Shown one piece after another: positions 1 through 64,000 of a stretch of 64,000 nucleotides of DNA. Each line of letters opens with the position of its first letter. The first letter of the stretch is position 1. The position numbers and the translations under genes were made by a program. Source of the DNA: Anaerolineaceae bacterium oral taxon 439 (GTDB taxonomy: Bacteria; Chloroflexota; Anaerolineae; Anaerolineales; Anaerolineaceae). Where the stretch lies: NCBI GenBank assembly GCA_001717545.1, contig CP017039.1, forward strand, positions 1,054,001 through 1,118,000. The letters are read 5' to 3'. The notes under the pieces are model-generated. The model did no database searches. It was given only the letters and a program-made list of their open reading frames with translations, and had not been told where the DNA came from.

Positions 1-205
1 GAAGCGCGAAGAGGAGACTTTCGATTTCGCCGGACGGCGGCTCGAAAAGCGGTTCCGCCCAAGGCTCGTAATCAGGGTTGATATCGCCGATCGCGCTTTC
101 GGCGAGAACGTCCGCGCCTTCGAATTCAGCCCCTCTCGATAAGAAAAGCGGAACGACCGCCAACGCGACGACGAGCAGGATCAAAATCCAGGTTGAATTT
201 TTCAT
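1..205 (-). CDS. cbiN: CbiN, cobalt transport accessory protein (partial, cut by window edge)
   Basis: The 68 visible residues begin [18 protein letters not shown], a membrane anchor, followed by a short acidic extracytoplasmic part with [15 protein letters not shown] and a conserved INPDYEPW stretch, which is how CbiN starts. CbiN is the small membrane partner of CbiM in the energy-coupling-factor (ECF) cobalt transporter. The ATG at 203-205 overlaps the cbiM stop by four bases (ATGA), and a good ribosome site (AAGGAGG) lies just ahead inside cbiM. The 3' end lies outside the window; cbiQ and cbiO would be expected there but cannot be seen. Confidence 0.88.
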
Positions 206-960
206 GATTTACCTCCTTCGAATCCGAGCGCTTTCAGCTCGGCGGACGCGTTCTGTTTCAGCGCGTTGAAGATCAGGACGGTCAGGATTCCCTCGCTGAT
301 CGCTAACGGGATTTGGGTTATGGCGAAGATTCCGCCGAATTTTACGAAGGAAGCGGCGAATCCCCCGGCGGTATCCGGATGCGCCAGCGCGAGCTGGACG
401 GAGGTCACGACGTACGTCAGCAGGTCGGCGGCAGCGGCGGCAAGGAAGATGACCCAGGATTGCGGAAGCTTATCCTTCAACGCCTTCCAGATTCCCCAGG
501 CGATCAATGGTCCGGCGATCGCCATGCTGAACGCGTTCGCGCCAAGCGTTGTTAATCCACCGTGCGCTAAGAGGATCGCCTGAAAAAGGAGGACGACCGT
601 TCCGACAACCGCCATCGGGAACGGCCCGAAGAGCATCGCGCCGAAGCCGGTTCCGGTCGGATGGCTGCAGGAGCCGGTCACCGACGGAATTTTCAGCGCG
701 CTCAGGACGAACGTGTACGCGCCGGAGAATCCGAGAAGGAGCCGGCTTTCGGGTTTTTCCGCGACGATTTTTCGAATCTGGATCATCCCGACGACCCAAA
801 ATGGGATCGAGACCGCGAACCAGAAAATCGCCCAACCGATCGGCAGGAAGCCTTCCATGATATGCATGGCTCGGACGGGACGGATCCCGAAGCCCAGGAT
901 CAGGGCTAAGAACAGGTACAGAACGGATTTGGATTTGAGATGATTCTTGAAAACATTCAT
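202..960 (-). CDS. cbiM: CbiM, substrate-binding membrane component of cobalt ECF transporter
   Basis: A 252-residue integral membrane protein with an N-terminal signal-like segment (about residues 10-31), then the MHIMEGFLP motif characteristic of mature CbiM/NikM, whose new N-terminal Met-His binds the metal ion. Several further hydrophobic helices follow, including the family stretch around [12 protein letters not shown]. CbiM captures Co2+ (Ni2+ in NikM relatives) for the ECF ATPase. The start at 960 is preceded by AGGAGG at good spacing. The cobalamin riboswitch upstream argues for cobalt rather than nickel, since B12 would repress synthesis. It forms an operon with cbiN. Confidence 0.93.
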
Positions 961-1084
961 AACAACCTCCTATCGGTTAATGTCTCGAGACAGGAGGCGG
1001 AACCGATCCCTGATGATATGGAAACAGACAGCGTCAGAGACTGCGACAGCGATTGGGGTTCAGGCCGGTCTCCTTGCTCGAGAA

Positions 1085-1232
1085 GACGACGATAAAACGC
1101 TGCAAGGCAGGTTTCCTGGCTTCGAACCGGCTCCGATTCGTTACAGTTGCGGCACAGCGCCGGTCTTTCACCGGCTTCCACCTTTTAAGCCCTGACATCC
1201 GGGCATCGGGTCACCTTGCTATAATGTTCTGG
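1085..1232 (-). promoter_or_regulatory. Cobalamin riboswitch upstream of cbiMN
   Basis: Read on the minus strand, the segment contains GGTGAAAGACCGGCGCTG, then GCCGCAACTGTAA, and ends with AGCCAGGAAACCTGCC. These match the conserved blocks of the B12 riboswitch in the correct order (GGTG-A-A, CCGCAACTGTAA, AGxCAGGAxACCTGCC). About 120 bases follow before cbiM, enough for an expression platform; I could not identify a clear Rho-independent terminator there. Outer limits are approximate. Confidence 0.92.
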
Positions 1233-1237
1233 TCCTG

Positions 1238-1243
1238 ATTATA
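1238..1243 (-). promoter_or_regulatory. Candidate -10 box for the riboswitch-cbiMN transcript
   Basis: A perfect TATAAT on the minus strand lies a few bases upstream of the first recognisable riboswitch bases. The -35 region is weak. The position is right for a transcript that begins with the aptamer. Confidence 0.5.
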
Positions 1244-1287
1244 GCTTAGTTTCAGCGGTTTGGGGAGGTTCGGGAAAAGCGAAAAGC

Positions 1288-1785
1288 TTATTCCCGCGGG
1301 TCGTTTCGCGATTTTTGAAGCTCGGTCAGGATCGACTGAATCGGGAGGTTCGTGTCGCGCGCGATCCGTTCGAGCTCGTCGGATTCCGGCCGTTCGGAGA
1401 AAAGCCGCCCGTCGAGGAATTTCCGTTTGTACCGGACGCTGCCGAAGACGGTTTCACGGACGATTTCGTCGCGTTCGGCGGTATAGCGCGCGCAGTCTTT
1501 AACGCGGACGCCGAGCGTCGACGTTTCCCGGAGGATCAGCTCGGCGAATCTGGCTTCGTCTTCTTTCCGCGCCAGGACGGTAAAGAGAACGGCGGGCCGG
1601 TTTTTTTTCATCTGAATCGGCGTGAACCAGGCGTCGAGCGCTCCGGCGTCGAGCGCGCGCGTCAGCGCCAGCGCCAGCGTTTCGGCGCTCTGATCGTCAA
1701 TATTGGCGCAGAGCTCGACGCAGGCGCCGTCTTCCTTATATATATGATCGGGCTGATTTGGGGCGGACGTCCCGGAAGTTTTCAT
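1288..1785 (-). CDS. Stand-alone LarC C-terminal (LarC2/DUF111-type) protein
   Basis: A 165-residue soluble protein resembling the C-terminal domain of LarC, the CTP-dependent enzyme that inserts nickel into the pincer cofactor of lactate racemase. Supporting stretches are the start of a ferredoxin-like fold around CVELCANIDDQ, the WFTPIQMKKNRPAVLFTVL segment (in LarC typically a P.x.MKK.RPa.x.x.L block), and RETSTLGVR. The larger N-terminal LarC1 part is absent: upstream is intergenic. A good ribosome site (AAAGGAG) precedes the ATG at 1785. It sits next to cobalt transport genes but upstream of their riboswitch, so it is probably a separate transcript. Whether it works with a LarC1 elsewhere or has another metal-insertion role is unknown. 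Confidence 0.75.
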   Translation of the reverse strand: MKTSGTSAPNQPDHIYKEDGACVELCANIDDQSAETLALALTRALDAGALDAWFTPIQMKKNRPAVLFTVLARKEDEARFAELILRETSTLGVRVKDCARYTAERDEIVRETVFGSVRYKRKFLDGRLFSERPESDELERIARDTNLPIQSILTELQKSRNDPRE

Positions 1786-1902
1786 GTCGTCTCCTTTGGA
1801 TCGGCGGGCCGGATCGGATCGCGGTTCGATGACCTGATTTTATCATTGCCCGATCGCCGTGATCCGGACTTTTTCGTTTGGCTTACGCGGGCGGCGATCT
1901 GA

Positions 1903-1908
1903 TATAAT
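1903..1908 (+). promoter_or_regulatory. Candidate -10 box for the solute-binding/NBR1 gene
   Basis: TATAAT stands 42 bases before the start codon at 1951, with TTGGCT upstream at a slightly long 19-base spacing. The gene also has a strong GGAAGGAGG ribosome site. Confidence 0.45.
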
Positions 1909-1950
1909 CGGTTTATATCGAAAGCTTCCAACGGAAGGAGGTCCGCGGGG

Positions 1951-3141
1951 ATGCGACGGGGATTCAGGCTGAAACTGATTGGGCTGATGATCGCGGCGGG
2001 GGCGCTTGCCGCCGTTTTCGTGCGTTCTGTCTCCGCGGATCATCTTCGCAACGTCCGCCTGAATCGGATTCTTTACGTCGGCGTCGCCTCGGATTTTCCT
2101 CCTTTCGCGTCCGTTTCTCCTGAAGGCGCGATCGAGGGGATCGATATCGATCTGGTGGGGCGGATCGCCGCGGATATTGGCGTGGGGGGCGAGGTTGTCG
2201 ATATCGCGTTCGCAGGGCTCGTCGACTCGCTTCTCGCCGGGCAGGTTGACCTGATCGCCGGAGCGCTTCCGGTCGAGGACGGATTGAGCTCCGTTTTGGA
2301 TTACACGAACGTTTATTATCAGGGAAAATTCGGATTGCTGGGTCTCCCGGGCGGACTCGACGCGTCGGCGTTTACGGCGGACGATTTGGGATGGATCCGT
2401 CTCGGGGTTCAGCGCGGAACGGTTCAGGCGCAGTTCGCGCGGTCGTACTGGGTCGGGTCCGGACGGATTCCCCCGGCGCAGCTTCAGGTTTTTGATTCGC
2501 GCGATGAAGCGGTCGAAGCGCTGAACTGGGGCGAGATCGATTATTTCCTGACGACGGAGGAGGTTTATAAACGGCGCTACGAGCTCAGCGGCGCGTATAC
2601 CTGGATCACGGGCGATTTCGCGACCGTTCGCTTCGCGTTCGCCGCGCCGGAAGGATCGACGCTGGTCCCTGAGATCAATCGAATTCTAAGCGTCCTGAGC
2701 GCCGACGGCACGGCGCAGCAGTTCGCCAACGCGCGCATGAGCGAGGCATGGCCGGAAACGGCCGTAGATTTTTCGCGCGGGTCGCCGCTTTCGGACGTAC
2801 GGGCTGGCCGAAGCTGTACCTTCGCGGCGCGCTTTTCAGGCGACGAGACGCTCCCCGACGGCGAAACCGTCGAAAGCGGCGCGGCGCTGGAAAAGCGTTG
2901 GCGGGTGATGAATATCGGGAGCTGCGCCTGGGAGAGCGGGACCGCGCTCGTTCCGATTACCGACGCGGAGACGTTCCCGGTCGTGCCGTTCGCTGGTGTT
3001 CGTCCGGGCGAGGTCGTTACGATCGCGCTTCCGTTTACCGCCCCGACGGCGCATGGGCAATACCTGGCGCGGTTTCGCCTGAGCGCGCCGGACGGGTCTG
3101 ATTTTGGCCAGATACTGCGGCTGCGGCTGACGGTGCGCTGA
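1951..3141 (+). CDS. Secreted solute-binding protein (SBP_bac_3) fused to an NBR1-type Ig-like domain
   Basis: A 396-residue exported protein. Residues 1-30 form a signal peptide. Residues about 40-265 look like an amino-acid-type periplasmic binding protein (ILYVGVASDFPPF, GIDIDLVGRIAADI, GQVDLIAGALP). Residues about 286-396 match the NBR1-like Ig domain known from Chloroflexota, with the hallmark WRVMNIGSCAWESG and a FTAPTAHGQYLARFRL strand. The binding domain would capture a small ligand outside the cell. The Ig domain probably mediates adhesion or spacing from the surface. No permease or ATPase gene lies nearby, so a sensory or scavenging role is as likely as transport. The start has a strong ribosome site. 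Confidence 0.85.
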   Translation: MRRGFRLKLIGLMIAAGALAAVFVRSVSADHLRNVRLNRILYVGVASDFPPFASVSPEGAIEGIDIDLVGRIAADIGVGGEVVDIAFAGLVDSLLAGQVDLIAGALPVEDGLSSVLDYTNVYYQGKFGLLGLPGGLDASAFTADDLGWIRLGVQRGTVQAQFARSYWVGSGRIPPAQLQVFDSRDEAVEALNWGEIDYFLTTEEVYKRRYELSGAYTWITGDFATVRFAFAAPEGSTLVPEINRILSVLSADGTAQQFANARMSEAWPETAVDFSRGSPLSDVRAGRSCTFAARFSGDETLPDGETVESGAALEKRWRVMNIGSCAWESGTALVPITDAETFPVVPFAGVRPGEVVTIALPFTAPTAHGQYLARFRLSAPDGSDFGQILRLRLTVR

Positions 3142-3309
3142 GGTCGGCGTTTCAGTGCCGCGGAATTCGATGGTCCCGGCGTATGGGCGCGGTTTTTTCA
3201 ATGCAATTCGACTGCGAATTCGAAAGACGAAAATCAGGAAATACAGTAAAATATAAAGGTAACAGCACCGAAGAAATAGTTGTTGATTTTATATATTTAA
3301 GGAGAGACA

Positions 3310-3840
3310 ATGGAACAGTTGCATGAAGTCGTTGCGTCCGGCAAAGGTGGTTTTGAAAGCTTGATCGAGAAAATTCCCGGAATTAAGGGGTACAAAGCAA
3401 AAGAGGATCGCCGTTCGACGGATAAGCTCGTGCGCGAAACGGTTGCGGCCCGGCTGGAAGAGGAATGGGCTCGGATCTCGGCGCTCCAGCGTCAGCTTCT
3501 TAAAGCCGGCGCGCTCGGACCGATGGGCGATCTCGAATCTCCTGCGCTGAAAATCCGCCAGTTTATCGACCGGATCCGGACAGCCGCTTACGGTTACGCC
3601 GGGCTGATGGACGCGGTTAAGGTTGACGAAGCGGCGCTGAATCAGCTGTACGATTATGATTTATACTTGTTCAGCCTGGTCGACGAAGTCAGGAAACGTC
3701 TGGATACGATCGAGGCCGGGATCGGCGGACCCGAAACGGAGCTGAATCGGGCGATTCAGGAGCTGACGAAGGTTGCCGCCGAAATGGTAACTGCGTTCAA
3801 CCGCCGTTCGGAAGTCGTTCAGGGAACGGTCAATTCATAA
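3310..3840 (+). CDS. Coiled-coil protein of unknown function, partner of SPFH-HTH gene
   Basis: I do not recognise this 176-residue protein. It is charged, without signal peptide or membrane segment, and looks largely helical with heptad-like stretches (ARLEEEWARISALQRQLL, LDTIEAGIGGPETELNRAI). It starts after a GGAGAG ribosome site and ends 60 bases before the SPFH-HTH gene on the same strand, so the two are probably co-expressed. A structural or scaffold role alongside the SPFH protein is an inference from position only. Confidence 0.7.
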   Translation: MEQLHEVVASGKGGFESLIEKIPGIKGYKAKEDRRSTDKLVRETVAARLEEEWARISALQRQLLKAGALGPMGDLESPALKIRQFIDRIRTAAYGYAGLMDAVKVDEAALNQLYDYDLYLFSLVDEVRKRLDTIEAGIGGPETELNRAIQELTKVAAEMVTAFNRRSEVVQGTVNS

Positions 3841-3900
3841 TCATCAATAGATCTCTTCCGTCCGCGCGCCGCGGCGGGATCAGGGCAGAAAGGCAGAGAA

Positions 3901-4965
3901 ATGGCACGGATTTTTGATGTAGTTGAGTACGCGAACGAGATGCAGAACGTATTAGCGTACCATTTCCCGGAAAACGGGGTCGCCGATTTACGTTTTGGGT
4001 CGCAGGTTATCGTTCGCGAGTCGCAGAAAGCGGTTTTCTTCCGAGACGGGAAGGCGTTGGACGTACTCGGTCCAGGGCGGCATACGATTTCAGCGATGAA
4101 TTTTCCGCTCCTGACGGGGCTTCTCGGAACGGCGTTTAACGGACGCACTCCGTTTACCGCCGAGGTTTTCTACGTTTCGATGCGCGAGTTCGCGGATGTA
4201 AAATGGGGCACGTCGCAGCCGATTATCGTCCGTAACGCAGGCGTCGGACTCGGCGTCAGCCTTCTTCAGGGGTTTGGTACGTACAGCTTCCAGGTTGCCG
4301 ATCCGCAGCAGTTTATTACCCAGATCGTCGGTTCGCGGTCCGCGTATACGCTGGACGCGATCGAAGGGCGGCTGCGGACGATGCTGCTGTCGAAGATTCA
4401 GGACGTCTTAGGGACGCTCACGCAGACCAAAAATATTTTTGAATTGATCGGTCTCGTTGAGGAAATCGGGACGGCGGTCCGCGTCAGCGCGCAGGACGAT
4501 TTCGCCGCGATCGGGTTGACGCTTAAATCGTTTTATATCGGCAGCCTCAAACCTTCCGAAAAATCAGCGGAAGAGCTGCGCGCGATGGGAATGCTCGACA
4601 TGAGCGTGTATACGCAGCTCCAGGCGGCGGACGCGCTTCGCGAGGCGGCGAATAATCCGAGCGGCGGCGCGGGATTAACCGCGGGCCTGGGCGCGGGGAT
4701 GGGTCTGGGAAACCTGATGACGCAGACGTTCGCTCAGCCGCAGGCCGTTCAGCCGGCGCCCGCTCCGGCGGCTCCGGCGGCGTCGGCCGCTCCCTCCGCG
4801 CCGGGGATTAAAGCGGTCATGACGCCGGGAGAAGTCGCGCAGTTGTTGCAGGTCTCCGAAGAGGATATTATCGCTTCGATTAACGCCGGTGAGCTGAAAG
4901 CGCGGAAGATCGGGAGCGCATACCGGATCAGCGGCGATGCGGTCACTGAGTTTTTGAACGGATAA
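3901..4965 (+). CDS. SPFH (band 7)-domain protein with C-terminal excisionase-type HTH
   Basis: A 354-residue protein. Residues about 25-240 form an SPFH/virion-core-protein-like domain of the YdjI type (VIVRESQKAVFFRDGKALD, LGPGRHTIS, LLTGLLGTAFNG, VAEPQQF-like VADPQQFITQIVG). A Gly- and then Ala/Pro-rich linker spans about 250-300. Residues about 303-354 form a MerR/excisionase-family helix-turn-helix (MTPGEVAQLLQVSEEDIIAS, then ELKARKIGSAYRIS). SPFH proteins build large membrane-associated rings; here no membrane anchor is visible and the tail may bind DNA or act as a protein adaptor. The combination is unusual. The pairing with the upstream coiled-coil gene looks operonic. Confidence 0.82.
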   Translation: MARIFDVVEYANEMQNVLAYHFPENGVADLRFGSQVIVRESQKAVFFRDGKALDVLGPGRHTISAMNFPLLTGLLGTAFNGRTPFTAEVFYVSMREFADVKWGTSQPIIVRNAGVGLGVSLLQGFGTYSFQVADPQQFITQIVGSRSAYTLDAIEGRLRTMLLSKIQDVLGTLTQTKNIFELIGLVEEIGTAVRVSAQDDFAAIGLTLKSFYIGSLKPSEKSAEELRAMGMLDMSVYTQLQAADALREAANNPSGGAGLTAGLGAGMGLGNLMTQTFAQPQAVQPAPAPAAPAASAAPSAPGIKAVMTPGEVAQLLQVSEEDIIASINAGELKARKIGSAYRISGDAVTEFLNG

Positions 4966-5094
4966 GCGAAGAGGACTGGTTCCGGGACGACGGCGGACGT
5001 TTGGACGCGGAAGCGCCGTGTTCGCGCGCGTTCGCCGCTTCTTTTGAACTATAAGCTTTAAGCGATCGGATATGGGGGAAAGGTCGGGGCTGCG

Positions 5095-6243
5095 TTGAAG
5101 TTACTCGAATATCAGGTTAAAAATCTTTTCCGAACGTACGGGATTCCCGTTCCGGTTGGAAAAGCGGCCTCGTCGGCGCGCGAGGTAAAGAATATCGCGG
5201 AGGAAATCGGAAAATCGGTTGTCGTCAAGGCGCAGATCCCCGTTTCGCAGCGCGGAGAGAAGGGCGGGATCCGCGTCGCCCGGACGCCGGTCGAGGCGGA
5301 AACGATCGCTTCGGAAATGATGACCGCGCGGATCGGGGGTTTCGTCGTCAATAAGGTTCAGGTCGATGAAGCGTTATCGATTCAGGATGAGTTTTCGGTC
5401 GTCCTGACGTTTGACCGGGCGACGCGGTTCCCGACGCTGCTGCTGTATACCGGGACGTCGATCAGTATCGAGAACGCCGCCAACGCGGTTTTCGAATCGA
5501 TGAGTAAAATTTCGATCGATCCGCTGATCGGGCTGCAGCGCTACCAGATTCGCGCTCTGGCGCGTCAGGCGGGGTTCCCCGACGCGCATCTCGCCGTTTT
5601 TATCAAGGTCTGTTTGCAGATGTGGTCGCTGTTTACCGATCTGGACGCGCGGTACGTCGCGTTCAGTCCGCTCGTTATCACCGAGACGCAGCGTGTCGTC
5701 GCGCTTGACGGAAAAATTGCGTTGGATCAGAACGCGGGCTTCCGCCAGACGTTCATCTTTGATCATTCGGACATGATCCGGCGGAGCGACCGGGAGCTCG
5801 AAGCGTATAAGCTTGGGTTTACTTATCTGGATTGCGACGGGAAAAACGCGATCGCCTGCATGGCGAACGGGGCGGGGCTGGCGCTGTCGACGATGGACAT
5901 GATCGCGGCGGCGGGCGGAACCGTCGGCGACGTCGTCGACCTTGGCGCGCGTTCCGTCACGGATCATTCCGATCGGGCGCTCTGGATCCTTCTTCGCAAT
6001 CCGAGCGTGACCGCGATTGTCGTCAATTTTTACGGGGGAATGGCTTCCTGCGACGATGTCGCCCGGCGGTTGCTCTCGGTTTGGGAAGAGGCGGACCGGC
6101 GCGTTCCGATTTTCGTCAATTTCGACGGCCGCGGGCGGATGGACGCGAATGGACTGCTTCAGGATTCTGGGATGATCGTCTGCTCCTCGATTGAAGACGC
6201 GGTCAGCTCGGCGGTCGCGCTGACGAAAGAGGAGGCGAAATGA
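5095..6243 (+). CDS. Succinyl-CoA synthetase beta-subunit-like ATP-grasp protein, divergent active site
   Basis: A 382-residue ATP-grasp protein colinear with SucC: LLEYQVKNLFRTYGIPVPVG at the start, VVKAQIPVSQRGEKGGI for VVK.Q...GRGKAGG, LDGKIALDQNAGFRQ (the Mg-binding Asp retained at residue 205) and MANGAGLALSTMD in the CoA-ligase domain. Differences are notable. The EINPL motif that carries Glu197 and Asn199 in E. coli reads AFSPL (Ala189, Ser191), and NIFGGI..CD reads NFYGGMASCD. It pairs with the SucD-like gene 57 bases downstream, which lacks the catalytic histidine. The start is a TTG at 5095, chosen because it begins at the conserved N terminus. A different acyl, carbamoyl or structural role is more likely than the citric-acid-cycle enzyme. 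Confidence 0.8.
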   Translation: MKLLEYQVKNLFRTYGIPVPVGKAASSAREVKNIAEEIGKSVVVKAQIPVSQRGEKGGIRVARTPVEAETIASEMMTARIGGFVVNKVQVDEALSIQDEFSVVLTFDRATRFPTLLLYTGTSISIENAANAVFESMSKISIDPLIGLQRYQIRALARQAGFPDAHLAVFIKVCLQMWSLFTDLDARYVAFSPLVITETQRVVALDGKIALDQNAGFRQTFIFDHSDMIRRSDRELEAYKLGFTYLDCDGKNAIACMANGAGLALSTMDMIAAAGGTVGDVVDLGARSVTDHSDRALWILLRNPSVTAIVVNFYGGMASCDDVARRLLSVWEEADRRVPIFVNFDGRGRMDANGLLQDSGMIVCSSIEDAVSSAVALTKEEAK

Positions 6244-6300
6244 ACCCTGGAAACAGGAATGGATTCGGGCGGGTTGCGGCTGCTGCCAAAAAGGGGGGCG

Positions 6301-7179
6301 ATGAGTATCCTGATCAATCGTGAGACGAGTATCATCGTTCAAGGTATTACCGGGCGCGCGGGCGAGTATTATTCGCGTCTGATGTATCGGTTCGGGATGA
6401 ATATTGTCGCGGGCGTATCGCCGAACGTCGGCGGCTCCTGGGTCTTAGACGGAAAGGTCCCGGTTTTCGATTCGGTCGCGAACGCGGTCGAGATTTTCCC
6501 GAACGTGAAAGCGGCGATCCTGTTCGTACCCGCGCCGCAGGCGTTGGACGCGCTTTACGAAGCGGCCGATGCCGGTTGTTTTTCCGTTGTTGTCTGCGTT
6601 ACGAAGGGAATCCCGCTTCATGACGTTTCGAAGGCCTGCCGCTATATGGATTCGAAAGGGATCCGGTTTATCGGCCCGAATAGTCCGGGGATTTATAATC
6701 CGGGAAACGCGCTGTTGGGCGTTTTCCCTGCGGATTGCGCGGTTCCCGGAAACGTCGGCGTGATTACGCGGTCGGGGACGTTGGGTTTCGCGGTTCTCGA
6801 AACGCTGAAGGCGGCGGGGATCGGCGTCAGTACCTGTATCGGGATCGGCGGCGATACGCTTCAGGGGACGACGATCGTCGACGCGCTGGCGCTGATGGAC
6901 GAAGACGTGTATACGAAGAAGATTGTCCTGATCGGCGGGGTCGGCGGGCTTGAGGAGGAGCGTGCGGCGTCTTACGCGATGTTCTCGATGGCGACGCCGG
7001 TCGTCGGCGTTCTCGCCGGACGGAATTTCCCGAAGAACCGCTCGTTCGGAACTTCGGGCGCGTTTATCGACGGCGATATCGGTTCGGTTGATAAGAAAGA
7101 ATTAACGTTTCAGCAGTTAGGTCTGCGCTGCGTTTCGAAGCTTCGCGATTTGCCCCGCGTTCTCGAAACGTATTCATGA
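6301..7179 (+). CDS. Succinyl-CoA synthetase alpha-subunit-like protein lacking the phosphohistidine
   Basis: A 292-residue protein aligned with SucD throughout: MSILINRETSIIVQGITGR, a CoA-binding Rossmann domain, GPNSPGIYNPG, RSGTLGFAV and CIGIGGDTLQGTTI. The catalytic motif MGHAGAI instead reads FGTSGAF, placing Thr251 where E. coli has His246. Glu208 of the IGEIGG motif is Gly213 here. The conserved Cys of GPNCPG is Ser. The phosphohistidine mechanism therefore cannot operate as known. FdrA proteins, SucD relatives in carbamoyl metabolism, also lack the histidine, so a related chemistry is possible; this is inference. The start at 6301 has a GGGGGG-type ribosome site and matches the family N terminus. 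Confidence 0.82.
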   Translation: MSILINRETSIIVQGITGRAGEYYSRLMYRFGMNIVAGVSPNVGGSWVLDGKVPVFDSVANAVEIFPNVKAAILFVPAPQALDALYEAADAGCFSVVVCVTKGIPLHDVSKACRYMDSKGIRFIGPNSPGIYNPGNALLGVFPADCAVPGNVGVITRSGTLGFAVLETLKAAGIGVSTCIGIGGDTLQGTTIVDALALMDEDVYTKKIVLIGGVGGLEEERAASYAMFSMATPVVGVLAGRNFPKNRSFGTSGAFIDGDIGSVDKKELTFQQLGLRCVSKLRDLPRVLETYS

Positions 7180-7209
7180 CCAGCGGCTTTTTTGCTGTTT
7201 GAAAACGAA

Positions 7210-7249
7210 AGAACGGTATCGGCGCGAGCTTCAGCGCCGGTACCGTTCT
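7210..7249. terminator. Bidirectional terminator between SucD-like gene and acyl carrier protein
   Basis: A 15-base-pair inverted repeat (AGAACGGTATCGGCGC paired with its complement with one G-T wobble) is followed on the plus strand by TATTTCT and on the minus strand by TTTCGTTTTC. It separates two convergent genes. Confidence 0.75.
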
Positions 7250-7267
7250 ATTTCTGCGCTTTCCGGA

Positions 7268-7498
7268 TTACATTTTGGACAGGATGTCGATTACGTCCTG
7301 GACCGATTTGATTTCTCTTGCCTGATCGTCGGTAATCGTGGCGTTGAAGGCTTCGGAAAAGCCGTCGATCAGGAAGAACTGATCCATGGAATCCGCTTTC
7401 AGGTCTTTAATGAATTCGGTTTCCGGCGTGATATTCGCTCCGTCGATTTTCAGGACGTCGACGACAACTTTTTTTACCTCTTCGAAAGACACATTCAT
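7268..7498 (-). CDS. Acyl carrier protein (stand-alone)
   Basis: A 76-residue acidic four-helix protein with the phosphopantetheine site at Ser37 in LKADSMDQ (the family usually has DSLD). It would carry acyl groups as thioesters on the 4'-phosphopantetheine arm. No fatty-acid or polyketide synthesis gene lies beside it, so its partner is unknown. A clean AGGAG site precedes the ATG at 7498. A second ACP lies at 33484-33735 in the acylation locus. Confidence 0.9.
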   Translation of the reverse strand: MNVSFEEVKKVVVDVLKIDGANITPETEFIKDLKADSMDQFFLIDGFSEAFNATITDDQAREIKSVQDVIDILSKM

Positions 7499-7570
7499 AT
7501 TTTTTCTCCTAAAATTTCCAGCTGGTTCTTTTGGATTTTATCATGAGACGCGCGTCTCGACCTGTTATGG

Positions 7571-8581
7571 TTACTTGATTGAATCGATGAGCAGCGTTCC
7601 CTGCTGCGACGAGGCGATGACTTCGATTTGTAAATCGCTCTGGCCGGAGGTTCCGTCTTCGTTCTTGAACGTGATTTCGGCGTTGAGAACGGCGGGATTT
7701 TGATTTTCGGTCTGAAGAAAGACGTAATTGACGGTCAGCTCGCTGATCCCGGCCCAGTTCGCCGCGAAGTAATCGGCGGGGTTGACCCCCTTGTTGTAAC
7801 AGCAGGCAATCTGACTTTTCTCCGACATCATCCACCAGGCGTCGCTTAACCTTCCCTCGGCGATTGTCGCGTAATAGGACCGGACGAAATCCTCGGGGTT
7901 CGGATAGTCGCCCGGGATCCAGGGGGTAAACACGGGCGCGGCGCTGTCGGAAGCGCCCGGGCGGGCCGGGGTCGCCAGCGCGGCGGCGGGAACGACGATT
8001 GTCCGCGTCGGGGTTGGAAGCTGCGCCGCGATATCGGCGTGAATCGTTTCGGCGATCTGGGTATAGAAAGCGGAGACCTGCTCTGTCGTCCTGGTTTCGG
8101 TGATTTTGCGATCCTGCCAGAAGACGAAGTAGAGGACCGCGGCGGTCAGGAGCAGCCCGAGCGCGAGAAAGGCAAAAATCCGCGGCGAAAGCGGCGCGCG
8201 TTTTTTTACAGTTTCGGCGTTATCGATATAGTAATAACCGCCGATCGTTTCGGATCCGCCGTTGCTGTTGATCAGCGCGATAAAATCGGAGCCTAACTTG
8301 TGGCCCGAGTTCCAGGTCAGCTGATTGACGCGGCGAACGGTGAAGAGATGATCGCTGGATTCGCCGGGGTTGAGGCGGAAGTCAGGCGGATAGGCGGTGA
8401 CCCAGGAGACCTGGATCGCGATTCTCCCGACGAGCATGCGGTCGCCGTCGTTTCGGATCGTCAGCCTGGCGATGCCATGCCCCTCAGCCGCTTCTTCAGC
8501 GTAATTTACCAGCCCAAAGTCGAGGCTGGCCGGCGAAATCGCCAGGATTGGCTGAGGCGGCTGAGAATTGCGGATGATCAT
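7571..8581 (-). CDS. Membrane protein with N-terminal Ig-like domain and Thr/Pro linker, unknown function
   Basis: A 336-residue protein. Residues about 12-115 form a beta-sandwich resembling the ASH/Ig-like domain common in Chloroflexota regulators (ISPASLDFG, TIRNDGDRMLVG, FIALINSNGG). One membrane helix lies at about 133-155 (FAFLALGLLLTAAVLYFVF). A Thr/Pro/Ala linker follows, then a C-terminal domain of about 110 residues (NPEDFVRSYYATIAEGRLSD) of the kind seen in DUF4878/SnoaL-like lipoproteins. The Ig domain is predicted cytoplasmic and the tail outside. No Shine-Dalgarno is visible: a TATAAT box lies only six bases before the ATG, suggesting leaderless transcription. Confidence 0.75.
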   Translation of the reverse strand: MIIRNSQPPQPILAISPASLDFGLVNYAEEAAEGHGIARLTIRNDGDRMLVGRIAIQVSWVTAYPPDFRLNPGESSDHLFTVRRVNQLTWNSGHKLGSDFIALINSNGGSETIGGYYYIDNAETVKKRAPLSPRIFAFLALGLLLTAAVLYFVFWQDRKITETRTTEQVSAFYTQIAETIHADIAAQLPTPTRTIVVPAAALATPARPGASDSAAPVFTPWIPGDYPNPEDFVRSYYATIAEGRLSDAWWMMSEKSQIACCYNKGVNPADYFAANWAGISELTVNYVFLQTENQNPAVLNAEITFKNEDGTSGQSDLQIEVIASSQQGTLLIDSIK

Positions 8582-8587
8582 AGAAGA

Positions 8588-8593
8588 ATTATA
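8588..8593 (-). promoter_or_regulatory. -10 box immediately upstream of start (leaderless)
   Basis: On the minus strand TATAAT is followed by TTCTTC-type bases and then the ATG at 8581, so transcription should begin at or very near the start codon. The -35 is weak. Confidence 0.55.
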
Positions 8594-8782
8594 CCAATGA
8601 CCGGAACGGTACTGGCTTTTTTCCCGGAAAGTCTGCGCTTTTGGGTTTTATTTTCGCTTCTATCCGGGTTTTCCCGATTGTCATATCGCTGCTCCGAGGT
8701 AGTACGTCGAGTATCACATGAGAATAGGGTCATTTATCACCTTTGCATGATTTCAAAAAGGTATAAAATTGAGTTAATGAAG

Positions 8783-8793
8783 TTGTCAGACAA
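8783..8793. promoter_or_regulatory. Perfect palindrome TTGTCAGACAA, candidate GntR/FadR-type operator
   Basis: An 11-base perfect inverted repeat lies just downstream of a TATAAA/TAAAAT -10 region (8771-8780) and about 65 bases before the ygeY start. Its TTGTC-N-GACAA form resembles operators of FadR-subfamily GntR repressors. The regulator is not in the window. Confidence 0.45.
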
Positions 8794-8857
8794 TTAACCT
8801 GTCGACGATGACCGAATTATTATCCGATCTTGACAGATCTAAAAACGGAGGTTTATT

Positions 8858-10072
8858 TTGGCTATTGATTTCAAGGCAATCCGCGCGAAAGCTGAAAGCT
8901 ACGCGGACGATATGACGAAGTTTATGTGCGATTTGATCGCGATCCCGGGTGAATCCTGCCAGGAGGGTCCAACGGTTCAACGAATCAAGCAGGAAATGGA
9001 AAAAGTCGGGTTTGATAAAGTCGAAATCGACCCGATGGGAAATATTTTTGGATGGATCGGACATGGCAGCCACCTGATCGCCATGGACGGGCATATCGAT
9101 AACGTCGGCGTTGGCGATATCAACAACTGGACGGTGACAGGGCCTTTCGAACCGAAAGTTATCGGCGACGAAATTTACGGCCGCGGCGGCTCGGATCAGG
9201 AAGGCGGTATGGTTTCCATGGTCTACGCCGGCAAGATCATTAAAGATCTGCATCTCGAGGACGATTATACGCTCCTCGTCGTCGGCTCCGTTCAGGAAGA
9301 AGACTGCGACGGTCTCTGCTGGCAGTATATTGTCAACGAAGATAAGATTCGTCCTGAATTCGTCCTGATTACCGAACCGACGTCGCTTCGGATTTACCGG
9401 GGTCATCGCGGCCGGATGGAAATTAAGGTGCGCACTCCCGGAATCAGCTGCCATGGGTCGGCGCCGGAACGCGGCGACAACGCGATTTACAAGATGGCCC
9501 CGATTATCAACGAAATCCGCGCGCTGAACGAAAATCTGCATTATGATCCGTTCCTGGGGAAGGGAACGGTTACGATTTCCGAAATTTTCTTTACGTCGCC
9601 GTCGCGCTGCGCCGTTGCGGACAGCTGCACCATTTCGCTGGACCGCCGCCTGACCGACGGGGAGACCTGGGAAAGCGCGCTCCAGGAAATCCGCAACCTG
9701 CCTTCCGTCAAGGAAGCGAAGGCTGAGGTTTCGATGTATACGTATGAACGTCCGTCGTACACGAACCTGACCTATCCGACCGAATGCTTCTTCCCGACCT
9801 GGGTTATCCCGGAAGATCATGTCGCGACGCAGACGCTCGCCAGCGCGTATGAGAATCTCTTCGATAAGAAACCTGTTATTGATAAATGGACCTTCTCGAC
9901 CAACGGCGTTTCGATCATGGGCCGCTACGGCATTCCGTGTATCGGGTTCGGCCCCGGCGCGGAGGATCAGGCGCATGCCCCGAACGAGAAGACCTGGACG
10001 AGTCATCTGGTTACCGCTGCCGCGATGTACGCTGCCGTTCCGGCGGTTTATTGCGGAAAGTTGAAGAAATAA
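8858..10072 (+). CDS. ygeY: YgeY family M20 metallohydrolase
   Basis: A 404-residue M20-family dinuclear zinc hydrolase. Metal and catalytic residues are visible at His79 and Asp81 (MDGHIDNV), Asp113 ([10 protein letters not shown]) and Glu147-Glu148 (SVQEEDCDG); [17 protein letters not shown] marks the dimerisation domain boundary. YgeY proteins occur in selenium-linked purine and ureide catabolism clusters with YgeW and are thought to act on N-acyl or carbamoylated amino acids; the exact substrate is not settled. The start is a TTG at 8858, with GGAGG six bases ahead. The ygeW gene follows after 33 bases in the same operon. Confidence 0.93.
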
Positions 10073-10105
10073 TCCGATCCTGGATCGGAAAGAACTGGAG
10101 ACCTT

Positions 10106-11299
10106 ATGGAAAAAACGAAAAATTTGATCAGCCTGCTCAAGGGCCTCGATACGTCGAAGATGTACAATGACGATTTCCTGCTGACCTGGGAAAAGAACGA
10201 CGAAGAAGTTCGCGCGACTTTCGCGGTCGCGGATATCCTTCGCGGCCTTCGCGAAGACAACGTTTCGACGCGGATCTTCGACTCCGGCCTGGCGATTTCG
10301 CTTTTCCGCGATAATTCGACGCGGACCCGCTTCAGCTTCGCCAGCGCAGCGAATCTCCTCGGCCTGGAGGTTCAGGATTTTGACGAAGGCAAATCGCAGG
10401 TCGCGCACGGCGAGACCGTTCGCGAAACCGCGAACATGATTTCCTTTATGGCGGACGTGGTCGGGATCCGCGACGACATGTACATCGGCAAGGGCAATGC
10501 CTACATGCGCGCGTTCAGCCAGTATGTCAAGGATGGAAATGAAGAAGGCGTTCTTGAACAGCGCCCGACGCTCGTCAACTTACAGTGCGACATCGATCAT
10601 CCGACCCAGTCCATGTCGGACGCGCTCCATATTATCAACCATTTCGGCGGCATCGATCAGCTTAAGGGCAAGAAGATCGCGATGACCTGGGCGTATTCCC
10701 CGTCCTATGGGAAACCGCTCTCGGTCCCGCAGGGGATTATCGGCCTGCTGACGCGGTTTGGAATGGACGTTACCCTGGCGCATCCGGAGGGTTACGAGGT
10801 CATGCCCGACGTTGAAGCGGTCGCGGAGAAGAACGCGAAAGCCAGCGGCGGTAAATTCTCGAAGACGCATTCGATGGCCGAGGCGTTCGCCGGCGCGGAT
10901 ATCGTTTATCCGAAGAGCTGGGCGCCGTTCGCGGCGATGGAAAAGCGGACGAAGCTGTACGGCGATGGCGATACCGACGGGATCAAGGCGCTGGAGAAGG
11001 TCCTTCTGGGTCAGAACGCCGAGCATAAGGATTGGGAATGCACGGAAGATCTGATGAAGACGACGAAAGACGGGAAAGCGCTGTATATGCACTGCTTACC
11101 GGCGGACATTACCGGCGTCAGCTGCAAAGCGGGCGAGGTCGAAGGTTCGGTCTTCGATCGCTATCGCGTTCCGCTCTATAAGGAAGCCAGCTATAAACCG
11201 TATATTATCGCGGCGATGATCTTCCTGAGCAAGGTTAAAGATCCGGCGGCGGTCCTGGAGGCCATGCGGACGAATAAGCCGCGTCGCTTCCTCGGATAA
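10106..11299 (+). CDS. ygeW: YgeW, knotted carbamoyltransferase
   Basis: A 397-residue carbamoyltransferase of the knotted YgeW type, related to acetylornithine and succinylornithine carbamoyltransferases. The carbamoyl-phosphate loop STRTR is at residues 71-75, DHPTQSMSDALHI carries the HPxQ motif, and YMHCLPAD carries HCLP. YgeW does not act on ornithine; its physiological substrate in ureide or purine breakdown is still debated. It is co-transcribed with ygeY and closed by a strong terminator. The usual partners (xanthine dehydrogenase subunits, selD, carbamate kinase) are not in this window. Confidence 0.94.
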   Translation: MEKTKNLISLLKGLDTSKMYNDDFLLTWEKNDEEVRATFAVADILRGLREDNVSTRIFDSGLAISLFRDNSTRTRFSFASAANLLGLEVQDFDEGKSQVAHGETVRETANMISFMADVVGIRDDMYIGKGNAYMRAFSQYVKDGNEEGVLEQRPTLVNLQCDIDHPTQSMSDALHIINHFGGIDQLKGKKIAMTWAYSPSYGKPLSVPQGIIGLLTRFGMDVTLAHPEGYEVMPDVEAVAEKNAKASGGKFSKTHSMAEAFAGADIVYPKSWAPFAAMEKRTKLYGDGDTDGIKALEKVLLGQNAEHKDWECTEDLMKTTKDGKALYMHCLPADITGVSCKAGEVEGSVFDRYRVPLYKEASYKPYIIAAMIFLSKVKDPAAVLEAMRTNKPRRFLG

Positions 11300-11310
11300 G
11301 CTCAATGATA

Positions 11311-11348
11311 AAAAAGGGGTAAACCATTCGCAGGTTTGCCCCTTTTTT
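11311..11348 (+). terminator. Intrinsic terminator after ygeW
   Basis: A 15-base stem (AAAAAGGGGTAAACC with its complement, one G-T pair) and a short loop are followed by TTTTTT. The A-rich 5' arm means it can also end the converging ABC-ATPase transcript. Confidence 0.88.
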
Positions 11349-11351
11349 GAC

Positions 11352-12389
11352 TTAATTCAGCTCCCCGTCTTTTCGGCTCAGCTTTTCTCCGGCGCGGAGT
11401 TTTCGCCGCGCCTCCTGCATCACATGATCGACTTTCCCCAACGCTTTCAGAAGTTCTTTTTCTTCTTCGCCGGTTTCGATAATTTTCGCGATCCCGCCGT
11501 TGCGGATCACGATTCGCCGGTCGGCCATCAGCGCGAGAAGAGGATCATGGGTCGCCATCAGGACGATTTTATCCTGCGCGACCAGGAGCTCGAGCGCTTT
11601 CCGGCGGTCGATCCCGGCGTTCTCGATCTCGTCGATCAGGACGATCGGCGATGAGCTCAGGATGGCCGTGTCGGCGATCATCAGCGCGCGCGACTGGCCG
11701 CCGCTGAGCCCGGTTACGGGGGTGGATTCGGAAAACGCTTCGCCGGCGAGCCGGTTCGCTTCGGCGAGAATTTTCGACTTGACGTCTTCGCGGTTCTCGA
11801 TCATCCGGCTTTCGGCGTGCATTTCGACGAATTCGCCCGCGCTGAGGTCCATGATGAAGTTCATGTTCTGCGACAGCTGCGCGACTAATTTATGCGTCGT
11901 TGAATAGCGCCATTTCGGATCCGGTTTTTCTCCGTTGATCAGGATCATCCGCCCGGTCGGCGTGTCGCGCTGCGCCGCCCATTCGATATCGGCGAGCAGG
12001 CGGCTCTTTCCGGATCCGGTCGGGCCGACGATCGAAACGATCTGGGACGGGTAAATATCGATCCTCCCGAAGGTTTCCGGCTGCCTGTTCTTGTCCCGCC
12101 CCGCGAGAATCGAAAGCGAGCCGACGGCGGCTTCGCGTTCGATTCCGAGGAACTCTTTCATCTGGTCGATGTATAAGCTGAGTTCTCCGGGGAGCGTTTC
12201 GATGCGGATTGCGCTGTCCTCGATTTCCTCATCGCTCAGGCGCGTTAAAAATTCCGGAAACGTGAGCGATTCGGAACCGCTGATTTTCAGGCGGTTCTGT
12301 TCGAAGAAATCCTGCGTAAACGGATATTTTTCTAAAATCCCGCCCAGCGTTAACGTCCGCGTCGTTTCCAGTTCTTCTTTTTTATTCAT
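11352..12389 (-). CDS. ABC-type ATPase with N-terminal DUF1858-like helix domain, no permease
   Basis: A 345-residue protein. Residues about 10-60 (LTLGGILEKYPFTQDFFEQN) resemble the DUF1858/ScdA-N small helical domain. Residues about 95-310 are an ABC nucleotide-binding domain with Walker A GPTGSGKS, signature LSGGQSRALMIAD, Walker B PIVLIDEIE and switch His in ATHDPLL. No membrane component is encoded nearby. It is the third gene of a trio with a HypB/UreG-like GTPase (17 bases away) and a solute-binding-type protein. The set looks like a cytoplasmic ATP/GTP-driven assembly or metal-delivery machine rather than a transporter, but the function is unknown to me. Confidence 0.8.
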   Translation of the reverse strand: MNKKEELETTRTLTLGGILEKYPFTQDFFEQNRLKISGSESLTFPEFLTRLSDEEIEDSAIRIETLPGELSLYIDQMKEFLGIEREAAVGSLSILAGRDKNRQPETFGRIDIYPSQIVSIVGPTGSGKSRLLADIEWAAQRDTPTGRMILINGEKPDPKWRYSTTHKLVAQLSQNMNFIMDLSAGEFVEMHAESRMIENREDVKSKILAEANRLAGEAFSESTPVTGLSGGQSRALMIADTAILSSSPIVLIDEIENAGIDRRKALELLVAQDKIVLMATHDPLLALMADRRIVIRNGGIAKIIETGEEEKELLKALGKVDHVMQEARRKLRAGEKLSRKDGELN

Positions 12390-12406
12390 GCCGCTTTCCG
12401 TTTCTT

Positions 12407-13099
12407 TTATTCGTCCCAGTTCATTTTCTTAGCGTTGCCAAGCTGATACGATTCGCCGATCCGCGTCTCCCCGAGGCAGTACGAGCACATCGCCGCCGGC
12501 ATCGGAAAGCGCAGCTTCATCCCCTGAACGCTTTCGATATCGACGTCGTCGCGGTAGATCAGCGTGCTGAGCTCGTAGGCGCCCTGTCCGCTGAGTCCGT
12601 TGACATGGATAACGATCGCGCGCGGGTTGACGGCGCTGACGCGCGACGCGAAGACTTCGCGTTCGGCCTGCGAAACGATATCGCCTTTGGTGATGACGAC
12701 GACGTCCGCGGCTTTCAGCATCGGGCCGATCTTTTTCGGCGTGTTGATCCCGGAGAGATTATCGATCACGCAGACGCCTTTAACGTCGGCGAGATAGGGG
12801 GAACAGCGGTTACACAGACCGGCGGATTCGCTGACGAGGAGGTCGAGCTCCTCGCGCCGGCCCCACCTGACGACGCCTTCGATATTCGAGGCGAAAAAAT
12901 GATCTGGGCAGAGACCGCCGGACAACCCTTTTTTTACCGGGACGCCGGCCTTTTCGTAGAGCGTGTCGTCGTCGGTATACAGGCAGTCGAACTTGACGAC
13001 GCCGACTTTCAGCCCGCGATCCCGAAACGAATCGATCGTTTTCAGGATGACCGAGGTTTTCCCTGACGACGGGGGACCGGAAAAAATCGTTAAATTCAT
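12407..13099 (-). CDS. G3E-type GTPase (HypB/UreG/CobW-like) with CxxC motifs
   Basis: A 230-residue P-loop GTPase: Walker A GPPSSGKTS at residues 8-16, VVKFDCLYTDD, a LLVSESAGLC segment like the ENxGNLVCP motif of HypB, and TKGD as the base-recognition motif (NKxD variant). Cysteine pairs at CNRC and CSYC could bind metal. G3E GTPases insert nickel, cobalt or other cofactors into enzymes. The gene overlaps the upstream binding-protein gene by four bases, so translation is coupled. The client enzyme is not evident from the window. Confidence 0.82.
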   Translation of the reverse strand: MNLTIFSGPPSSGKTSVILKTIDSFRDRGLKVGVVKFDCLYTDDDTLYEKAGVPVKKGLSGGLCPDHFFASNIEGVVRWGRREELDLLVSESAGLCNRCSPYLADVKGVCVIDNLSGINTPKKIGPMLKAADVVVITKGDIVSQAEREVFASRVSAVNPRAIVIHVNGLSGQGAYELSTLIYRDDVDIESVQGMKLRFPMPAAMCSYCLGETRIGESYQLGNAKKMNWDE

Positions 13100-14352
13100 C
13101 GCCGCGCTCCGATTTTCAGGATGGTCCGGTTGGATTGGTTGAAGAAGGCCGCTTCAGCGTCGCGGAGAAGTTTCCCGACGTCTTCGTGATGAATAACGTC
13201 CCAGCCGATCCAGACGAACTTCTGGTCCGACGTGAGACGGTTATCGAGCGCGGGGTTCGTCGAAGGGAATTTTCCGTCGACGTAAATCGTCTCGGCGACG
13301 TCTTTCGAGTAGAGGAAGTCGACGACAGGCTTGATCCGTTCGCGGACCGACGCCTTGGTGATCAGGAAAATCGGGCTGACGATCGCGCCTTCCTCCGGCC
13401 AGACGGTTTTCAGCGGTCCGCTTTCTTTGGCCATCTGTGCGAAGAACCAGGGGGCGATACTGACCGCCGGCTGCGTTCCCTGAGCCGATTTCGCCCCTTT
13501 GACCATCTGCGCCGGGTGCATCCCTTCCAGCAGGTTCTCGCCGAGTTTCCGGATCCCGTCAAACCCGAACAGCTTGTACCATCCGAGCATCAGCGCGTTG
13601 AACATGTCGAGGTCCCTGACCGGGAGCGAGATACTGTTCCTGAATTCGGGCGCGAGGAGGTCTTCCCAGCGGGACGGCATGGGCCGGTCGCCGAGAACGG
13701 CGGTATTGACGACCATGACGGCGGGAACGACGCCGATAATCGAATAGCGTTTCAGCGGATCGCGCAGGTCGATCGATGCGTTTTCGAAATCCGGGTTGAT
13801 ATGTTCCCAGCCGGATTGGTCGGCGAACACGCCCTGTTCCATGTACTTTCCGATCAGGTCCTTATCGAAGAACAGGTTAAATCCGGCGGATATGTAAATA
13901 TCCGCGAGGTCGTCCGCGCTCCGGCTTTTCCGGACCTTTTCGATGATAGGGTCGAGGCCTAAGCTGGCCGATTGCAGGTCCATATTGATATCGATTTTTT
14001 CATCTTCGATAAGTTTCTCGATTTTTTCCAGGAGCTGAAGCTTAACCGGGCAGGGAAGGACGCCTTCGATCGACATCTGAGCCGTGTCGCTGTGCAGCTC
14101 AGCTTTGACAAGGCCGTCGGATAAACTCAGTTCACCGCCGTCCAGGATTTCAGCGGCTTCGGCTTCGAAAAGCGCGATATCGATTTTTCTCATTTTAAGC
14201 GCCTGATCGAGCGAAATTGCCTTCCCGAGCGTCTTCCGCATCGTTTCGTTACGGAGATTGTCGAAGCCTTTGGAGATCAGCAGATCGAGTACCTGCGGAT
14301 ATCGTTCAGTGATATCGTATACCTTTTCGCTCAGTTCAAAATATCGGTTCAT
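13096..14352 (-). CDS. DUF1858 domain fused to extracellular-type solute-binding fold, apparently cytoplasmic
   Basis: A 418-residue protein. Residues about 5-60 (YDITERYPQVLDLLISKGFD, followed by MRKTLGKAISLDQALKMRKID) form a DUF1858 domain. Residues about 100-400 resemble an iron/thiamine-type periplasmic binding protein (YSIIGVVPAVMVVNTAVLG, WEDLLAPEFRNSISLP, KSAQGTQPAVSIAPWFFAQ, VDFLYSKDVAETIYVDGKFP). There is no signal peptide or lipobox, so it should stay in the cytoplasm. Together with the GTPase and ABC ATPase downstream it suggests an intracellular ligand-handling complex. An AGAGGA ribosome site precedes the ATG. Confidence 0.8.
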   Translation of the reverse strand: MNRYFELSEKVYDITERYPQVLDLLISKGFDNLRNETMRKTLGKAISLDQALKMRKIDIALFEAEAAEILDGGELSLSDGLVKAELHSDTAQMSIEGVLPCPVKLQLLEKIEKLIEDEKIDINMDLQSASLGLDPIIEKVRKSRSADDLADIYISAGFNLFFDKDLIGKYMEQGVFADQSGWEHINPDFENASIDLRDPLKRYSIIGVVPAVMVVNTAVLGDRPMPSRWEDLLAPEFRNSISLPVRDLDMFNALMLGWYKLFGFDGIRKLGENLLEGMHPAQMVKGAKSAQGTQPAVSIAPWFFAQMAKESGPLKTVWPEEGAIVSPIFLITKASVRERIKPVVDFLYSKDVAETIYVDGKFPSTNPALDNRLTSDQKFVWIGWDVIHHEDVGKLLRDAEAAFFNQSNRTILKIGARR

Positions 14353-14470
14353 TCTTTTCCTCTTTCCGTGTACAGCTTTTCGTTTCCGGCTTGTCCCCGC
14401 GGCTGATCCGTCCGCGCTGAGGTTTCGAACGATTGGGACCGCGGGGGCAGTTTTTTTTAGCCCGACCCGA

Positions 14471-14476
14471 ATTATA
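14471..14476 (-). promoter_or_regulatory. Candidate -10 box for the binding-protein/GTPase/ABC operon
   Basis: TATAAT on the minus strand about 120 bases before the first gene of the trio. The -35 is not clear. A plus-strand TATAAT at 14533-14538 probably serves ldh, so the two transcription units would be divergent. Confidence 0.4.
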
Positions 14477-14532
14477 AACTGCTAACTGCGGCTGCCGGTT
14501 GGAAATCAAACGAATGGGTCGATTCGTTTTGC

Positions 14533-14538
14533 TATAAT
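14533..14538 (+). promoter_or_regulatory. Candidate -10 box for ldh
   Basis: GCTATAATTTGG lies about 113 bases before the ldh start at 14651. The -35 is poor. The remaining leader up to the start shows no clear riboswitch. Confidence 0.45.
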
Positions 14539-14650
14539 TTGGTTTGTACGAACTAATTGGCGGCGCTGGCGCTGATTCAGCGCTGTAATTCAGGGTAAGT
14601 CGAACGCCGCGCGGCGGCGGAATACGAGGAACTGAAAGGCAGGAAATGAT

Positions 14651-15673
14651 ATGGAGAATTCGCAGCTATATATCAATACATCCAATCGCGCTTCGGCGGC
14701 TAACGGCGAGGCGGCGAAGAAGGATCGGAAGGTCGTCCTGGTTGGGACGGGGTTTGTCGGAATGAGCATGGCGTATACGTTTTTATCGACCGGAGGCGTT
14801 GACGAACTCGTTCTGATCGATGTGAACGAGGAAAAAGCGATCGGCGAGGCGATGGATTTGCAGCATGGGCTGCCGTATGCGCGGAACCACATGAATATCA
14901 AAGCGGGCGGATATGAAGAATGCGCTGACGCGGAAATCGTTGTGATCACGGCCGGCGCGGCGCAGAAACCGGGCGAGACGCGGCTGGACATGACGGCGAC
15001 CAACGCGCGGATCATGAAAAACGTCTGCGAAAAGATTATGAAGTCGGGTTTTGACGGGATTCTGATTGTAGCTTCGAATCCGGTTGACCTGATGGCCTAC
15101 GTTGCGTACCGGGTTACCGGGCTGCCGGCCGCGCGCGTGATCGGGTCGGGAACGATTCTGGATACGGCGCGGCTGCGATATATGATGAGCGAGTATGTCG
15201 ACGTTTCGCCGTCGAATATTCATGCGCTCGTGATGGGGGAGCATGGCGATTCAAGCTTTATCCCGTGGAGCCACGCGTATCTGGGCGCGAAAAACCTGGT
15301 CGAGTACCTGAAAGAAACGGGCCGGGATTTATCGTTCCTTGACGAAATCTACAGGCAGGTTCAGCAAGCGGCGTACGAAATTATTAATCGAAAAAAGTCA
15401 ACGTATTACGGGATCGGGCTGGCGCTGAACCGCCTGGTTCAGGCGATCCTGAATCATGAGAATACGCTCCTGACGCTCTCGGTTCTTCAGCGGGGGGAAT
15501 ATGGTCAGGAGGACCTGTTTATCGGCGTCCCGACGATCGTAAATCATGATGGAATCCGCGAGATATTGAAGCTGCGGCTGAACGACGAGGATCGGGCGAA
15601 GTTTGATCAGAGCGCGGCGATCATGAAGGATATTATCGAATCGACGATCCGTCCGGTCTTGTCGGAAAGGTAG
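14651..15673 (+). CDS. ldh: L-lactate dehydrogenase
   Basis: A 340-residue NAD-dependent L-lactate dehydrogenase, reducing pyruvate to L-lactate at the end of fermentation. VGTGFVGMS (residues 31-39) is the dinucleotide loop and Asp57 in LIDV selects NADH. QKPGETR (104-110) has the Gln that marks lactate rather than malate dehydrogenases, and GEHGD carries the catalytic His197. An N-terminal extension of about 25 polar residues precedes the Rossmann fold, as in some Gram-positive enzymes. It stands alone and ends just before a tRNA-Ser. Confidence 0.94.
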   Translation: MENSQLYINTSNRASAANGEAAKKDRKVVLVGTGFVGMSMAYTFLSTGGVDELVLIDVNEEKAIGEAMDLQHGLPYARNHMNIKAGGYEECADAEIVVITAGAAQKPGETRLDMTATNARIMKNVCEKIMKSGFDGILIVASNPVDLMAYVAYRVTGLPAARVIGSGTILDTARLRYMMSEYVDVSPSNIHALVMGEHGDSSFIPWSHAYLGAKNLVEYLKETGRDLSFLDEIYRQVQQAAYEIINRKKSTYYGIGLALNRLVQAILNHENTLLTLSVLQRGEYGQEDLFIGVPTIVNHDGIREILKLRLNDEDRAKFDQSAAIMKDIIESTIRPVLSER

Positions 15674-15742
15674 AAAAGCCCGATTTGCGGCGGAAGTTTG
15701 CGTCGTTTTTTGATTATGATATAATCATCGAGTCGACGGCTG

Positions 15743-15828
15743 GGAGAGATAGCGTAGTTGGCCTAACGCGCGCGCCTGGAAAGCGCGTATACTGAAAGGT
15801 ATCGTGGGTTCGAATCCCACTCTCTCCG
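15743..15828 (+). tRNA. tRNA-Ser (anticodon GGA)
   Basis: The acceptor stem GGAGAGA pairs with TCTCTCC, with G as discriminator. The anticodon stem-loop has loop CTGGAAA with GGA at 15778-15780. A long serine-type variable arm (TATACTGAAAGGTAT) is present, and the T arm is GTGGG-TTCGAAT-CCCAC. CCA is not encoded. A TATAAT box at 15720-15725 is its likely promoter. Confidence 0.95.
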
Positions 15829-15832
15829 CTGA

Positions 15833-15858
15833 AAAAACTCACCAGACGGTGAGTTTTT
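15833..15858 (+). terminator. Terminator after tRNA-Ser
   Basis: AAAAACTCACC, a four-base loop, then GGTGAGTTTTT and an A/T-rich tail; it begins four bases past the tRNA. Confidence 0.8.
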
Positions 15859-15885
15859 ATAATACTTACTGACGGCGCTCACTGC

Positions 15886-16386
15886 TTACAAGAATGTTTT
15901 CCAATTGGTCCTGAAATCCAAGTCTTTAATCAGGCGGTAAATATCAAAGCACTTAATCCCTAATTGGGAACAGACATCAGGAATCTTCTTGTTGTATTTC
16001 TGTTTTGATGGTTTCGACGATTCTGTCGAGACGACGGCACGATTTTCTTTGTCGGTCAGGCCATAGCTGATCAGAAAAGGATCCTTCCCTACTTTCGCGA
16101 TTTGTATATCGTCAATTTCATCCAGCGTCAGATCGTACCCATTCATCAGGACGTAATTAACATTTTGAATTTCTTCGTCGATTAGAAATAAGTTTTTCCG
16201 CTCTTTTATCCATTTCCCGAGAATTCCTGAGTCTTGTGTTATTTCAAACATAATTTCTTTTGGAATTCTTATTTTCCCCTGTTCTCCCCAGTATGAGAGC
16301 CATTCCCAGAATTCCGGAACGCGGTCGATTTGGTAATAATAATCTTTAGCTGTGATGATGACCGATGCGTCAACTAAATAGATCAT
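15886..16386 (-). CDS. DUF4411-type PIN-like toxin candidate
   Basis: A protein of about 166 residues from the ATG at 16386 (a longer form could start at 16413). It begins MIYLVDASVIITAKDYYY, the form in which DUF4411/PIN-fold proteins open with an acidic active-site residue, followed by VPEFWEWLSYWGEQGKIRIP. Later acidic residues (DPFLISYGL) and a KIPDVCSQLGI segment fit the family. PIN toxins cleave RNA. The usual partner, an ImmA/IrrE-type antitoxin, appears only as a broken remnant just upstream. The gene is clearly AT-richer than the chromosome around it, suggesting acquisition. Confidence 0.75.
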   Translation of the reverse strand: MIYLVDASVIITAKDYYYQIDRVPEFWEWLSYWGEQGKIRIPKEIMFEITQDSGILGKWIKERKNLFLIDEEIQNVNYVLMNGYDLTLDEIDDIQIAKVGKDPFLISYGLTDKENRAVVSTESSKPSKQKYNKKIPDVCSQLGIKCFDIYRLIKDLDFRTNWKTFL

Positions 16387-16570
16387 GATCAATTTTTGTT
16401 GTTGAGTGCCCAAGGTTCCCGACGATCAGGACAAAAATTCCGCTTTCTTCTACGCAGTTTCGCAGGTAGCGAAAGGCATCTTCCTTTGTCCTTTTTCGTC
16501 TGAACGCTGTAATATCAAAATGAATTGAATCGCTGACGATTTTGGCCGCACCCCCTGAACAGGGTTGCAT
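16370..16570 (-). pseudogene. Remnant of ImmA/IrrE-type antitoxin gene
   Basis: A 66-codon fragment with DITAFRRKRTKEDAFRYLRN followed by VEESGIFVLIVGNLGH and STTKID. This matches the region just before the metallopeptidase domain of antitoxins paired with DUF4411 toxins (typically ...AF..LR..VE..GIFVL..GNLGS.HT.I...). The frame then stops, so the HExxH domain and the N-terminal HTH are both missing. The fragment overlaps the toxin start. It is most likely a decayed antitoxin. Confidence 0.6.
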
Positions 16571-16681
16571 TTACTCTGACAACTCACCTTCAAATTTCCG
16601 TAGTCAAGAGGGGAACTTGAAACCAGACCCTCTCTGTGTCTCACATTTGAAAATCAGTATCGTTTGTGGTACTATAAATGC

Positions 16682-16939
16682 ATGAAGCCGATCTGGATGA
16701 AAAAAGCCAAAAAGTACTATGACAAATCGCCGAAAACCTTTCGGGGACGCGTAGATAGAGCGCTGGAAGAACTGATCGGAATCTTTCCGGACGTCGGAAA
16801 AAGTCCGAACGTCAAAATGATGCAGGGAACGGACGACATCTATCGTTACCGTGTCGGCGATTTCAGAATTCTTTTTGCCGTGATCGGCGAAAACCTTTAT
16901 ATCGTCGAAATAGGTTCCCGCGGCGATATTTATAAATAA
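16682..16939 (+). CDS. RelE/ParE-family toxin
   Basis: An 85-residue basic protein with the RelE/ParE fold pattern: an N-terminal helix with KKAKKYYDKSPKTFRGRVDR, then the core strands MMQGTDDIYRYRVGDFRILF and a final YIVEIGSRGDIYK. Such toxins cleave mRNA on the ribosome or inhibit gyrase. I chose the ATG at 16682; an upstream TTG would add six residues. The antitoxin gene follows 11 bases later, the reverse of the commonest order but known for some modules. Confidence 0.83.
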   Translation: MKPIWMKKAKKYYDKSPKTFRGRVDRALEELIGIFPDVGKSPNVKMMQGTDDIYRYRVGDFRILFAVIGENLYIVEIGSRGDIYK

Positions 16940-16950
16940 GGAGGATGAAA

Positions 16951-17184
16951 ATGGAAACCTTTATCCCGGATAAATCAGAACTCGAAGCGGTCGCCGATTT
17001 CCGTAAAGCTCTCGCGGAAAACGATAAAAGCCAGCTCGCAACCTTTGAAGAACACGAAACGCGGGAATTGAGCGGGAAACTCGTCATAAGAATCCCGAAA
17101 ATACTTCATCGCGAACTCAAAGACCAGGCTGAAGCGAACGGCGTCTCCCTGAATCAATTCATACTCTATAAGCTTGCGCGCTGA
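16951..17184 (+). CDS. Ribbon-helix-helix antitoxin
   Basis: A 77-residue protein whose C-terminal 36 residues form a HicB/Arc-type ribbon-helix-helix (GKLVIRIPKILHRELKDQ, then ANGVSLNQFILYKLAR). The acidic N-terminal part (ELEAVADFRKALAEND) would wrap the adjacent RelE-type toxin. The ATG at 16951 is favoured over that at 16945 because it lies seven bases after AAGGAGG. It probably autorepresses the pair. Confidence 0.8.
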   Translation: METFIPDKSELEAVADFRKALAENDKSQLATFEEHETRELSGKLVIRIPKILHRELKDQAEANGVSLNQFILYKLAR

Positions 17185-17557
17185 GACGAAACGGCTGCGT
17201 AAAACGAAACGACTTGATCCGGAGTTCGCGGTTCGTTCTCGATCAGCAGCCCGATCTCCGGATAATACTTCCGAAGGCCCGTCCCGTTCCTTGTGAGACG
17301 GAGACAAGTCCCGCCGCGTTGGCGGCAGGGATGTCTTAGCGTTCGCGCGTCGATAACGCTCATGAACCCGTCGATCCGCGCCCGCTGCTCGATCTTGACC
17401 GGGTTCTTTTTCAGCGTCTCACCGCCCTCTTTCAACGCCACGTTCAGGAAATGCGCAGCCAGAAGCTGATGAACGCCGATGATCCTAACCTTTCCGTCCT
17501 TCAGCGCCCCCTCGAACTCGTCCAGTGCGCCCGAAAGGTTATAGCCCAGTTATATAC
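17166..17557 (-). pseudogene. Unrecognised gene remnant
   Basis: On the minus strand an open frame runs from a stop near 17558 with no ATG: SGALDEFEGALKDGKVRIIG, VHQLLAAHFLNVALKEGG, then RARIDGFMSVIDARTLRHP and a C-terminal YYPEIGLLIENEPRTPDQV. The composition is protein-like, but there is no start codon or ribosome site (only a GTG at 17441). I do not recognise the family. It is best read as a decayed gene in the islet after tRNA-Ser. Confidence 0.4.
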
Positions 17558-17613
17558 TTATTGCGGCAGAGCATTAAATGTATGCACAGAGTGCATGGTC
17601 ATAAGGAACAGAT

Positions 17614-17781
17614 ATGAGTAAACTAACCGAGTTGCTGGGAAGTTCCTTTCGGTTTCGTTCAAAACTTATTAGCCAGATATTTTTTATCCTTATAAAATTA
17701 TTCATATATCTTATCTCTGCTGCAAGGATGCTTTACGATACTTTGACGAAAGGGCTGGATGACCTGAACGAAAAGCGCTGA
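17614..17781 (+). CDS. Possible small membrane peptide (55 residues)
   Basis: ATG at 17614 follows AAGGAA at good spacing. The peptide has a polar start (MSKLTELLGSSFRFRSK), one strongly hydrophobic stretch (LISQIFFILIKLFIYLISAA) and a charged end (GLDDLNEKR). The codons are AT-rich like the toxin-antitoxin islet. It could be a type I-toxin-like peptide or chance; no homologue comes to mind. Confidence 0.35.
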   Translation: MSKLTELLGSSFRFRSKLISQIFFILIKLFIYLISAARMLYDTLTKGLDDLNEKR

Positions 17782-17885
17782 TAGCGAAAAGGTTGCGGTT
17801 CGGCGGCAAGGAACCTATAATTAAGGTTAACAGCCGCGGGCGGCTGAGATCGGACGTTTTCTTTCGGAAAGGAGCAACCGCGCTG

Positions 17886-18035
17886 ATGGATCTTTTTTCG
17901 CACAAAGAACGCGCACAGGGATTGGTTGAATACGTTTTAATCCTGATTATCGTCGGGGTCACGATTTTTGTCCTGCTGACGTTATTGGGTCCGGCGATCA
18001 TGAAGTTCGTCCAGGACCTGATCGCGCCGGTCTGA
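17886..18035 (+). CDS. Flp-type (class III) pilin
   Basis: A 49-residue protein: a short basic leader (MDLFSHKERAQG), then LVEYVLILIIVGVTIFVLL. The G-xxxEY junction is the prepilin peptidase site of Flp/Tad pilins. Cleavage after Gly12 would leave a hydrophobic subunit of 37 residues. Upstream in-frame codons exist, but the ATG at 17886 has a GGAAAGGAG ribosome site and fits the family. No Tad assembly genes are in the window. The competence-type comF gene starts 13 bases downstream. Confidence 0.85.
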   Translation: MDLFSHKERAQGLVEYVLILIIVGVTIFVLLTLLGPAIMKFVQDLIAPV

Positions 18036-18048
18036 TCCGTCGGGGCGC

Positions 18049-18774
18049 ATGTCCGCGGAAACATTCGGGTTCCAAGCGGTATCGTTCGGCTGGCGCCTGC
18101 TGTGGCGGCTGTTTCCGCCGTGCTGCATGGGCTGCGGCGCGCCGGGCGCGGAGATTTGCGAGGCGTGCCTGCGGAGCGCGGAGCGGCCGGTTGGGAAGAC
18201 CTGCGGCCGATGTGGAAAGACGTTGACGGGGGCGGGGGTTTGTCCGCTTTGCTCCGGGCTGGAGACGATCTGGTTCGAGCGGGTCCGTTCAGCGTTCGTC
18301 TATGCAGGCTTGATCCGCGAGGCGATCCATGCATTTAAATTTGAGCGGAAACTCGGGTTGTCTTTCCTCTTTGCGGATGCGGTTTTTTCTGTATACTTAG
18401 AGATGAAGACGCGGGTCGATATTGTCCTTCCCGCGCCGATCTCTCGGGCGAGGCGGGCGGAAAGAGGCTATAACCAATCAGCCTGGGTCGCGCGGACGTT
18501 CAGCCTGAAAACCGGATTGCCTTATTCGGCGACCGCGTTGCAAAAAACGCGGGACACGGCGCATCAGGCGCTCTTAACCGAAGCGGCGCGGCGAACGAAT
18601 TTAGGCGGCGTCTTCGAAGCCGAGCCGAGCGATATTCTGGGGAAATCGGTTTTAGTCGTCGATGACGTCCTGACGACCGGAACGACGATGAATGAATGCG
18701 CCCGCGCGTTGAAGGCGGCCGGCGCGGCGTCGGTCTTCGGGATAACGATCGCGGCGACGAAAAACCGCGCCTGA
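18049..18774 (+). CDS. comF: ComF family phosphoribosyltransferase-like protein
   Basis: A 241-residue protein with N-terminal zinc-finger cysteines (CCMGC, CEAC, CGRC, CPLC) and a C-terminal type I phosphoribosyltransferase domain ending in VLVVDDVLTTGTTM, the PRPP loop. ComF proteins take part in DNA uptake across the membrane with a translocase, although their biochemical role is not fixed. The close linkage with a pilin gene fits a uptake or surface-fibre connection, but no other com genes are here. Confidence 0.9.
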   Translation: MSAETFGFQAVSFGWRLLWRLFPPCCMGCGAPGAEICEACLRSAERPVGKTCGRCGKTLTGAGVCPLCSGLETIWFERVRSAFVYAGLIREAIHAFKFERKLGLSFLFADAVFSVYLEMKTRVDIVLPAPISRARRAERGYNQSAWVARTFSLKTGLPYSATALQKTRDTAHQALLTEAARRTNLGGVFEAEPSDILGKSVLVVDDVLTTGTTMNECARALKAAGAASVFGITIAATKNRA

Positions 18775-18801
18775 TCTAAACTTATTTTTTAGGAGGATAG
18801 G

Positions 18802-19362
18802 ATGGAAACGAAGACGGTTCTTTACGGGAAAAATTTGGAAATTTCGGAGCGGATTAAGACGAACGTCACGTCGAAAACGGACAAATTTTCTAAATTCTTA
18901 ACCAACATCGAGGAAGTTCGAATTGACTTAGCGCATTTAAAGACGGCTCGCAACGCAAACGACCGGTACGTTTCTCAGATTACCATTCGTGGAAAAGGGT
19001 TTATTCTTCGAACCGAGGAGCGCGCGGACGAGCTTTCGGCCGCGTTTGATAAGTCGTTTGATAAAATGATCCGGCAGATCGAACGTTTCAAGGGGAAGCG
19101 CGGTCGGACGCATCTTGAAAAGGTCTTCGTCGATCCGGCGGCTCCGCAGGCTGAACCGGAACCAGTGGAAGAGACGCCGGTGATCGCGCGCCGAAAGAAA
19201 TTCGCGCTGATTCCGATGACGGAAGTGGAAGCGCTGGAGCAGATGAAATTGCTGGGACACGAGGATTTCTTCGTTTTCTATAACGGCAATACGTCCGCGA
19301 TCAATGTCCTGTATAAGCGAATGGACGGGACGTTCGGGCTGATCGAGACTGAGATCGCGTAG
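18802..19362 (+). CDS. hpf: Ribosome hibernation-promoting factor, long form
   Basis: A 186-residue protein. Residues 1-105 form the RaiA/HPF double-stranded-RNA-binding-like domain (LYGKNLEISERIKTNV, basic FKGKRGRTHL end). The tail (about 130-186) has the dimerisation domain with LGHEDFFVFYNGNTSAINVL and GTFGLIE. Long HPF pairs 70S ribosomes into 100S particles in stationary phase. AGGAGGAT precedes the ATG, and a long hairpin follows the stop. Confidence 0.93.
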   Translation: METKTVLYGKNLEISERIKTNVTSKTDKFSKFLTNIEEVRIDLAHLKTARNANDRYVSQITIRGKGFILRTEERADELSAAFDKSFDKMIRQIERFKGKRGRTHLEKVFVDPAAPQAEPEPVEETPVIARRKKFALIPMTEVEALEQMKLLGHEDFFVFYNGNTSAINVLYKRMDGTFGLIETEIA

Positions 19363-19377
19363 GTTTTATCGCAAAAC

Positions 19378-19413
19378 GGGAGCTCCGCAGGAAACAGGGC
19401 CTGCGGAGCTCCC
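19378..19413 (+). terminator. Strong hairpin after hpf, without U-tract
   Basis: GGGAGCTCCGCAGG and its reverse complement flank a short loop, forming a nearly perfect 14-base-pair stem. No T-run follows, so it may be an mRNA-stabilising or Rho-aided end rather than a classical intrinsic terminator. Confidence 0.5.
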
Positions 19414-19564
19414 GGCGCGGGGACGGACAGGAATCATTCGTGTGATTGAACGAGTGGGATTGCTGCGCCGGCTGGCATCACGGCGAGCGATCCCATTTTA
19501 TTTTTTTCTGAATTTTGGGTAAAATCAAGCGTGCTTTCACAAGAAAGAACGGAGCGGACAGAAC

Positions 19565-21244
19565 TTGAATCTTAACGATTATTTCGATATCGGCGCGGGA
19601 CGCGAAGGCGGTGCGGCGGCGACAGGGTTGACCGTCGTGAATCGGTTTTATCGCGTGACGGTTACCGGAGCGGCGATTGCGGCCGGAGGCGAGACGGGGC
19701 CGCTCGTTCCAGAAGCGGGGTTTCCGCTCGTATTGGAGAACGGCGGGCGGGCGCGGTTTAATCTCCCGCCGGGGCAGCGCGAATGGACAGGCGCGACCGT
19801 TCGGTTGACGACGGCGGAGTTCGGCGTTCTTTCGCTCGGCGCCGTCGCGGCGCCGAATCGTTTAGCCGCGCTGGAACGGCCGCGATCTTTTTTCGACATC
19901 TTCCGCAAGGAATATGAAGTCAACCTGCTCCTCGACGGGGACGAGGTTCTTCGCGGGGGAAGCCCGCTTTCGTTCGGCGTCAATCTTGAATCGTTTGACG
20001 CCGCGCCGGACCGGCCCCTCTGGTACGATCCGGCGGGAATGCGGCTGGCGGACGGGTTGGTCGGGACGCTGCGTGAGCTGAACCCGGCGGCGGTTCGCTT
20101 CGATATCGGTTCGGGGCGTCCGGCGGCGGTTCTTTCGCTTTTTTTTGATCTCTGCCGCAGTGTCGGGGCTGCTCCTTACCTGAAAGCTGACGGCGAATGG
20201 TTTGGCGGGGAAACTGACGCCGCGCTCGCTACGCTCGTTGGATTGTTGGAGCGCGGAGCCGCGGCAGGGGATTTTGATCAGGGCTGGATCGAGCTTGAAG
20301 TCGGGGATGAGCCCGGGAAGGCGGTCGCCGCGGCGGAGCGGCTTCGAGCGCGTTTCCCGTGGATAAAAATCGTTTTCAGCGGCGTTGAGCTGGCGCAGGA
20401 GCGTTCTCTCCGCCGCTTCCAGGACGTTTTAGCGAGCTGCGCGGACGCGGCGGACGCCGTCGGCGTTCCCTGGCGGTTCCCCGGCCCGGCGGGCTGGGAA
20501 TCGGACGCTTCCGACGCGGATGCCGCGGCGATTTTCGGGATGGGGGCGGGCAGGCTCGTTCGCACCACGAACAGGCTTTTCCGCGATATTCCTGAGACGC
20601 TGGCGAAACCGATGATCCTGACGGGCTGGCGGTATTTCCGCGCGCCGGACGAGCGTGATCTGCTTCGGATTCAGGACCGTTCGGCGGACGGATTTTTCTA
20701 CCTGTCGGCGCTGGCGTCGTTGGCGGCGAATTCGCGTTTCGGCTTGCTGCTGATGGACCTGCCCGCGGTCGCGCGACAGGCCGCGGACGGCCGGTTCCAT
20801 GAAGCAATCGGCGCGCTGGTCTGGCGGATGGCGTCCGATCGCCTGGGAACGCAGCTTGGCTGGCGGTCGGTTCGCGACGAGCCGATCCCGAACGCCCGAA
20901 GCGAGGGGATTCCCGGCCTGGTCGAAGCGAGCGACGTTCCGGACGTCATAATGAGCGCGACGCGGTCGCTCGATCGCCGGCGGGTTCACCTTCTGGTTCA
21001 GAACCTGAATCCGGGAAAGCGGCTTTTTGCCCGCGTGCATTTCGCGCATCTTCCGGACCTGCGGCCGACGGCGGCGCGGAATCTTCGCGGCGGGAGCGGA
21101 CTCCGGATCGCGAGGCTTTTCCAGCCACGCGTGGCGGCGCCGGTTCTGAAAGACGTTTCGCTTCCGAGGTACCGTCCGATGGATCATGTTAATTTGGATA
21201 TTCCGCCGCTCGGGATGGTCAGCATGACGCTGACGGACGAATGA
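19565..21244 (+). CDS. Large protein of unknown function, possible glycosidase-like barrel
   Basis: A 559-residue protein without signal peptide. The first 130 residues look beta-rich (VVNRFYRVTVTG, FNLPPGQREWTG). The middle carries a LSFGVNLESFDA start and ELNPAAVRFDIG, suggesting a (beta/alpha)8 barrel related to GH51/GH39-type glycosidases, with a beta-sandwich near the C terminus (RRVHLLVQNLNPGKRLFARV). I could not place catalytic glutamates with confidence, so enzymatic activity is uncertain. The start is a TTG at 19565, and it is followed closely by a secreted protein gene. Confidence 0.7.
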   Translation: MNLNDYFDIGAGREGGAAATGLTVVNRFYRVTVTGAAIAAGGETGPLVPEAGFPLVLENGGRARFNLPPGQREWTGATVRLTTAEFGVLSLGAVAAPNRLAALERPRSFFDIFRKEYEVNLLLDGDEVLRGGSPLSFGVNLESFDAAPDRPLWYDPAGMRLADGLVGTLRELNPAAVRFDIGSGRPAAVLSLFFDLCRSVGAAPYLKADGEWFGGETDAALATLVGLLERGAAAGDFDQGWIELEVGDEPGKAVAAAERLRARFPWIKIVFSGVELAQERSLRRFQDVLASCADAADAVGVPWRFPGPAGWESDASDADAAAIFGMGAGRLVRTTNRLFRDIPETLAKPMILTGWRYFRAPDERDLLRIQDRSADGFFYLSALASLAANSRFGLLLMDLPAVARQAADGRFHEAIGALVWRMASDRLGTQLGWRSVRDEPIPNARSEGIPGLVEASDVPDVIMSATRSLDRRRVHLLVQNLNPGKRLFARVHFAHLPDLRPTAARNLRGGSGLRIARLFQPRVAAPVLKDVSLPRYRPMDHVNLDIPPLGMVSMTLTDE

Positions 21245-21340
21245 TTCGCGTTGATTCCCTCCCGTTTTTCGCGGTTAATTGAGTAGAATTGAGGGGAAGT
21301 CTGGTTTCCTGACATAAAAAAAATAATTGGAGGTATTGAA

Positions 21341-22168
21341 ATGCTGCGACGTGAGAAATTATGGACAATCCTGGTGATCGGCGCGCTGGTCCTGGTCGGC
21401 GCGGGCGCGGTTCAGGCTCAGACGAGTCATTACGGCGGATTAGGCGCGGGCCCCGCCCCAACGCAGGTTCCGGAGATTGTCGCTGAGGACAGCGCGGCGG
21501 CGAGCGGCGGCGCTGAAGCGGAGAGGGGCGCGTTCTTCGACGAGAACGGCGAGTATAACGAAACGTTCGCGAAGGATTTCTGGGATCGCGGCTGGGAGGC
21601 AACGACGCTGATCGGGAACCCGAACGGCGATTATTTTGATTTAGGCCCGAGCCGACTCTCGTTCAAGCTTCCGGTTACTGAGGTTTACGAATTCGTGACG
21701 CATACAGGGTCTCTGACCGAGGACGTCCTGGTCGAGGCGACGTTTGAGAACGTCCGGTCGACTGAAGCCAGCTATGGGGTCGTCTGCCGTCGGAACGAGT
21801 TGGGCTGGTACGAGCTTCGCGTCAATATTTCCGGCCCGTTAGCCGGCTCATACGCGCTTTATAAATACGATACGGTCCTGAAAGCGAGCGGCCACGTTCC
21901 TTACGTTCGGCTCCATCCGGACATGATCCAGTATTTTACGACGGACCTGAAATTGGGAATGAACGTTCGGAATAAAATTGGGTTGGAATGCAAAGGCGGC
22001 GAAATCCGCGTCTTTATCAACGATAAGGAACAGACGATTTCGAAATCTGCTCCGATTGTCGATACGCAGTTCGCAAGCGGGACGGTCGGCGCGATGGCGG
22101 AGTCGTACGCGAAGGGCGTGGTGGATATCGATCTGGTTGGGTTCAGGGCGACTGACCTGACGGAGTAA
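21341..22168 (+). CDS. Secreted concanavalin/LamG-like domain protein
   Basis: A 275-residue exported protein with signal peptide MLRREKLWTILVIGALVLVG, cleaved near AQAQ-like VQAQ. A low-complexity acidic stretch leads into a beta-sandwich of about 180 residues (LEVEATFENVRST-like VLVEATFENVRST, YGVVCRRNELGWYELRV, IGLECKGGEIRVFINDKEQ, GTVGAMAES) typical of concanavalin-like or DUF1080-type lectin domains. A surface carbohydrate-binding role is likely. AATTGGAGG precedes the start. Confidence 0.75.
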   Translation: MLRREKLWTILVIGALVLVGAGAVQAQTSHYGGLGAGPAPTQVPEIVAEDSAAASGGAEAERGAFFDENGEYNETFAKDFWDRGWEATTLIGNPNGDYFDLGPSRLSFKLPVTEVYEFVTHTGSLTEDVLVEATFENVRSTEASYGVVCRRNELGWYELRVNISGPLAGSYALYKYDTVLKASGHVPYVRLHPDMIQYFTTDLKLGMNVRNKIGLECKGGEIRVFINDKEQTISKSAPIVDTQFASGTVGAMAESYAKGVVDIDLVGFRATDLTE

Positions 22169-22187
22169 AAATCTAAGCGAACCGGGC

Positions 22188-22230
22188 GGATCAGGCCCAG
22201 CCGGGAATACCGGAGCCGCCGGCCTGATCC
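22188..22230 (+). terminator. Hairpin downstream of the LamG-like gene
   Basis: GGATCAGGCC and GGCCTGATCC form a perfect 10-base-pair stem enclosing a smaller CCGG-CCGG hairpin. The T-tract is weak. Confidence 0.45.
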
Positions 22231-22329
22231 ACTCGATATCGGTTTTCATCCCGTTTCCGGACTCTTTATATAGGATCGGATCGAAACACGTTCCAACGCT
22301 GATCCGAAGTTTTCCGACGGATTCGCTGG

Positions 22330-22335
22330 TATAAT
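22330..22335 (+). promoter_or_regulatory. Candidate -10 box for efp
   Basis: TATAAT lies 48 bases before the efp start, after a GGT that may extend it. No strong -35 is visible. Confidence 0.45.
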
Positions 22336-22382
22336 CTGCCGATAGAATTTTGTGATTTAAAACGATTGGGGAAATATCTCGT

Positions 22383-22940
22383 ATGATTGATGTAAATGAA
22401 CTGCGAAAAGGCGTCACGATTGAATTGGACGGCGCGTTGCTGAAAGTTATCGACTATGAGCATAACAAAGCCGGACGTGGAAACGCAACGATTCGCATTA
22501 AGGCTAAGAACCTCCGGACCGGGGCGCACGTCGAACGCACGTTCACGTCGGGCAATCGCGTCCAGGACGTTCATCTCGAATTCCAGAACGTTCAGTTCTT
22601 ATACGCGGACAACGACTTTTTCCATTTCATGAATACGGAAACCTATGAACAGCCGCAGGTCAACGCTGAGATCATGAAGGACGCCGCGCCGTACCTGAAA
22701 GAAAATACGGACGTCAAGCTGACGTACTATCAAAACGAAATTATCGATTATGAATTGCCGCTGTCGGTCGATCTTCTCGTCGTTCAGGCGGACATCGCCG
22801 TCCGCGGGGATACGGCGACCGGCGTCAATAAGCAGGTCACCGTCGAAACCGGGGCCCGCGTCATGGTTCCGAATTTTGTCAGCGAAGGCGATACGATCCG
22901 GGTTAACACTTCGACCGGTGAATATATTACGCGTGTCTAA
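22383..22940 (+). CDS. efp: Elongation factor P
   Basis: A 185-residue EF-P with three beta-barrel domains: MIDVNELRKGVTIELDGALL at the start, NLRTGAHVERTF, YLY-like FLYADNDFFHFMNTETYEQ and the signature region NEGDT-like SEGDTIRVNTSTGEYITRV at the end. EF-P rescues ribosomes stalled at consecutive prolines. The tip of domain I, usually KPGKG with a modified Lys, here reads NKAGRGNA with Arg32 at the modification site. Arg32 is modified by rhamnose (EarP) in some Proteobacteria; no EarP-like gene is in the window. Confidence 0.95.
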   Translation: MIDVNELRKGVTIELDGALLKVIDYEHNKAGRGNATIRIKAKNLRTGAHVERTFTSGNRVQDVHLEFQNVQFLYADNDFFHFMNTETYEQPQVNAEIMKDAAPYLKENTDVKLTYYQNEIIDYELPLSVDLLVVQADIAVRGDTATGVNKQVTVETGARVMVPNFVSEGDTIRVNTSTGEYITRV

Positions 22941-23097
22941 GGTTCGTTCCGGGCAAAATCAGAAGATGACTTTTCGTGCGTGAGGACGCCGGCTATCGTC
23001 CGGAGCCTCGCGGCCGAAAAGTTTTTTATTGATCGTCGCCTCATGCGCCGCGGCGCGTTTCTTATACGGATTTAACACGGCGCCGCGTGGCGATTGA

Positions 23098-23103
23098 TAT
23101 AAT
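23098..23103 (+). promoter_or_regulatory. Candidate -10 box for ftsH
   Basis: TGATATAAT lies about 90 bases before the GTG start of ftsH; the TG just ahead suggests an extended -10. Confidence 0.45.
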
Positions 23104-23192
23104 ATGCTTATTGAAAAGCCCCGGTTCGGGTTCGCGGGACGCGGTTTTATCGGTCGCCGAATACGCGCTTTGGGGGCGGGAGGAAGAGAAAC

Positions 23193-25058
23193 GTGAATCT
23201 TAAACAACGCGGACAAGCGAATATTGTTTATTTACTGTTGTTGATCGGGATTATTTCGCTCCTGATGTATTCGTTTTCCGATCCGCGCAATTCAACGAAG
23301 AATATGTCCATCAATGAATTGGCGGATCAGATTAAAAGCGGCAAGGTCAAAGAAATTAACGTTAACGGGACGACGGTTGAGGTTGAGCTGGAAAGCCGGG
23401 AGGTCGCGAAAACGGTTATCGAGGAATACGCTTCGTTCCTGAGCCAGATGTCGCTTCTGGGCGTGCAGCCGGAGGATTTATCGGCGCGGAAGATCGTCGT
23501 CAACTTTAAAGAAAAGTCGGGCTGGGTTTCGATTTTATCGCTCCTGAGTTATTTCCTCCCGATCCTGTTTATCTTCGGGGCGATGTTCTTTATTTTCCGG
23601 CAGTCGCAAGCTGGCGGGAATTCGGCGATGGCGTTTGGAAAGTCCCGGGCGAAGATGCTCGAGGGGGACCGGCCGACCGTGACGTTCGCCGACGTCGCCG
23701 GCGTTGACGAGTCGAAAGAGGAGCTGGCCGAGGTCGTCGATTTCCTGAAAGAACCGAAGAAATTTATTGCGCTTGGCGCGCGGATTCCGAAGGGCGTCCT
23801 TCTTGTCGGTTCGCCGGGGACCGGTAAAACGCTGCTGGCGAAGGCGGTCGCCGGGGAGGCGGGCGTTCCGTTCTTCTCGATATCGGGTTCTGAATTTGTT
23901 GAGATGTTCGTTGGGGTCGGGGCGAGCCGCGTCCGCGATCTTTTCGATCAGGCGAAGAAGAACAGCCCGTGTATTATTTTTATTGACGAAATCGACGCCG
24001 TCGGCCGTCAGCGCGGCTCCGGTCTGGGCGGGAGCCATGACGAACGGGAACAGACGCTGAACCAGATGCTGGTTGAGATGGATGGGTTCGATACCGACAC
24101 GAATATTATCATCATCGCGGCGACGAACCGTCCGGATATCCTCGATCCGGCGCTGATGCGCCCTGGGCGTTTCGACCGTCAGGTTATTCTCGATCGTCCC
24201 GACGTTGTCGGGCGCGAGGCGATCCTCAGGGTGCATTCAAAAGGCAAGCCGCTCGAATCGGACGTCGATCTGGCGACGATCGCGCGTTCGACCCCCGGCT
24301 TTGTCGGTGCGGATTTGGAAAACCTGATGAACGAGGCGGCGATCTTAGCCGCGCGGCGCAATAAGCTTTCGATCGGAACCGGCGAGATCAGCGAAGCGGT
24401 CGAGCGGGTCATGATGGGGCCTGCGAAGAAGAGCCGGATTTTGAGCGAGAACGAAAAGAAAATTATCGCGTATCATGAAGCCGGGCACGCTGTGATCATG
24501 AACGTGATCCCGGAATGCAACCCGGTTCATAAGGTTACGATCATCGGGCGCGGCTCCGCCGGCGGGTATACGATGAACCTGCCGATTGAGGATCGGGTTC
24601 TGATGTCGAAAAAGGAGCTGGAAGCCGATATGGTTTCGCTTTTGGGCGGACGCATGGCGGAAGAGCTGATGTTCAACGATATTACTTCGGGAGCGTCGAA
24701 CGATCTCGAACGGGTCACCGATCTGGCGCGGAAAATGGTCATGCGGTTAGGCATGTCGGATTCGCTGGGGCCGGTTACGTACGGGAAGAAGGAGGAGATG
24801 ATCTTTCTTGGGCGCGAACTCTCGGAACAGCGGGATTACTCTGAATCGATCGCTGAAAGTATCGATCAGGAGGTCCGCCGAATCGTTCAGGCGGCTTATG
24901 AGCGCGCGCGCGAAATCCTGATCCAGTATCGCGAAGAGCTGGATAAGATCGCGGCGTCGTTGATCGAGAAGGAGTCGCTGACGCGGGAAGAATTCGAAGC
25001 GATTTTCCCGCCGCCGAACGGCCGCCGCTCGGCTACGCCGGAATATGACGCGGCGTAA
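23193..25058 (+). CDS. ftsH: FtsH, ATP-dependent zinc metalloprotease
   Basis: A 621-residue membrane protease. Two transmembrane segments (about 10-27 and 108-132) flank the extracytoplasmic domain. The AAA module has Walker A GSPGTGKT near residue 206, [13 protein letters not shown], and the second region of homology [20 protein letters not shown]. The zinc site is HEAGHAV near residue 428 with a downstream Asp in [12 protein letters not shown]. FtsH degrades misassembled membrane and short-lived regulatory proteins. The start is GTG at 23193 behind GGAGGAAG. Confidence 0.97.
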
Positions 25059-25205
25059 GCGGCGTTAAGGGAGCGGTTTTGCCTCGGGCCGGGTGCGGAA
25101 TGCGTCCCCGTCCGGGGCTTTTTCTATATACGACGCAGCGCTGCCGGTCGCGGAACGTTTTGACTCGCCGATCGTTTGCAGGCGCGTTACAAAAGACAGG
25201 ACAAC

Positions 25206-26114
25206 ATGAAACGAATCGTTTTAATCTGTATCCTTTTGGGCTGCTGGTTTGCCGCGTTCAGCGCGGTTTCAGCGTCTGAGTTTGACGGCTCGGCGGCGTA
25301 CGATTTTGCCGTACAGCAGTTGGCGCTGGGGCCGCGCACGCCCGGAAGCGAGGCGCACGCGGCGTTTCTGACCTTGGCCGAAGGCGCATTTTCCCGGGCC
25401 GGCTGGACGGTTCAGCGTCTCTCAGGCGTCAAAAACGGGGAGACGGCGATTAACCTGATCATTGAGCGTCCGGACGGAGCCGTGGGCGACCGCCCCTGGA
25501 TCGTACTGGGAGCGCATTACGATTCCAGGCTGAACGCGAACGAGGACCCGGTCGCGGCGAATCGGACGGAGCCGGTCCCGGGCGGAAACGATGGGGCGTC
25601 CGGCGTCGCGCTTCTTTACGGGCTGGCGAAGTCGCTCGATCGGAGCGTCGGCGTGCGCGTGACGCTGGTTTTATTTGACCTGGAGGATCAGGGCGGGATC
25701 GCGCCTTATGACGAATGGTGTATCGGGTCGAAGATGGTCGCGAGTTACTATAAGAACCAGGCCCGGCAGACCGGGATCCAACCCGACGCGGTCGTTATTC
25801 TCGACATGATTGGCGATCCGGAGCTGGGGATTTATCGCGAGAATTTTTCCGATCCGGAGCTGAGCGACGAGATTTGGGCGGTTGCCGCCGAATCAGGCTA
25901 TGACAAACAGTTTGTCAATCGGGCGCGCTTTTCGGTTTACGACGATCATATTCCGTTTATCGAAGCCGGGATGCGCGCGGTCGACCTGATCGATTTCGAC
26001 GATCCCGAATGGCATACGGTTCGCGACGACCTGACGAACGTTTCGCAGGCGAGTTTACAGGTGGTCGGAGAGGTCGTTTTGACCTGGATCGAACGGTATT
26101 CGGAAAAAGAATGA
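25206..26114 (+). CDS. Secreted M28-family peptidase / glutaminyl-cyclase-like
   Basis: A 302-residue exported zinc enzyme with signal peptide MKRIVLICILLGCWFAAFSA. The M28 metal-ligand motifs are all present: GAHYDSR, GGNDGASGVALL, LFDLEDQGG, ILDMIGDPELG and PEWHTVRDD. These fit an aminopeptidase or a glutaminyl-peptide cyclotransferase; LIDFDDPEWHT favours the latter group. It acts outside the membrane. The start is the ATG at 25206; an earlier in-frame TTG is unlikely because the signal peptide begins here. It overlaps the following dynamin-like gene by four bases. Confidence 0.87.
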   Translation: MKRIVLICILLGCWFAAFSAVSASEFDGSAAYDFAVQQLALGPRTPGSEAHAAFLTLAEGAFSRAGWTVQRLSGVKNGETAINLIIERPDGAVGDRPWIVLGAHYDSRLNANEDPVAANRTEPVPGGNDGASGVALLYGLAKSLDRSVGVRVTLVLFDLEDQGGIAPYDEWCIGSKMVASYYKNQARQTGIQPDAVVILDMIGDPELGIYRENFSDPELSDEIWAVAAESGYDKQFVNRARFSVYDDHIPFIEAGMRAVDLIDFDDPEWHTVRDDLTNVSQASLQVVGEVVLTWIERYSEKE

Positions 26115-27856
26115 CGGAGCTGCCCTTGGAAACAGGCTCAAAATCAGATCCGCGGGCGCGCCAGGAAGTCATCCGGCGGATCCGCGGCGAGCTGACGAAT
26201 CTGGTTGAGATCAGCGCGGTTCAGTCGCTTCCCGCAGCGGAGCTGACCGTCCTGAAGGACACGGTCAACGCGCTTGACGATCCGTTCCTGATCGTCGTCG
26301 TCGGCGAATTTAATTCGGGAAAATCGACGATGATCAACGCGCTGCTGGGGCGGGAGGCAATGGCTGAAGGGATCACGCCGACAACCTCCATGGTTCACCT
26401 GATCCGTTATGGAGAAACGCCCTCCCGGCGGCAGGCCGCCGATTGGGGCGAGCTGGTCACCGTTCCGAGCGAGCCGCTGCGGACGATGAGTATCGTCGAT
26501 ACGCCGGGGACGAATTCGGTTTTTACCGATCATGAAATCCTGACGAAGCGGTTTTATCCGCGCGCCGATCTCGTTTTCTTCGTGACGTCGGCGGATCGGC
26601 CATATTCGGAGAGCGAACGTCGCTTCCTTGAATCGATTCGTGGCTGGGGAAAGAAAATCGTTGTTCTGATCAATAAGATCGACCTGTTTCCGGCGGAAGC
26701 GGATCGCGACCGTCTCGTTTCGTTCGTTCGCGACCGGGTTCATCATGATTTCAGGCTGACGCTTCCGGTTTTCGCGATTTCGGCGCGGGCGGCGAAGGAA
26801 GCGGCGCTGAACGGGGAAGCTTTTCCGCCGGAGAGCGGATTCGGCGAGCTGACGGCGTTCCTGACCGGGACGTTATCCGGCGCGGAGCGCTTCCGGTTAA
26901 AAATGGATTCGGCGATTCGTTTAGGGGAGAGGTTCGCGAAGACGCTTCAGGAGCGGACCGCGGCGGAGATCGAGATTTTTCGTGAGGATCTGGCGCTGAT
27001 CGATTCGATCGAAGCGATGGCGGATGGGTATGAGCGCGATTTTGGAAAGGAAATTCAGCGTTCGCTTCGGGAGGTCGGGTTCATTTTTGACGAGATTCGC
27101 CGCGGCGCCGACGATTATTTCGAAGAGCTTTTCAAGCTTCGGAACGTTCCCACGATCGTCCGGAAGGAAAAAATCCGGAACGAGTTCCAGGACCGCGTCT
27201 TAAAGAATTTACCGGTTGCGGTCGAGCGGCTGGCTTCGGACGTCGTCGGAGAGATTTATCAGCGGCAATCGACGGTGGCGGCGATGATTTCCGAGCGGAT
27301 CGCGCGGCGCGACGAGCCGGGCGCGTCGCTTGGGGCGGATTCGGAAACGCTTTCCGAGCGCGGTACGGTTTTGAAACGGGTCCAGGAAGCGATCGACGCG
27401 CTCAGCGATCGGCTCGATCGGGAAGTTGCCGTGGAGATTGGAATGCGTCACGTTCAAACGGCGGTCAAAACGGCGCTGGCGATCGAGGTTTCGGCGGTCG
27501 GGGTCGGCGCGGCGCTGACGATCGTAGCGACGACGGTCGCGACGGACCTGCTGGGGATTTTCGCGGCGGTCTGGGTCGCGGTCGCCGGTTTCGCCGTTCT
27601 TCCGTATTATAAGCGTAAATCACAGCGTGAATTTCAGCGGCGGTTAGCGGAGGTTGAGACGGCGCTGACGGCGTCGTTGGAAAAGAGCCTGCGCGACGAA
27701 GTAGCCGGGCTGACGGGAAGGATGAAGAGCGTCGTCCGCCCGCTCAGGGAATTTGATCAGGCTAAGGTTTCGCTGAAATCGGATCAGCTGGCCCGGATCG
27801 TGTCTGCGGCGTCGGCGTTGGAGAAGCTCCGGGATGCATCGATCGACGCGGTATAA
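26111..27856 (+). CDS. Bacterial dynamin-like GTPase
   Basis: A 581-residue dynamin-family protein. The G domain has GEFNSGKSTMINALLG (G1), a T in TTS (G2), VDTPGT (G3) and NKID (G4). A long helical stalk follows, with paired hydrophobic segments near residues 465-510 (SAVGVGAALTIVATTVATDL, FAAVWVAVAGFAVLPYY) that act as a membrane paddle or hairpin. Such proteins remodel membranes. Translation is coupled to the M28 gene through ATGA. The 3' end overlaps the convergent glycosyltransferase gene by 95 bases. Confidence 0.87.
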   Translation: MTELPLETGSKSDPRARQEVIRRIRGELTNLVEISAVQSLPAAELTVLKDTVNALDDPFLIVVVGEFNSGKSTMINALLGREAMAEGITPTTSMVHLIRYGETPSRRQAADWGELVTVPSEPLRTMSIVDTPGTNSVFTDHEILTKRFYPRADLVFFVTSADRPYSESERRFLESIRGWGKKIVVLINKIDLFPAEADRDRLVSFVRDRVHHDFRLTLPVFAISARAAKEAALNGEAFPPESGFGELTAFLTGTLSGAERFRLKMDSAIRLGERFAKTLQERTAAEIEIFREDLALIDSIEAMADGYERDFGKEIQRSLREVGFIFDEIRRGADDYFEELFKLRNVPTIVRKEKIRNEFQDRVLKNLPVAVERLASDVVGEIYQRQSTVAAMISERIARRDEPGASLGADSETLSERGTVLKRVQEAIDALSDRLDREVAVEIGMRHVQTAVKTALAIEVSAVGVGAALTIVATTVATDLLGIFAAVWVAVAGFAVLPYYKRKSQREFQRRLAEVETALTASLEKSLRDEVAGLTGRMKSVVRPLREFDQAKVSLKSDQLARIVSAASALEKLRDASIDAV

Positions 27857-29225
27857 GCGTTCCAACGCCGATCCAAAGCAGTTCCAGCAGCGAGACGCTG
27901 AGCCGGAAACGCGGATACGTTCCGAAGCCGTTCGGTCCGGCGCTGATTATCAGGTTGTATATCAGGAGCCCAAGAAGCGCGATCCGAATCGAGCCGTCGG
28001 CGGCGCGAAAGCGGAAGGCATGAAGGATCGCACGGAGCGTCAGGATCGCGATGAGACTCAGGAACAGCATGTCGATCAGCGTCAGGAGGCCGAATGGGTC
28101 GGTCATCAGCGCGGCCAGGAGCGCGGGCGAAAGGCCATGTTCAAGATAGGCCGTTTTCATGGAATCGATCAGCGCGAGCGACCGTGGAACGATTCGGAAA
28201 AGATCGAACGTTCCCGGATAGATCAACGTTGCCGCCGCGCCCTGTACATGCAGCGCGAGATAGAGCGGAAGGCTGCCGCTCAGGATAGGTAACGCGGCGC
28301 GCCGCTGCGCAATGGGCGCGATCATCGTTTCAAGGTTTCTGAGATAGGCGGGATCGGTTTTCAACGCTTCCTGCGCCGTGTAGAAATCGGTTCCGTTGAG
28401 CTTCGCGCTGACGCCGGCGGCATGGTAAAAGTAGAGGTTCGCGTCGGAAATTGCGCTGAAACCGAGGTAACCGGCGGCCGTCCGGTTCCGCATGGCCCAG
28501 GCGCCGATGGGGAACGGAACGAGCAGGATAAACGCGATCAGGATTCGGGCGATAACCTTTCCCGGCGCGCCGCGGCGAAGTTCGAAAATCAGGATCCCTG
28601 CGATGACGAAGAACGGAAGGAAGAGCGATCCGGGCCGGACGAAGGTCGCGAGCGTCAGCAGCGCGAACGTCAGGACAAAATCATGCGGTTCCCGATTTTT
28701 AAGCGCGCTGACGAGGAAATATACGAAGCCCATGAAAAGCGACTGCGCGAGGCTGTCGCTCAGGACGAAGAGGGCGAAATAGACGTCATGGAGATTGAAA
28801 ACGGCGATTAGCCCAAGCATATCCCGTGCCATTTTCGGAACGCCGAGGCCTTCGAGCGTTTTGATGAACGTGAAAGAGGCGAGCGCGCTCAGGAACAGCT
28901 GAATCGTGATCAGCGCGGCCAGCCAGCGGCTCCCAAAAAGCGCCTGGCAGGCGGCGATCAGGAGCGGGTAGCCGGGCGTCCGGACGATTTCCGGCGCGCC
29001 TTCGGCGTTGAGGAACGCGCCCGCGGTCAGGAGCGATCGCGCCGGGGCGATATACCCGGCTGCGTCTGGGTAGAGCGTTTCCGACGCGGTTTCGTTGACG
29101 CCGAGCGCGGCCCAGCCCCACCAGAAAAGGAGTCTCACGGCGAAAATCGCGGCGATCAGCGCGGCGGATTGCCAGCCGGAGCGCTTTCGAGCAGGAGGAG
29201 CGGAGGGATGGAATATCGTTTTCAT
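27762..29225 (-). CDS. GT-C type glycosyltransferase (PMT/ArnT-like), polytopic
   Basis: A 487-residue protein with about ten membrane helices. After a short cytoplasmic start (MKTIFHPSAPPARKRSG) comes an extracytoplasmic loop with YPDAAGYIAPARSLL, the acidic motif position of dolichyl-phosphate-mannose-type enzymes, and RTPGYPLLIAACQALFG, a typical GT39/GT-C hallmark. It would transfer sugar from a polyprenyl phosphate to a surface acceptor. The start at 29225 fits the first membrane helix; a much longer upstream frame runs over the dnaG start and lacks coding character. It ends inside the convergent dynamin-like gene. Confidence 0.8.
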   Translation of the reverse strand: MKTIFHPSAPPARKRSGWQSAALIAAIFAVRLLFWWGWAALGVNETASETLYPDAAGYIAPARSLLTAGAFLNAEGAPEIVRTPGYPLLIAACQALFGSRWLAALITIQLFLSALASFTFIKTLEGLGVPKMARDMLGLIAVFNLHDVYFALFVLSDSLAQSLFMGFVYFLVSALKNREPHDFVLTFALLTLATFVRPGSLFLPFFVIAGILIFELRRGAPGKVIARILIAFILLVPFPIGAWAMRNRTAAGYLGFSAISDANLYFYHAAGVSAKLNGTDFYTAQEALKTDPAYLRNLETMIAPIAQRRAALPILSGSLPLYLALHVQGAAATLIYPGTFDLFRIVPRSLALIDSMKTAYLEHGLSPALLAALMTDPFGLLTLIDMLFLSLIAILTLRAILHAFRFRAADGSIRIALLGLLIYNLIISAGPNGFGTYPRFRLSVSLLELLWIGVGTLIPRRSMHPGASPTPTPQTRSGPADPISAKP

Positions 29226-29291
29226 GCTGATGTTATTGTACCCGGTTCGGGATTTTCGTCGGGCGCGGGCGGAATGTTGTAGAATTAACGC

Positions 29292-31271
29292 ATGTCTCAG
29301 GTTGAAGAAATTAAAAACAGCGTCAATATTGTCGATATCGTTTCGGAGACGGTCAGGCTCAGGCGGACGGGGAAGTCGTATATCGGATTCTGTCCGTTTC
29401 ATGCGAATACGCATACGCCCGCGTTCGTCGTTTTTCCCGATTCGGGGACGTGGCGTTGTTTTGGGGCCTGCGCTGAGGGGGGAGACGTCGTCAGCTTTAT
29501 CATGAAGCGCGATGGCCTCGATTTTCATCAGGCGATCGAGCTTCTGGCGCAGCGGGCCGGGATCAAGCTCGAAAAGTTTCAGAGGGACGGCGGCGTAAAA
29601 AAAGAAAAGCGCGCCCGGCTTCAGGAGATGCTGGAGCGGGCGGCGACGATCTATCATGAGCAGCTGCTCCGTCATCCGTCGGGCGGGGAGGCCCGCGAGT
29701 TCGTCCGCAGGCGCGGCGTTACGGAGGAGACCTGCGCGAGCTGGAAATTAGGTTACGCGCTGGGAAGCTGGGACGGCATGACCCAGCAGCTCCTGTCGCT
29801 CGGATATTCGCGCGAAGAGCTGATCGAAGGGGGAATGGTCAGCGAGCAGCGCGACTCGAACGGCGAGCTGATCCCGAACGGGCGGATCTACGATCGTTTC
29901 CGGAATCGGCTGATGATCCCGATTCGCGAACCGTCGGGGGGAATGATCGGGTTTGGCGCGCGGCATTTAAATCCGGACGATAACCCGAAGTTTCTCAACT
30001 CTCCGCAAACGGTTCTTTTCGATAAGGGGAGGACGCTGTTTGGCTATGATCGGGCGCGGACGGCGATCCGCGAACGCGACCAGTCGGTCATTGTCGAGGG
30101 TTATTTCGACGTCATTATCCTTCATCAGGCCGGGTTCACGAATACGGTCGCGCCGATGGGGACCGCGCTCGGCCCGAATCAGGTCCGGCTCCTGACGCGG
30201 CAGTCAAAGCGGATCCTGCTGGCGCTGGACGCGGACGCGGCGGGCGACAGCGCGACGATCAAAGGGATCGACGTGATCCGCGCGACGGTCAAGGGCGAGA
30301 ATTCTGAAACGGACCTGATTCGGCAGGAGAACGAGCTGAAGGCCGATATCCGCGTGACGAAAATTCCCGAGGGTCAGGATCCGGACGAGGTTGTTCTCCG
30401 CGACGCGCGCGAATGGGAAGAAATTTTAGCGCGCGCCAGGCCGATCGTAACGTTCCGAATGGAAACCGCGGCGGCGGGAAAAAATCTATCCGACGCGAAG
30501 GTCAAACAGGAAATCGCCGACGAAGTCCTGCCGCTGATAGAGGAGGTCGCGAACCCGGTCGAGCGCGAAACCTATCGGCAGCAGTTAGCGGAATTTCTGA
30601 ACGTTGACGTACGGTTCCTGATCTCCGCGCCGAGGCCGAAGAAAACGAAATCTTCTTCGGCTCAGGTCGCGCACGATCCGGGAACCGGGGATAGTTCATC
30701 TGGATTTGTAATTATAGATCTGGGAAAAAGCATTTTAAATAAGGAAACGACGCTGATTTGGTTTGCGCTCCGAGGGTTCCCGCCGCCGGAGGGGTTGGCG
30801 AAGATCGATCGATGCGTCCGAAGCGTCGGGTTGGAGGCGATCTCGCCGGCGGATTTCGAAGAAGCGAGGTATAAAGAGATCGCCGCGCTGTATTTCGAAG
30901 GGCTGAATCAGGATTTTGAACCGGATATTATCCGGTATGTTGGCGACCGGCTGTCGGAGGACTGCGTCCCGGTTTTTCAATGGATTCAATCTTTCAAAGC
31001 GAAAGAACAGTTTGAGAATCGAGCTGAACTGTTGGCCGATACAGTCCGTCAGATTGGCGTTTTGCGCCGGGATCGTACGACGCAGGATCAGCGAGCGGTG
31101 CAGTCCGAGATGAATCTGGTCCCTGAGGGTGCGACGGGCGAAGAGGGCGTTTCGCGGGCCTATCTGTCGGAATTGTCCAAGGACCTGTTTTTTCGACGGA
31201 AGCTGATCGATAAGCTGCTTGAGAAGCGCTTCCGCGGGGATTTTGATAAGGATTTCCGGGATCAGCCGTAG
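29292..31271 (+). CDS. dnaG: DNA primase DnaG
   Basis: A 659-residue primase. The CHC2 zinc finger ([12 protein letters not shown], then [11 protein letters not shown]) opens the protein. The TOPRIM core has [10 protein letters not shown] and [10 protein letters not shown]. The C-terminal third diverges, as usual for the DnaB-binding domain. The -10-like TAGAAT stands only six bases before the ATG, suggesting a leaderless message. rpoD follows 59 bases later, the macromolecular synthesis pairing without rpsU. Confidence 0.96.
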
Positions 31272-31330
31272 GCCTTTCGCTGCAGCGCGGGTTATGCATA
31301 GCGGAAAAAATTGCAGGAGGAAACAGAAAG

Positions 31331-32839
31331 ATGAGCTTTGAACCGAACGAGTTTGAGGAGCGCGACGCGATCGAGGCATTCGACGGCGACGAATCCGTTG
31401 GCGAGCGGGCGATGGACGACGCGCCTGGAGAGGAGTACGCGGAGATTCCGGAAATTTCCGACGCCGTCATCGCCGGAGACGATCCGGTCGAGCTTTATCT
31501 TAAGGAAATCGGAGCGACCGGGCTTTTAAGCCCGGAGCGGGAATTTTACGCCGCGACCGCGGTCTCCGCGGTCGGTTACCTGGCTAAAATTGAGAGCAAG
31601 CTCGACAGTCCGGATTCGGCGTCGGTCGCGGCGGAAGTCTACCGTACGGTCGCGTTGTCGCTCCCGGAGCTTTGGAAGAAGGTCCTGAGCGCGCTGTCGG
31701 GGTATGAGGCGGAGGCGGAGCCGCCGGATTTATTGGCGTTGATCGACGAGGCGGACCGGTTGATCGCCGATCCGGATCGGATGACGACGACGGTGCTGCG
31801 GGGATATCTGGATAACGGCGAATGGCAGTCGAAAAGCTGGCAGCGGGTCGCGGAGCCGTTATTCGATTTGTTCCTGTCGTTCTGCTGCCTGCCGGCGGCG
31901 TCACTGGCGGAGCTGAGCGCGTCGTTGGCGGCCGGCGAAACGGCGGAGGCTGCGTTTGAGAAGCTGCTGACCCGTGAGCCGGAGGAGGCGGAGGTTATCC
32001 GGAGGTTGAAATGCGTTGAGGCCGTGGGCGACGCGATGGAACAGGTCCTGATTCGGTCGAACCTGCGCCTGGTCGTCAGTATCGCCAAACGCTATCAGCG
32101 CCGCAGCATGTCGTTCATGGACCTGATCCAGGAGGGGAATATTGGTTTGATGCGCGCCGTTACCAGGTATGATCCGCGGCTCGGGTTCCGTCTCAGTACT
32201 TACGCGACCTGGTGGATCCGGCAGGCGATCAACCGCGCGATCACGGAGCAGTCGCGCGTCATCCGTCTCCCTACGCATTTGGTCGACGCGGTCGGGAAAA
32301 TCCTCCGGACGCAGCGCGAACTTACGCAGCAGCTTTCGCATCAGCCGACGATCGAGGATATCGTTATCGCTGGAAAATTTATTTCCGACGAGGATATTGA
32401 AGCGATTCAATCCGCGAAGAAGACCGGGGCGGCGCTGGCGCCGGATGTGCGGCGGCGGCTGGGGGAGATGGTTGACCGGATCCAGCAGCTGATGCAGTCC
32501 GAGGCGGAACCGATTTCGCTCGATCATCCGGTCGGCGACGGCGACAGCGATTTTGTCGGCGATTTTATCGAAGATACCGAATCGGACGGACCGATCAACG
32601 CTGCGGACAGCGGATTCCTCTCCGAGCAGGTTCAGAAAGTCATCGAGACGCTCCCGGATATCGAGCGTACCGTTTTAGAGTATCGGTTTGGGTTGAATGG
32701 GAAAAAGGAGGAAACGCTCGAAGCGGTCAGCCAACGTCTCGGATTTACCCGCGAACGGATCCGCCAGATCGAGTCGAAGGCGCTGCGGAAGCTGCGTCAT
32801 CCGTCGAATTCGCAGGATTTACGCGATTTTTACGCATGA
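31331..32839 (+). CDS. rpoD: Primary RNA polymerase sigma factor RpoD/SigA
   Basis: A 502-residue sigma-70 factor. Region 1.2 has [20 protein letters not shown]. Regions 2.1-2.4 have [34 protein letters not shown] and [16 protein letters not shown]. Region 3 has [14 protein letters not shown]. Region 4 has LEYRFGLNG and [21 protein letters not shown] poorly conserved insertion of about 130 residues sits between 1.2 and 2. AGGAGGAAA precedes the ATG. It probably shares a transcript with dnaG. Confidence 0.96.
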
Positions 32840-32864
32840 AATAACGGGCGGGAGGAGCGGAGGC

Positions 32865-33413
32865 ATGGCGCTGTATCGGGAAATTTTTCATCGCGTTGTC
32901 GGGTCGTTTCCGATGGTTGAGTTTTGGACGCTGGCGTATCTGACCGATCCGCAGGGGAATTTGCTGATGACGCAGAGAGAGAACGACGGCTATTGGCGGC
33001 TCCCGGGCGGACCGATCCGGCCTGAGGAAGACATGATGAATTGCCTTCAGCGGACGGTCCTGGACCAGACGGGCGTCCTGATCGAGGCGGGATACCTGAT
33101 CCGCGTTTTTTCCGACGCGTCGCAGCGGTACATCGAGACCGACGACGCGCGCGTGTATCCGATCTACGCGGTTTTTTCGGCTGCGTCAACGCGCGGCCGG
33201 CTCGAACGGATCGAGGGCAGCCAGCGCAGATTCCGCTTTTTCTCCGCCGAAAACATTCCGGGCGATCGGGTTTTTCCGCCGATGCTCCCCGCGGTTCGGT
33301 TTTTCAGCGACTGTTTTTCGGACGGGATCCCGCTCCGTCTCGTCGACGTCGACGCGTATATCCGCTACGAGCGTCCGGGCGAGCCGGGGAGGGAGGACGA
33401 TTTCGAGCTGTAA
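32865..33413 (+). CDS. Nudix-fold protein with degenerate Nudix box
   Basis: A 182-residue protein with a Nudix layout: WTLAYLTDPQGNLLMTQREN, then WRLPGGPIRPEEDMMNCLQR and VLDQTGVLIEAG. In the box G-x5-E-x7-R-E-U-x-E-E-x-G-U the catalytic REUxEE core reads RTVLDQ, so the usual metal-binding glutamates are missing. It may bind a nucleotide without hydrolysing it, or use other acids. It follows rpoD by 25 bases with a good GGAGGAG ribosome site at the ATG 32865. Confidence 0.78.
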   Translation: MALYREIFHRVVGSFPMVEFWTLAYLTDPQGNLLMTQRENDGYWRLPGGPIRPEEDMMNCLQRTVLDQTGVLIEAGYLIRVFSDASQRYIETDDARVYPIYAVFSAASTRGRLERIEGSQRRFRFFSAENIPGDRVFPPMLPAVRFFSDCFSDGIPLRLVDVDAYIRYERPGEPGREDDFEL

Positions 33414-33483
33414 CGCTGATGGGTTCGTTTTTCCCGATAGCGGAGGGGCGGATCAGTTCGGGGGCTTCGCGACCGACCGGACG

Positions 33484-33735
33484 TCAGCCGCGGCGTTTCT
33501 GGATGAGCTCAGCGAGCTGTTCGACCGTGTCGAACGTATCGGCGTTCAGTTCGTAGTCTTCGATCCGGACGCCGAAGAGCTCTTCGACGGTCATCGCGAC
33601 GTCGACGAGATGGAACGAGTCGATAAGGCCGCTGCTGATCAGCGGCGTATCGGGCGTCAGTTTCCGTTCCGGCGTTTCGAGGATATCGCTGAGGATCCGC
33701 TCGCTGAGGAGCTCGATCGTTTCTTGAAAGTTCAT
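33484..33735 (-). CDS. Acyl carrier protein of the envelope-acylation locus
   Basis: An 83-residue carrier protein with the phosphopantetheine Ser40 in SGLIDSFHLVDV, a motif closer to DltC-like carriers than to fatty-acid ACP. It is the last gene of the cluster with SGNH proteins and an MBOAT acyltransferase, 13 bases after the preceding gene. It could supply an activated acyl group to the MBOAT. No DltA-like loading enzyme is in the window. Confidence 0.87.
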   Translation of the reverse strand: MNFQETIELLSERILSDILETPERKLTPDTPLISSGLIDSFHLVDVAMTVEELFGVRIEDYELNADTFDTVEQLAELIQKRRG

Positions 33736-33748
33736 GCGGTCTGATTCC

Positions 33749-35056
33749 TTATTTCGTTTCCAATGGGCAAATCAGGATGAATTCCTGATTCGATTTCAGG
33801 TATTGAGAAAATGAGATGGTGTTCGCGATCAGCTGATCCTGGACTTCAGGAATAAACGTCATCGGGTTGTATCGATAGTAAGCTTCGGCGGTCGCTTCGG
33901 AACGGGGAAGCTTCCTGAGGAGGCTGATTTCGGACTGAATTGATTCGGCTAACGATTCGCCGATCTCCCGGACGATCGCGATCAGGCTGGGCTGCTGCTG
34001 CGCATCTGCGACCGGCTGGACGGTCCCGTCGTCCTCATCGTCGCCGACGATAATGACGACGCCCTTATTCCTGTCCGGCTGCATGTTTTCCGCGTCGCCG
34101 GCGAGCTCGTCCGTTCCTGAACCGGCGGTTTCTCCTACCGCGTTGGCTAACTTGATCTGCGGCTCATGCCGCTTTTCTTCCTCGATTTCGCGCTGGAGCG
34201 CTTCGGTTTCCGTTTTGATAAGCTGGAGCATGTAAAGCGTCGAGATATTCCGGAAGGTCCAGCCCGCGTCGTAGGCGCGCGGATCGCTGAAATCGTTCTT
34301 ATAGAAGGTCAGGTGGATCCCGTCCTGCTGGAGTCCCTTGAAGGGAAGGTCCTGAACCGCGGCCCAGAAGTTAACGATCGGGAGCTCGTATTCGGCCGCG
34401 AGATCGGCGATATCCTGGTTGATCCGATGGCCCCCCTCGATATCGTCCGCTTTGGTCATCAGGACCGGCAGGCGGTTCTGCGCGATGGCGGTTTCGATCG
34501 CTTCACGCATGTTGTCTTTGAACTGGCTCGGATTGAACGCGTCGTTGGTCCCGATCGAGAAGATCGCGAAGAGGGAATTCTGCGCCGCCAGCTCGCAGTT
34601 CAGCGGGTTGTCGTAGTCCTCGCAGGTCGGGTTGATCCAGGTCGGGGACAGGAGCGACGCGGCGGTGAATCCTGGGCGCGCGGCTAACGAGTGCGTCCCG
34701 AACGAGCCCTGATAATACTCGATAACCGGGGCGAAATCGGCCTCGAATGGACCGAGATTGTAATACTGTTTCCCCAGATCGAAGTCGGCGATAAACCAGG
34801 ACGTACTCGCGTAGCAGTCGCCGATTTTCGAGAAGGAATGCGGATTGTGTCCGTTGATCAGACCCTTTTTCAGGATTTCACGCGCGCTTTCGCTGATCCC
34901 CGCGGGGAGGACGGATAACTCGCGCCATTTGATATGCCCGGTCTCGGATTGGCTTTCAGCGAAAGCGAAAGAACGGATCGCGAAGATCATCACGATACAA
35001 AGGATCGCCGCGTTTAGCCTTAAAGGCTGGGGAAGGGTTAACCGATAATGGTCCAT
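33749..35056 (-). CDS. Exported SGNH-like protein with GDC motif (paralogue 1)
   Basis: A 435-residue exported protein with a signal peptide ending around AIRSFAFAES. It carries an SGNH-like domain with the block-I motif FSKIGDC (Cys where GDSL enzymes have Ser), GTND for block III, and DGIHLTF for block V with Asp and His. The C-terminal third is a variable, acidic, Gln/Glu-rich segment (EIEEEKRHEPQIKLANAV). It lies between the DltD/AlgJ-like gene and the ACP. Two paralogues in the window share the GDC motif but lack the block-V His, so this copy is the best candidate for activity. Confidence 0.82.
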   Translation of the reverse strand: MDHYRLTLPQPLRLNAAILCIVMIFAIRSFAFAESQSETGHIKWRELSVLPAGISESAREILKKGLINGHNPHSFSKIGDCYASTSWFIADFDLGKQYYNLGPFEADFAPVIEYYQGSFGTHSLAARPGFTAASLLSPTWINPTCEDYDNPLNCELAAQNSLFAIFSIGTNDAFNPSQFKDNMREAIETAIAQNRLPVLMTKADDIEGGHRINQDIADLAAEYELPIVNFWAAVQDLPFKGLQQDGIHLTFYKNDFSDPRAYDAGWTFRNISTLYMLQLIKTETEALQREIEEEKRHEPQIKLANAVGETAGSGTDELAGDAENMQPDRNKGVVIIVGDDEDDGTVQPVADAQQQPSLIAIVREIGESLAESIQSEISLLRKLPRSEATAEAYYRYNPMTFIPEVQDQLIANTISFSQYLKSNQEFILICPLETK

Positions 35057-35081
35057 GTTCTCATTTCGTCATTCAGGCGTT

Positions 35082-36230
35082 TCAGCGAAAATCCGCAGCC
35101 GTTCCTGTGTCTTCTCCGGACGGGCGGCGCGGATCGATGAATCCCGGTAACCGTTTTATTATAACCTGACTTAATTCAATCGCGCCGATTCCGTCATAAT
35201 GAATAGCGCTGTTGGTAAAGCGTTCGACGGGGAGCGCGTCCCAGGCGTCGACGCAGAACCACCCTTTTTCGATACAGTTTTCATTCCAACGGCTCCGCCA
35301 CGCGTCGTAAGCGATCCGTGAATAGTAAAAATTATATCTGATTTTTGAGTTTGATCCGCTGCTGACGACCATCGGTTCGTTCAAAAACAGGATCGGCGTT
35401 TCGCCGGCGAGCGCCGCGGCGGCGTCGAGAACGTCCCAGGCCTGACGATCCAGCGGGTATTCGCCGCTGACGCCATGGAACGTATCGTCGGCGTCAAAAT
35501 CGGTTCTCGGGCGAAGGTAATCGTCCGGATAGTCCTGATCGACGCCGGTCGCGCTCCAGAGGAACCCGTACAGCTGAAGCCGGATCAGGTCGAAAAGCTC
35601 GCGGCGAATCCGGTTCAGCGAGAACGCCGGCGCCGCGGTTCGCGCGAATTCGTTTTCGAGGGATGGGAGCGGAACCGTTTGGGCGATTGCGCGGAATTCG
35701 GCGATATTGTCGGCGACGAGCGCGGTTGTGAGCTGCTTGTCGATTGGGAACGACTCAAAGGTCATCGACCAGATCACCAGGTCCGGCTCATACGCCAGCG
35801 CCCGGTTCAGGATCAGCGCGTCCTTGCTCAGCGAAAGCGTTGGATATCCGAGGTTATAGACGTCGAGCGTCAGCTCGACGCCGTCGACATGGATTGTTTT
35901 TCCGTCGAGACGCGCGGCGAGGGTCTCTTCAGGGCGCAGCAGCGTTCCCCAGACGGAGGAGTCGCCGATCACGACGACGCGCAGCTCGTTCGGGCGCCTG
36001 GCGGGCGCGCCGGAAAGCGCATGCGCGGCGAAGAGCGCGTCGAGGTCGGAAAGGCTGAAATTGTAGGCGGCGGCGGGATTTTCGCCGAACGGGAAGCGGT
36101 CGCGTCCGCGCCAAAGGCGGTTATACAGCGACCATCCCCCCAGCCGTTTCAGCCCGACGGCGGCGAATATGCCGATCAGGATCGCGGCAATCAGCGCCGC
36201 TTTCAAGAAGACGCGCGGCAGTTTTTTCAT
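35082..36230 (-). CDS. Membrane-anchored SGNH hydrolase-like protein (DltD/AlgJ-type)
   Basis: A 382-residue protein with one N-terminal membrane helix (AALIAAILIGIFAAVGL) and an extracytoplasmic SGNH domain: RVVVIGDSSVWGTLL (block I, Ser present), YNLGYPTLS (block II) and NSAIHYDGIGAIELS near the end (block V). The usual Asp three residues before the His is Ser. In alginate acetylation (AlgJ/AlgX) and teichoic-acid D-alanylation (DltD), such proteins finish acyl transfer after the MBOAT step. It overlaps the MBOAT gene by four bases, supporting joint action. Confidence 0.85.
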   Translation of the reverse strand: MKKLPRVFLKAALIAAILIGIFAAVGLKRLGGWSLYNRLWRGRDRFPFGENPAAAYNFSLSDLDALFAAHALSGAPARRPNELRVVVIGDSSVWGTLLRPEETLAARLDGKTIHVDGVELTLDVYNLGYPTLSLSKDALILNRALAYEPDLVIWSMTFESFPIDKQLTTALVADNIAEFRAIAQTVPLPSLENEFARTAAPAFSLNRIRRELFDLIRLQLYGFLWSATGVDQDYPDDYLRPRTDFDADDTFHGVSGEYPLDRQAWDVLDAAAALAGETPILFLNEPMVVSSGSNSKIRYNFYYSRIAYDAWRSRWNENCIEKGWFCVDAWDALPVERFTNSAIHYDGIGAIELSQVIIKRLPGFIDPRRPSGEDTGTAADFR

Positions 36231-37699
36231 CCGAAAAGCCTCCCGATAAACGCCAGCGCGAGATCGATCGTCGGAAGCGCGAAAAAGATCCAGCCGAACG
36301 CGACGAAATGAAACGTCAGGAGGGTCGCCGCGGCGTTATAGACGGCGGCGGCACGGGGCCGTTCGGCGAGCGCGCTTTGGACGCGTTTCCCCGGCCCGTC
36401 GGCGTAAAGCTGATGAATAAACAGGCCGAGCGTGTTCCAAAGGCCCCAGATCAGGTAGTTGACCGTCGCGCCATGCCAAAGTCCGATCAGCGTCATCGTC
36501 AGCGTCTGGCCGATCGCGATGATCCAGTTCTGCGGAAGTTTTCGCCTGCGGAGCGCGCGTGTCAGCGGATTGAAGCAGTAGCTGCGGATCCAGCCGGTGA
36601 GCGTCATGTGCCAGTTGTTCCAGAAGAGGGCGATATTCCGTTTCAGGTAAGGCGCGTTGAAATTTTCCGGGACGCGGACGCCGAGGATCCGGCCGATTCC
36701 GATCGCGATATCCGAGTACCCGGCGAAATCGAAATAGAGCTGGAAGGCGTATGCGTAGAGCGCGATAAGCGCGGCGGGGCCGCTTTGGAACTGCTCCGCG
36801 TTTCGCGCGGAGAGCGAAAGATACGACAGCGCGTCGGCAAGGATAAATTTTTTCAACAGTCCCAGCGTGATCCGTTCGGTCGCGGCGTAGAAATCGCCGT
36901 CGCTGAATCGGTCGGGCGCGTTCAGGTTTTTCAGGAAGCGGTCGAACCGGTCGATCGGACCGGCGGAAAGCGTCGGAGGAAAGCAGACGTAGCAAAGGAA
37001 TTCTCCCGGACCGGCGGCGAATTTCCGTCCGCCCTGGCCTTCGATCGCGATCGACAGCAAGCGGAACGCGATATACGAATATCCGAACCAGCGCAGGTCG
37101 GAAGCGAGCGCTTCTTCGCCGGACTGACCGACGCCAAGCCGCAGCCAGACGCTGACCAGCCGTCCGGCGGGAGCGAATTTCTGAACGATCAGGAGCGCCA
37201 GGATCAGCGCGATGAAGCCGGCGCAGGCGGCGGCGCGGTTCCGTTTCGCGGCGCGTCCGACAGCGGCGATCAGCAGCGCGCTTGACAGGAGCGGCAGGAG
37301 GAGCTGATCCATGCGCGGCGGTTTCGCGTTCAGGAGCCAGCCGTCGATCGAGACGAGGCGCGCGGCGGCGATCAGGACGACGACGGCGAGAATGACGCCG
37401 AGCTCCGCGATCGTTCGCCGTTCCCGGCGGAGCAGCACGCGGACGTCCACGGAAGCTTTGGACGTTTCTCCGTCCGGCCGCGGACGTGCCTCGCGAAAGA
37501 TCGCCCAAAGCGTCAGCGTCAGCGTCAGCGTCAGGAACGGGAACCAGAACGCGAAGCCCCGGATCGGGACGAGCGGTTGGAAGATAAACGGAAAAGCCGC
37601 CGAGAGCGCGATCAGCGCGAACCGGCGCGCCTCTTCGCGGCGGATCAGGCGTATCCCGACAAACAGCGCGATCAGCACAAAAATCAGCGGCAATTCCAT
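36227..37699 (-). CDS. MBOAT-family O-acyltransferase (AlgI/DltB-like)
   Basis: A 490-residue polytopic protein with MBOAT landmarks: GYSDIAIGIGRILGV, NFNAPYLKRNIALFWNNWH, LTGWIRSYCFNPL, and LIGLWHGATVNYLIWG with the catalytic His. It would carry an acyl group across the membrane from a cytoplasmic donor, probably the ACP, to an extracytoplasmic acceptor. The start is 4 bases after the stop of a 33-codon microprotein gene and the end overlaps the DltD/AlgJ-like gene, so the three are translated together. Confidence 0.93.
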   Translation of the reverse strand: MELPLIFVLIALFVGIRLIRREEARRFALIALSAAFPFIFQPLVPIRGFAFWFPFLTLTLTLTLWAIFREARPRPDGETSKASVDVRVLLRRERRTIAELGVILAVVVLIAAARLVSIDGWLLNAKPPRMDQLLLPLLSSALLIAAVGRAAKRNRAAACAGFIALILALLIVQKFAPAGRLVSVWLRLGVGQSGEEALASDLRWFGYSYIAFRLLSIAIEGQGGRKFAAGPGEFLCYVCFPPTLSAGPIDRFDRFLKNLNAPDRFSDGDFYAATERITLGLLKKFILADALSYLSLSARNAEQFQSGPAALIALYAYAFQLYFDFAGYSDIAIGIGRILGVRVPENFNAPYLKRNIALFWNNWHMTLTGWIRSYCFNPLTRALRRRKLPQNWIIAIGQTLTMTLIGLWHGATVNYLIWGLWNTLGLFIHQLYADGPGKRVQSALAERPRAAAVYNAAATLLTFHFVAFGWIFFALPTIDLALAFIGRLFG

Positions 37700-37703
37700 G
37701 CGC

Positions 37704-37805
37704 TTAGAATCCCTGATAAATCCAGAGCGGCGCGTCGCCGGCGGAGAAAATAATCAGCCCTATGACGCATAGGGCTATCAGCAAAGCAAGCCAGTTTTCC
37801 CGCAT
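37704..37805 (-). CDS. DltX-like membrane microprotein (33 residues)
   Basis: A 33-codon frame lies between the lipoprotein gene and the MBOAT gene, with 4-9 bases on either side. The product has a short polar start (MRENW), one membrane helix (LALLIALCVIGLIIFSAG) and the tail APLWIYQGF at the very C terminus. In Dlt systems the microprotein DltX ends in a conserved aromatic-x-Tyr-x-x-Phe motif (FIYNEF type), and its Tyr is proposed to relay the acyl group. The tail here has the same spacing: W-I-Y-Q-G-F. Position, size and tail together make a DltX-like role likely. Confidence 0.72.
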   Translation of the reverse strand: MRENWLALLIALCVIGLIIFSAGDAPLWIYQGF

Positions 37806-37814
37806 TTCAGCGAT

Positions 37815-38240
37815 TTACTCGAATCCGCAGATCCGCCATTCCCCGTTTTCCCGAACGACGGAATGAACGCGGCCGGTCAGCGGAAAATCTGTGATTTCCG
37901 CGCCGTACGACGCGGCGATCTTCCCGGTGCAGGCGACCGAAGCGCCGTTCCCGTCCGCCGTTTTTTCGGTAACTCGGCAGGCGAAATCGACGAGCGTCGG
38001 GGTCGTTCCGGCGAACGCGTCGACTTCACGCTTTCCCTCTTTTTCCCAATCGGCGCAGGCGATCGTCGCGATCGCGTCGCGGTCATGGTTCAGGATCGCG
38101 TTATAAAACGTTTCGACGACAGCGGCTTCTTCCGCCGGCTTTTCCGGACCCGGATCCGCGGCGGGTCCCGCAGGGGAACAGCCCGCAGCCAGGAAAACCA
38201 AGACGAATACGACCAGCAGGATCAAAAAAGATTTGTTCAT
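37815..38240 (-). CDS. Small lipoprotein, DUF4878-like
   Basis: A 141-residue lipoprotein with signal peptide and lipobox LAAGC (Cys21). The mature part starts with a Pro/Ala/Glu-rich linker and has a compact alpha+beta domain (VVETFYNAILNHDRDAIATI, WRICGFE at the end) of the NTF2-like DUF4878 type. It contains Cys residues that could pair (IACADW, FACRV, VACTG). It appears to be the first tightly packed gene of the MBOAT operon. Its function is unknown. Confidence 0.8.
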   Translation of the reverse strand: MNKSFLILLVVFVLVFLAAGCSPAGPAADPGPEKPAEEAAVVETFYNAILNHDRDAIATIACADWEKEGKREVDAFAGTTPTLVDFACRVTEKTADGNGASVACTGKIAASYGAEITDFPLTGRVHSVVRENGEWRICGFE

Positions 38241-38346
38241 GGGCGCCCCTCAAGCGCGAACAGCTGCGCTCAGACTTTCATCATATATTAGTTTTCAGTT
38301 AATTTTAACCCTTTCCGGAGAACCGGCGGGGATTCGTTCCGCAACA

Positions 38347-39522
38347 TTAATACGCTCCGAGGCTTTTCCCGATGAAATTCAGCGTCTGCATCGCGCCCAG
38401 GCTTCGATAGCTCCAGGCCTCGGTCGTCATATAAATATTCTTTCGCTCGGGGTCCAGTCCGTGGTTGGGAAGGCCCTGAATCGTTCGCCAGCCGTTGAAA
38501 AAAGGGACGGCGTATTTTTTCGCCGTCCGGGCGATGATTTCGTTCAGCGACCAGTCGCCTTCGATGTTATCGGTTTTGGACGAGAGGATCGGGATTGCGC
38601 CGGTGCTGATAATTTCGACGACGATTTCTTCGAGATATTCGGCGAAGATTCCGGTATCCTGCCCCACGTTCCAGTTCGTTCCCATATTAACGAAGACGAA
38701 CGCCGGTTTATGGATGCGCAGCTCGCAATGAATCGCGGATTCGCCGGACTGACATGCGCTTGGATCGGACCAGGTCGTCGTCAGCGCCGACGCCGCGCTC
38801 ATGCCGTTGAAGACGGAATAGCTCGTCTCGTTGTAGCCTTCGAAGTAGAAAATCGCGTCGCTGAGTTCGGGATGTTCCTGCTGAAGCTCTGTCGTGATAT
38901 AGAGGGGGTCGTATTCGCCGAGGAAGACGACCGGGAACGATTGGCAATCGCCGATTTTCGAGAAAAAGCGCGGATTACGGCCGCTATGCGTCCGGCCGAA
39001 CGCATAGATTTCGCGGACGGCGTCGGATAATTCCGTCGGGACGATCGGAAGCTCGCGCCAGTCGCGGCCGGAGGCGTTCGGATCGATGACGCGCGCCTCG
39101 AACAGGGGAAAGTCGTCCGTCTTCGCGGGGCCCGGCTCCGCGAACGGGTCGGGAAGCTGGGTCGGGAGTTCATTCTCGATTTCGGTCGGGATCGGGGCAG
39201 GCGGCTGCGTCGGGAATTCGGTCGGGACCAGGGTGGGCGGCTGCGTCGGAATCTCCGTCGGCATTCGGGTTGGAAGCTGCGTCGGGATTTCAACCGGCGC
39301 TTCGCTGAGCTGGATCGGGCTGGCGGTCGGGATTTCGACAGGCGCCGGATCGGAAAGCGCGGCCTTCGGGGCGGCGGCGGATTCGGATTGGATCGTACGG
39401 ACGAGCGCGAGCGCTTCGGCTTCGACCGCGGCGTTCTCCTCGTTTTCCAGCAGCGAACAGGCGGATAGACAGAGAATCAGCGCCGCGATAAACGCGCGGC
39501 GGAGAAATTGAACTCGTTTCAT
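38347..39522 (-). CDS. SGNH-like GDC lipoprotein with Pro/Thr linker (paralogue 2)
   Basis: A 391-residue lipoprotein with lipobox LSAC (MKRVQFLRRAFIAALILCL start). Residues about 55-125 are a repetitive Pro/Thr linker built from IPTQLPTRMPTEIPTQPP-type units. The C-terminal domain is related to those at 33749 and 50135: RELPIVPTELSDAVREIY, FFSKIGDC, SALTTTWSDPSAC and VNMGTNW. Compared with paralogue 1 it has lost the block-V DxxH (the region reads PERKNIYMTTEAW). It may bind rather than cleave. The start at 39522 was chosen for the signal peptide. Confidence 0.8.
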   Translation of the reverse strand: MKRVQFLRRAFIAALILCLSACSLLENEENAAVEAEALALVRTIQSESAAAPKAALSDPAPVEIPTASPIQLSEAPVEIPTQLPTRMPTEIPTQPPTLVPTEFPTQPPAPIPTEIENELPTQLPDPFAEPGPAKTDDFPLFEARVIDPNASGRDWRELPIVPTELSDAVREIYAFGRTHSGRNPRFFSKIGDCQSFPVVFLGEYDPLYITTELQQEHPELSDAIFYFEGYNETSYSVFNGMSAASALTTTWSDPSACQSGESAIHCELRIHKPAFVFVNMGTNWNVGQDTGIFAEYLEEIVVEIISTGAIPILSSKTDNIEGDWSLNEIIARTAKKYAVPFFNGWRTIQGLPNHGLDPERKNIYMTTEAWSYRSLGAMQTLNFIGKSLGAY

Positions 39523-39599
39523 TGGATGGTCAGGTGCAGTTTTTATGCCCTGCCGCTTCGGGCGTGGATCGAGGTTGAGCTGGGATCGTCCTGAAAGAA

Positions 39600-39626
39600 A
39601 TTGAACGATGAAAACAGGATTGGGTA
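39600..39626 (+). promoter_or_regulatory. Sigma-70 promoter of rnd, leaderless
   Basis: TTGAAC and TATAAT are separated by 15 to 18 bases depending on alignment, and the -10 ends about 11 bases before the ATG at 39638, so the transcript should start at or next to the start codon. This also argues against the earlier in-frame ATG at 39608, which lies between -35 and -10. Confidence 0.65.
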
Positions 39627-39637
39627 TAATACGGGAC

Positions 39638-40828
39638 ATGGAAATACGGTTTCAGGGTTATTCGGTTGAGCTGATCGATCGGGACGAGGAGCTTCCCGCG
39701 ATCGTCGACTGGGCGGAGCGTCAGGATTCGATCGCAATCGATACGGAATCGAATAGTCTTTTCGTTTATTTCGAGAAGGTCTGCCTGGTTCAGCTCAGCG
39801 CCGGAGGGCGGAACGTCCTTCTGGATCCGGTCCGGCTGGAGACGCTCGAACCGTTTCGGGATCTTTTCGCGTCGGAACGGATAGAAAAAATTTTTCATGC
39901 CGGCGAGTACGATATTCTCGGAATGAAACGCGATTTTGGCTTCGAATTCGCGAACGTTTTCGATACGATGATCGCCGCGCGAATTTTGGGTTATAAGGAA
40001 ATCGGGCTGGGCTCGCTCCTGGGAAACGCGTTCGGGATCGCGCTGAATAAGAAGTATCAGAAAGCGAATTGGGGGAAGCGGCCGCTTAGCGAAAAGATGA
40101 TCGAATATGCGGCGGGCGACACGATGCACCTTCGGCGGCTCCGCGATCTTTTAGCGGGCGAGCTTTCGGCGCGGGATCTGAGCGAGCTGGCGAAAGAAGA
40201 CTTTCTGCATCTCTGCGAAACGCGCTGCGGCTCGAATCGTCCGAACGAGGCGACCTGGTGGCGCGTTGCGAAAACGCCGAACGAGCTGACCAGGCGGGAA
40301 GCGATCCGGCTTCAGGCGCTGGTCTCCTGGCGCGAGCTGATCGCGGAGCGGGAGGATCTTCCGACGTATTGGATCGCGCGGAACGAGGTCCTGACCGAAC
40401 TGGCGATTCATCGTCCGCTGACGATCGCCGAGCTCCGGAAGATTCGCGGCGTGGGGGAGACCCTGATCCGGAAACACGCGAAATCGCTCCTCCGGACGCT
40501 TCGTGCGCCGCTCGATACGGCCGATCTCGTTTATCCTGAAGCGCGGCCGCTCCCGAGCCCGTCGGTTCTCAACCGGCGGCAGACGCTGCGCGACTGGCGG
40601 AAGGGCGTCGGACTGAAATACGACGTGCCGTCGGACGTGATTTTACCGAAGGACGTCATGGAACGGATTATCGCGGCCGCGCCGGAAACGCGGCTTGAGC
40701 TGGACGCGCTGATGAGCGATTATCCCTGGCGGCGCGATCGGTTCAGCGAAGAAATTTTTGCCGAGCTGCGCCGGGAGAACGTGGATTCATGGGCGCGGAC
40801 GGAGCTTGAAAGCGAGGTGCGGATATGA
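39638..40828 (+). CDS. rnd: Ribonuclease D-type 3'-5' exonuclease with HRDC domain
   Basis: A 396-residue DEDDy exonuclease. Exo I is AIDTESNSLF, Exo II is FHAGEYDILGMKRDF and Exo III is YAAGDTMHL with the Tyr-x3-Asp. An HRDC domain follows (ALVSWRELIAEREDLPTYW, then RKIRGVGETLIRKHA). RNase D trims tRNA precursor 3' ends. The ATG at 39638 is chosen because the promoter -10 lies just upstream. It overlaps a small membrane-anchored protein gene by four bases. Confidence 0.92.
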   Translation: MEIRFQGYSVELIDRDEELPAIVDWAERQDSIAIDTESNSLFVYFEKVCLVQLSAGGRNVLLDPVRLETLEPFRDLFASERIEKIFHAGEYDILGMKRDFGFEFANVFDTMIAARILGYKEIGLGSLLGNAFGIALNKKYQKANWGKRPLSEKMIEYAAGDTMHLRRLRDLLAGELSARDLSELAKEDFLHLCETRCGSNRPNEATWWRVAKTPNELTRREAIRLQALVSWRELIAEREDLPTYWIARNEVLTELAIHRPLTIAELRKIRGVGETLIRKHAKSLLRTLRAPLDTADLVYPEARPLPSPSVLNRRQTLRDWRKGVGLKYDVPSDVILPKDVMERIIAAAPETRLELDALMSDYPWRRDRFSEEIFAELRRENVDSWARTELESEVRI

Positions 40829-41145
40829 GTTGGGTTTGGATCGCCGGCGCGGGCGCGATTGCCGCGTATTTCTGGGCCTGGGCCGTCTTTTTTAATCGGG
40901 CGCGGGAGGAGCCGGAGCCGAGGCTGCGGACGGTTCTGACGGAAGCTTTGGCGTTTTACACGAAAATGACGTTTGTTTTTAAGCCGATGGTTAAGCCTGG
41001 CCTCGGCGTTTCGTTCGTTCGCGTCGTTCCGGTCCGCGAGAATCGGTCGCTGCTTTCGGAAGGGCGCGATCGGGAGCCGGCTCAAGCCTCGGAGAAGGCG
41101 GCCGATTCGGCGAAGGACGCGCCGGGGGATCATCCATCGGCATAA
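40825..41145 (+). CDS. Small N-terminally anchored protein of unknown function
   Basis: A 106-residue protein beginning with a membrane helix (MSWVWIAGAGAIAAYFWAW), then a basic/amphipathic part (AREEPEPRLRTVLTEALAFY, KMTFVFKPMVKPG) and a low-complexity acidic tail. It overlaps rnd by four bases and so is probably co-expressed with it. I do not recognise the family. Confidence 0.65.
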   Translation: MSWVWIAGAGAIAAYFWAWAVFFNRAREEPEPRLRTVLTEALAFYTKMTFVFKPMVKPGLGVSFVRVVPVRENRSLLSEGRDREPAQASEKAADSAKDAPGDHPSA

Positions 41146-41204
41146 GCGCGGGCGGGGCTGTCAGGTGTTTTCGCGGAACGTCTCCGGCGAGCGGTGGGAG
41201 ACCG

Positions 41205-41210
41205 TATAAT
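41205..41210 (+). promoter_or_regulatory. -10 box of the valS T-box transcript
   Basis: CCGTATAAT stands about 30 bases before the first T-box leader structure and about 295 bases before valS. Confidence 0.6.
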
Positions 41211-41234
41211 TCAGGTTAAGATGATTTTCGGGAG

Positions 41235-41486
41235 GAAACCGGATTTCGGGCTTGCAGAGAATAGGAGAGATCGTATCGCTGAAACTCCTTAAGCCGAACC
41301 GGAGCGTCGCCTGATCCTGTCGATCGCAGAACGGCCTGAAACCGGCCCAGTAGAGCGATCCGGGCCGGCCCGTTACAGCGGAAGCGAACTGCGCAGAGCG
41401 CGGCGGAGCGATCCGCCGAATTGAGGTGGTACCGCGGAAGAGAATCGACTTTCGTCCTCAGGTCAGGATGAAAGTTTTTATTTTAA
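41235..41486 (+). promoter_or_regulatory. T-box riboswitch controlling valS
   Basis: The T-box sequence AGGTGGTACCGCGG (41431-41444) is followed by a terminator-like helix: CTTTCGTCCT-type arm, then AGGATGAAAG and a TTTTTATTTT run just ahead of valS. Upstream lies a long folded Stem I region. Uncharged tRNA-Val would bind and favour the antiterminator. A GTA codon occurs in the leader at 41273-41275, but I cannot prove it is the specifier. Boundaries are approximate. Confidence 0.9.
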
Positions 41487-41504
41487 GTCAGGGAGAATAG
41501 AGCT

Positions 41505-44222
41505 ATGAGTTGTCCGGAATTACCGAAGACCTACGATTTTAAAGAAACGGAAGAGAAGCTTTATCGCGACTGGAACGACGCCGGTTATTTTCAGCCGTGG
41601 AACGATCCAAAAAAGGCAGGCTTCGATCCGTCGGTACCGCCTTACGTTATTTCGATTCCGCCGGCGAACGTAACCGGCGAGCTGCATCTCGGCCACGCGA
41701 TGTTCGTGTCTATGGAGGACCTGATGATCCGGTATCACCGGATGAAAGGGATTCCGACGCTTTGGGTTCCGGGAACGGACCATGCCGGGATCGCGACGCA
41801 GATGGTCGTCGAACGCGAACTGAGTAAGACGGGCGTGACGCGGCAGGGGCTGGGACGTGAAAAGTTTGTTGAGAAGGTTTGGGAATGGAAGGATTTTTAT
41901 TCGAACCGGATCGGGGAACAGGTCCGCCGGTTGGGCGCGTCCTGCGACTGGACGCGCGAACGGTTCACGCTTGACGAGGGGCTGTCGCGCGCGGTTTCTG
42001 AGCTGTTTATCCGGCTGTATGAAGACGGGCTGATGTACCGCGGACCGCGGATGGTGAACTGGTCGCCGAAGCTGGGGACGGCGGTTTCCGATCTTGAGGT
42101 TGAATACAGCGAGGAACCGGGCTTCTTATATTACTTTAAATACATGCTCGCGGACGGAAGCGGCGAATATCTTCCGGTCGCGACGACGCGTCCGGAAACG
42201 ATTTTGGGCGACACGGCGGTCGCGGTTCATCCCGAGGACCCCCGTTACCAGAAATATGTCGGCAGGAACGTCCTCGTCCCGATCGTCGGGCGCGAAATCC
42301 CGGTGATTGCCGACGAATATGTCGACCGGGAATTCGGGACCGGCGCGCTGAAAATTACGCCGGCGCACGATCCGAACGACTATAAAATCGGCCAGACGCA
42401 TGGTCTCGAAAGTATTACGATCCTGGATACCGAGGCGAAGATCAACGCTTTCGGAGCGCCTTATACCGGGCTGGATCGGTTTGACGCGCGGAAACGGCTC
42501 TGGGCGGACATGAAGGAGGCCGGGCTCGTCCTTAAGGAGGAGAATTACACGCTGAACGTTCCCCGTTCACAGCGTTCCGGCGAAATTATTGAGCCGATGA
42601 TCTCGACGCAGTGGTTCGTCCGGATGGAGCCTTTGGCCGAACCGGCGATCGAAGCGGTCCGCAGCGGGAAAATCAGGATTATTCCGGAACGGTTCACGAA
42701 GGTTTACCTGAACTGGCTGGAAAATATTCAGGACTGGTGCGTCTCGCGTCAGCTCTGGTGGGGTCATCGGATTCCGGTCTGGTATTGTTCGGACTGCGGC
42801 GAGACGATCGTCAGCCGAACGGAACCGCGGGCTTGTCCGAAATGTGCCGGAATGGCGCTGAAGCGGGACGAGGACGTTTTAGATACCTGGTTCTCGTCCG
42901 GGCTATGGCCATTTTCGACGCTGGGCTGGCCCGAGGAAACGCCGGATTACCGTTATTTCTATCCGACGACGATGATGGAGACCGGGTACGATATCCTGTT
43001 TTTCTGGGTGGCGCGGATGATCATGACGGGACTTTACCTGACCGGGAAGGTCCCGTTTACCGAGGTCTACCTGCATGGGCTCGTACGCGACGAACACGGC
43101 AGAAAGATGAGCAAGACGAAGGGCAACGTTATCGATCCGCTGACGGTCATGGACGAGCTCGGGACCGACGCGCTCCGTTTTACGCTCCTGGTCGGATCGA
43201 CGGCGGGGAACGATACGAATCTGAGCGTGAAAAAGGTCGAATCCAACCGCAATTTCGCGAATAAGCTCTGGAACGCGGGCCGATTCGTGCTGTCGACGTT
43301 CGAACGGACGCCGCGCGAGCTGAAAGCGGACGAGCCGGCGGAGCTGACGCGCGCGGACCGCTGGATCCTATCGCGGACGGAAACGCTCGTCGCCGACGTC
43401 AACCGCTTATTCGAAGGTCATTCTTACGGCGAGGCGGGGAGGCAGATTTACGACTTCTTCTGGGGAGAGTATGCGGACTGGTATCTGGAGATCGCGAAGA
43501 TCCAGCAGGCGCAAGGCGGAAACAGGGCGTTCCTGACGACGCGGACGCTGATCCGGGTATTGGATACCTGTTTGCGCCTGCTGCACCCGTTTACGCCGTT
43601 CGTGACGGAAGCGCTCTGGCGGCGGCTGAAAGCGGCGGCGGCGGATTTTTCCCCGGCTTTCGCCCCGGCGCAGGGCTGGGAAGAATCGCTGATGATTGCG
43701 AAATGGCCCGAAGTGGGGGCGGTTTTCGCGGAGCCGGACGAGGACGCGATCGCGGGGCTGACGCTCGTTCAGGAGGTCATCCGGGCGATCCGGAATATCC
43801 GGACGGAAAAGAACGTAAAGGCGGGGCAGAAGCTCCCGGCGCTGATCGCGGCGGGCGAGGATCGGGCGCTGTTCGAGGAAATGCGCGCCGTTCTCGCCGC
43901 GTTAGCGTCGCTTGACGCGGGAGCGCTGACGATTGTCGACAAGTCCGAGGACGCGGCTTCGGAAGGAACGCTTTCGACCGCCGCTTCCGGGGTTGGGATT
44001 TATCTTCGCGTTGCGGAGGAGATCGATCCGACGGCGGAGCGGGAGCGGCTCGAAAAGGAACTGACCGATACGGCGGCGAGGATCGACCGGCTTGAAAAGC
44101 TGCTGAATTCGCCGTTCGCGGAAAAAGCGCCCGCCGCTGTCGTCGGGAAGGAGCGGGAGAAGCTCGATATATACCGCGAAACCGCGGCAAGGCTGCGTTC
44201 GCAGCTGGATTCTCTCGGATAA
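41505..44222 (+). CDS. valS: Valyl-tRNA synthetase
   Basis: A 905-residue class I synthetase. The HIGH motif is HLGH in GELHLGHAMF (near residue 61), and KMSKS is GRKMSKTKGNV (near 535). The editing domain is present (VATTRPETILGDTAVAVHPEDPRY is a well-known run there). The C-terminal coiled coil typical of ValRS is seen in RLEKELTDTAARIDRLEKLL. It charges tRNA-Val and is controlled by the T-box leader upstream. A bidirectional hairpin follows. Confidence 0.97.
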   Translation: MSCPELPKTYDFKETEEKLYRDWNDAGYFQPWNDPKKAGFDPSVPPYVISIPPANVTGELHLGHAMFVSMEDLMIRYHRMKGIPTLWVPGTDHAGIATQMVVERELSKTGVTRQGLGREKFVEKVWEWKDFYSNRIGEQVRRLGASCDWTRERFTLDEGLSRAVSELFIRLYEDGLMYRGPRMVNWSPKLGTAVSDLEVEYSEEPGFLYYFKYMLADGSGEYLPVATTRPETILGDTAVAVHPEDPRYQKYVGRNVLVPIVGREIPVIADEYVDREFGTGALKITPAHDPNDYKIGQTHGLESITILDTEAKINAFGAPYTGLDRFDARKRLWADMKEAGLVLKEENYTLNVPRSQRSGEIIEPMISTQWFVRMEPLAEPAIEAVRSGKIRIIPERFTKVYLNWLENIQDWCVSRQLWWGHRIPVWYCSDCGETIVSRTEPRACPKCAGMALKRDEDVLDTWFSSGLWPFSTLGWPEETPDYRYFYPTTMMETGYDILFFWVARMIMTGLYLTGKVPFTEVYLHGLVRDEHGRKMSKTKGNVIDPLTVMDELGTDALRFTLLVGSTAGNDTNLSVKKVESNRNFANKLWNAGRFVLSTFERTPRELKADEPAELTRADRWILSRTETLVADVNRLFEGHSYGEAGRQIYDFFWGEYADWYLEIAKIQQAQGGNRAFLTTRTLIRVLDTCLRLLHPFTPFVTEALWRRLKAAAADFSPAFAPAQGWEESLMIAKWPEVGAVFAEPDEDAIAGLTLVQEVIRAIRNIRTEKNVKAGQKLPALIAAGEDRALFEEMRAVLAALASLDAGALTIVDKSEDAASEGTLSTAASGVGIYLRVAEEIDPTAERERLEKELTDTAARIDRLEKLLNSPFAEKAPAAVVGKEREKLDIYRETAARLRSQLDSLG

Positions 44223-44229
44223 AAAGCGG

Positions 44230-44263
44230 GAAGCGGCGGGAAAAGGTAAACTCCCGCCGCTTC
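44230..44263. terminator. Bidirectional terminator between valS and the zinc operon
   Basis: GAAGCGGCGGGA and TCCCGCCGCTTC form a perfect 12-base-pair stem; T-rich bases follow on the plus strand (TTTTG) and on the minus strand (CCCGCTTTTT). Confidence 0.82.
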
Positions 44264-44277
44264 TTTTGACAGCCAGG

Positions 44278-44892
44278 CTATTGCAGCACGAATTCGCTTC
44301 CGCGGACTTCGAGCTTTTGAATCTGCATGACGCGAAGAACGAGGCGGAAATAGTCGGTTCCCTCGCGCGGAACCATGTCGAGCGTTCCCACGACCCGAAC
44401 CCAGTCGTTGTCGATTAAATCGTCGCCGCTGTAGTCGATTTCGAATCCGGCGGACCCATCGTTCCCGCAGCATCCCGGTCCATAGCGCATGACGTATTGT
44501 TCGACGACGATCCTTCCCTGGAACGGATATTCGGACCGCTTGTAAAGCCCTTCGAGCGAGATGATCTTGCCGATGTAGTCCGGGGCGTTAACGTATATGT
44601 CGTTGCATTGCGCAATGAACATTTTTTCGCCGATCTGGATATCGACGCCGGCGACCGGCGTTTCGGTCGGGTAGACTTCGTGACGGACGGTCGGGACGCC
44701 GGAAAAGGGCGTTTCGCTCGGCCGGACCGGAATCGCCATCGGCGTCGGCGTTTCGGTTGGGAACTCCGACGTCGGCGTCGCAGTGAAATCGACGAAAGAA
44801 ACCGGCGCCGACTTATCGGCGCAGCCGGTCAGGAGCATCCCTGACAGGATGCTCATCACGAGGAGCAGCTTAAAGCCGCGAATACGGATCAT
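44278..44892 (-). CDS. Lipoprotein with DUF1980/YcgQ-like C-terminal domain, zinc operon
   Basis: A 204-residue lipoprotein: signal peptide and lipobox LLTGC, a Pro/Thr linker (TPTSEFPTETPTP), then a beta-barrel-like domain. YIGKIISLEGLYKRSEYPFQ, the paired cysteines in YGPGCCGND and WVRVVGTLDM match the C-terminal domain of DUF1980 (YcgQ/TIGR03943), proteins under Zur control beside zinc-handling genes in Bacillus. Usually this domain follows membrane helices; here it is a free lipoprotein. It lies 14 bases after znuB, so it is the fifth gene of the zinc operon. A zinc-binding or delivery role is plausible. Confidence 0.78.
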   Translation of the reverse strand: MIRIRGFKLLLVMSILSGMLLTGCADKSAPVSFVDFTATPTSEFPTETPTPMAIPVRPSETPFSGVPTVRHEVYPTETPVAGVDIQIGEKMFIAQCNDIYVNAPDYIGKIISLEGLYKRSEYPFQGRIVVEQYVMRYGPGCCGNDGSAGFEIDYSGDDLIDNDWVRVVGTLDMVPREGTDYFRLVLRVMQIQKLEVRGSEFVLQ

Positions 44893-44906
44893 AATCCCCT
44901 CCGATC

Positions 44907-45740
44907 TCAGGATCCTCGCCGGAGCTTTCCGGCAAGGGCAAACAGGGCGAAAAACGCCAGCTGCATCGTAACGACGGAAGCGCCGGCCGGCGTCGCGGCG
45001 AAATACGAGAGCGACAGCCCGGCGATAAAGCTGACGATCGCCAACAGCGCAGCGCAGACGATTACGGCGCGGAACGACTTGAAAACGCGCATTGCGGTCA
45101 GCGCCGGCAGGATCAGCAGGCTCGAAATCAGCAGCGCGCCCATCATCCGCATTCCCAGAACGACGGTAATCGCGGTCAGCCCCGCGATCAGCATATTATA
45201 GCCGTCGACGCGCAGCCCGGTCGTGCGGGCGAAAGCTTCGTCGAACGTGATCAGGAAGATCCGGTTATAGAAGACGACGTAGAGGATCAGGACGGAAACC
45301 GACAGTACGATTGAAAACGTTACGTCGCTTTTACTCATCGCTAAAATTGTCCCGAACATGTAGTTACAGACGTCGGTCGTCATTCCGGTCGACGCCGAGA
45401 TAATCAGGACGCCGATCGCCAGTGATCCCGTCGAGATCAGCGCGATCGCTGCGTCGCCTTTAATTTTCGCGCTTTCGTTCAGCCGGAGCAGGAGAAACGC
45501 GATCAGGACCGTCGCCGGAATCGAAACGCGGAGCGGATCGAGATCGAGCGCCGTCGCCAGCGCCAGCGCCGCGAATCCGACATGCGACAGGCCGTCCCCG
45601 ATCATCGCGTAACGCTTAAGAACCAGGCTGACCCCTAAGAGAGCGGCGCAGAGCGCGACCAGGATCCCGACGATAAACGCCCGGACCATGAACGGAAACG
45701 ACAGCATTTGTATAACGTTCCCGAAAAAGGCCTCGATCAT
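44907..45740 (-). CDS. znuB: ZnuB-type zinc ABC transporter permease
   Basis: A 277-residue polytopic ABC-3 family permease with about eight membrane helices. Markers are LGVSLVLKRYAMIGDGLSHVGF and ATTGLRVDGYNMLIAGLTAI-like ARTTGLRVDGYNML, plus the metal-family stretch LGMRMMGALLISSLLILPA. It forms the channel for Zn2+ (Mn2+ is possible in this family). Its gene overlaps znuC by four bases. Confidence 0.92.
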   Translation of the reverse strand: MIEAFFGNVIQMLSFPFMVRAFIVGILVALCAALLGVSLVLKRYAMIGDGLSHVGFAALALATALDLDPLRVSIPATVLIAFLLLRLNESAKIKGDAAIALISTGSLAIGVLIISASTGMTTDVCNYMFGTILAMSKSDVTFSIVLSVSVLILYVVFYNRIFLITFDEAFARTTGLRVDGYNMLIAGLTAITVVLGMRMMGALLISSLLILPALTAMRVFKSFRAVIVCAALLAIVSFIAGLSLSYFAATPAGASVVTMQLAFFALFALAGKLRRGS

Positions 45741-46444
45741 AGCTGCGTCCCTTCCCGGTAAAAACGCCCGAGCGGCGTCTCGACATATTCAGCCGTCGGC
45801 CCGAAAAAGAGGGGACGGTTATTCAGGTGCAGGATGTGGGACGCGCCGACCACGGCGTTATGAATATCATGTGAGATCATGACGATCGTGATCCGTTCTT
45901 CCGCGTTGACCGTCTGGATAATTTCGTATAGCTCCTTGGTGACGAGCGGGTCGAGACTGGCTCCCGGTTCGTCGAGAACAAGGAGCTTTTCGGTGGCGCA
46001 GAATGCGCGCGCGAGCAGGACGCGCTGCTGCTGGCCGCCGGAGAGTTCCCCGTAGGGACGGCGTTTCAGCGCGTCGAGCCTGAAACGGCTGAGCGCGCTT
46101 TCCGCGCGGCGGCGTTCGTTCGCGCCGAAGAACGGGCGCTTCCCGAGTCGGGACATGCAGCCGGAGCGGACGATTTCGAAGACGGACGCCGGGAAGCTGC
46201 GCTGAATTTCGGTTTGCTGCGGGAGGTAGCCGATTTCGGTCGGGCGCAGTCCGTCTCCGAATTCGATTTCACCCTGCGCCGGGGTTTTCAATCCGACGAG
46301 CGCTTTAACGAGCGTGCTTTTTCCGGAACCGTTTTCCCCAACGATACAAAGATAATCACCGGGATTGACCGAAAAGGTCAACCCGGTGACGACTGGTCGG
46401 CGATCATACGCTAAGGTTACGTCGCGACAGGAAATATATGCCAT
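45737..46444 (-). CDS. znuC: ZnuC-type zinc ABC transporter ATPase
   Basis: A 235-residue ABC ATPase with Walker A GENGSGKST, signature LSGGQQQRVLLARAF, Walker B LLVLDEPGASLD and switch ISHDIHN. YLPQQTEIQRSFPASV is typical of metal-family ATPases. It powers import with ZnuB. The weak hairpin in the 65 bases after znuA could dampen expression relative to znuA. Confidence 0.93.
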   Translation of the reverse strand: MAYISCRDVTLAYDRRPVVTGLTFSVNPGDYLCIVGENGSGKSTLVKALVGLKTPAQGEIEFGDGLRPTEIGYLPQQTEIQRSFPASVFEIVRSGCMSRLGKRPFFGANERRRAESALSRFRLDALKRRPYGELSGGQQQRVLLARAFCATEKLLVLDEPGASLDPLVTKELYEIIQTVNAEERITIVMISHDIHNAVVGASHILHLNNRPLFFGPTAEYVETPLGRFYREGTQL

Positions 46445-46509
46445 TTCTGAATTGCGTCTCTTTCTGATTCCTGAGCGCTTTTTTAAATTCCCTGACAGGG
46501 GACCCGTTT

Positions 46510-47646
46510 TTAATAAAGCGCCTCTTTCAACACGATCAGGTTCTTTTTCATTAAATCATAGTAGGTGACGCCGGATTCAAAATCCTGTTTTGAAACGTTA
46601 TGTGCGGAATGAATTTCGCGCGTCTTCGCGCCTGTCGCTTCGGCGATTGCGTTGGCGATTTTCTGATTCGAGAATTCGATGTAGAAGACGATCGGAATCT
46701 GATGCTCCTTGACTTCGTCGATCAGGAACGCGATCGTTCCGGCACTGGCTTCCGTATCGGTCGAGCAGCCGGTAAAAGCGGCGAAGTAATTCAGCCCGTA
46801 CGCGTCGGCAAGGTACCTGAGTGGGAAGCGGTCGCCGACGATGATCGTTTTCCGGACGGCGCCGGCGACGAGGTCCTTGTACTCTTTATCGAGGTCGGCT
46901 AATTTCGCGGCGTAAGCTCCCGCGTTGGCGGCGTAGACGTCCGCGTTCGCGGGATCGAGCTCGCTGAGGGTTTTGCCCAGCTTGTTGACGATAATCATCG
47001 CGTTTCTGGGAGACGTCCAGACGTGTTCGTCGAGCTCGATTTCATGGTCATGGTCATGGTCGTCATGGGTATCGTGGTCGTGGTCGTCATGCCTATCGTG
47101 GTCGTGGTCGTCATGGGTATCGTGGTCGTGGTCGTCATGCCTATCGTGGTCGTCATGGTCGTCATGTGCGTCGTGGTCACGGTCGTCGTGCACGTCATGG
47201 TCGTCATGGTCGTCGTGGTCATGGTCGTCGTGCGCGTCGTGGTCGTCATGGTCATGGTCGTGTTCCATGCCCTCGACGATCTCTTCCGGAACCGCGTCGA
47301 CCATCTCGATCATGCGGACCGTTTTCGGGGCGGATTCGCCGAACGATTCGAGGATCCGTTCAACCCATTCTTCGTTTTCACCGCCGGTCGCTACGAAAAG
47401 CCCGGCCTGCTGGATTTCGATCATGTCCTTCGGCGTAGGCTCGAACGAATGGCTTTCGGCGCCCGGAGGAAGGAGCATTTTAACCTGGACCAGGTCGCCG
47501 CCGACGGCGCGGACGAAATCGTAACCGGGAAAGTTCGTCGTTACGACTTTAATCGGGTCCGCGGCGAGCGCAGCCGAGGCGAAGGCCAGCGCCGCAGCCA
47601 GCGCGAGAAAAACAATCGTGAATTTTTTGCTGTCTTTATTAAACAT
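46510..47646 (-). CDS. znuA: ZnuA zinc-binding protein with giant His/Asp loop
   Basis: A 378-residue exported cluster A-I binding protein (signal peptide ending SAALAAD). Metal ligands lie at the His of GAESHSFEP, at DEHVWTSPRNAM, and at the C-terminal part (IVGDRFPLRYLADAYGL keeps the family pattern, with Arg where a His is common). Between about residues 129 and 201 an acidic loop contains roughly 27 His among 73 residues, made of repeated HDxHDDHD units. Such loops act as zinc traps or sensors in ZnuA. The DNA is a run of 24-base repeats (47044-47262). It passes zinc to ZnuBC. Confidence 0.94.
   Translation of the reverse strand: MFNKDSKKFTIVFLALAAALAFASAALAADPIKVVTTNFPGYDFVRAVGGDLVQVKMLLPPGAESHSFEPTPKDMIEIQQAGLFVATGGENEEWVERILESFGESAPKTVRMIEMVDAVPEEIVEGMEHDHDHDDHDAHDDHDHDDHDDHDVHDDRDHDAHDDHDDHDRHDDHDHDTHDDHDHDRHDDHDHDTHDDHDHDHEIELDEHVWTSPRNAMIIVNKLGKTLSELDPANADVYAANAGAYAAKLADLDKEYKDLVAGAVRKTIIVGDRFPLRYLADAYGLNYFAAFTGCSTDTEASAGTIAFLIDEVKEHQIPIVFYIEFSNQKIANAIAEATGAKTREIHSAHNVSKQDFESGVTYYDLMKKNLIVLKEALY
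47044..47262. repeat. 24-base tandem repeat array inside znuA
   Basis: On the plus strand the unit reads GTCGTCATGGGTATCGTGG plus TCGTG, with an alternating variant having CCTATC for GGTATC. Several copies are exact neighbours in 47062-47150 and degrade beyond. The repeat encodes His/Asp octets, so unit number could change by slippage without frameshift. Confidence 0.85.
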
Positions 47647-47743
47647 GTTCTTTGTCTTACCTTTCTTACAGATCAGATTTGGATTTGTGATTCAAGCTGA
47701 ACGTCGACGCGGTTTCCCGGCGTCGATATCCAGGGCCGAACCG

Positions 47744-48181
47744 CTAACCCGTTGATTGATTTCCGCCGGTCTTTGTCCCGGCGCAGTTTTCACAGACGCC
47801 GGAAAAAACGCGTTCGGCGCAGGACAGGCGGAAGTGATGTTCCGAACGGAGATGCGCTTCGAAGGAGGAAAGCGCGCTGCAATCCAGCCGCTCGACCTTG
47901 CCGCAGGCGCTGCATTTCAGTTCAATCTGGCCGGCGGATCTGGCGCGGTCCGGGTCGAACCGGAACCGGGTCAGCTTTTGCGCGTCGTCGAAAAAGCTGA
48001 CGATCCGTTTTTCTTCGGCGAGCCTCTTCAGCATCCGGTAAACGGTCGTGCGGCTGACTTTTTCGCCGTTCGCGAGGAGCGCTTCATGCAGCGATTCGAC
48101 GTCGAACGTCTTCTCCGGATTCGCTGCGAGAAAATTCAGGATGACGGCCCGTTGTCGGGTCCGGTAGGTTAAATCTTTCAT
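47744..48181 (-). CDS. zur: Fur-family regulator, Zur-like
   Basis: A 145-residue Fur-family repressor: winged-helix N terminus (YRTRQRAVILNFLAANP, VSRTTVYRMLKRLAEE) and a C-terminal dimer domain with two CxxC pairs (CSAC and CENC) that bind structural zinc, plus His-rich EAHLRSEHHF. It is the first gene of the znu operon and has a promoter-overlapping palindrome, which argues for Zur rather than Fur or Mur. It would shut the operon when zinc is plentiful. znuA follows 97 bases later. Confidence 0.88.
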   Translation of the reverse strand: MKDLTYRTRQRAVILNFLAANPEKTFDVESLHEALLANGEKVSRTTVYRMLKRLAEEKRIVSFFDDAQKLTRFRFDPDRARSAGQIELKCSACGKVERLDCSALSSFEAHLRSEHHFRLSCAERVFSGVCENCAGTKTGGNQSTG

Positions 48182-48217
48182 GCGCTCCTTTCGGGCTGTG
48201 CCTTCGGCTCTCGTTTT

Positions 48218-48250
48218 CCGATATGAAATTGAAATTCAATTTCATATCGG
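48218..48250. promoter_or_regulatory. 33-base perfect palindrome, probable Zur operator
   Basis: Two 16-base arms (CCGATATGAAATTGAA and its exact complement) flank a single A. The palindrome starts six bases past the -10 of the minus-strand promoter, so a bound repressor would cover the transcription start. The TGAAATTGAAATTCAATTTCA core resembles Fur-family boxes. Confidence 0.85.
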
Positions 48251-48255
48251 GAGGT

Positions 48256-48284
48256 ATTGTACCGGAAATTGAAAATTTGTCAAC
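48256..48284 (-). promoter_or_regulatory. Promoter of the zur-znu operon
   Basis: TTGACA (48284-48279 on the minus strand) and TACAAT (48261-48256) are separated by exactly 17 bases. This is the best sigma-70 consensus in the window. Confidence 0.85.
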
Positions 48285-48381
48285 CGGGCTGATCTGGAAA
48301 CGCGCGGCAGGCCTGCCTCCGTATCACTTGAATTTTTCGCCGTGAACGGTCGGGCGCACGGGCGCGATTATAATTTTTCTG

Positions 48382-49269
48382 ATGACGAAGAGATTTTTAT
48401 TTGCCGCATGCTTAGTTTGTTTCTTCTTAGCCGGATGCGCTCCGGAGCCGACGGCGACGCCGACGTTAAGCGCGACGCCGGAGAATACGGCGACGCCTGA
48501 ACCGACGCTGACGCCGACGCCGCTGCCGTCGGTCGCGGTCGTCAACGGGATTTATATTCCTGAAGAGGACCTGGCCCGCGAGACGGAGAACCTTATTCGC
48601 GCCGCGAGCGATTTGGGAACGGGCGCGCCGGAAGACGCGCGGAGCGAAGCCCTCGACGGACTTATCGATCAGGCGCTGCTGATCGCTTACGCGCGGGACA
48701 GCGGGTATGTTTCCGATCCGGAGGCGATCGACGCGCGGATCCTGACGCTCGTTACGGCGATTGGCGGAGAGGGCGCGTTTCAGGACTGGCAGTGGCGGAA
48801 CGGGTATACGGCGGAAAGCTTCCGCCGCGCGCTGGACGCTGAGCTGGCGGTCGCGTTCGCGCGGGAGAAACTGATCACGGAGGCCCTTCCGCAGGTTGAA
48901 CAGATTCATGCCTATCAGATCCTGACCGATTCGAAATCGGCGGCGCAGGGGTATCTCGATAAACTCGCGCTGGGATTCGATTTTGTTTCGCTGGCGCGAA
49001 CGGAGGACACGATCAGCGGCGGCGATCTGGATTGGATCGCGCGCGGAGTTCTCGTTTACCCTGAGCTCGAAGACGCGCTTTTCGCGCTCGGAACGGGAGA
49101 GACGACGCCGATTCTGGAAACGGAGCTGGGCTTTCATCTTTTGTACGCCGCTGAACGGTCGACCGATCGCCCCCTGTCGCAGCAGGTCCGTGAAACGGTG
49201 GAGCGACTGATTCTTTCGAATTGGCTGGAAGCGGCCCGCGGAAGCGCGGATCTTCAGCGGCTCGATTAG
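48382..49269 (+). CDS. PpiC/PrsA-like peptidyl-prolyl isomerase lipoprotein
   Basis: A 295-residue lipoprotein (lipobox LAGC) with a Thr/Pro linker, then a SurA/PrsA-type N-terminal helical part (VAVVNGIYIPEEDLARE, DGLIDQALLIAYA) and a parvulin domain (IHAYQILTDSKSAAQGYLDK, ISGGDLDWIARG, LETELGFHLLYAAER). It would help fold exported proteins. No Shine-Dalgarno is visible; TATAAT ends seven bases before the ATG, so the message is probably leaderless. The next gene follows 15 bases later. Confidence 0.87.
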   Translation: MTKRFLFAACLVCFFLAGCAPEPTATPTLSATPENTATPEPTLTPTPLPSVAVVNGIYIPEEDLARETENLIRAASDLGTGAPEDARSEALDGLIDQALLIAYARDSGYVSDPEAIDARILTLVTAIGGEGAFQDWQWRNGYTAESFRRALDAELAVAFAREKLITEALPQVEQIHAYQILTDSKSAAQGYLDKLALGFDFVSLARTEDTISGGDLDWIARGVLVYPELEDALFALGTGETTPILETELGFHLLYAAERSTDRPLSQQVRETVERLILSNWLEAARGSADLQRLD

Positions 49270-49284
49270 AGGCCCGGCGCTGCG

Positions 49285-50097
49285 ATGGCTGAGCCGAGGT
49301 TTGATCCGGATTTATTGAATCGACGGGCGGAACGGCGCGCGAAACGGCGCCGCGGCCGGTTCTGGCATTTTTTTTCGATCGTTTTGGGCATTCTTGGCGT
49401 GGCTTTCCTGGTCCGGCTGATTACGGCATCGGTATCGCGGACGCGGAACGCGGGTTCGCCGTTGGCGACCGCGACCGCGGCTGAGCCGCAGTTTAAAGCC
49501 TATCAGACGCTGTATGAAGCGCTGTTCGTGACGCCGACGCGGACGGCGACCGCAACTTTGACGGCGACCGTCCCAACAGCGACAGAATCGCCGCTTCCAA
49601 CGGAAACGGGAACGCCGACGCCGACGATGACGGCGACCGCGACGGCCCGGATCGGAACGAAAGCCCCTGACGGCGGGAAGCCGCGCCCGGCGGCGGAAAC
49701 CCCGTCCTCGCTGACGCCGGAGGACGATTATCCGTTTAAAGTTCTCGGAGAACCGGGAGCGATTAACGCGAACATGATCTATCAGAATTCGAACTGCTCC
49801 TGGATGGGCGTCGCCGGGCTGGTTACTGACTTGAAGGGCGATCCGCTGGTCGGGTATTTCGTCCAGGTTGGCGGATTCGCGGACGGCGAGGTTCGCGAGA
49901 CGATGAGCGGGCTGTTCGAGATTTACGGTCCGTCGGGATATGAAATTACGCTGGCGCGTCCGGTTCAGCGGATCGAAGGTCCGCTCTGGATCCAGCTTTA
50001 TAATTCGGACCGGGAGCCGGTCTCCAAGCGGGTCTTTTTTGAGCCGAGCGAGAGCTGCGAGCGGAGCCTGATCCTGATCAATTTTCAGAAGGATTGA
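49285..50097 (+). CDS. Single-pass membrane protein with Thr/Pro linker and beta domain
   Basis: A 270-residue protein with a basic cytoplasmic start (RRAERRAKRRRGRFW), one membrane helix (FFSIVLGILGVAFLVRLI), a long Thr-rich linker (TPTRTATATLTATVPTA) and a C-terminal beta-rich domain (SNCSWMGVAGLVTDLKGDPL, VQVGGFADGEVRETMSG), which looks like a carboxypeptidase-regulatory or transthyretin-like fold. It lies in a cluster with the PpiC lipoprotein and the third GDC protein. Function unknown. Confidence 0.75.
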   Translation: MAEPRFDPDLLNRRAERRAKRRRGRFWHFFSIVLGILGVAFLVRLITASVSRTRNAGSPLATATAAEPQFKAYQTLYEALFVTPTRTATATLTATVPTATESPLPTETGTPTPTMTATATARIGTKAPDGGKPRPAAETPSSLTPEDDYPFKVLGEPGAINANMIYQNSNCSWMGVAGLVTDLKGDPLVGYFVQVGGFADGEVRETMSGLFEIYGPSGYEITLARPVQRIEGPLWIQLYNSDREPVSKRVFFEPSESCERSLILINFQKD

Positions 50098-50134
50098 GAG
50101 GTCCGGCTCAGGGAGCCGGGACGGAGGTTGAATC

Positions 50135-51184
50135 ATGAATCATCAGATACCAGGGAGCATAAAGCCGTTCGGGCGGAAAACCGTCGTTTTCGCGACGGCT
50201 GCATTCGCGTTCCTGATTGCCGGCTGCGGCATCCGGCAGGCGCAGGACGATCAATTAGCGACGCAGGTCGCCGTCGCCTCGACAGAAATCAATCAGACGA
50301 TTGTCGCTGATTGGACGCTGACGCCGACGGAAACGCCGGTCCCGACCGAGACGGCGACGCCGACGATCACCGAAATCGCAGGGACGGCGACGCCGGACGA
50401 ACGGCCGCTGGCTGAAAACTGGCAGAGCTGGCCCATCGTTCCGGAAATTTCCGATACCGCGAAGCGGATTTTCCGTCAGGGCGTCGACGAATTCGGGACG
50501 AATCCGCGCGTCTTCTCGAAGATTGGCGACTGCCAGTCGGTCCCGAACGTATTTTTAGGGATTTACGGGATGGGTTATGAAGGGATGCTGAGCGCTGAAG
50601 ACGCGTATTTGCAGACCGCGATCGACTATTTCCATGACGCGTTCCTGATGGAGAGTCTGGCGGTTCATGATGGGATGAGCGTCGGATCGGCGCTGACGAC
50701 GACCTGGTCGGATCCGAAACGCTGTGAAAAAGGGGAAAATCCGATTCTCTGCGAAATCCGGCTGCATAATCCTTCGATCATGTTTGTGAACCTGGGGACG
50801 AACTGGGTCGACGGCCTGGGAATGGACGTGTATTACGAGTATCTGGCGGAGATCGTGGATATCCTGATCAGCCATGGCGTGCTGCCGATCCTGACGAGCA
50901 AGGCGGACGACGTCGAGGGTGGGAACTGGATTAATCGCGTCACTGCGCAGGTCGCCCGGGACTATGATATTCCGTTTTATAACTTCTGGGCGGTTGCGCA
51001 GCTGTTAGTCAATCAGGGCCTTTCGCAGGAAAATCATATCTACCTGACGGTCGGCGCGTGGGATTACCGGAATTATCATGCGCTGCGCGTTTTAAACAAG
51101 GTCGGCGAGGCGATGGGCCTGTTTACTCCCGGGGCTACGCTTGCGCCGGCAGAGGACCCTGCGAAAACGCCCGCCGCTCCGTAG
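50135..51184 (+). CDS. SGNH-like GDC lipoprotein (paralogue 3)
   Basis: A 349-residue lipoprotein with lipobox IAGC (Cys31) and a Thr/Pro linker (TPTETPVPTETATPT). The domain shares with 33749 and 38347 the run VFSKIGDC, then DGMSVGSALTTTWSDP, RLHNPSIMFVNLGTNW, GGNWINRVTAQVA and YDIPFYNFWAVAQ. Block V is degenerate (SQENHIYLTVGAWDY). Closest to paralogue 2 in sequence, it may be a surface carbohydrate-binding or acyl-handling protein. A strong hairpin ends the transcript. Confidence 0.8.
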   Translation: MNHQIPGSIKPFGRKTVVFATAAFAFLIAGCGIRQAQDDQLATQVAVASTEINQTIVADWTLTPTETPVPTETATPTITEIAGTATPDERPLAENWQSWPIVPEISDTAKRIFRQGVDEFGTNPRVFSKIGDCQSVPNVFLGIYGMGYEGMLSAEDAYLQTAIDYFHDAFLMESLAVHDGMSVGSALTTTWSDPKRCEKGENPILCEIRLHNPSIMFVNLGTNWVDGLGMDVYYEYLAEIVDILISHGVLPILTSKADDVEGGNWINRVTAQVARDYDIPFYNFWAVAQLLVNQGLSQENHIYLTVGAWDYRNYHALRVLNKVGEAMGLFTPGATLAPAEDPAKTPAAP

Positions 51185-51201
51185 TCGGATCGTTTCGGGC
51201 T

Positions 51202-51241
51202 AAAAATAAAAAACCTTCGTTATCGAAGGTTTTTTATTTTT
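51202..51241. terminator. Bidirectional terminator after paralogue 3
   Basis: An 18-base-pair stem (AAAAATAAAAAACCTTCG and its complement) around TTAT, with T-runs on both strands. A second hairpin, GCCTTCTT-AAGAAGGC, follows at 51249-51269. Confidence 0.88.
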
Positions 51242-51269
51242 ATAAAAGGCCTTCTTATTTAAAGAAGGC

Positions 51270-51522
51270 AGAACGACTTGAGCCTTTTTCCCCCTACTGA
51301 CTGCGAAGTGCGATGTTCCAAAAGGTATGAGGTTATTATAGTGCGTCTGAGTTGCCTGTCAAGGGCCTGCGGCTGAGAATATGTTTAAGCCCATCTTATC
51401 GTCGTGGAACCGGGCCGGTAGGATTATGATTAGCGAGGGCGCCGTGCTTCGACTGGCAAAGGGAATCCGATGGCGATCGCAGTAATACGTCAGCTATCAT
51501 GATGATGAGAGGATTGACAGAT
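51270..51522. other. Gene-free leader of the UvrA-like gene
   Basis: No open frame longer than about 20 codons and no known RNA family is visible. A GTTATTATAGT stretch near 51330 could be a promoter. The last bases repeat ATGATGATG before AGAGGA, the ribosome site used by the next gene. Confidence 0.4.
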
Positions 51523-54024
51523 ATGGATGAAACGAAAGAACAGGTCCCCGCCGCTATTCAAGTACGCGGCGCGCGGGTGCATAACCTGAAAAATGTGGAC
51601 GTGAACATTCCGTTGAACAGGATCGTCGGGATCGCCGGAGTTTCCGGCTCGGGAAAATCTTCGCTGGCGCTTGGCGTCCTATACGCGGAAGGTTCCAGAA
51701 GATACCTGGAGGCCCTCTCTACCTATACGCGCAGGCGTATGACGCAAGAGGAGAAGGCGCAGGTGGACGAGATCCGCTACGTTCCCGCCGCGCTTGCGCT
51801 GCATCAGCGCCCAGGCGTCCCGGGTATGCGCAGCACCTTCGGCACTTCCACGGAACTCCTGAATGTACTGCGTCTCATGTTCTCCCGACTTGCAAGCCAT
51901 CGCTGTCCCAACGGACATTACGTCGCTCCATCTATGAACGTGGCTGCGGGGCTTCCCCTGGTGTGTCCGGACTGCGGCGGGAAGTTCTTTCCGCCGTCCG
52001 CTGAGGAGCTTTCCTTCAACAGCGCCGGAGCCTGTCCGAAATGCGACGGCACGGGCGTTGTGCGTGTCGTCGACGAATCTACGCTCGTACCGGACGATTC
52101 GCTTTCGATTGATGATGGGGCCGTCCTCCCGTGGCAGACGCTCATGTGGTCGCTTATGAAAGAGATTGCCCGGAAAATGGGGGTCCGGACAGACGTCCCA
52201 TTCCGCGAACTGACAGGCAAAGAAAAGGATTTTGTTTTTCATGGCGCTGCGGAAAAGGTTCACATGATCTATCAGAATCAGAAGACCGGAGCTTCCGGCG
52301 AAATGGATTTCACTTACTTTAACGCTATTTATACGGTGGAGAACGCGCTTGCAAAGGTGACGGACGAAAAGGGCATGAAGCGCGTCGAACGGTTCCTGAA
52401 GCAGGGTATCTGCCCGGACTGCGGCGGATCGAGGCTGTCCGACGCGGCCAGAGCGCCTCGGATTCGGGGAATTGGCCTGATGGATGCCTGCCGGATGACC
52501 CTGTCGGAGCTTACAGCCTGGGCGGAGACGATTCCGCCCGCGCTCCCGGAAGAAATGATTCCAATGGCGGAAAGCATCGGCGATTCTTTCCGTGGCATGG
52601 CGGCTCGCCTGCTTGATCTTGGCCTTGGGTATCTGACGTTAGACCGGGAGGGGGCTACGCTTTCTATCGGAGAACGCCAGCGCGTACAGCTTGCACGGTC
52701 TGTCCGAAATCGTACCACGGGCGTTCTCTATGTGCTGGATGAGCCGTCGATCGGATTGCACCCGTCCAACATCGAAGGGCTGAAGGGCGTGATGCGCGAT
52801 CTGGTAGCGGACGGGAATTCGATCGTGCTGGTAGATCACGATACGCAGCTTTTAAAAGAATCCGACTGGGTAATTGAGCTGGGACCGGAGGCTGGAGCGA
52901 AAGGCGGAACGGTCATCGCGCAGGGAACGCTTCCTGATCTTGAGGCGGATAGGAACTCCCGGATTGGCGGTTTTCTCTCCGGTTCGGAAACCATGCTGGT
53001 TCGCCGAAGAGCGGGCGCGGCGCATCTGTTCGATCTTGGAACGATCGAAATGAGCACCCGCGAGATTCACACGGTAAAACCGCTTCAGGTAAAAATCCCG
53101 AAAGGGCGGCTTATCGCCGTCACGGGAGTTTCCGGTTCCGGTAAGACGACGATGGTATTGGAAAGCCTGATACCAGGGCTTGACGCCGTCTGCAGGGGGA
53201 GAGCGCTTCCGCCTCATGTCAGGTCGATCGACGCGCCCGGAATTCATCAGGTAAAGCTGATCGACGCTTCGCCGATCGGGATCAATATCCGTTCCACTGT
53301 AGCTACCTACGCCAACGTGCATGATGAGCTTCGTAAGATTTATGCTCAGGCAGCGGACGCGAAGAAAATGAAGTACAAAGCCGGCGACTTCTCTTACAAC
53401 ACCGGGAAGCTGCGTTGTCCGACCTGCGACGGAACCGGCTCGATCAGTCTCGATATCCAGTTCCTGCCGGATGTGGAGATCGTCTGTCCGGACTGCGGCG
53501 GATCGAGGTACGGAAAGGAAGCTTCCTTGATAGCCCGCGCGAGGAAAGACGGCGGCGCGGCGTACACGCTTCCGCAGCTCATGGCTATGAGCGTGAACGA
53601 AGCTTTGGAAGCCTGCGACGATTTAAAACCGGTGCGCAGCCGTCTTCAGACGCTGTCCGACCTTGGGCTGGGCTATCTTACGCTCGGAGAAGCGACCCCG
53701 AGCCTGTCCGGCGGAGAGGCCCAGCGTTTGAAACTCGCGAGCGAGATGGGGAAAGGTCAGGAAGATACGGTATTTGTATTTGACGAGCCGACAATTGGTC
53801 TGCATCCGCTGGATGTACGAGTCTTACTTTCCGTGTTCCAGAGGTTGATCGACAGCGGCGCTACTGTCATCGCGATCGAGCACGACCTTGACCTCATTCA
53901 CAATGCGGACTATGTCATCGATATGGGGCCGGGAGGCGGTCAGGACGGCGGTCAAATCGTAGCTTCCGGCGCGCCGGAAGAAATCGCCGCAAGCAGGAAC
54001 AGCGTAACCGGAAAATATCTCTGA
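51523..54024 (+). CDS. UvrA-like ABC ATPase, short class
   Basis: An 833-residue UvrA relative with two ABC halves: Walker A GVSGSGKSS and GVSGSGKTT, signatures LSIGERQR and LSGGEAQR, and Walker B VLYVLDEPSIGLH and FVFDEPTIGLH. Zinc-finger cysteines appear as CPKC, CPDC, CPTC and CPDC. It is about 110 residues shorter than housekeeping UvrA and resembles the UvrA2/drug-resistance group of Firmicutes and actinobacteria, which bind DNA or DNA-bound drugs. Codon choice is less GCG-rich than in neighbours. Together with the AT-rich flanks this suggests transfer. The ATG at 51523 has AGAGGA at good spacing. Confidence 0.88.
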   Translation: MDETKEQVPAAIQVRGARVHNLKNVDVNIPLNRIVGIAGVSGSGKSSLALGVLYAEGSRRYLEALSTYTRRRMTQEEKAQVDEIRYVPAALALHQRPGVPGMRSTFGTSTELLNVLRLMFSRLASHRCPNGHYVAPSMNVAAGLPLVCPDCGGKFFPPSAEELSFNSAGACPKCDGTGVVRVVDESTLVPDDSLSIDDGAVLPWQTLMWSLMKEIARKMGVRTDVPFRELTGKEKDFVFHGAAEKVHMIYQNQKTGASGEMDFTYFNAIYTVENALAKVTDEKGMKRVERFLKQGICPDCGGSRLSDAARAPRIRGIGLMDACRMTLSELTAWAETIPPALPEEMIPMAESIGDSFRGMAARLLDLGLGYLTLDREGATLSIGERQRVQLARSVRNRTTGVLYVLDEPSIGLHPSNIEGLKGVMRDLVADGNSIVLVDHDTQLLKESDWVIELGPEAGAKGGTVIAQGTLPDLEADRNSRIGGFLSGSETMLVRRRAGAAHLFDLGTIEMSTREIHTVKPLQVKIPKGRLIAVTGVSGSGKTTMVLESLIPGLDAVCRGRALPPHVRSIDAPGIHQVKLIDASPIGINIRSTVATYANVHDELRKIYAQAADAKKMKYKAGDFSYNTGKLRCPTCDGTGSISLDIQFLPDVEIVCPDCGGSRYGKEASLIARARKDGGAAYTLPQLMAMSVNEALEACDDLKPVRSRLQTLSDLGLGYLTLGEATPSLSGGEAQRLKLASEMGKGQEDTVFVFDEPTIGLHPLDVRVLLSVFQRLIDSGATVIAIEHDLDLIHNADYVIDMGPGGGQDGGQIVASGAPEEIAASRNSVTGKYL

Positions 54025-54084
54025 AGAACCTGGCCCTGAATTTTTCAAGAGTTGAGAAAGATGATTCGTGGTTTCCATTCGTTA

Positions 54085-54112
54085 TTGACAGAGTTTTTAA
54101 ATCAGAATGATA
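54085..54112 (+). promoter_or_regulatory. Candidate promoter between UvrA-like gene and small peptide
   Basis: TTGACA is followed after about 17-18 bases by TGATAT/GATATA and lies some 30 bases before a short reading frame with a good ribosome site. Confidence 0.5.
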
Positions 54113-54142
54113 TAAGAGCTTTTATTCTAACAGGAGATTGAA

Positions 54143-54235
54143 ATGAGTACAGTTCAGGAAATAAACGAGATCATTTGCGCACCGCGCATAAATCCTGAGA
54201 CGGAAATCAAAAAAATAAGCATAAAATCGAAATAA
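54143..54235 (+). CDS. Possible 30-residue peptide
   Basis: A frame of 31 codons follows CAGGAGATTGAA. The product (MSTVQEINEIICAPRINPET, then Lys-rich end) is not recognised and is either a real small protein or the truncated start of a lost gene in this decayed stretch. Confidence 0.3.
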   Translation: MSTVQEINEIICAPRINPETEIKKISIKSK

Positions 54236-54506
54236 GGGAGAAGCGCGGTTATCAGCTTTTGACGGCCGATCAGCACAATAGATCATTTATAAATTATAGT
54301 AAATATATGATAAAGTATAACAAAAAAGATCATTAGCTCGTTCGTATTTGTAAGAATACGCCTGCCTTCGTTTCGGGTACTTGCGCCCAATGAACAGGCG
54401 TTTTATTTTTAGCAGGGCCTGCTGAAAAAAACGGAATGATATTCCGTATTTGTCGGAAACGTCTGATATCATATAAGAAACGCACAGCGGAAAGGAGCGG
54501 TCCCGC

Positions 54507-54635
54507 ATGTATATTGAGCGAAAAATAGAAAACAGGCTGATCTACCTGTCGGAGCATTTTCCGGCTCTGGTTCTTACCGGCGCGCGCCAGACCGGGAAAA
54601 CGACGGTTCGGTTTGACGAAAACGCGGGAGCGTGA
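54507..54635 (+). pseudogene. 5' remnant of an AAA (DUF4143-type) ATPase
   Basis: After GGAAAGGAG and an ATG, the product starts MYIERKIENRLIYLSEHFPA and LVLTGARQTGKTTV, the opening of AAA ATPases with a C-terminal DUF4143 domain, up to and including Walker A. It then runs into an unrelated end and stops after 42 residues. The normal protein has about 400 residues. tRNA-Lys begins 23 bases later, so the deletion joint lies beside a tRNA gene. Confidence 0.75.
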
Positions 54636-54658
54636 TAAGATATGAACCGTCGTTCTGA

Positions 54659-54730
54659 GGGCGTATAGCTCAATGGTAGAGCAGTGGCCTTTTAAGCCAT
54701 TTGTTTTGGGTTCGAGTCCCAATACGCTCA
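54659..54730 (+). tRNA. tRNA-Lys (anticodon TTT)
   Basis: Acceptor GGGCGTA pairs with TACGCTC (one G-T), D arm AGCTC-AATGGTA-GAGC, anticodon loop CTTTTAA with TTT, and T arm TTGGG-TTCGAGT-CCCAA. CCA is not encoded. It stands directly upstream of greA and lysS, the synthetase that charges it. Confidence 0.95.
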
Positions 54731-54747
54731 CACGAAATCTGAAGTTT

Positions 54748-54776
54748 CCTCCTTTCGGGGAGGTATTTTATTTTAT
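54748..54776 (+). terminator. Short terminator after tRNA-Lys
   Basis: CCTCC-loop-GGAGG is followed by TATTTTATTTTATT. The stem is short, so some read-through into greA is possible. Confidence 0.6.
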
Positions 54777-54799
54777 TGAATGTGCTTTTCAGAGGTGTT

Positions 54800-55267
54800 A
54801 TGGACAAAGTAATTCTGACGCAGGAAGGTTACGAGAAATTAAAAAAAGAGTTAAGCGATCTGATCGACGTTAAACGCGTCGAAATCGCAAACCGGCTGCG
54901 CGACGCGATCGAGAGCGGCGATAACGATCTGCTCGAGAACGCTGAGTTCGAGGCGATCAAGAACGAGCAGTCGTTTATCGAAGGCCGGATCAACGAAATC
55001 GAGCGCATGTTAGCGGTCTCGAGGATCGCCGACGACTCGCCGCATTCGGGCGAAATCGCGATCGGATCGACGATTACGGTTCAGGAGGACGGCGAGGAAG
55101 AGGAATCGTACGTTATTGTCGGCGCGGCGGAAGCCAACCTCGAATCGGGGAAGATTTCCTATGAATCGCCGATCGGCCGCGCGGTCATGGGTCATCAAAA
55201 GGGCGACGTCGTCGAGGTCACGGCGCCCGCCGGCGCGTTCCGTCTGAAAATCGTCGACGTTAAGTAA
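54800..55267 (+). CDS. greA: Transcription elongation factor GreA
   Basis: A 155-residue GreA: MDKVILTQEGYEKLKKEL opens the coiled-coil domain, with acidic tip residues around SGDNDLLENAEFEAIK, and the C-terminal FKBP-like domain has SYESPIGRAVMGHQKGDVVE. It rescues backtracked RNA polymerase. The ATG at 54800 fits the family start and has AGAGGTG ahead. lysS follows 23 bases later. Confidence 0.96.
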   Translation: MDKVILTQEGYEKLKKELSDLIDVKRVEIANRLRDAIESGDNDLLENAEFEAIKNEQSFIEGRINEIERMLAVSRIADDSPHSGEIAIGSTITVQEDGEEEESYVIVGAAEANLESGKISYESPIGRAVMGHQKGDVVEVTAPAGAFRLKIVDVK

Positions 55268-55290
55268 CGATTGGCACGAAAAGATCAATT

Positions 55291-56841
55291 ATGAAGCTAA
55301 ACGATTTAGAACAGGTTCGCGTTGAAAAACTCAACGCGCTGGCGGCGCAGGGGATTCCGCCGTATCCGACGCGCTCCGGGGTAACGCTCCGGATTGGAGA
55401 CGCGATCGCTCGTTTTCAGGCGGCGGAGGCAGCCGGGACCGCGGCGGCGGAGCCCGTCGCAGCGACGATCGCCGGGCGGATGCGTTCGCTCCGCGTTATG
55501 GGAAAGCTCGCTTTTACGCATATCGAAGACAATTCCGGGCGGATCCAGCTGTTTCTCCGCGTCAACGAGCTCGGGGACCAGCTGGCTTTCTTCAAGGAGT
55601 ATTTTGATATCGGCGATTTTATCGAAGCGACGGGAACGATCGCGCGGACGAAAACGGGCGAAATATCGCTGATCGCGACGTCGATCCGGATGCTCTCCAA
55701 GGCGATTACGCCGCTTCCGGCGGCGAAGGAGGAGCTCGTCGACGGGGTCACGGTCCGGCACACCGCGCTCAGCGATCCGGAAATCCGTTACCGTCAGCGC
55801 TATGCCGACCTGATCGTCAATCCGGACGTCAAACGGATTTTTAAGACGCGGGCGAAAATCGTTTCCGCGCTGCGCGAATTTTTAGACCGTCACGATTTTC
55901 TCGAGGTCGAAACGCCGATTCTCCAGCCGATTTACGGCGGCGCGGCGGCGCGCCCGTTTACGACGCATCATAACCAGCTGCATCAGGATTTGTACCTGCG
56001 GATTTCGTTCGAGCTGTACCTGAAACGGCTTCTGGTCGGCGGGCTTGACCGGGTTTACGAAATCGGACGCGATTTCCGGAACGAAGGCGTTTCGTATAAG
56101 CATAACCCGGAGTTTACGCAGCTTGAATTCTACTGCGCTTATTTTGATTACCTGAAGGTCATGGACTTTACCGAAGAGATGATCCGGTACACGGCGGAAC
56201 GGGCGCTGGGAACGACGAAGGTCACGTATAACGGGGCTGAGATCGATTTCGGGAAACCGTGGAACCGGGTAAACATGCGCGAGGGAATTCTCGAAAAAAC
56301 CGGGATCGACTTCGCGGAATATGAAAGCGCGGAAGCGCTCGCCGGGGCGATGGCGGAGAGGGGTATCCCGTCGAAACCCGGAACGCCGCGCGGCAAGCTC
56401 ATCGACCAGTTGGTTGGGGACTTCCTCGAACCGACGTTTATCCAGCCAACGTTCCTTTACGATTATCCCTGGGAAATTTCGCCGTTAGCGAAGCGGAAGC
56501 CGGACGACCCGACGATGACCGAGCGGTTCGAAGGGTATGTCGCGGGGATGGAGCTTTGCAACGCGTTTACTGAGCTGAACGATCCGATCGATCAGGAGAC
56601 GCGTTTCCTTGAAATGGGGCGAGCGTATGATGCCGATGATGACGAGAATAACCCGATCGACGAAGATTACCTGCGGGCGATGCGGTACGGGATGCCGCCG
56701 AACGGCGGTTTCGGAATGGGGATCGATCGGCTGACGATGCTGTTTACCGATTCGAGTACGATTCGCGAGGTCCTCCTCTTTCCGCACCTGCGCGACCGCG
56801 GGCAGGGCGGGGACGAGGGCGGATCGGCGGAAGGCGTATGA
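55291..56841 (+). CDS. lysS: Lysyl-tRNA synthetase, class II
   Basis: A 516-residue class II synthetase. The N-terminal OB fold binds the anticodon (AGRMRSLRVMGKLAFTHIED-like segment). Motif 1 is near VETPILQPIYGGAAARPF. Motif 2 is EIGRDFRNEGVSYKHNPEFT. Motif 3 is NGGFGMGIDRLTML. An acidic DDENNPIDEDY insertion is normal here. It charges tRNA-Lys and lies in the same cluster as the tRNA-Lys gene. Confidence 0.96.
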   Translation: MKLNDLEQVRVEKLNALAAQGIPPYPTRSGVTLRIGDAIARFQAAEAAGTAAAEPVAATIAGRMRSLRVMGKLAFTHIEDNSGRIQLFLRVNELGDQLAFFKEYFDIGDFIEATGTIARTKTGEISLIATSIRMLSKAITPLPAAKEELVDGVTVRHTALSDPEIRYRQRYADLIVNPDVKRIFKTRAKIVSALREFLDRHDFLEVETPILQPIYGGAAARPFTTHHNQLHQDLYLRISFELYLKRLLVGGLDRVYEIGRDFRNEGVSYKHNPEFTQLEFYCAYFDYLKVMDFTEEMIRYTAERALGTTKVTYNGAEIDFGKPWNRVNMREGILEKTGIDFAEYESAEALAGAMAERGIPSKPGTPRGKLIDQLVGDFLEPTFIQPTFLYDYPWEISPLAKRKPDDPTMTERFEGYVAGMELCNAFTELNDPIDQETRFLEMGRAYDADDDENNPIDEDYLRAMRYGMPPNGGFGMGIDRLTMLFTDSSTIREVLLFPHLRDRGQGGDEGGSAEGV

Positions 56842-57506
56842 CGCGGTTCGGCGTTCTCTGGGATCTCGACGGAACGATCACTGATTCGTTTAACTGCTTT
56901 TATGACGGGCTGATCGAGTTTTTCGACGCGAACGGTTTCGCGATCCGGCCCGATCCTGAAAGCTATCGCGCGGCTTTTTTTGGGAAGACGATGGATACGA
57001 TTCTTAACGCGATCGCACCGGCTCCGCTCGCTGAAGACGATTTACGGCGGCTCAGCGCCGCGTATACGGATCTCTGCGCAGAGCGGGCGAAGAAGCCGGG
57101 AGCGATTACGATGGTTCCCGGGGTTGATCGGGTTATTTCGGAGCTGCGTTCAAATAACGTCCCGCAGGCGATCGGTTCGTCGAGCGTTCTGAAAATGATC
57201 CAGGGGGAGCTCGCCGGAATCGGACTCTTCGAGTATTTTGATAATATTGTATCGGGGGCGCTGCTGCCGTCGAAACCGGCGCCGGATATATTCCGTGTCG
57301 CCGCGGCGTCGCTCGGACTGCGCGCGGAGGCGTGCGTCGTATTTGAGGATTCGAAGATGGGCGTAGCGGCGGCGAAGGCGGCCGGGGCGCGCTGTATCGC
57401 GATCGCGACGTCCAACCCGCCTGAAGCGTTGGCTCAGGCGGATCTCGTTCTTGAATCGTATGATGGACTGGAGTTGGGAACGATTGCCCGTCTGGCCGGC
57501 GAATAG
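56838..57506 (+). CDS. HAD-family phosphatase (beta-phosphoglucomutase-like)
   Basis: A 222-residue HAD enzyme of subfamily IA: WDLDGTITDS (nucleophile Asp at position 8 or 9), a helical cap, GSSSVLKMIQ (motif II), a Lys in PSKPAPDIF (motif III) and VVFEDSKMGVAAAKAAG (motif IV). Substrate could be a sugar phosphate or phosphoglycolate. It overlaps lysS by four bases. Confidence 0.87.
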   Translation: MTRFGVLWDLDGTITDSFNCFYDGLIEFFDANGFAIRPDPESYRAAFFGKTMDTILNAIAPAPLAEDDLRRLSAAYTDLCAERAKKPGAITMVPGVDRVISELRSNNVPQAIGSSSVLKMIQGELAGIGLFEYFDNIVSGALLPSKPAPDIFRVAAASLGLRAEACVVFEDSKMGVAAAKAAGARCIAIATSNPPEALAQADLVLESYDGLELGTIARLAGE

Positions 57507-57854
57507 GAACGTTCGATCGGCTCCCTGATTTCAGGTTCGTCCGGGGCTTCGCGGTTGCGGGGCCCCTTTTGATCCCTGCTGGGAAAAAAGTCATGTGATT
57601 CTTATGACAGGAGTTTTGGGCTCTTGGGCGACGCGCCCTGTTTTTTCTTCGCGCTGCGGATATTTATGATGAACTTATGTTCTCCGAAGAGCATGGAACG
57701 GTTTTTTCTTCGTCGGAAAATTCGGTCAGCAGGCTGTTTTTGCGCTGAATTTTCGTTTTTCCGAAAACGGAATATATGGGGGATGATTTTTCGACTGATG
57801 CCGTAAAGCTGAAAACGGATGTCATAAATTTATCCCGGTTCGGCTTTTTTTTCG
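57507..57854. other. Intergenic region, one terminator, no gene seen
   Basis: No convincing reading frame is seen here; the short frames use atypical codons and lack ribosome sites. It holds an intrinsic terminator at 57626-57646. Confidence 0.5.
57626..57646 (+). terminator. Intrinsic terminator downstream of the HAD gene
   Basis: GGGC-GACGC-GCCC followed by TGTTTTTT. Confidence 0.7.
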
Positions 57855-57883
57855 TTGTACCTCCTCGGAACTGCTGATATACT
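57855..57883 (+). promoter_or_regulatory. Promoter of the DUF5679 gene
   Basis: TTGTAC and TATACT are separated by exactly 17 bases, about 63 bases before the ATG at 57946. Confidence 0.7.
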
Positions 57884-57945
57884 ACCTAAATACCCGGGGG
57901 CAATACGGCTCCCGGCGAATAACTTGAAAAGTGGAGAATACTAAA

Positions 57946-58119
57946 ATGGAAGGTTATTGTGTGAAATGCAAAGCGAAGCGAGAAATTAAGGATCCGGTCG
58001 CGGGCTTCAATAAACGCGGAAGCGCCGTCGTCTATGGTACCTGCCCGGACTGCGGAACGAAAATTTATCGCATTGGTCGCACTCCGTTGCACGACGGAAT
58101 GGAAGCGCCGAAAAACTAA
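57946..58119 (+). CDS. DUF5679-type zinc-ribbon protein
   Basis: A 57-residue protein: EGYCVKCKAKREIKDP, a central FNKRGSAVVYGTCPDCGT and IYRIGRTPLHDG. The two CxxC pairs (CVKC, CPDC) form a zinc ribbon. The family is widespread in Chloroflexota and its function is unknown; the TCPDCGTKIYRIG part resembles that of DNA topoisomerase-associated ribbons. I prefer the ATG at 57946 over an upstream GTG. It has its own promoter and terminator. Confidence 0.87.
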   Translation: MEGYCVKCKAKREIKDPVAGFNKRGSAVVYGTCPDCGTKIYRIGRTPLHDGMEAPKN

Positions 58120-58139
58120 GGTTCCTCGGTTGACAATTT

Positions 58140-58168
58140 GCCACGCGGCAGGTCCGTGTGGCTTTTTT
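58140..58168 (+). terminator. Intrinsic terminator after the DUF5679 gene
   Basis: GCCACGCGG, five-base loop, CCGTGTGGC, then TTTTTTT. Confidence 0.9.
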
Positions 58169-58211
58169 TATTCATGGGCGCGGTACGGTAAAATAGGGGC
58201 AGGGAATCAGG

Positions 58212-59321
58212 ATGAAAAAGCTTTTTTGGATCATGCATGATTTGGAATTCGGCGGCGCGGAATCGATGACGATTCAGCTTCTTCCGGCGTTTGTCGACGC
58301 CGGGTATGACGTGACGCTGTTCCTGGTCCGGACGGGGGGCGGTTTATTCGAAAAACTCGATCCGCGCGTCAGGTTGATTTCGCCGGACGCAGCGTCGCTG
58401 CGGCGGGGCCTGCGTCCGTTGGCGGAGGCGCTTCGGACCGTCCGACCGGACGTCGTCGTCTCGAACCTGACGCACCTGAACCTGGCGGCGATCCTGACCG
58501 CGCGGCTGCTGCGGCTGGACGCGGCGCTGATTGTAATCGAGCATAGCACCCCTTCGCTGAACAATACGCAGAGTATCAAGGAACGATCCCTCGCTTCATT
58601 GGCTTCGCTTGCGTATCGGCTCGCCGACCGTGTCGTGGCCGTATCACAGGGCGCCGCGGAGGACATTCTGCGCATGATGCGCCTTCCCGCGGCGAAGGTC
58701 GCGGTCGTCTACAATCCGATCGACGCGGACGCGATCCGAGCGCAGGCGGAGGAACCGACCGGGATCGACGCGATCGATCAGGCCGAAACGCCGCTGATCG
58801 TCGCTGTTGGGCGTCTCGAGCGGCAGAAGAATTTTTCGTTCCTGATCCGCGCGTTCCGGCTCGTTCGGGATCGGCGCGATTGCCGGCTCGTCCTCGTCGG
58901 CGACGGAAGCGAAGCGGCGGAGCTGAAACGGCTCGCGGCGGAGCTGAAGCTCGCGGACGACGTCCTTTTTCCGGGGTTTCAGGCGAACCCGTTCGCGTTT
59001 ATCGCGCGAGCGAACGTTTTGAGCTGCAGCTCGGAATACGAAGGCTTTAATCGGACGATCGCTGAGGCGCTGACGCTGGGGACGCCGGTCGTTTCGGTCG
59101 ACTGCCCGTCCGGGCCGGCGGAAATCCTGGCGAACGGGGTATATGGCCGGTTGACGCCAGTGGGTGAGCTGAACGCGTTTGCGGATGCGCTCCTCGCGGC
59201 GCTCGGACCGATCCCGCCGGAGGAGCGGGCGCGGCTCCGGGCGCGCGGGAACGACTTTTCGGTCGGGCGGATTTTTACGGCAATGGAAAACGTGATCCAG
59301 TCGGCATCCGGGGATCGTTAA
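58212..59321 (+). CDS. GT4-family glycosyltransferase
   Basis: A 369-residue GT-B fold enzyme: LEFGGAESMTIQLLPAF at the start, VVYNPIDAD, VAVGRLERQKNFSFLIRAF and LSCSSEYEGFNRTIAEAL with the E-x7-E donor motif. It resembles retaining glycosyltransferases of exopolysaccharide or glycolipid synthesis. No other sugar-synthesis gene is adjacent, so the acceptor is unknown. The ATG at 58212 follows a weak AGGG site. Confidence 0.9.
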   Translation: MKKLFWIMHDLEFGGAESMTIQLLPAFVDAGYDVTLFLVRTGGGLFEKLDPRVRLISPDAASLRRGLRPLAEALRTVRPDVVVSNLTHLNLAAILTARLLRLDAALIVIEHSTPSLNNTQSIKERSLASLASLAYRLADRVVAVSQGAAEDILRMMRLPAAKVAVVYNPIDADAIRAQAEEPTGIDAIDQAETPLIVAVGRLERQKNFSFLIRAFRLVRDRRDCRLVLVGDGSEAAELKRLAAELKLADDVLFPGFQANPFAFIARANVLSCSSEYEGFNRTIAEALTLGTPVVSVDCPSGPAEILANGVYGRLTPVGELNAFADALLAALGPIPPEERARLRARGNDFSVGRIFTAMENVIQSASGDR

Positions 59322-59479
59322 CGGTAGGTTAATTTTTCCCGAATGGGGAATGAAATTGAGACTGCCGTCGGGGATGTCTACCGTTTAACGGTACAATTCT
59401 GTTTGGCTCCTTGCCGCGCCTGTCGGATCCGGAATCGGATCATGGCGGGGATCGGCAAGGAGCGGAACGGAGAAGGATC

Positions 59480-60616
59480 ATGATCTGGGTATTGATTCAG
59501 TTTTTACTGATGTTCAGTCTTATTTTATTTTTGCATGAGTCGGGTCATTTTATCGCGGCGAAGGCGTTCGGCGTTGAGGTCGAGGAATTCGGTTTCGGCC
59601 TTCCGCCGAGGATCGTTAAATTATTTACCTGGAAGGGTACCGATTTTACGCTGAACTGGCTTCCGATCGGCGCGTTCGTGAAGCCCAGGGGGGAGTTCGA
59701 CGACGAGAGCGCGACGATGGAAGGCGGGTTCAAAAGCGTCGGCCCATGGAAACAGCTGATCATTTATTTTGCCGGGCCGCTGATGAATCTACTGACGCTG
59801 GTCGTCGTCCTGCTGATCATCGCGCAGCTGGTCGGGATTCCCAATACCCGCGTCGTCATGATCGACCGGGTCCTTCCGGATTCGCCGGCGGCGCATGCCG
59901 GGCTTCGGTCCGGCGACGTTTTCGTAACGGTTAACGGGATTCGGGTAGACAGCATGCAGATCGGGACCGGGCTTTTCTACGACGCGGCGGGGCTTGAGAA
60001 CCGGATCGTTTTTGAGCGCGGCGGCGAGGAATTCACGGTGATGGTGACGACGCTGAAAGAGCCGCCGGCAGGGCGCGGTCCGTTGGGGGTGGTGCTGACG
60101 AATCCGATGCGGAAGGTTTCGTTTGGCGAAGGGATCCGGATCGGGATCCAGGATTCGTTCGGAATGATCCGCGGGTATCTTCAAAGTCTCGGGATGCTCT
60201 TCTCGGGTCAGGTCGATCCCAACGTCGGACTGGTTGGGCCGGTTGGAATTTTCTCGATGTATCAGGACGTCGCGGAGGACGACGCGGAGATCCTCGAAAA
60301 GCGGAAGGAGCGGGAAGCGCTGGCGGCCGCGGGCGAGGATTTATCCGAAGACTCCGGCGCGGATTCCGCGCTGCCATGGTACAACAGGCTGATGTTTTTC
60401 GCGATGATCTCGATGGCGGTGGGGATTTCGAACCTGCTGCCGATTCCGGCGCTGGACGGCGGTCGGATGATGCTGCTGGTTCCGGAGCTGATCTTCCGGA
60501 AGCGGGTGCCGATGAAGGTTGAAGCCTGGCTGAACGTGGCGGGCATGGTCCTGATTATCGGATTAAGCGTGTACCTGATTTTCAAGGACGTTTTTATCAT
60601 GGTAACGGGGTCGTAA
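59480..60616 (+). CDS. rseP: RseP-family site-2 protease
   Basis: A 378-residue membrane metalloprotease: HESGHF (HExxH) in the first helix, a PDZ domain (VLPDSPAAHAGLRSGDVFVT), and LLPIPALDGGRMM with the second-site NPxPxLDG pattern. An unusual charged insert (EDDAEILEKRKEREALAAAG) lies before the last helices. It cleaves membrane-embedded anti-sigma factors or signal peptides. The ATG at 59480 follows GGAGAAGGAT. It is separated by 7 bases from the HEAT-repeat gene. Confidence 0.92.
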   Translation: MIWVLIQFLLMFSLILFLHESGHFIAAKAFGVEVEEFGFGLPPRIVKLFTWKGTDFTLNWLPIGAFVKPRGEFDDESATMEGGFKSVGPWKQLIIYFAGPLMNLLTLVVVLLIIAQLVGIPNTRVVMIDRVLPDSPAAHAGLRSGDVFVTVNGIRVDSMQIGTGLFYDAAGLENRIVFERGGEEFTVMVTTLKEPPAGRGPLGVVLTNPMRKVSFGEGIRIGIQDSFGMIRGYLQSLGMLFSGQVDPNVGLVGPVGIFSMYQDVAEDDAEILEKRKEREALAAAGEDLSEDSGADSALPWYNRLMFFAMISMAVGISNLLPIPALDGGRMMLLVPELIFRKRVPMKVEAWLNVAGMVLIIGLSVYLIFKDVFIMVTGS

Positions 60617-60623
60617 AACGGAA

Positions 60624-61967
60624 ATGAACGGGGTATCGAAGGAAGAACGGCGGGCGCTGCTGCGTTCCGCGCTGGAGAAGGCGGCGTCAGGCGCGGTGGG
60701 CTTCACGTCCGATGAATCGGCCGCGCTGTCGGATCTGGATCGTGCGGAAGCGAGGACCTTCCGCGAAGCCTGGCGCGGGATGAGGTCAGAGAGCCGGTTG
60801 TTCCTGTTTCGGGAGCTGCGCGCGGCGTTGGCGGCGGACGATATCCTCGATTATACGACGATCCAATTCGCGGGGCTCGAGGATCCGGAAGAGACGGTCC
60901 GGGTGGAAGCGCTGCGCGCCCTTCCGGAGGACGTTCCGGCTGAGTTGGTCCCGGCCTTATGCGACTGTATTCAGGATCGGAGCGAATCAGTGCGAATTGC
61001 GGCGATCGAGGCGGCGGTCAAAGCTTTTTCCGCCGGAGCCGGCGAGGCTGATCCCGTGATCCTGAGCGCGCTGGAGAGGGCGCGGGCGCGGGCGGCAGGG
61101 CGCGAGGCGCTGGTGATGATGGAGGCGTTCGCCGCCGCGGAGGACCCGCGTGCCGAAGCGATGATCGCGGCGGCGTTCGCGCAGCGCGACCCGTTGTCGA
61201 TTGCGTCTGCGCTGCGCGCCGTTCGGAATTCGTTCGACGGCCGCTGGGCGGAGAACGTCCTCTCTTCGCTGGACGAAACCGACGCGGAGATCGTTCTCGA
61301 AGCGATCCGCGCCGCCGGGGCGCTCGCGCTGGAAACGGCGGCGGAACCGCTGCTGCGGATGCTGCTGTCGTTCGAGCGGTACGAGCCGGCGGCGTTTCCG
61401 GAAATTATTCTGGCGCTGGGAAAGATCGGCGGGGATCTCCCGCGGAAAGTTATTCGCTTTTTAGAAGAATCGTTGGCCGAGGATTCCGGGCTGAGCGAGG
61501 TTCTCGAACTGGCGAACGAATCGCTGGAGATCAGCGATTTCGAACGCGCGATCGACCGGTTGTCAGCGGCGGGAACGGACGCGTCGGCGTCGGAGTTTTG
61601 GGGATCGGACGAGGCCTATCTGGATCAGCTGGCGACGGCGATGGATTTATATCTGGAACGGAACGGCCTGTTCGCTGAGGATGAGGATGAGGAGCTTTCC
61701 CCGCTTCATGCGCACGCGCGTTCGCAGGGTCACAGCGGCGGCGAAATCAGCGCCGACGAAATCGATCCGTCGGATCCGCAGTACGCCCATCGCGGCGAGC
61801 TGGATTTTACGAGGTTCCGCGAGATCGACGCGGCAGAGATCGACGGTTCCCGGCGGAAACGGACGTTTCTGGACTGGAGCGACGAGGAGGTCGCCGCTTT
61901 TCGCGCCGCGACCGCGGGCCGCGATTTCGATTGGGAAGCGTTCCTGCGGGAGAACGAGGACGAGTAA
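60624..61967 (+). CDS. HEAT-repeat protein
   Basis: A 447-residue soluble protein. Residues about 70-300 form HEAT-type helical repeats (GLEDPEETVRVEALRALPED, CIQDRSESVRIAAIEAAVKA, LEAIRAAGALALETAAEPLL). The tail is acidic (LFAEDEDEELSPLHAHARSQ) and ends in a helical WSDEEVAAFRAATAG motif. It probably serves as a protein-binding scaffold. Close linkage to rseP hints at a role near the membrane. Confidence 0.78.
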   Translation: MNGVSKEERRALLRSALEKAASGAVGFTSDESAALSDLDRAEARTFREAWRGMRSESRLFLFRELRAALAADDILDYTTIQFAGLEDPEETVRVEALRALPEDVPAELVPALCDCIQDRSESVRIAAIEAAVKAFSAGAGEADPVILSALERARARAAGREALVMMEAFAAAEDPRAEAMIAAAFAQRDPLSIASALRAVRNSFDGRWAENVLSSLDETDAEIVLEAIRAAGALALETAAEPLLRMLLSFERYEPAAFPEIILALGKIGGDLPRKVIRFLEESLAEDSGLSEVLELANESLEISDFERAIDRLSAAGTDASASEFWGSDEAYLDQLATAMDLYLERNGLFAEDEDEELSPLHAHARSQGHSGGEISADEIDPSDPQYAHRGELDFTRFREIDAAEIDGSRRKRTFLDWSDEEVAAFRAATAGRDFDWEAFLRENEDE

Positions 61968-62290
61968 AGGAAGGCGCGAATCTTTTTTTTCACCCGAAAT
62001 TGGCGGGGCTTCCTTCCGGGGTTGGACGACGCTCTTTCGGCGATCCGGAAACGTATGGCCGGGGTTTTTCCCCGGCTTTCGCATAGGTTCCGTTTGGGGA
62101 CGGTCTCCTCTTTTTTACATCCTGGCATGAACATTGCAACGTTTGATCATGTCGTTTCGGGATTTGGGGCGGAGTATTCTATCGGCTCGAACGAAAAATT
62201 CCGGACGCGCAGGTTTGGCATTGATATTGCAACAAACTGAGAAAGAAAAACATTGGGGAATACTTTCGATAGAAAAAGAGGTAATTGACA
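61968..62290. other. Intergenic region with one terminator, no gene seen
   Basis: A hairpin at 62058-62079 (GCCGGGG-TTTTT-CCCCGGC then TTTCG) probably ends the HEAT-repeat transcript. Downstream AT-rich sequence probably carries the promoter of the secreted protein. No reading frame here is convincing. Confidence 0.5.
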
Positions 62291-63823
62291 ATGAAAAAAC
62301 AAGCGCTTTCCATTTTATTGGCTCTGGTCCTGACCTTGAGCGTTTCCGCTTTCCCTGTTTTCGCGCAGTCGATCAGTGAAGGCGATGCCGTTGAATATTT
62401 CGGCGTGATCGATGATTGGGGGATGGACGATCTGAACCTGTCGGGCGTGGATATGACCGGGATCGATCTGTCGGCTTTCGAATCGAAGAGCGCCGACGAT
62501 CTGACGCTGGAACCGACGATTGTTGAAACCCCGTTCCCGGCGGCGGAGACGGACGCCGACGGGTTATCGGCGAAAACGATCCTGAATCCCGCGGCGGCTG
62601 TCGGATCGGGTTCGTTCGTGCCCTGCGGCGACGGGAAGTTGAATATTGAATTAAAAATACCCAAGTTGGCTGCGCAGGTTCCCCCGGAAGGTACGGGCGG
62701 GAATATCAAGAACGCGATCATCGTCAAGTCGATTAAGATTAAAAATATTTCCCTTGATCCTGTGCCTGTGTATGATCTGCAGGGCTGCAGCGTCTGCGAC
62801 GGCGGCGGGAAGCTGAAGCTGAACGCGAGCGGCGACGCGGTTATCAAGGGCTGGGTCCGGGTGCCGGTGATTTATCCTGCCGCTCCTGTGACCTTGGACG
62901 CGGATATTGTTTATGCGATGGGACCGTCCGCTCCGGATGTTTCGTTTACGATCGCCGCTGTGACGCTGAATCCGAAGTTGCCTGGCTTTTGTCAGGCGAA
63001 GTTAAATCCTACGGCCCAGAAGGCGACGTACGAGGATTGCGGCGGGAAGCTTTCCTATAAGGTTGACGTTAAGGTCCCCGCCAACTTGAAGTATGTTGTG
63101 CCGCTCGAGGTCTGGGTCAACGATACGGTGTATGAGGACTATATCTGCCGCTATACGGTCTTCGGCGCGTCGGGTTATCCGTTCGGCGGCGACTACTGCA
63201 CGCCCGGCTACCAGATCCCGCTCAAGGAAGGTCAGCGCATCCGCTTCGAAGCGATTATTCCGGACCTGGTGAATCCGATCGCTGAAGTGTCGGGCGGTGC
63301 GACGCCAGATGTCAAATGGCGCATGGGTGGGACGAAACCTCCGATTCTTACAACGACGGCGAACCCCGTTCCGGGGGACTGCAAGGCGAAGATCGTTCCG
63401 CTCCCGCCGTTAGAGCCGACGAATCCGGCGAAGGATAAACCGTTGAAGCCGTCGGGCTGGTACAACACGTACGAAAACGCGGTTGTCGGCCTGTATCAGA
63501 AATGCGGACGCTTCGCGGTAATGCAGATCCGCTTGCGTAACGATGGCGGCGAAACCGGGTACGTGACGCTCCCGGGCGCGGTCGCGGTCAACGGCGGAAC
63601 GCCGATCTCGTACTACTGGCTGTCCTCGACGGAACCGGAAAATGGAAAGGTTGCGATCGCTCCGGACGAAGTCGTGACGCTGCTGGGGAGGCTGTGGTTG
63701 ACGAATCTGACGAGTCAGACGCATAGCGACAGCCCGGTCAACGTCTCGGTCAATCTTGCTGAAATCGGAACGTTCATGAACGGCAAGCTGTATTCCGATA
63801 GAGTGAACTGGCGCTGCTACTAA
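62291..63823 (+). CDS. Large secreted protein with beta-sandwich domains, unknown function
   Basis: A 510-residue exported protein (signal peptide MKKQALSILLALVLTLSVSA, cleaved near VFAQS). Beyond an acidic low-complexity start it shows three similar-sized beta-rich parts with recurrent cysteines (FVPCGDGKLNIELKI, FCQAKLNPTAQ with YEDCGGKLSYKVDV, DCKAKIVPL with YQKCGRFAVMQIR). I do not recognise the family; a surface adhesin or S-layer-like protein is possible. The ATG at 62291 follows GAGGT. A good terminator follows. Confidence 0.75.
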   Translation: MKKQALSILLALVLTLSVSAFPVFAQSISEGDAVEYFGVIDDWGMDDLNLSGVDMTGIDLSAFESKSADDLTLEPTIVETPFPAAETDADGLSAKTILNPAAAVGSGSFVPCGDGKLNIELKIPKLAAQVPPEGTGGNIKNAIIVKSIKIKNISLDPVPVYDLQGCSVCDGGGKLKLNASGDAVIKGWVRVPVIYPAAPVTLDADIVYAMGPSAPDVSFTIAAVTLNPKLPGFCQAKLNPTAQKATYEDCGGKLSYKVDVKVPANLKYVVPLEVWVNDTVYEDYICRYTVFGASGYPFGGDYCTPGYQIPLKEGQRIRFEAIIPDLVNPIAEVSGGATPDVKWRMGGTKPPILTTTANPVPGDCKAKIVPLPPLEPTNPAKDKPLKPSGWYNTYENAVVGLYQKCGRFAVMQIRLRNDGGETGYVTLPGAVAVNGGTPISYYWLSSTEPENGKVAIAPDEVVTLLGRLWLTNLTSQTHSDSPVNVSVNLAEIGTFMNGKLYSDRVNWRCY

Positions 63824-63849
63824 GATTTCCTCCTTCCCATGTTTTTTTC

Positions 63850-63877
63850 AGCCGCTCGTGAGAGCGGCTTTTTTTCC
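63850..63877 (+). terminator. Intrinsic terminator after the secreted protein
   Basis: AGCCGCTC-GTGA-GAGCGGCT then TTTTTTT. Confidence 0.9.
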
Positions 63878-64000
63878 GTTGGATCCGGCTTCTTTTTGCG
63901 TGGAGCGTTCTGAGCGGAGGCGTGGGATGAGCCGAGGCGGCTGACGATAGGATCCGCCGGCTGCCTGAATTGTTCGGATTACCCCTTCCTCGTGGAGATT

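Follow-up and report, generated by a model that had tools for sequence, protein, structure and literature searches.

We found that the adjacent sucC- and sucD-like genes of Anaerolineaceae bacterium oral taxon 439 encode succinyl-CoA synthetase (SCS) subunits that have lost the active-site histidine together with the two glutamates that support it, a phosphohistidine relay that has broken in four genera of the family. Homology is the usual basis for annotating SCS, a textbook enzyme, and because the sucCD genes described here very likely cannot run the SCS reaction, metabolic models built on such annotation would be wrong. Our reading, which we hold on balance to be the probable one, is that the pair is a pseudoenzyme whose SucCD scaffold has been retained for a phosphohistidine-independent role. 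The DNA analysed is a stretch of 64,000 nucleotides (contig CP017039.1, positions 1,054,001 to 1,118,000), hereafter the window, and all feature coordinates are positions within it. A search of open-access literature, covering titles and the beginnings of abstracts, found no report of phosphohistidine-less SucCD orthologues.

The gene pair and its active-site residues

The genome from which the window derives (G000) is a single contig of 2.945 Mb that is 99.89% complete. Its sucC-like gene (5095..6243, plus strand) begins with a TTG codon and encodes a beta subunit of 382 residues with ATP-grasp and CoA-ligase domains, and its sucD-like gene (6301..7179, plus strand) encodes the alpha subunit. 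The latter likely starts at the ATG at 6301, giving a protein of 292 residues, which we prefer over an earlier in-frame ATG at 6259; the open frame reaches back to 6259, and a GGGGGG stretch lies immediately 5' of the preferred ATG. Both Pfam and NCBIfam call the two genes SucC and SucD, homologous subunits encoded by adjacent genes, with NCBIfam scores that fall below the cut-offs (300.5 bits against 370 for SucC and 283.5 bits against 353.2 for SucD). The pair shares its subunits, domain order, fold and gene adjacency with the SucC/SucD of E. coli and Thermus, and solved SCS alpha chains are 34-42% identical to our model of the window's alpha subunit.

The pair differs from SCS in lacking the active-site histidine, Glu208-alpha, Glu197-beta and Asn199-beta. 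When aligned to solved SCS chains, the E. coli motif around alpha-Glu208, IGEIGG, corresponds to IGGVGG in the window's protein, that around alpha-His246, GHAGA, to GTSGA, and that around beta-Glu197, IEINPL, to VAFSPL, and an alignment of the family with E. coli gives the same three correspondences. With the start at 6301, the replacements are Gly213 and Thr251 in alpha, and the beta position is Ala189; the alignments thus bear out these assignments of the original prediction, which had been made from the sequence alone, with exact numbering. In the beta subunit, Ser additionally replaces Asn199, and the ATP-grasp loop reads QRGE in place of GRGK (Gly53 to Gln). Both beta-Asp213 and the QGITG motif of the pair are still present. 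We take beta-Asn199 and beta-Asp213 to form part of the Mg-nucleotide site, with Asn199 as a Mg ligand.

The roles of His246, Glu208 and Glu197 in SCS, including the phosphorylation of His246 during catalysis, are set out in PMC10342173. Because these residues are lost and the SCS mechanism is established, the window's pair is very likely catalytically dead, in that it would be unable to move phosphate from succinyl-CoA to ADP. The window's sucC is the sole match to PF08442 above cut-off in its own genome and so, by that test, the genome contains no canonical SCS. It also encodes a 704-residue protein that resembles NDP-forming acyl-CoA synthetases (ACD) and carries an SHTGSLAG motif.

Order of losses within the genus

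The original prediction saw a co-ordinated loss at three sites and proposed checking whether the substitutions co-vary across relatives. We compared 13 other genomes of the window's genus (g1), 11 of which are readable in both genes (sucC is cut in G092 and G112 gave no match), and found that the changes did not come together. Beta-Ala197 is present in 11 of 11 readable relatives, in each case alongside intact alpha-His246, alpha-Glu208 and beta-Asn199, and the beta change is therefore ancestral to the genus. By contrast, the Thr at position 246 occurs in 0 of the 11, and the beta substitutions Gly53 to Gln and Asn199 to Ser are absent from the genus relatives compared. To judge from these alignments, the losses of alpha-Glu208, alpha-His246 and beta-Asn199 appear private to the window's lineage as far as it has been sampled. 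Relay loss was thus stepwise, with both the losses and their order shown by these comparisons. The E. coli beta chain in PDB entry 1jll, which we take to be an engineered E197-beta mutant, carries the same Ala at position 197 in its sequence. In G084 and G104, sucD seems to be split, which looks to be due to an assembly gap or ambiguous bases rather than to pseudogene formation.

Recurrent relay loss across the family

A SucD match was found in 107 of 121 genomes of the family, and after removal of alpha sequences shorter than 240 residues and beta sequences shorter than 340, our alignment held 109 alpha and 107 beta rows. In the alpha rows, the Glu208 column contains Glu in 100, Gly in 4, Gln in 2, Lys in 2 and an unreadable residue in 1, and the His column contains His in 103, Arg in 2, Thr in 1, Phe in 1 and a gap in 2 (G046, and G084, which has an assembly gap). 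The beta-197 column holds Glu in 95 rows and Ala in 12, with every Ala in the window's genus. Relay-broken pairs occur in four genera, namely g1 (G000), g14 (G013, and G046, which lacks the histidine), g16 (several genomes) and g17 (G075 and G064), and have open frames of near full length. The 103 rows with His include four that are relay-broken: G083c1 and G103c2 have Gln208 and a GHTEI loop, G015 has Gly208, and in G013 Lys208 accompanies an aligned His in a region shortened by about 15 residues. In g17, G075 has Phe at the His position and G064, whose alpha gene is cut by a contig end, has Asn, and both beta subunits lack Asp213. The residue replacing His is never common to two genera: Thr in the window, Arg or Lys in g16, Phe in G075, Asn in the cut G064 and none in G046. 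The His column of G074 reads Arg in multiple alignments and Ser in a pairwise alignment.

A mixture-model tree built on 37 of the 106 concatenated rows places every degenerate pair among members of its genus, which requires a minimum of four changes; long branches meet inside g16, where there may have been one or two events. AU tests rejected a single clade of all nine degenerate pairs (p-AU 1.8e-5) as well as a clade of the eight without G000 (p-AU 0.0018). Joining g16 with G075, a grouping taken from FastTree that had not been named beforehand, was likewise rejected (p-AU 0.010). The alignment behind these tests kept the active-site columns. These results, from both the tree and the AU tests, support the independent breaking of the relay in four genera. 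They also reject a single ancient His-less paralogue common to all lineages, although a quick FastTree joins the degenerate pairs (support 0.94/0.55/0.83).

Purifying selection on relay-broken pairs in genus g16

A search of g16 with the G074 alpha subunit, in which 29 genomes were classified by their active sites, recovered eight pairs with Gly208 and a rebuilt loop, two with Gln208 and GHTEI, seven canonical pairs and 12 genomes with no SucD. Several of these 12 are incomplete genomes; five gave no match and seven matched only through proteins of 526-1022 residues (E 4e-15 to 5e-11). The eight Gly208 pairs are all full length (alpha 288 residues, beta 379-381) and have Arg in the His column in six cases, Lys in G332 and His in G015.

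Across these eight pairs, pS ranges from 0.62 to 0.84 and pN from 0.08 to 0.28, with pS far above pN in every comparison. Comparisons with a finite dS give omegas of 0.03-0.12, against 0.025-0.042 in three canonical g16 pairs, values that are rough given that synonymous sites are near saturation and many comparisons yield no finite dS. The comparison of G074 with G097, both of which have Arg in place of His, gives omegas of 0.068 and 0.044. These data show that the g16 relay-broken pairs, which are old and probably pseudoenzymes, are under strong purifying selection. Their intact frames and low omega indicate that a relay-broken SucCD can be selectively kept for a long time. The original prediction had held that the window's pair is not simply decaying, and this view gains its support mostly from such relatives, through the open, near-full-length frames in four genera and the low g16 omegas. 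Three g16 genomes (G047, G111 and G119) retain neighboring genes of the locus, c2, c3 and an acyl carrier protein (ACP) gene, with the pair absent; the SPFH protein genes therefore do not need the pair, which is dispensable in these genomes.

A conserved locus links sucCD to an SPFH protein gene

ORF clustering, a search for the SPFH protein and gene coordinates together define a run conserved in the family, c2-c3-sucC-sucD. In the window, the run opens with c2 (3310..3840, plus strand), which encodes a protein of 176 residues (about 175 in the family) with no match over cut-off in a Pfam search. It is followed by c3 (3901..4965, plus strand), which encodes an SPFH/Band_7_1 protein with a C-terminal HTH_17 domain and no match up to E 0.1 in a PDB sequence search. 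Convergent to sucD is the ACP gene (7268..7498, minus strand; 76 aa, PP-binding, DLKADSMDQFFLIDG), with matches at 37 of the 49 loci that we scanned in the family and, within the genus, in 6 of 11 relatives. The order c12-c2-c3-sucC-sucD-ACP-c14 is common to the window and G017, G121, G104, G084, G065 and G049, and c2-c3-sucC-sucD is retained in G108, G116, G120, G076 and G098, which differ beyond the run.

Of the 104 family genomes with both genes, 100 carry c3 on the strand of sucD, no more than 4 kb upstream of it. The genes are truly separated in only one of the four exceptions, G013, whose relay-broken pair sits outside the c2-c3 run; in the other three they fall on different contigs. Among 201 genomes sampled from the phylum, c3 adjoins sucCD in the 4 members of the window's family. 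It does so in 0 of 12 genomes from the order's next family, where the two genes lie on different contigs in eight genomes and a long way apart on a single contig in four. In most of the family the run carries all three relay residues, such that homologues in the same genomic context as the window's pair retain the His together with its two Glu, an outcome that the original prediction had itself named as a refutation. In two g16 genomes, G083 and G103, the SPFH run holds the degenerate copy, and a canonical pair is present elsewhere in addition, accompanied by neither c2 nor c3. Judged by sequence and gene order, the window's pair is the direct orthologue of canonical SCS and occupies its place in the locus.

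Evolution and structure models of the window's copy

Three-point branch lengths for G000 are 0.191 for valS, 0.311 for c2, 0.191 for c3, 0.591 for sucC and 0.516 for sucD, against 0.149/0.173, 0.248/0.298, 0.135/0.157, 0.286/0.407 and 0.185/0.279, respectively, for the sister groups. Scaled by valS, the G000 branches are 1.9-fold longer than expected for sucD (expected 0.275) and 1.4-fold longer for sucC (expected 0.411), and c2 and c3 are not accelerated, which leaves sucC and sucD as the sole accelerated genes of the run. Together, the two genes have accumulated about 139 excess replacements with zero stops or frameshifts. A neutral excess of this size should have brought about 5-6 stops with it (ratio 0.032-0.044), giving P of about 0.002-0.008 by a rough Poisson estimate. 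The pair also has a gene-like GC3.

We next asked which conserved positions remain, defining a conserved column as one with at least 97% identity in canonical family members outside the genus; this canonical set excludes degenerate rows, the window's whole genus, rows containing X and a divergent second copy in G006. The window's alpha subunit keeps 59 of 72 such columns (61-68 in genus relatives) and its beta subunit 42 of 68, a loss of 26 (51-56 kept in relatives). Ten of the 13 alpha changes fall within E. coli ORF segments 152-160, 209-210 and 244-248, and beta is more widely relaxed. Alpha-Lys42, Glu97 and Cys123 were considered as shared losses and set aside, being absent among the columns conserved at this level.

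The AlphaFold model of alpha has a mean pLDDT of 84.8, its sole stretch below 50 being residues 244-260, the old His loop, and its nearest fold in the PDB is that of E. coli SCS alpha (TM 0.91). The beta model has a pLDDT of 83.9 and a pTM of 0.55. On these predictions, the window's subunits look still able to fold; the floppiness of the alpha loop may be partly an artefact, because the model is of a single chain without beta. Collectively, the sister cases in other genera and the absence of stops support the probable retention of the window's copy after relay loss, less firmly than for g16 because its Thr occurs in 0 of the 11 readable genus relatives, with decay as a possibility.

Alternative explanations for relay loss

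The main rival to the pseudoenzyme reading is decay in progress, in which the sources of succinyl-CoA have gone, SCS has lost its substrate and the pair is heading for loss without a new role; we consider this possible, though doubtful. Methylmalonyl-CoA mutase (PF01642) was found in 0 of 13 sampled genus genomes, the window's included, compared to 101 of 108 other genomes of the family. A TIGR03710 2-oxoacid oxidoreductase alpha subunit over cut-off was likewise absent from 12 of the 13 (G092 has one), with weaker matches in every genome that leave room for another 2-oxoglutarate oxidoreductase. If little succinyl-CoA is made, SCS catalysis may not be needed in the window's genus. The exclusive acceleration of sucC and sucD, the 26 of 68 conserved beta columns lost in G000 and the existence of clean pair deletions in g16 are in keeping with such relaxation. 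Against it stand the open frames and gene-like GC3 that persist despite the excess of replacements, the low omega of relay-broken g16 pairs and the ten mutase-less genus relatives that still hold His and Glu208. Moreover, mutase loss is no general cause, because the relay-broken genomes of other genera do carry methylmalonyl-CoA mutase matches. Citrate synthase was also tried as a correlate and rejected: G000, G013, G046, G064 and G075 have a match, and the relay-broken g16 genomes in the sample are not among the matches listed.

The original prediction favored selection for a different chemistry, in which ATP and CoA would be used without a phosphohistidine, for example in carbamoyl or acyl transfer of the FdrA/OXTCase kind. 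We regard this as improbable and found no support for it, and the ATP-grasp site of G000 is eroding as well. FdrA (AllF), a subunit of oxamic transcarbamylase that is SucD-related like the window's alpha subunit, does offer an example of a SucD relative serving another reaction, with no SCS activity detected according to PMC8550087. The retention of QGITG and beta-Asp213 fits such a role, as does the proximity of YgeY and YgeW, which lie 1.7 kb and 2.9 kb downstream, respectively, their genes following c14. However, the window's alpha subunit scores 31.4 bits against the FdrA profile (cut-off 433) compared to its 283.5 bits for SucD, and that profile describes one longer chain of 555 positions. 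FdrA is encoded with YlbE and YlbF (PMC11326118) rather than with SucC. The proposed carbamoyl link through ygeW fares no better: a convergent gene stands between the pair and ygeY/ygeW, and neither gene was matched around sucCD at 11 genus loci, nine of which extend at least 4.9 kb past sucD (those of G121 and G065 are shorter). A new reaction is further opposed by the lack of any His replacement common to different genera and by the beta Gly53 to Gln and Asn199 to Ser changes, private to the window among the relatives compared.

Less probable still is that the window's pair remains a working SCS by way of another residue or an unusual loop. Relatives with His and Glu208 beside beta-Ala197 suggest that the genus may tolerate a reduced relay, but Asn199 is lost as well and the residue replaced in alpha is the very one phosphorylated in catalysis (PMC10342173). 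A sequencing or assembly error is hardly credible. The Thr comes from one genome and was seen in 0 of the 11 readable relatives, which would suit such an error, yet that genome is a near-complete single contig, both frames are intact although the genes carry many codon changes and are only about 50% identical to those of relatives, and similar losses recur in other genomes. As for the Thr itself, we know of no mechanism by which it replaces His246 of SCS.

Under the pseudoenzyme reading, beta-Glu197 was lost first, in the ancestor of the genus, and alpha-Glu208, alpha-His246 and beta-Asn199 followed in the lineage of the window itself, with the genes persisting beside the SPFH protein gene whose locus they have long shared. 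Most plausibly, the scaffold would partner the SPFH module in binding or sensing. For the window's pair we infer loss of activity, a non-catalytic role and an SPFH partnership, the last because of gene order and weakened by genomes that have c2-c3 without sucCD and by G013. More tentatively, SucCD of the whole family may hold a second, phosphohistidine-independent job in this SPFH module (c2-c3-sucC-sucD, often with ACP), one that would account for the fixed gene order and would have outlived enzyme activity in four genera, and the pseudoenzymes may signal the state of CoA or of acyl carriers to the membrane. If true, the repeated loss of His from genes kept under selection would amount to a natural experiment in which a non-catalytic role of SucCD can be told apart from catalysis, and it suggests the SPFH protein as a candidate partner.

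A precedent for such a role reportedly exists in Pat acetyltransferases, in which a His-less ACD-like pseudo-domain is said to act as a sensor. The NDP-forming acyl-CoA synthetases belong to the same superfamily as the window's pair, which differs in that, as is typical of SucCD, alpha and beta are encoded by separate genes. Citryl-CoA synthetase and ATP-citrate lyase, which retain the phosphohistidine, were the next matches after SCS, at lower scores.

Gene neighborhood of the sucCD pair

Adjoining sucD in the window is a convergently oriented acyl carrier protein gene (7268-7498, minus strand), whose product carries the motif DSMDQFFLIDG. A match to this gene was found in 37 of the 49 family loci scanned, and in one sampled family genome (G013) it adjoins sucD even though the SPFH protein gene sits elsewhere; it was absent from the sucCD loci of five of the 11 genus relatives. 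Upstream, c12 (1951-3141) encodes a fusion of an SBP_bac_3 solute-binding domain with an NBR1-type Ig-like domain, and in several genus relatives this gene lies directly upstream of the conserved c2-c3-sucC-sucD run. The window also holds strong matches to YgeY, a selenium-metabolism-linked hydrolase (8858-10072), and YgeW, a knotted carbamoyltransferase (10106-11299); neither had a match near sucCD in the genus loci.

Loss and second copies of sucCD in genus g16

In three genomes of genus g16 (G047, G111 and G119; loci L171, L172 and L173), sucCD is gone from a locus that still has the acyl carrier gene together with c2-c3. In G083 and G103 (L147 and L162), the SucCD copy of the SPFH run is degenerate, and a second, canonical SucCD pair is found away from the run. 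Genomes of g16, several of which are without SucD, also encode proteins of 526-546 amino acids with weak likeness to SucD (L214-L218 and L221-L224), whose length would fit putative FdrA-type proteins.

Methylmalonyl-CoA mutase in the family, and further genes of the window

Methylmalonyl-CoA mutase was not found in the 13 sampled genomes of the window's genus and was found in 101 of 108 family genomes outside it. Elsewhere in the window, an ABC ATPase, a HypB-like GTPase and a DUF1858-SBP_bac_6 fusion are encoded consecutively (11352-14352, minus strand), the last being an unusual binding protein joined to DUF1858. An open frame at 46510-47646 (minus strand), read by eye as a putative metal-binding ABC substrate-binding protein, contains a long His/Asp-rich repeat stretch.
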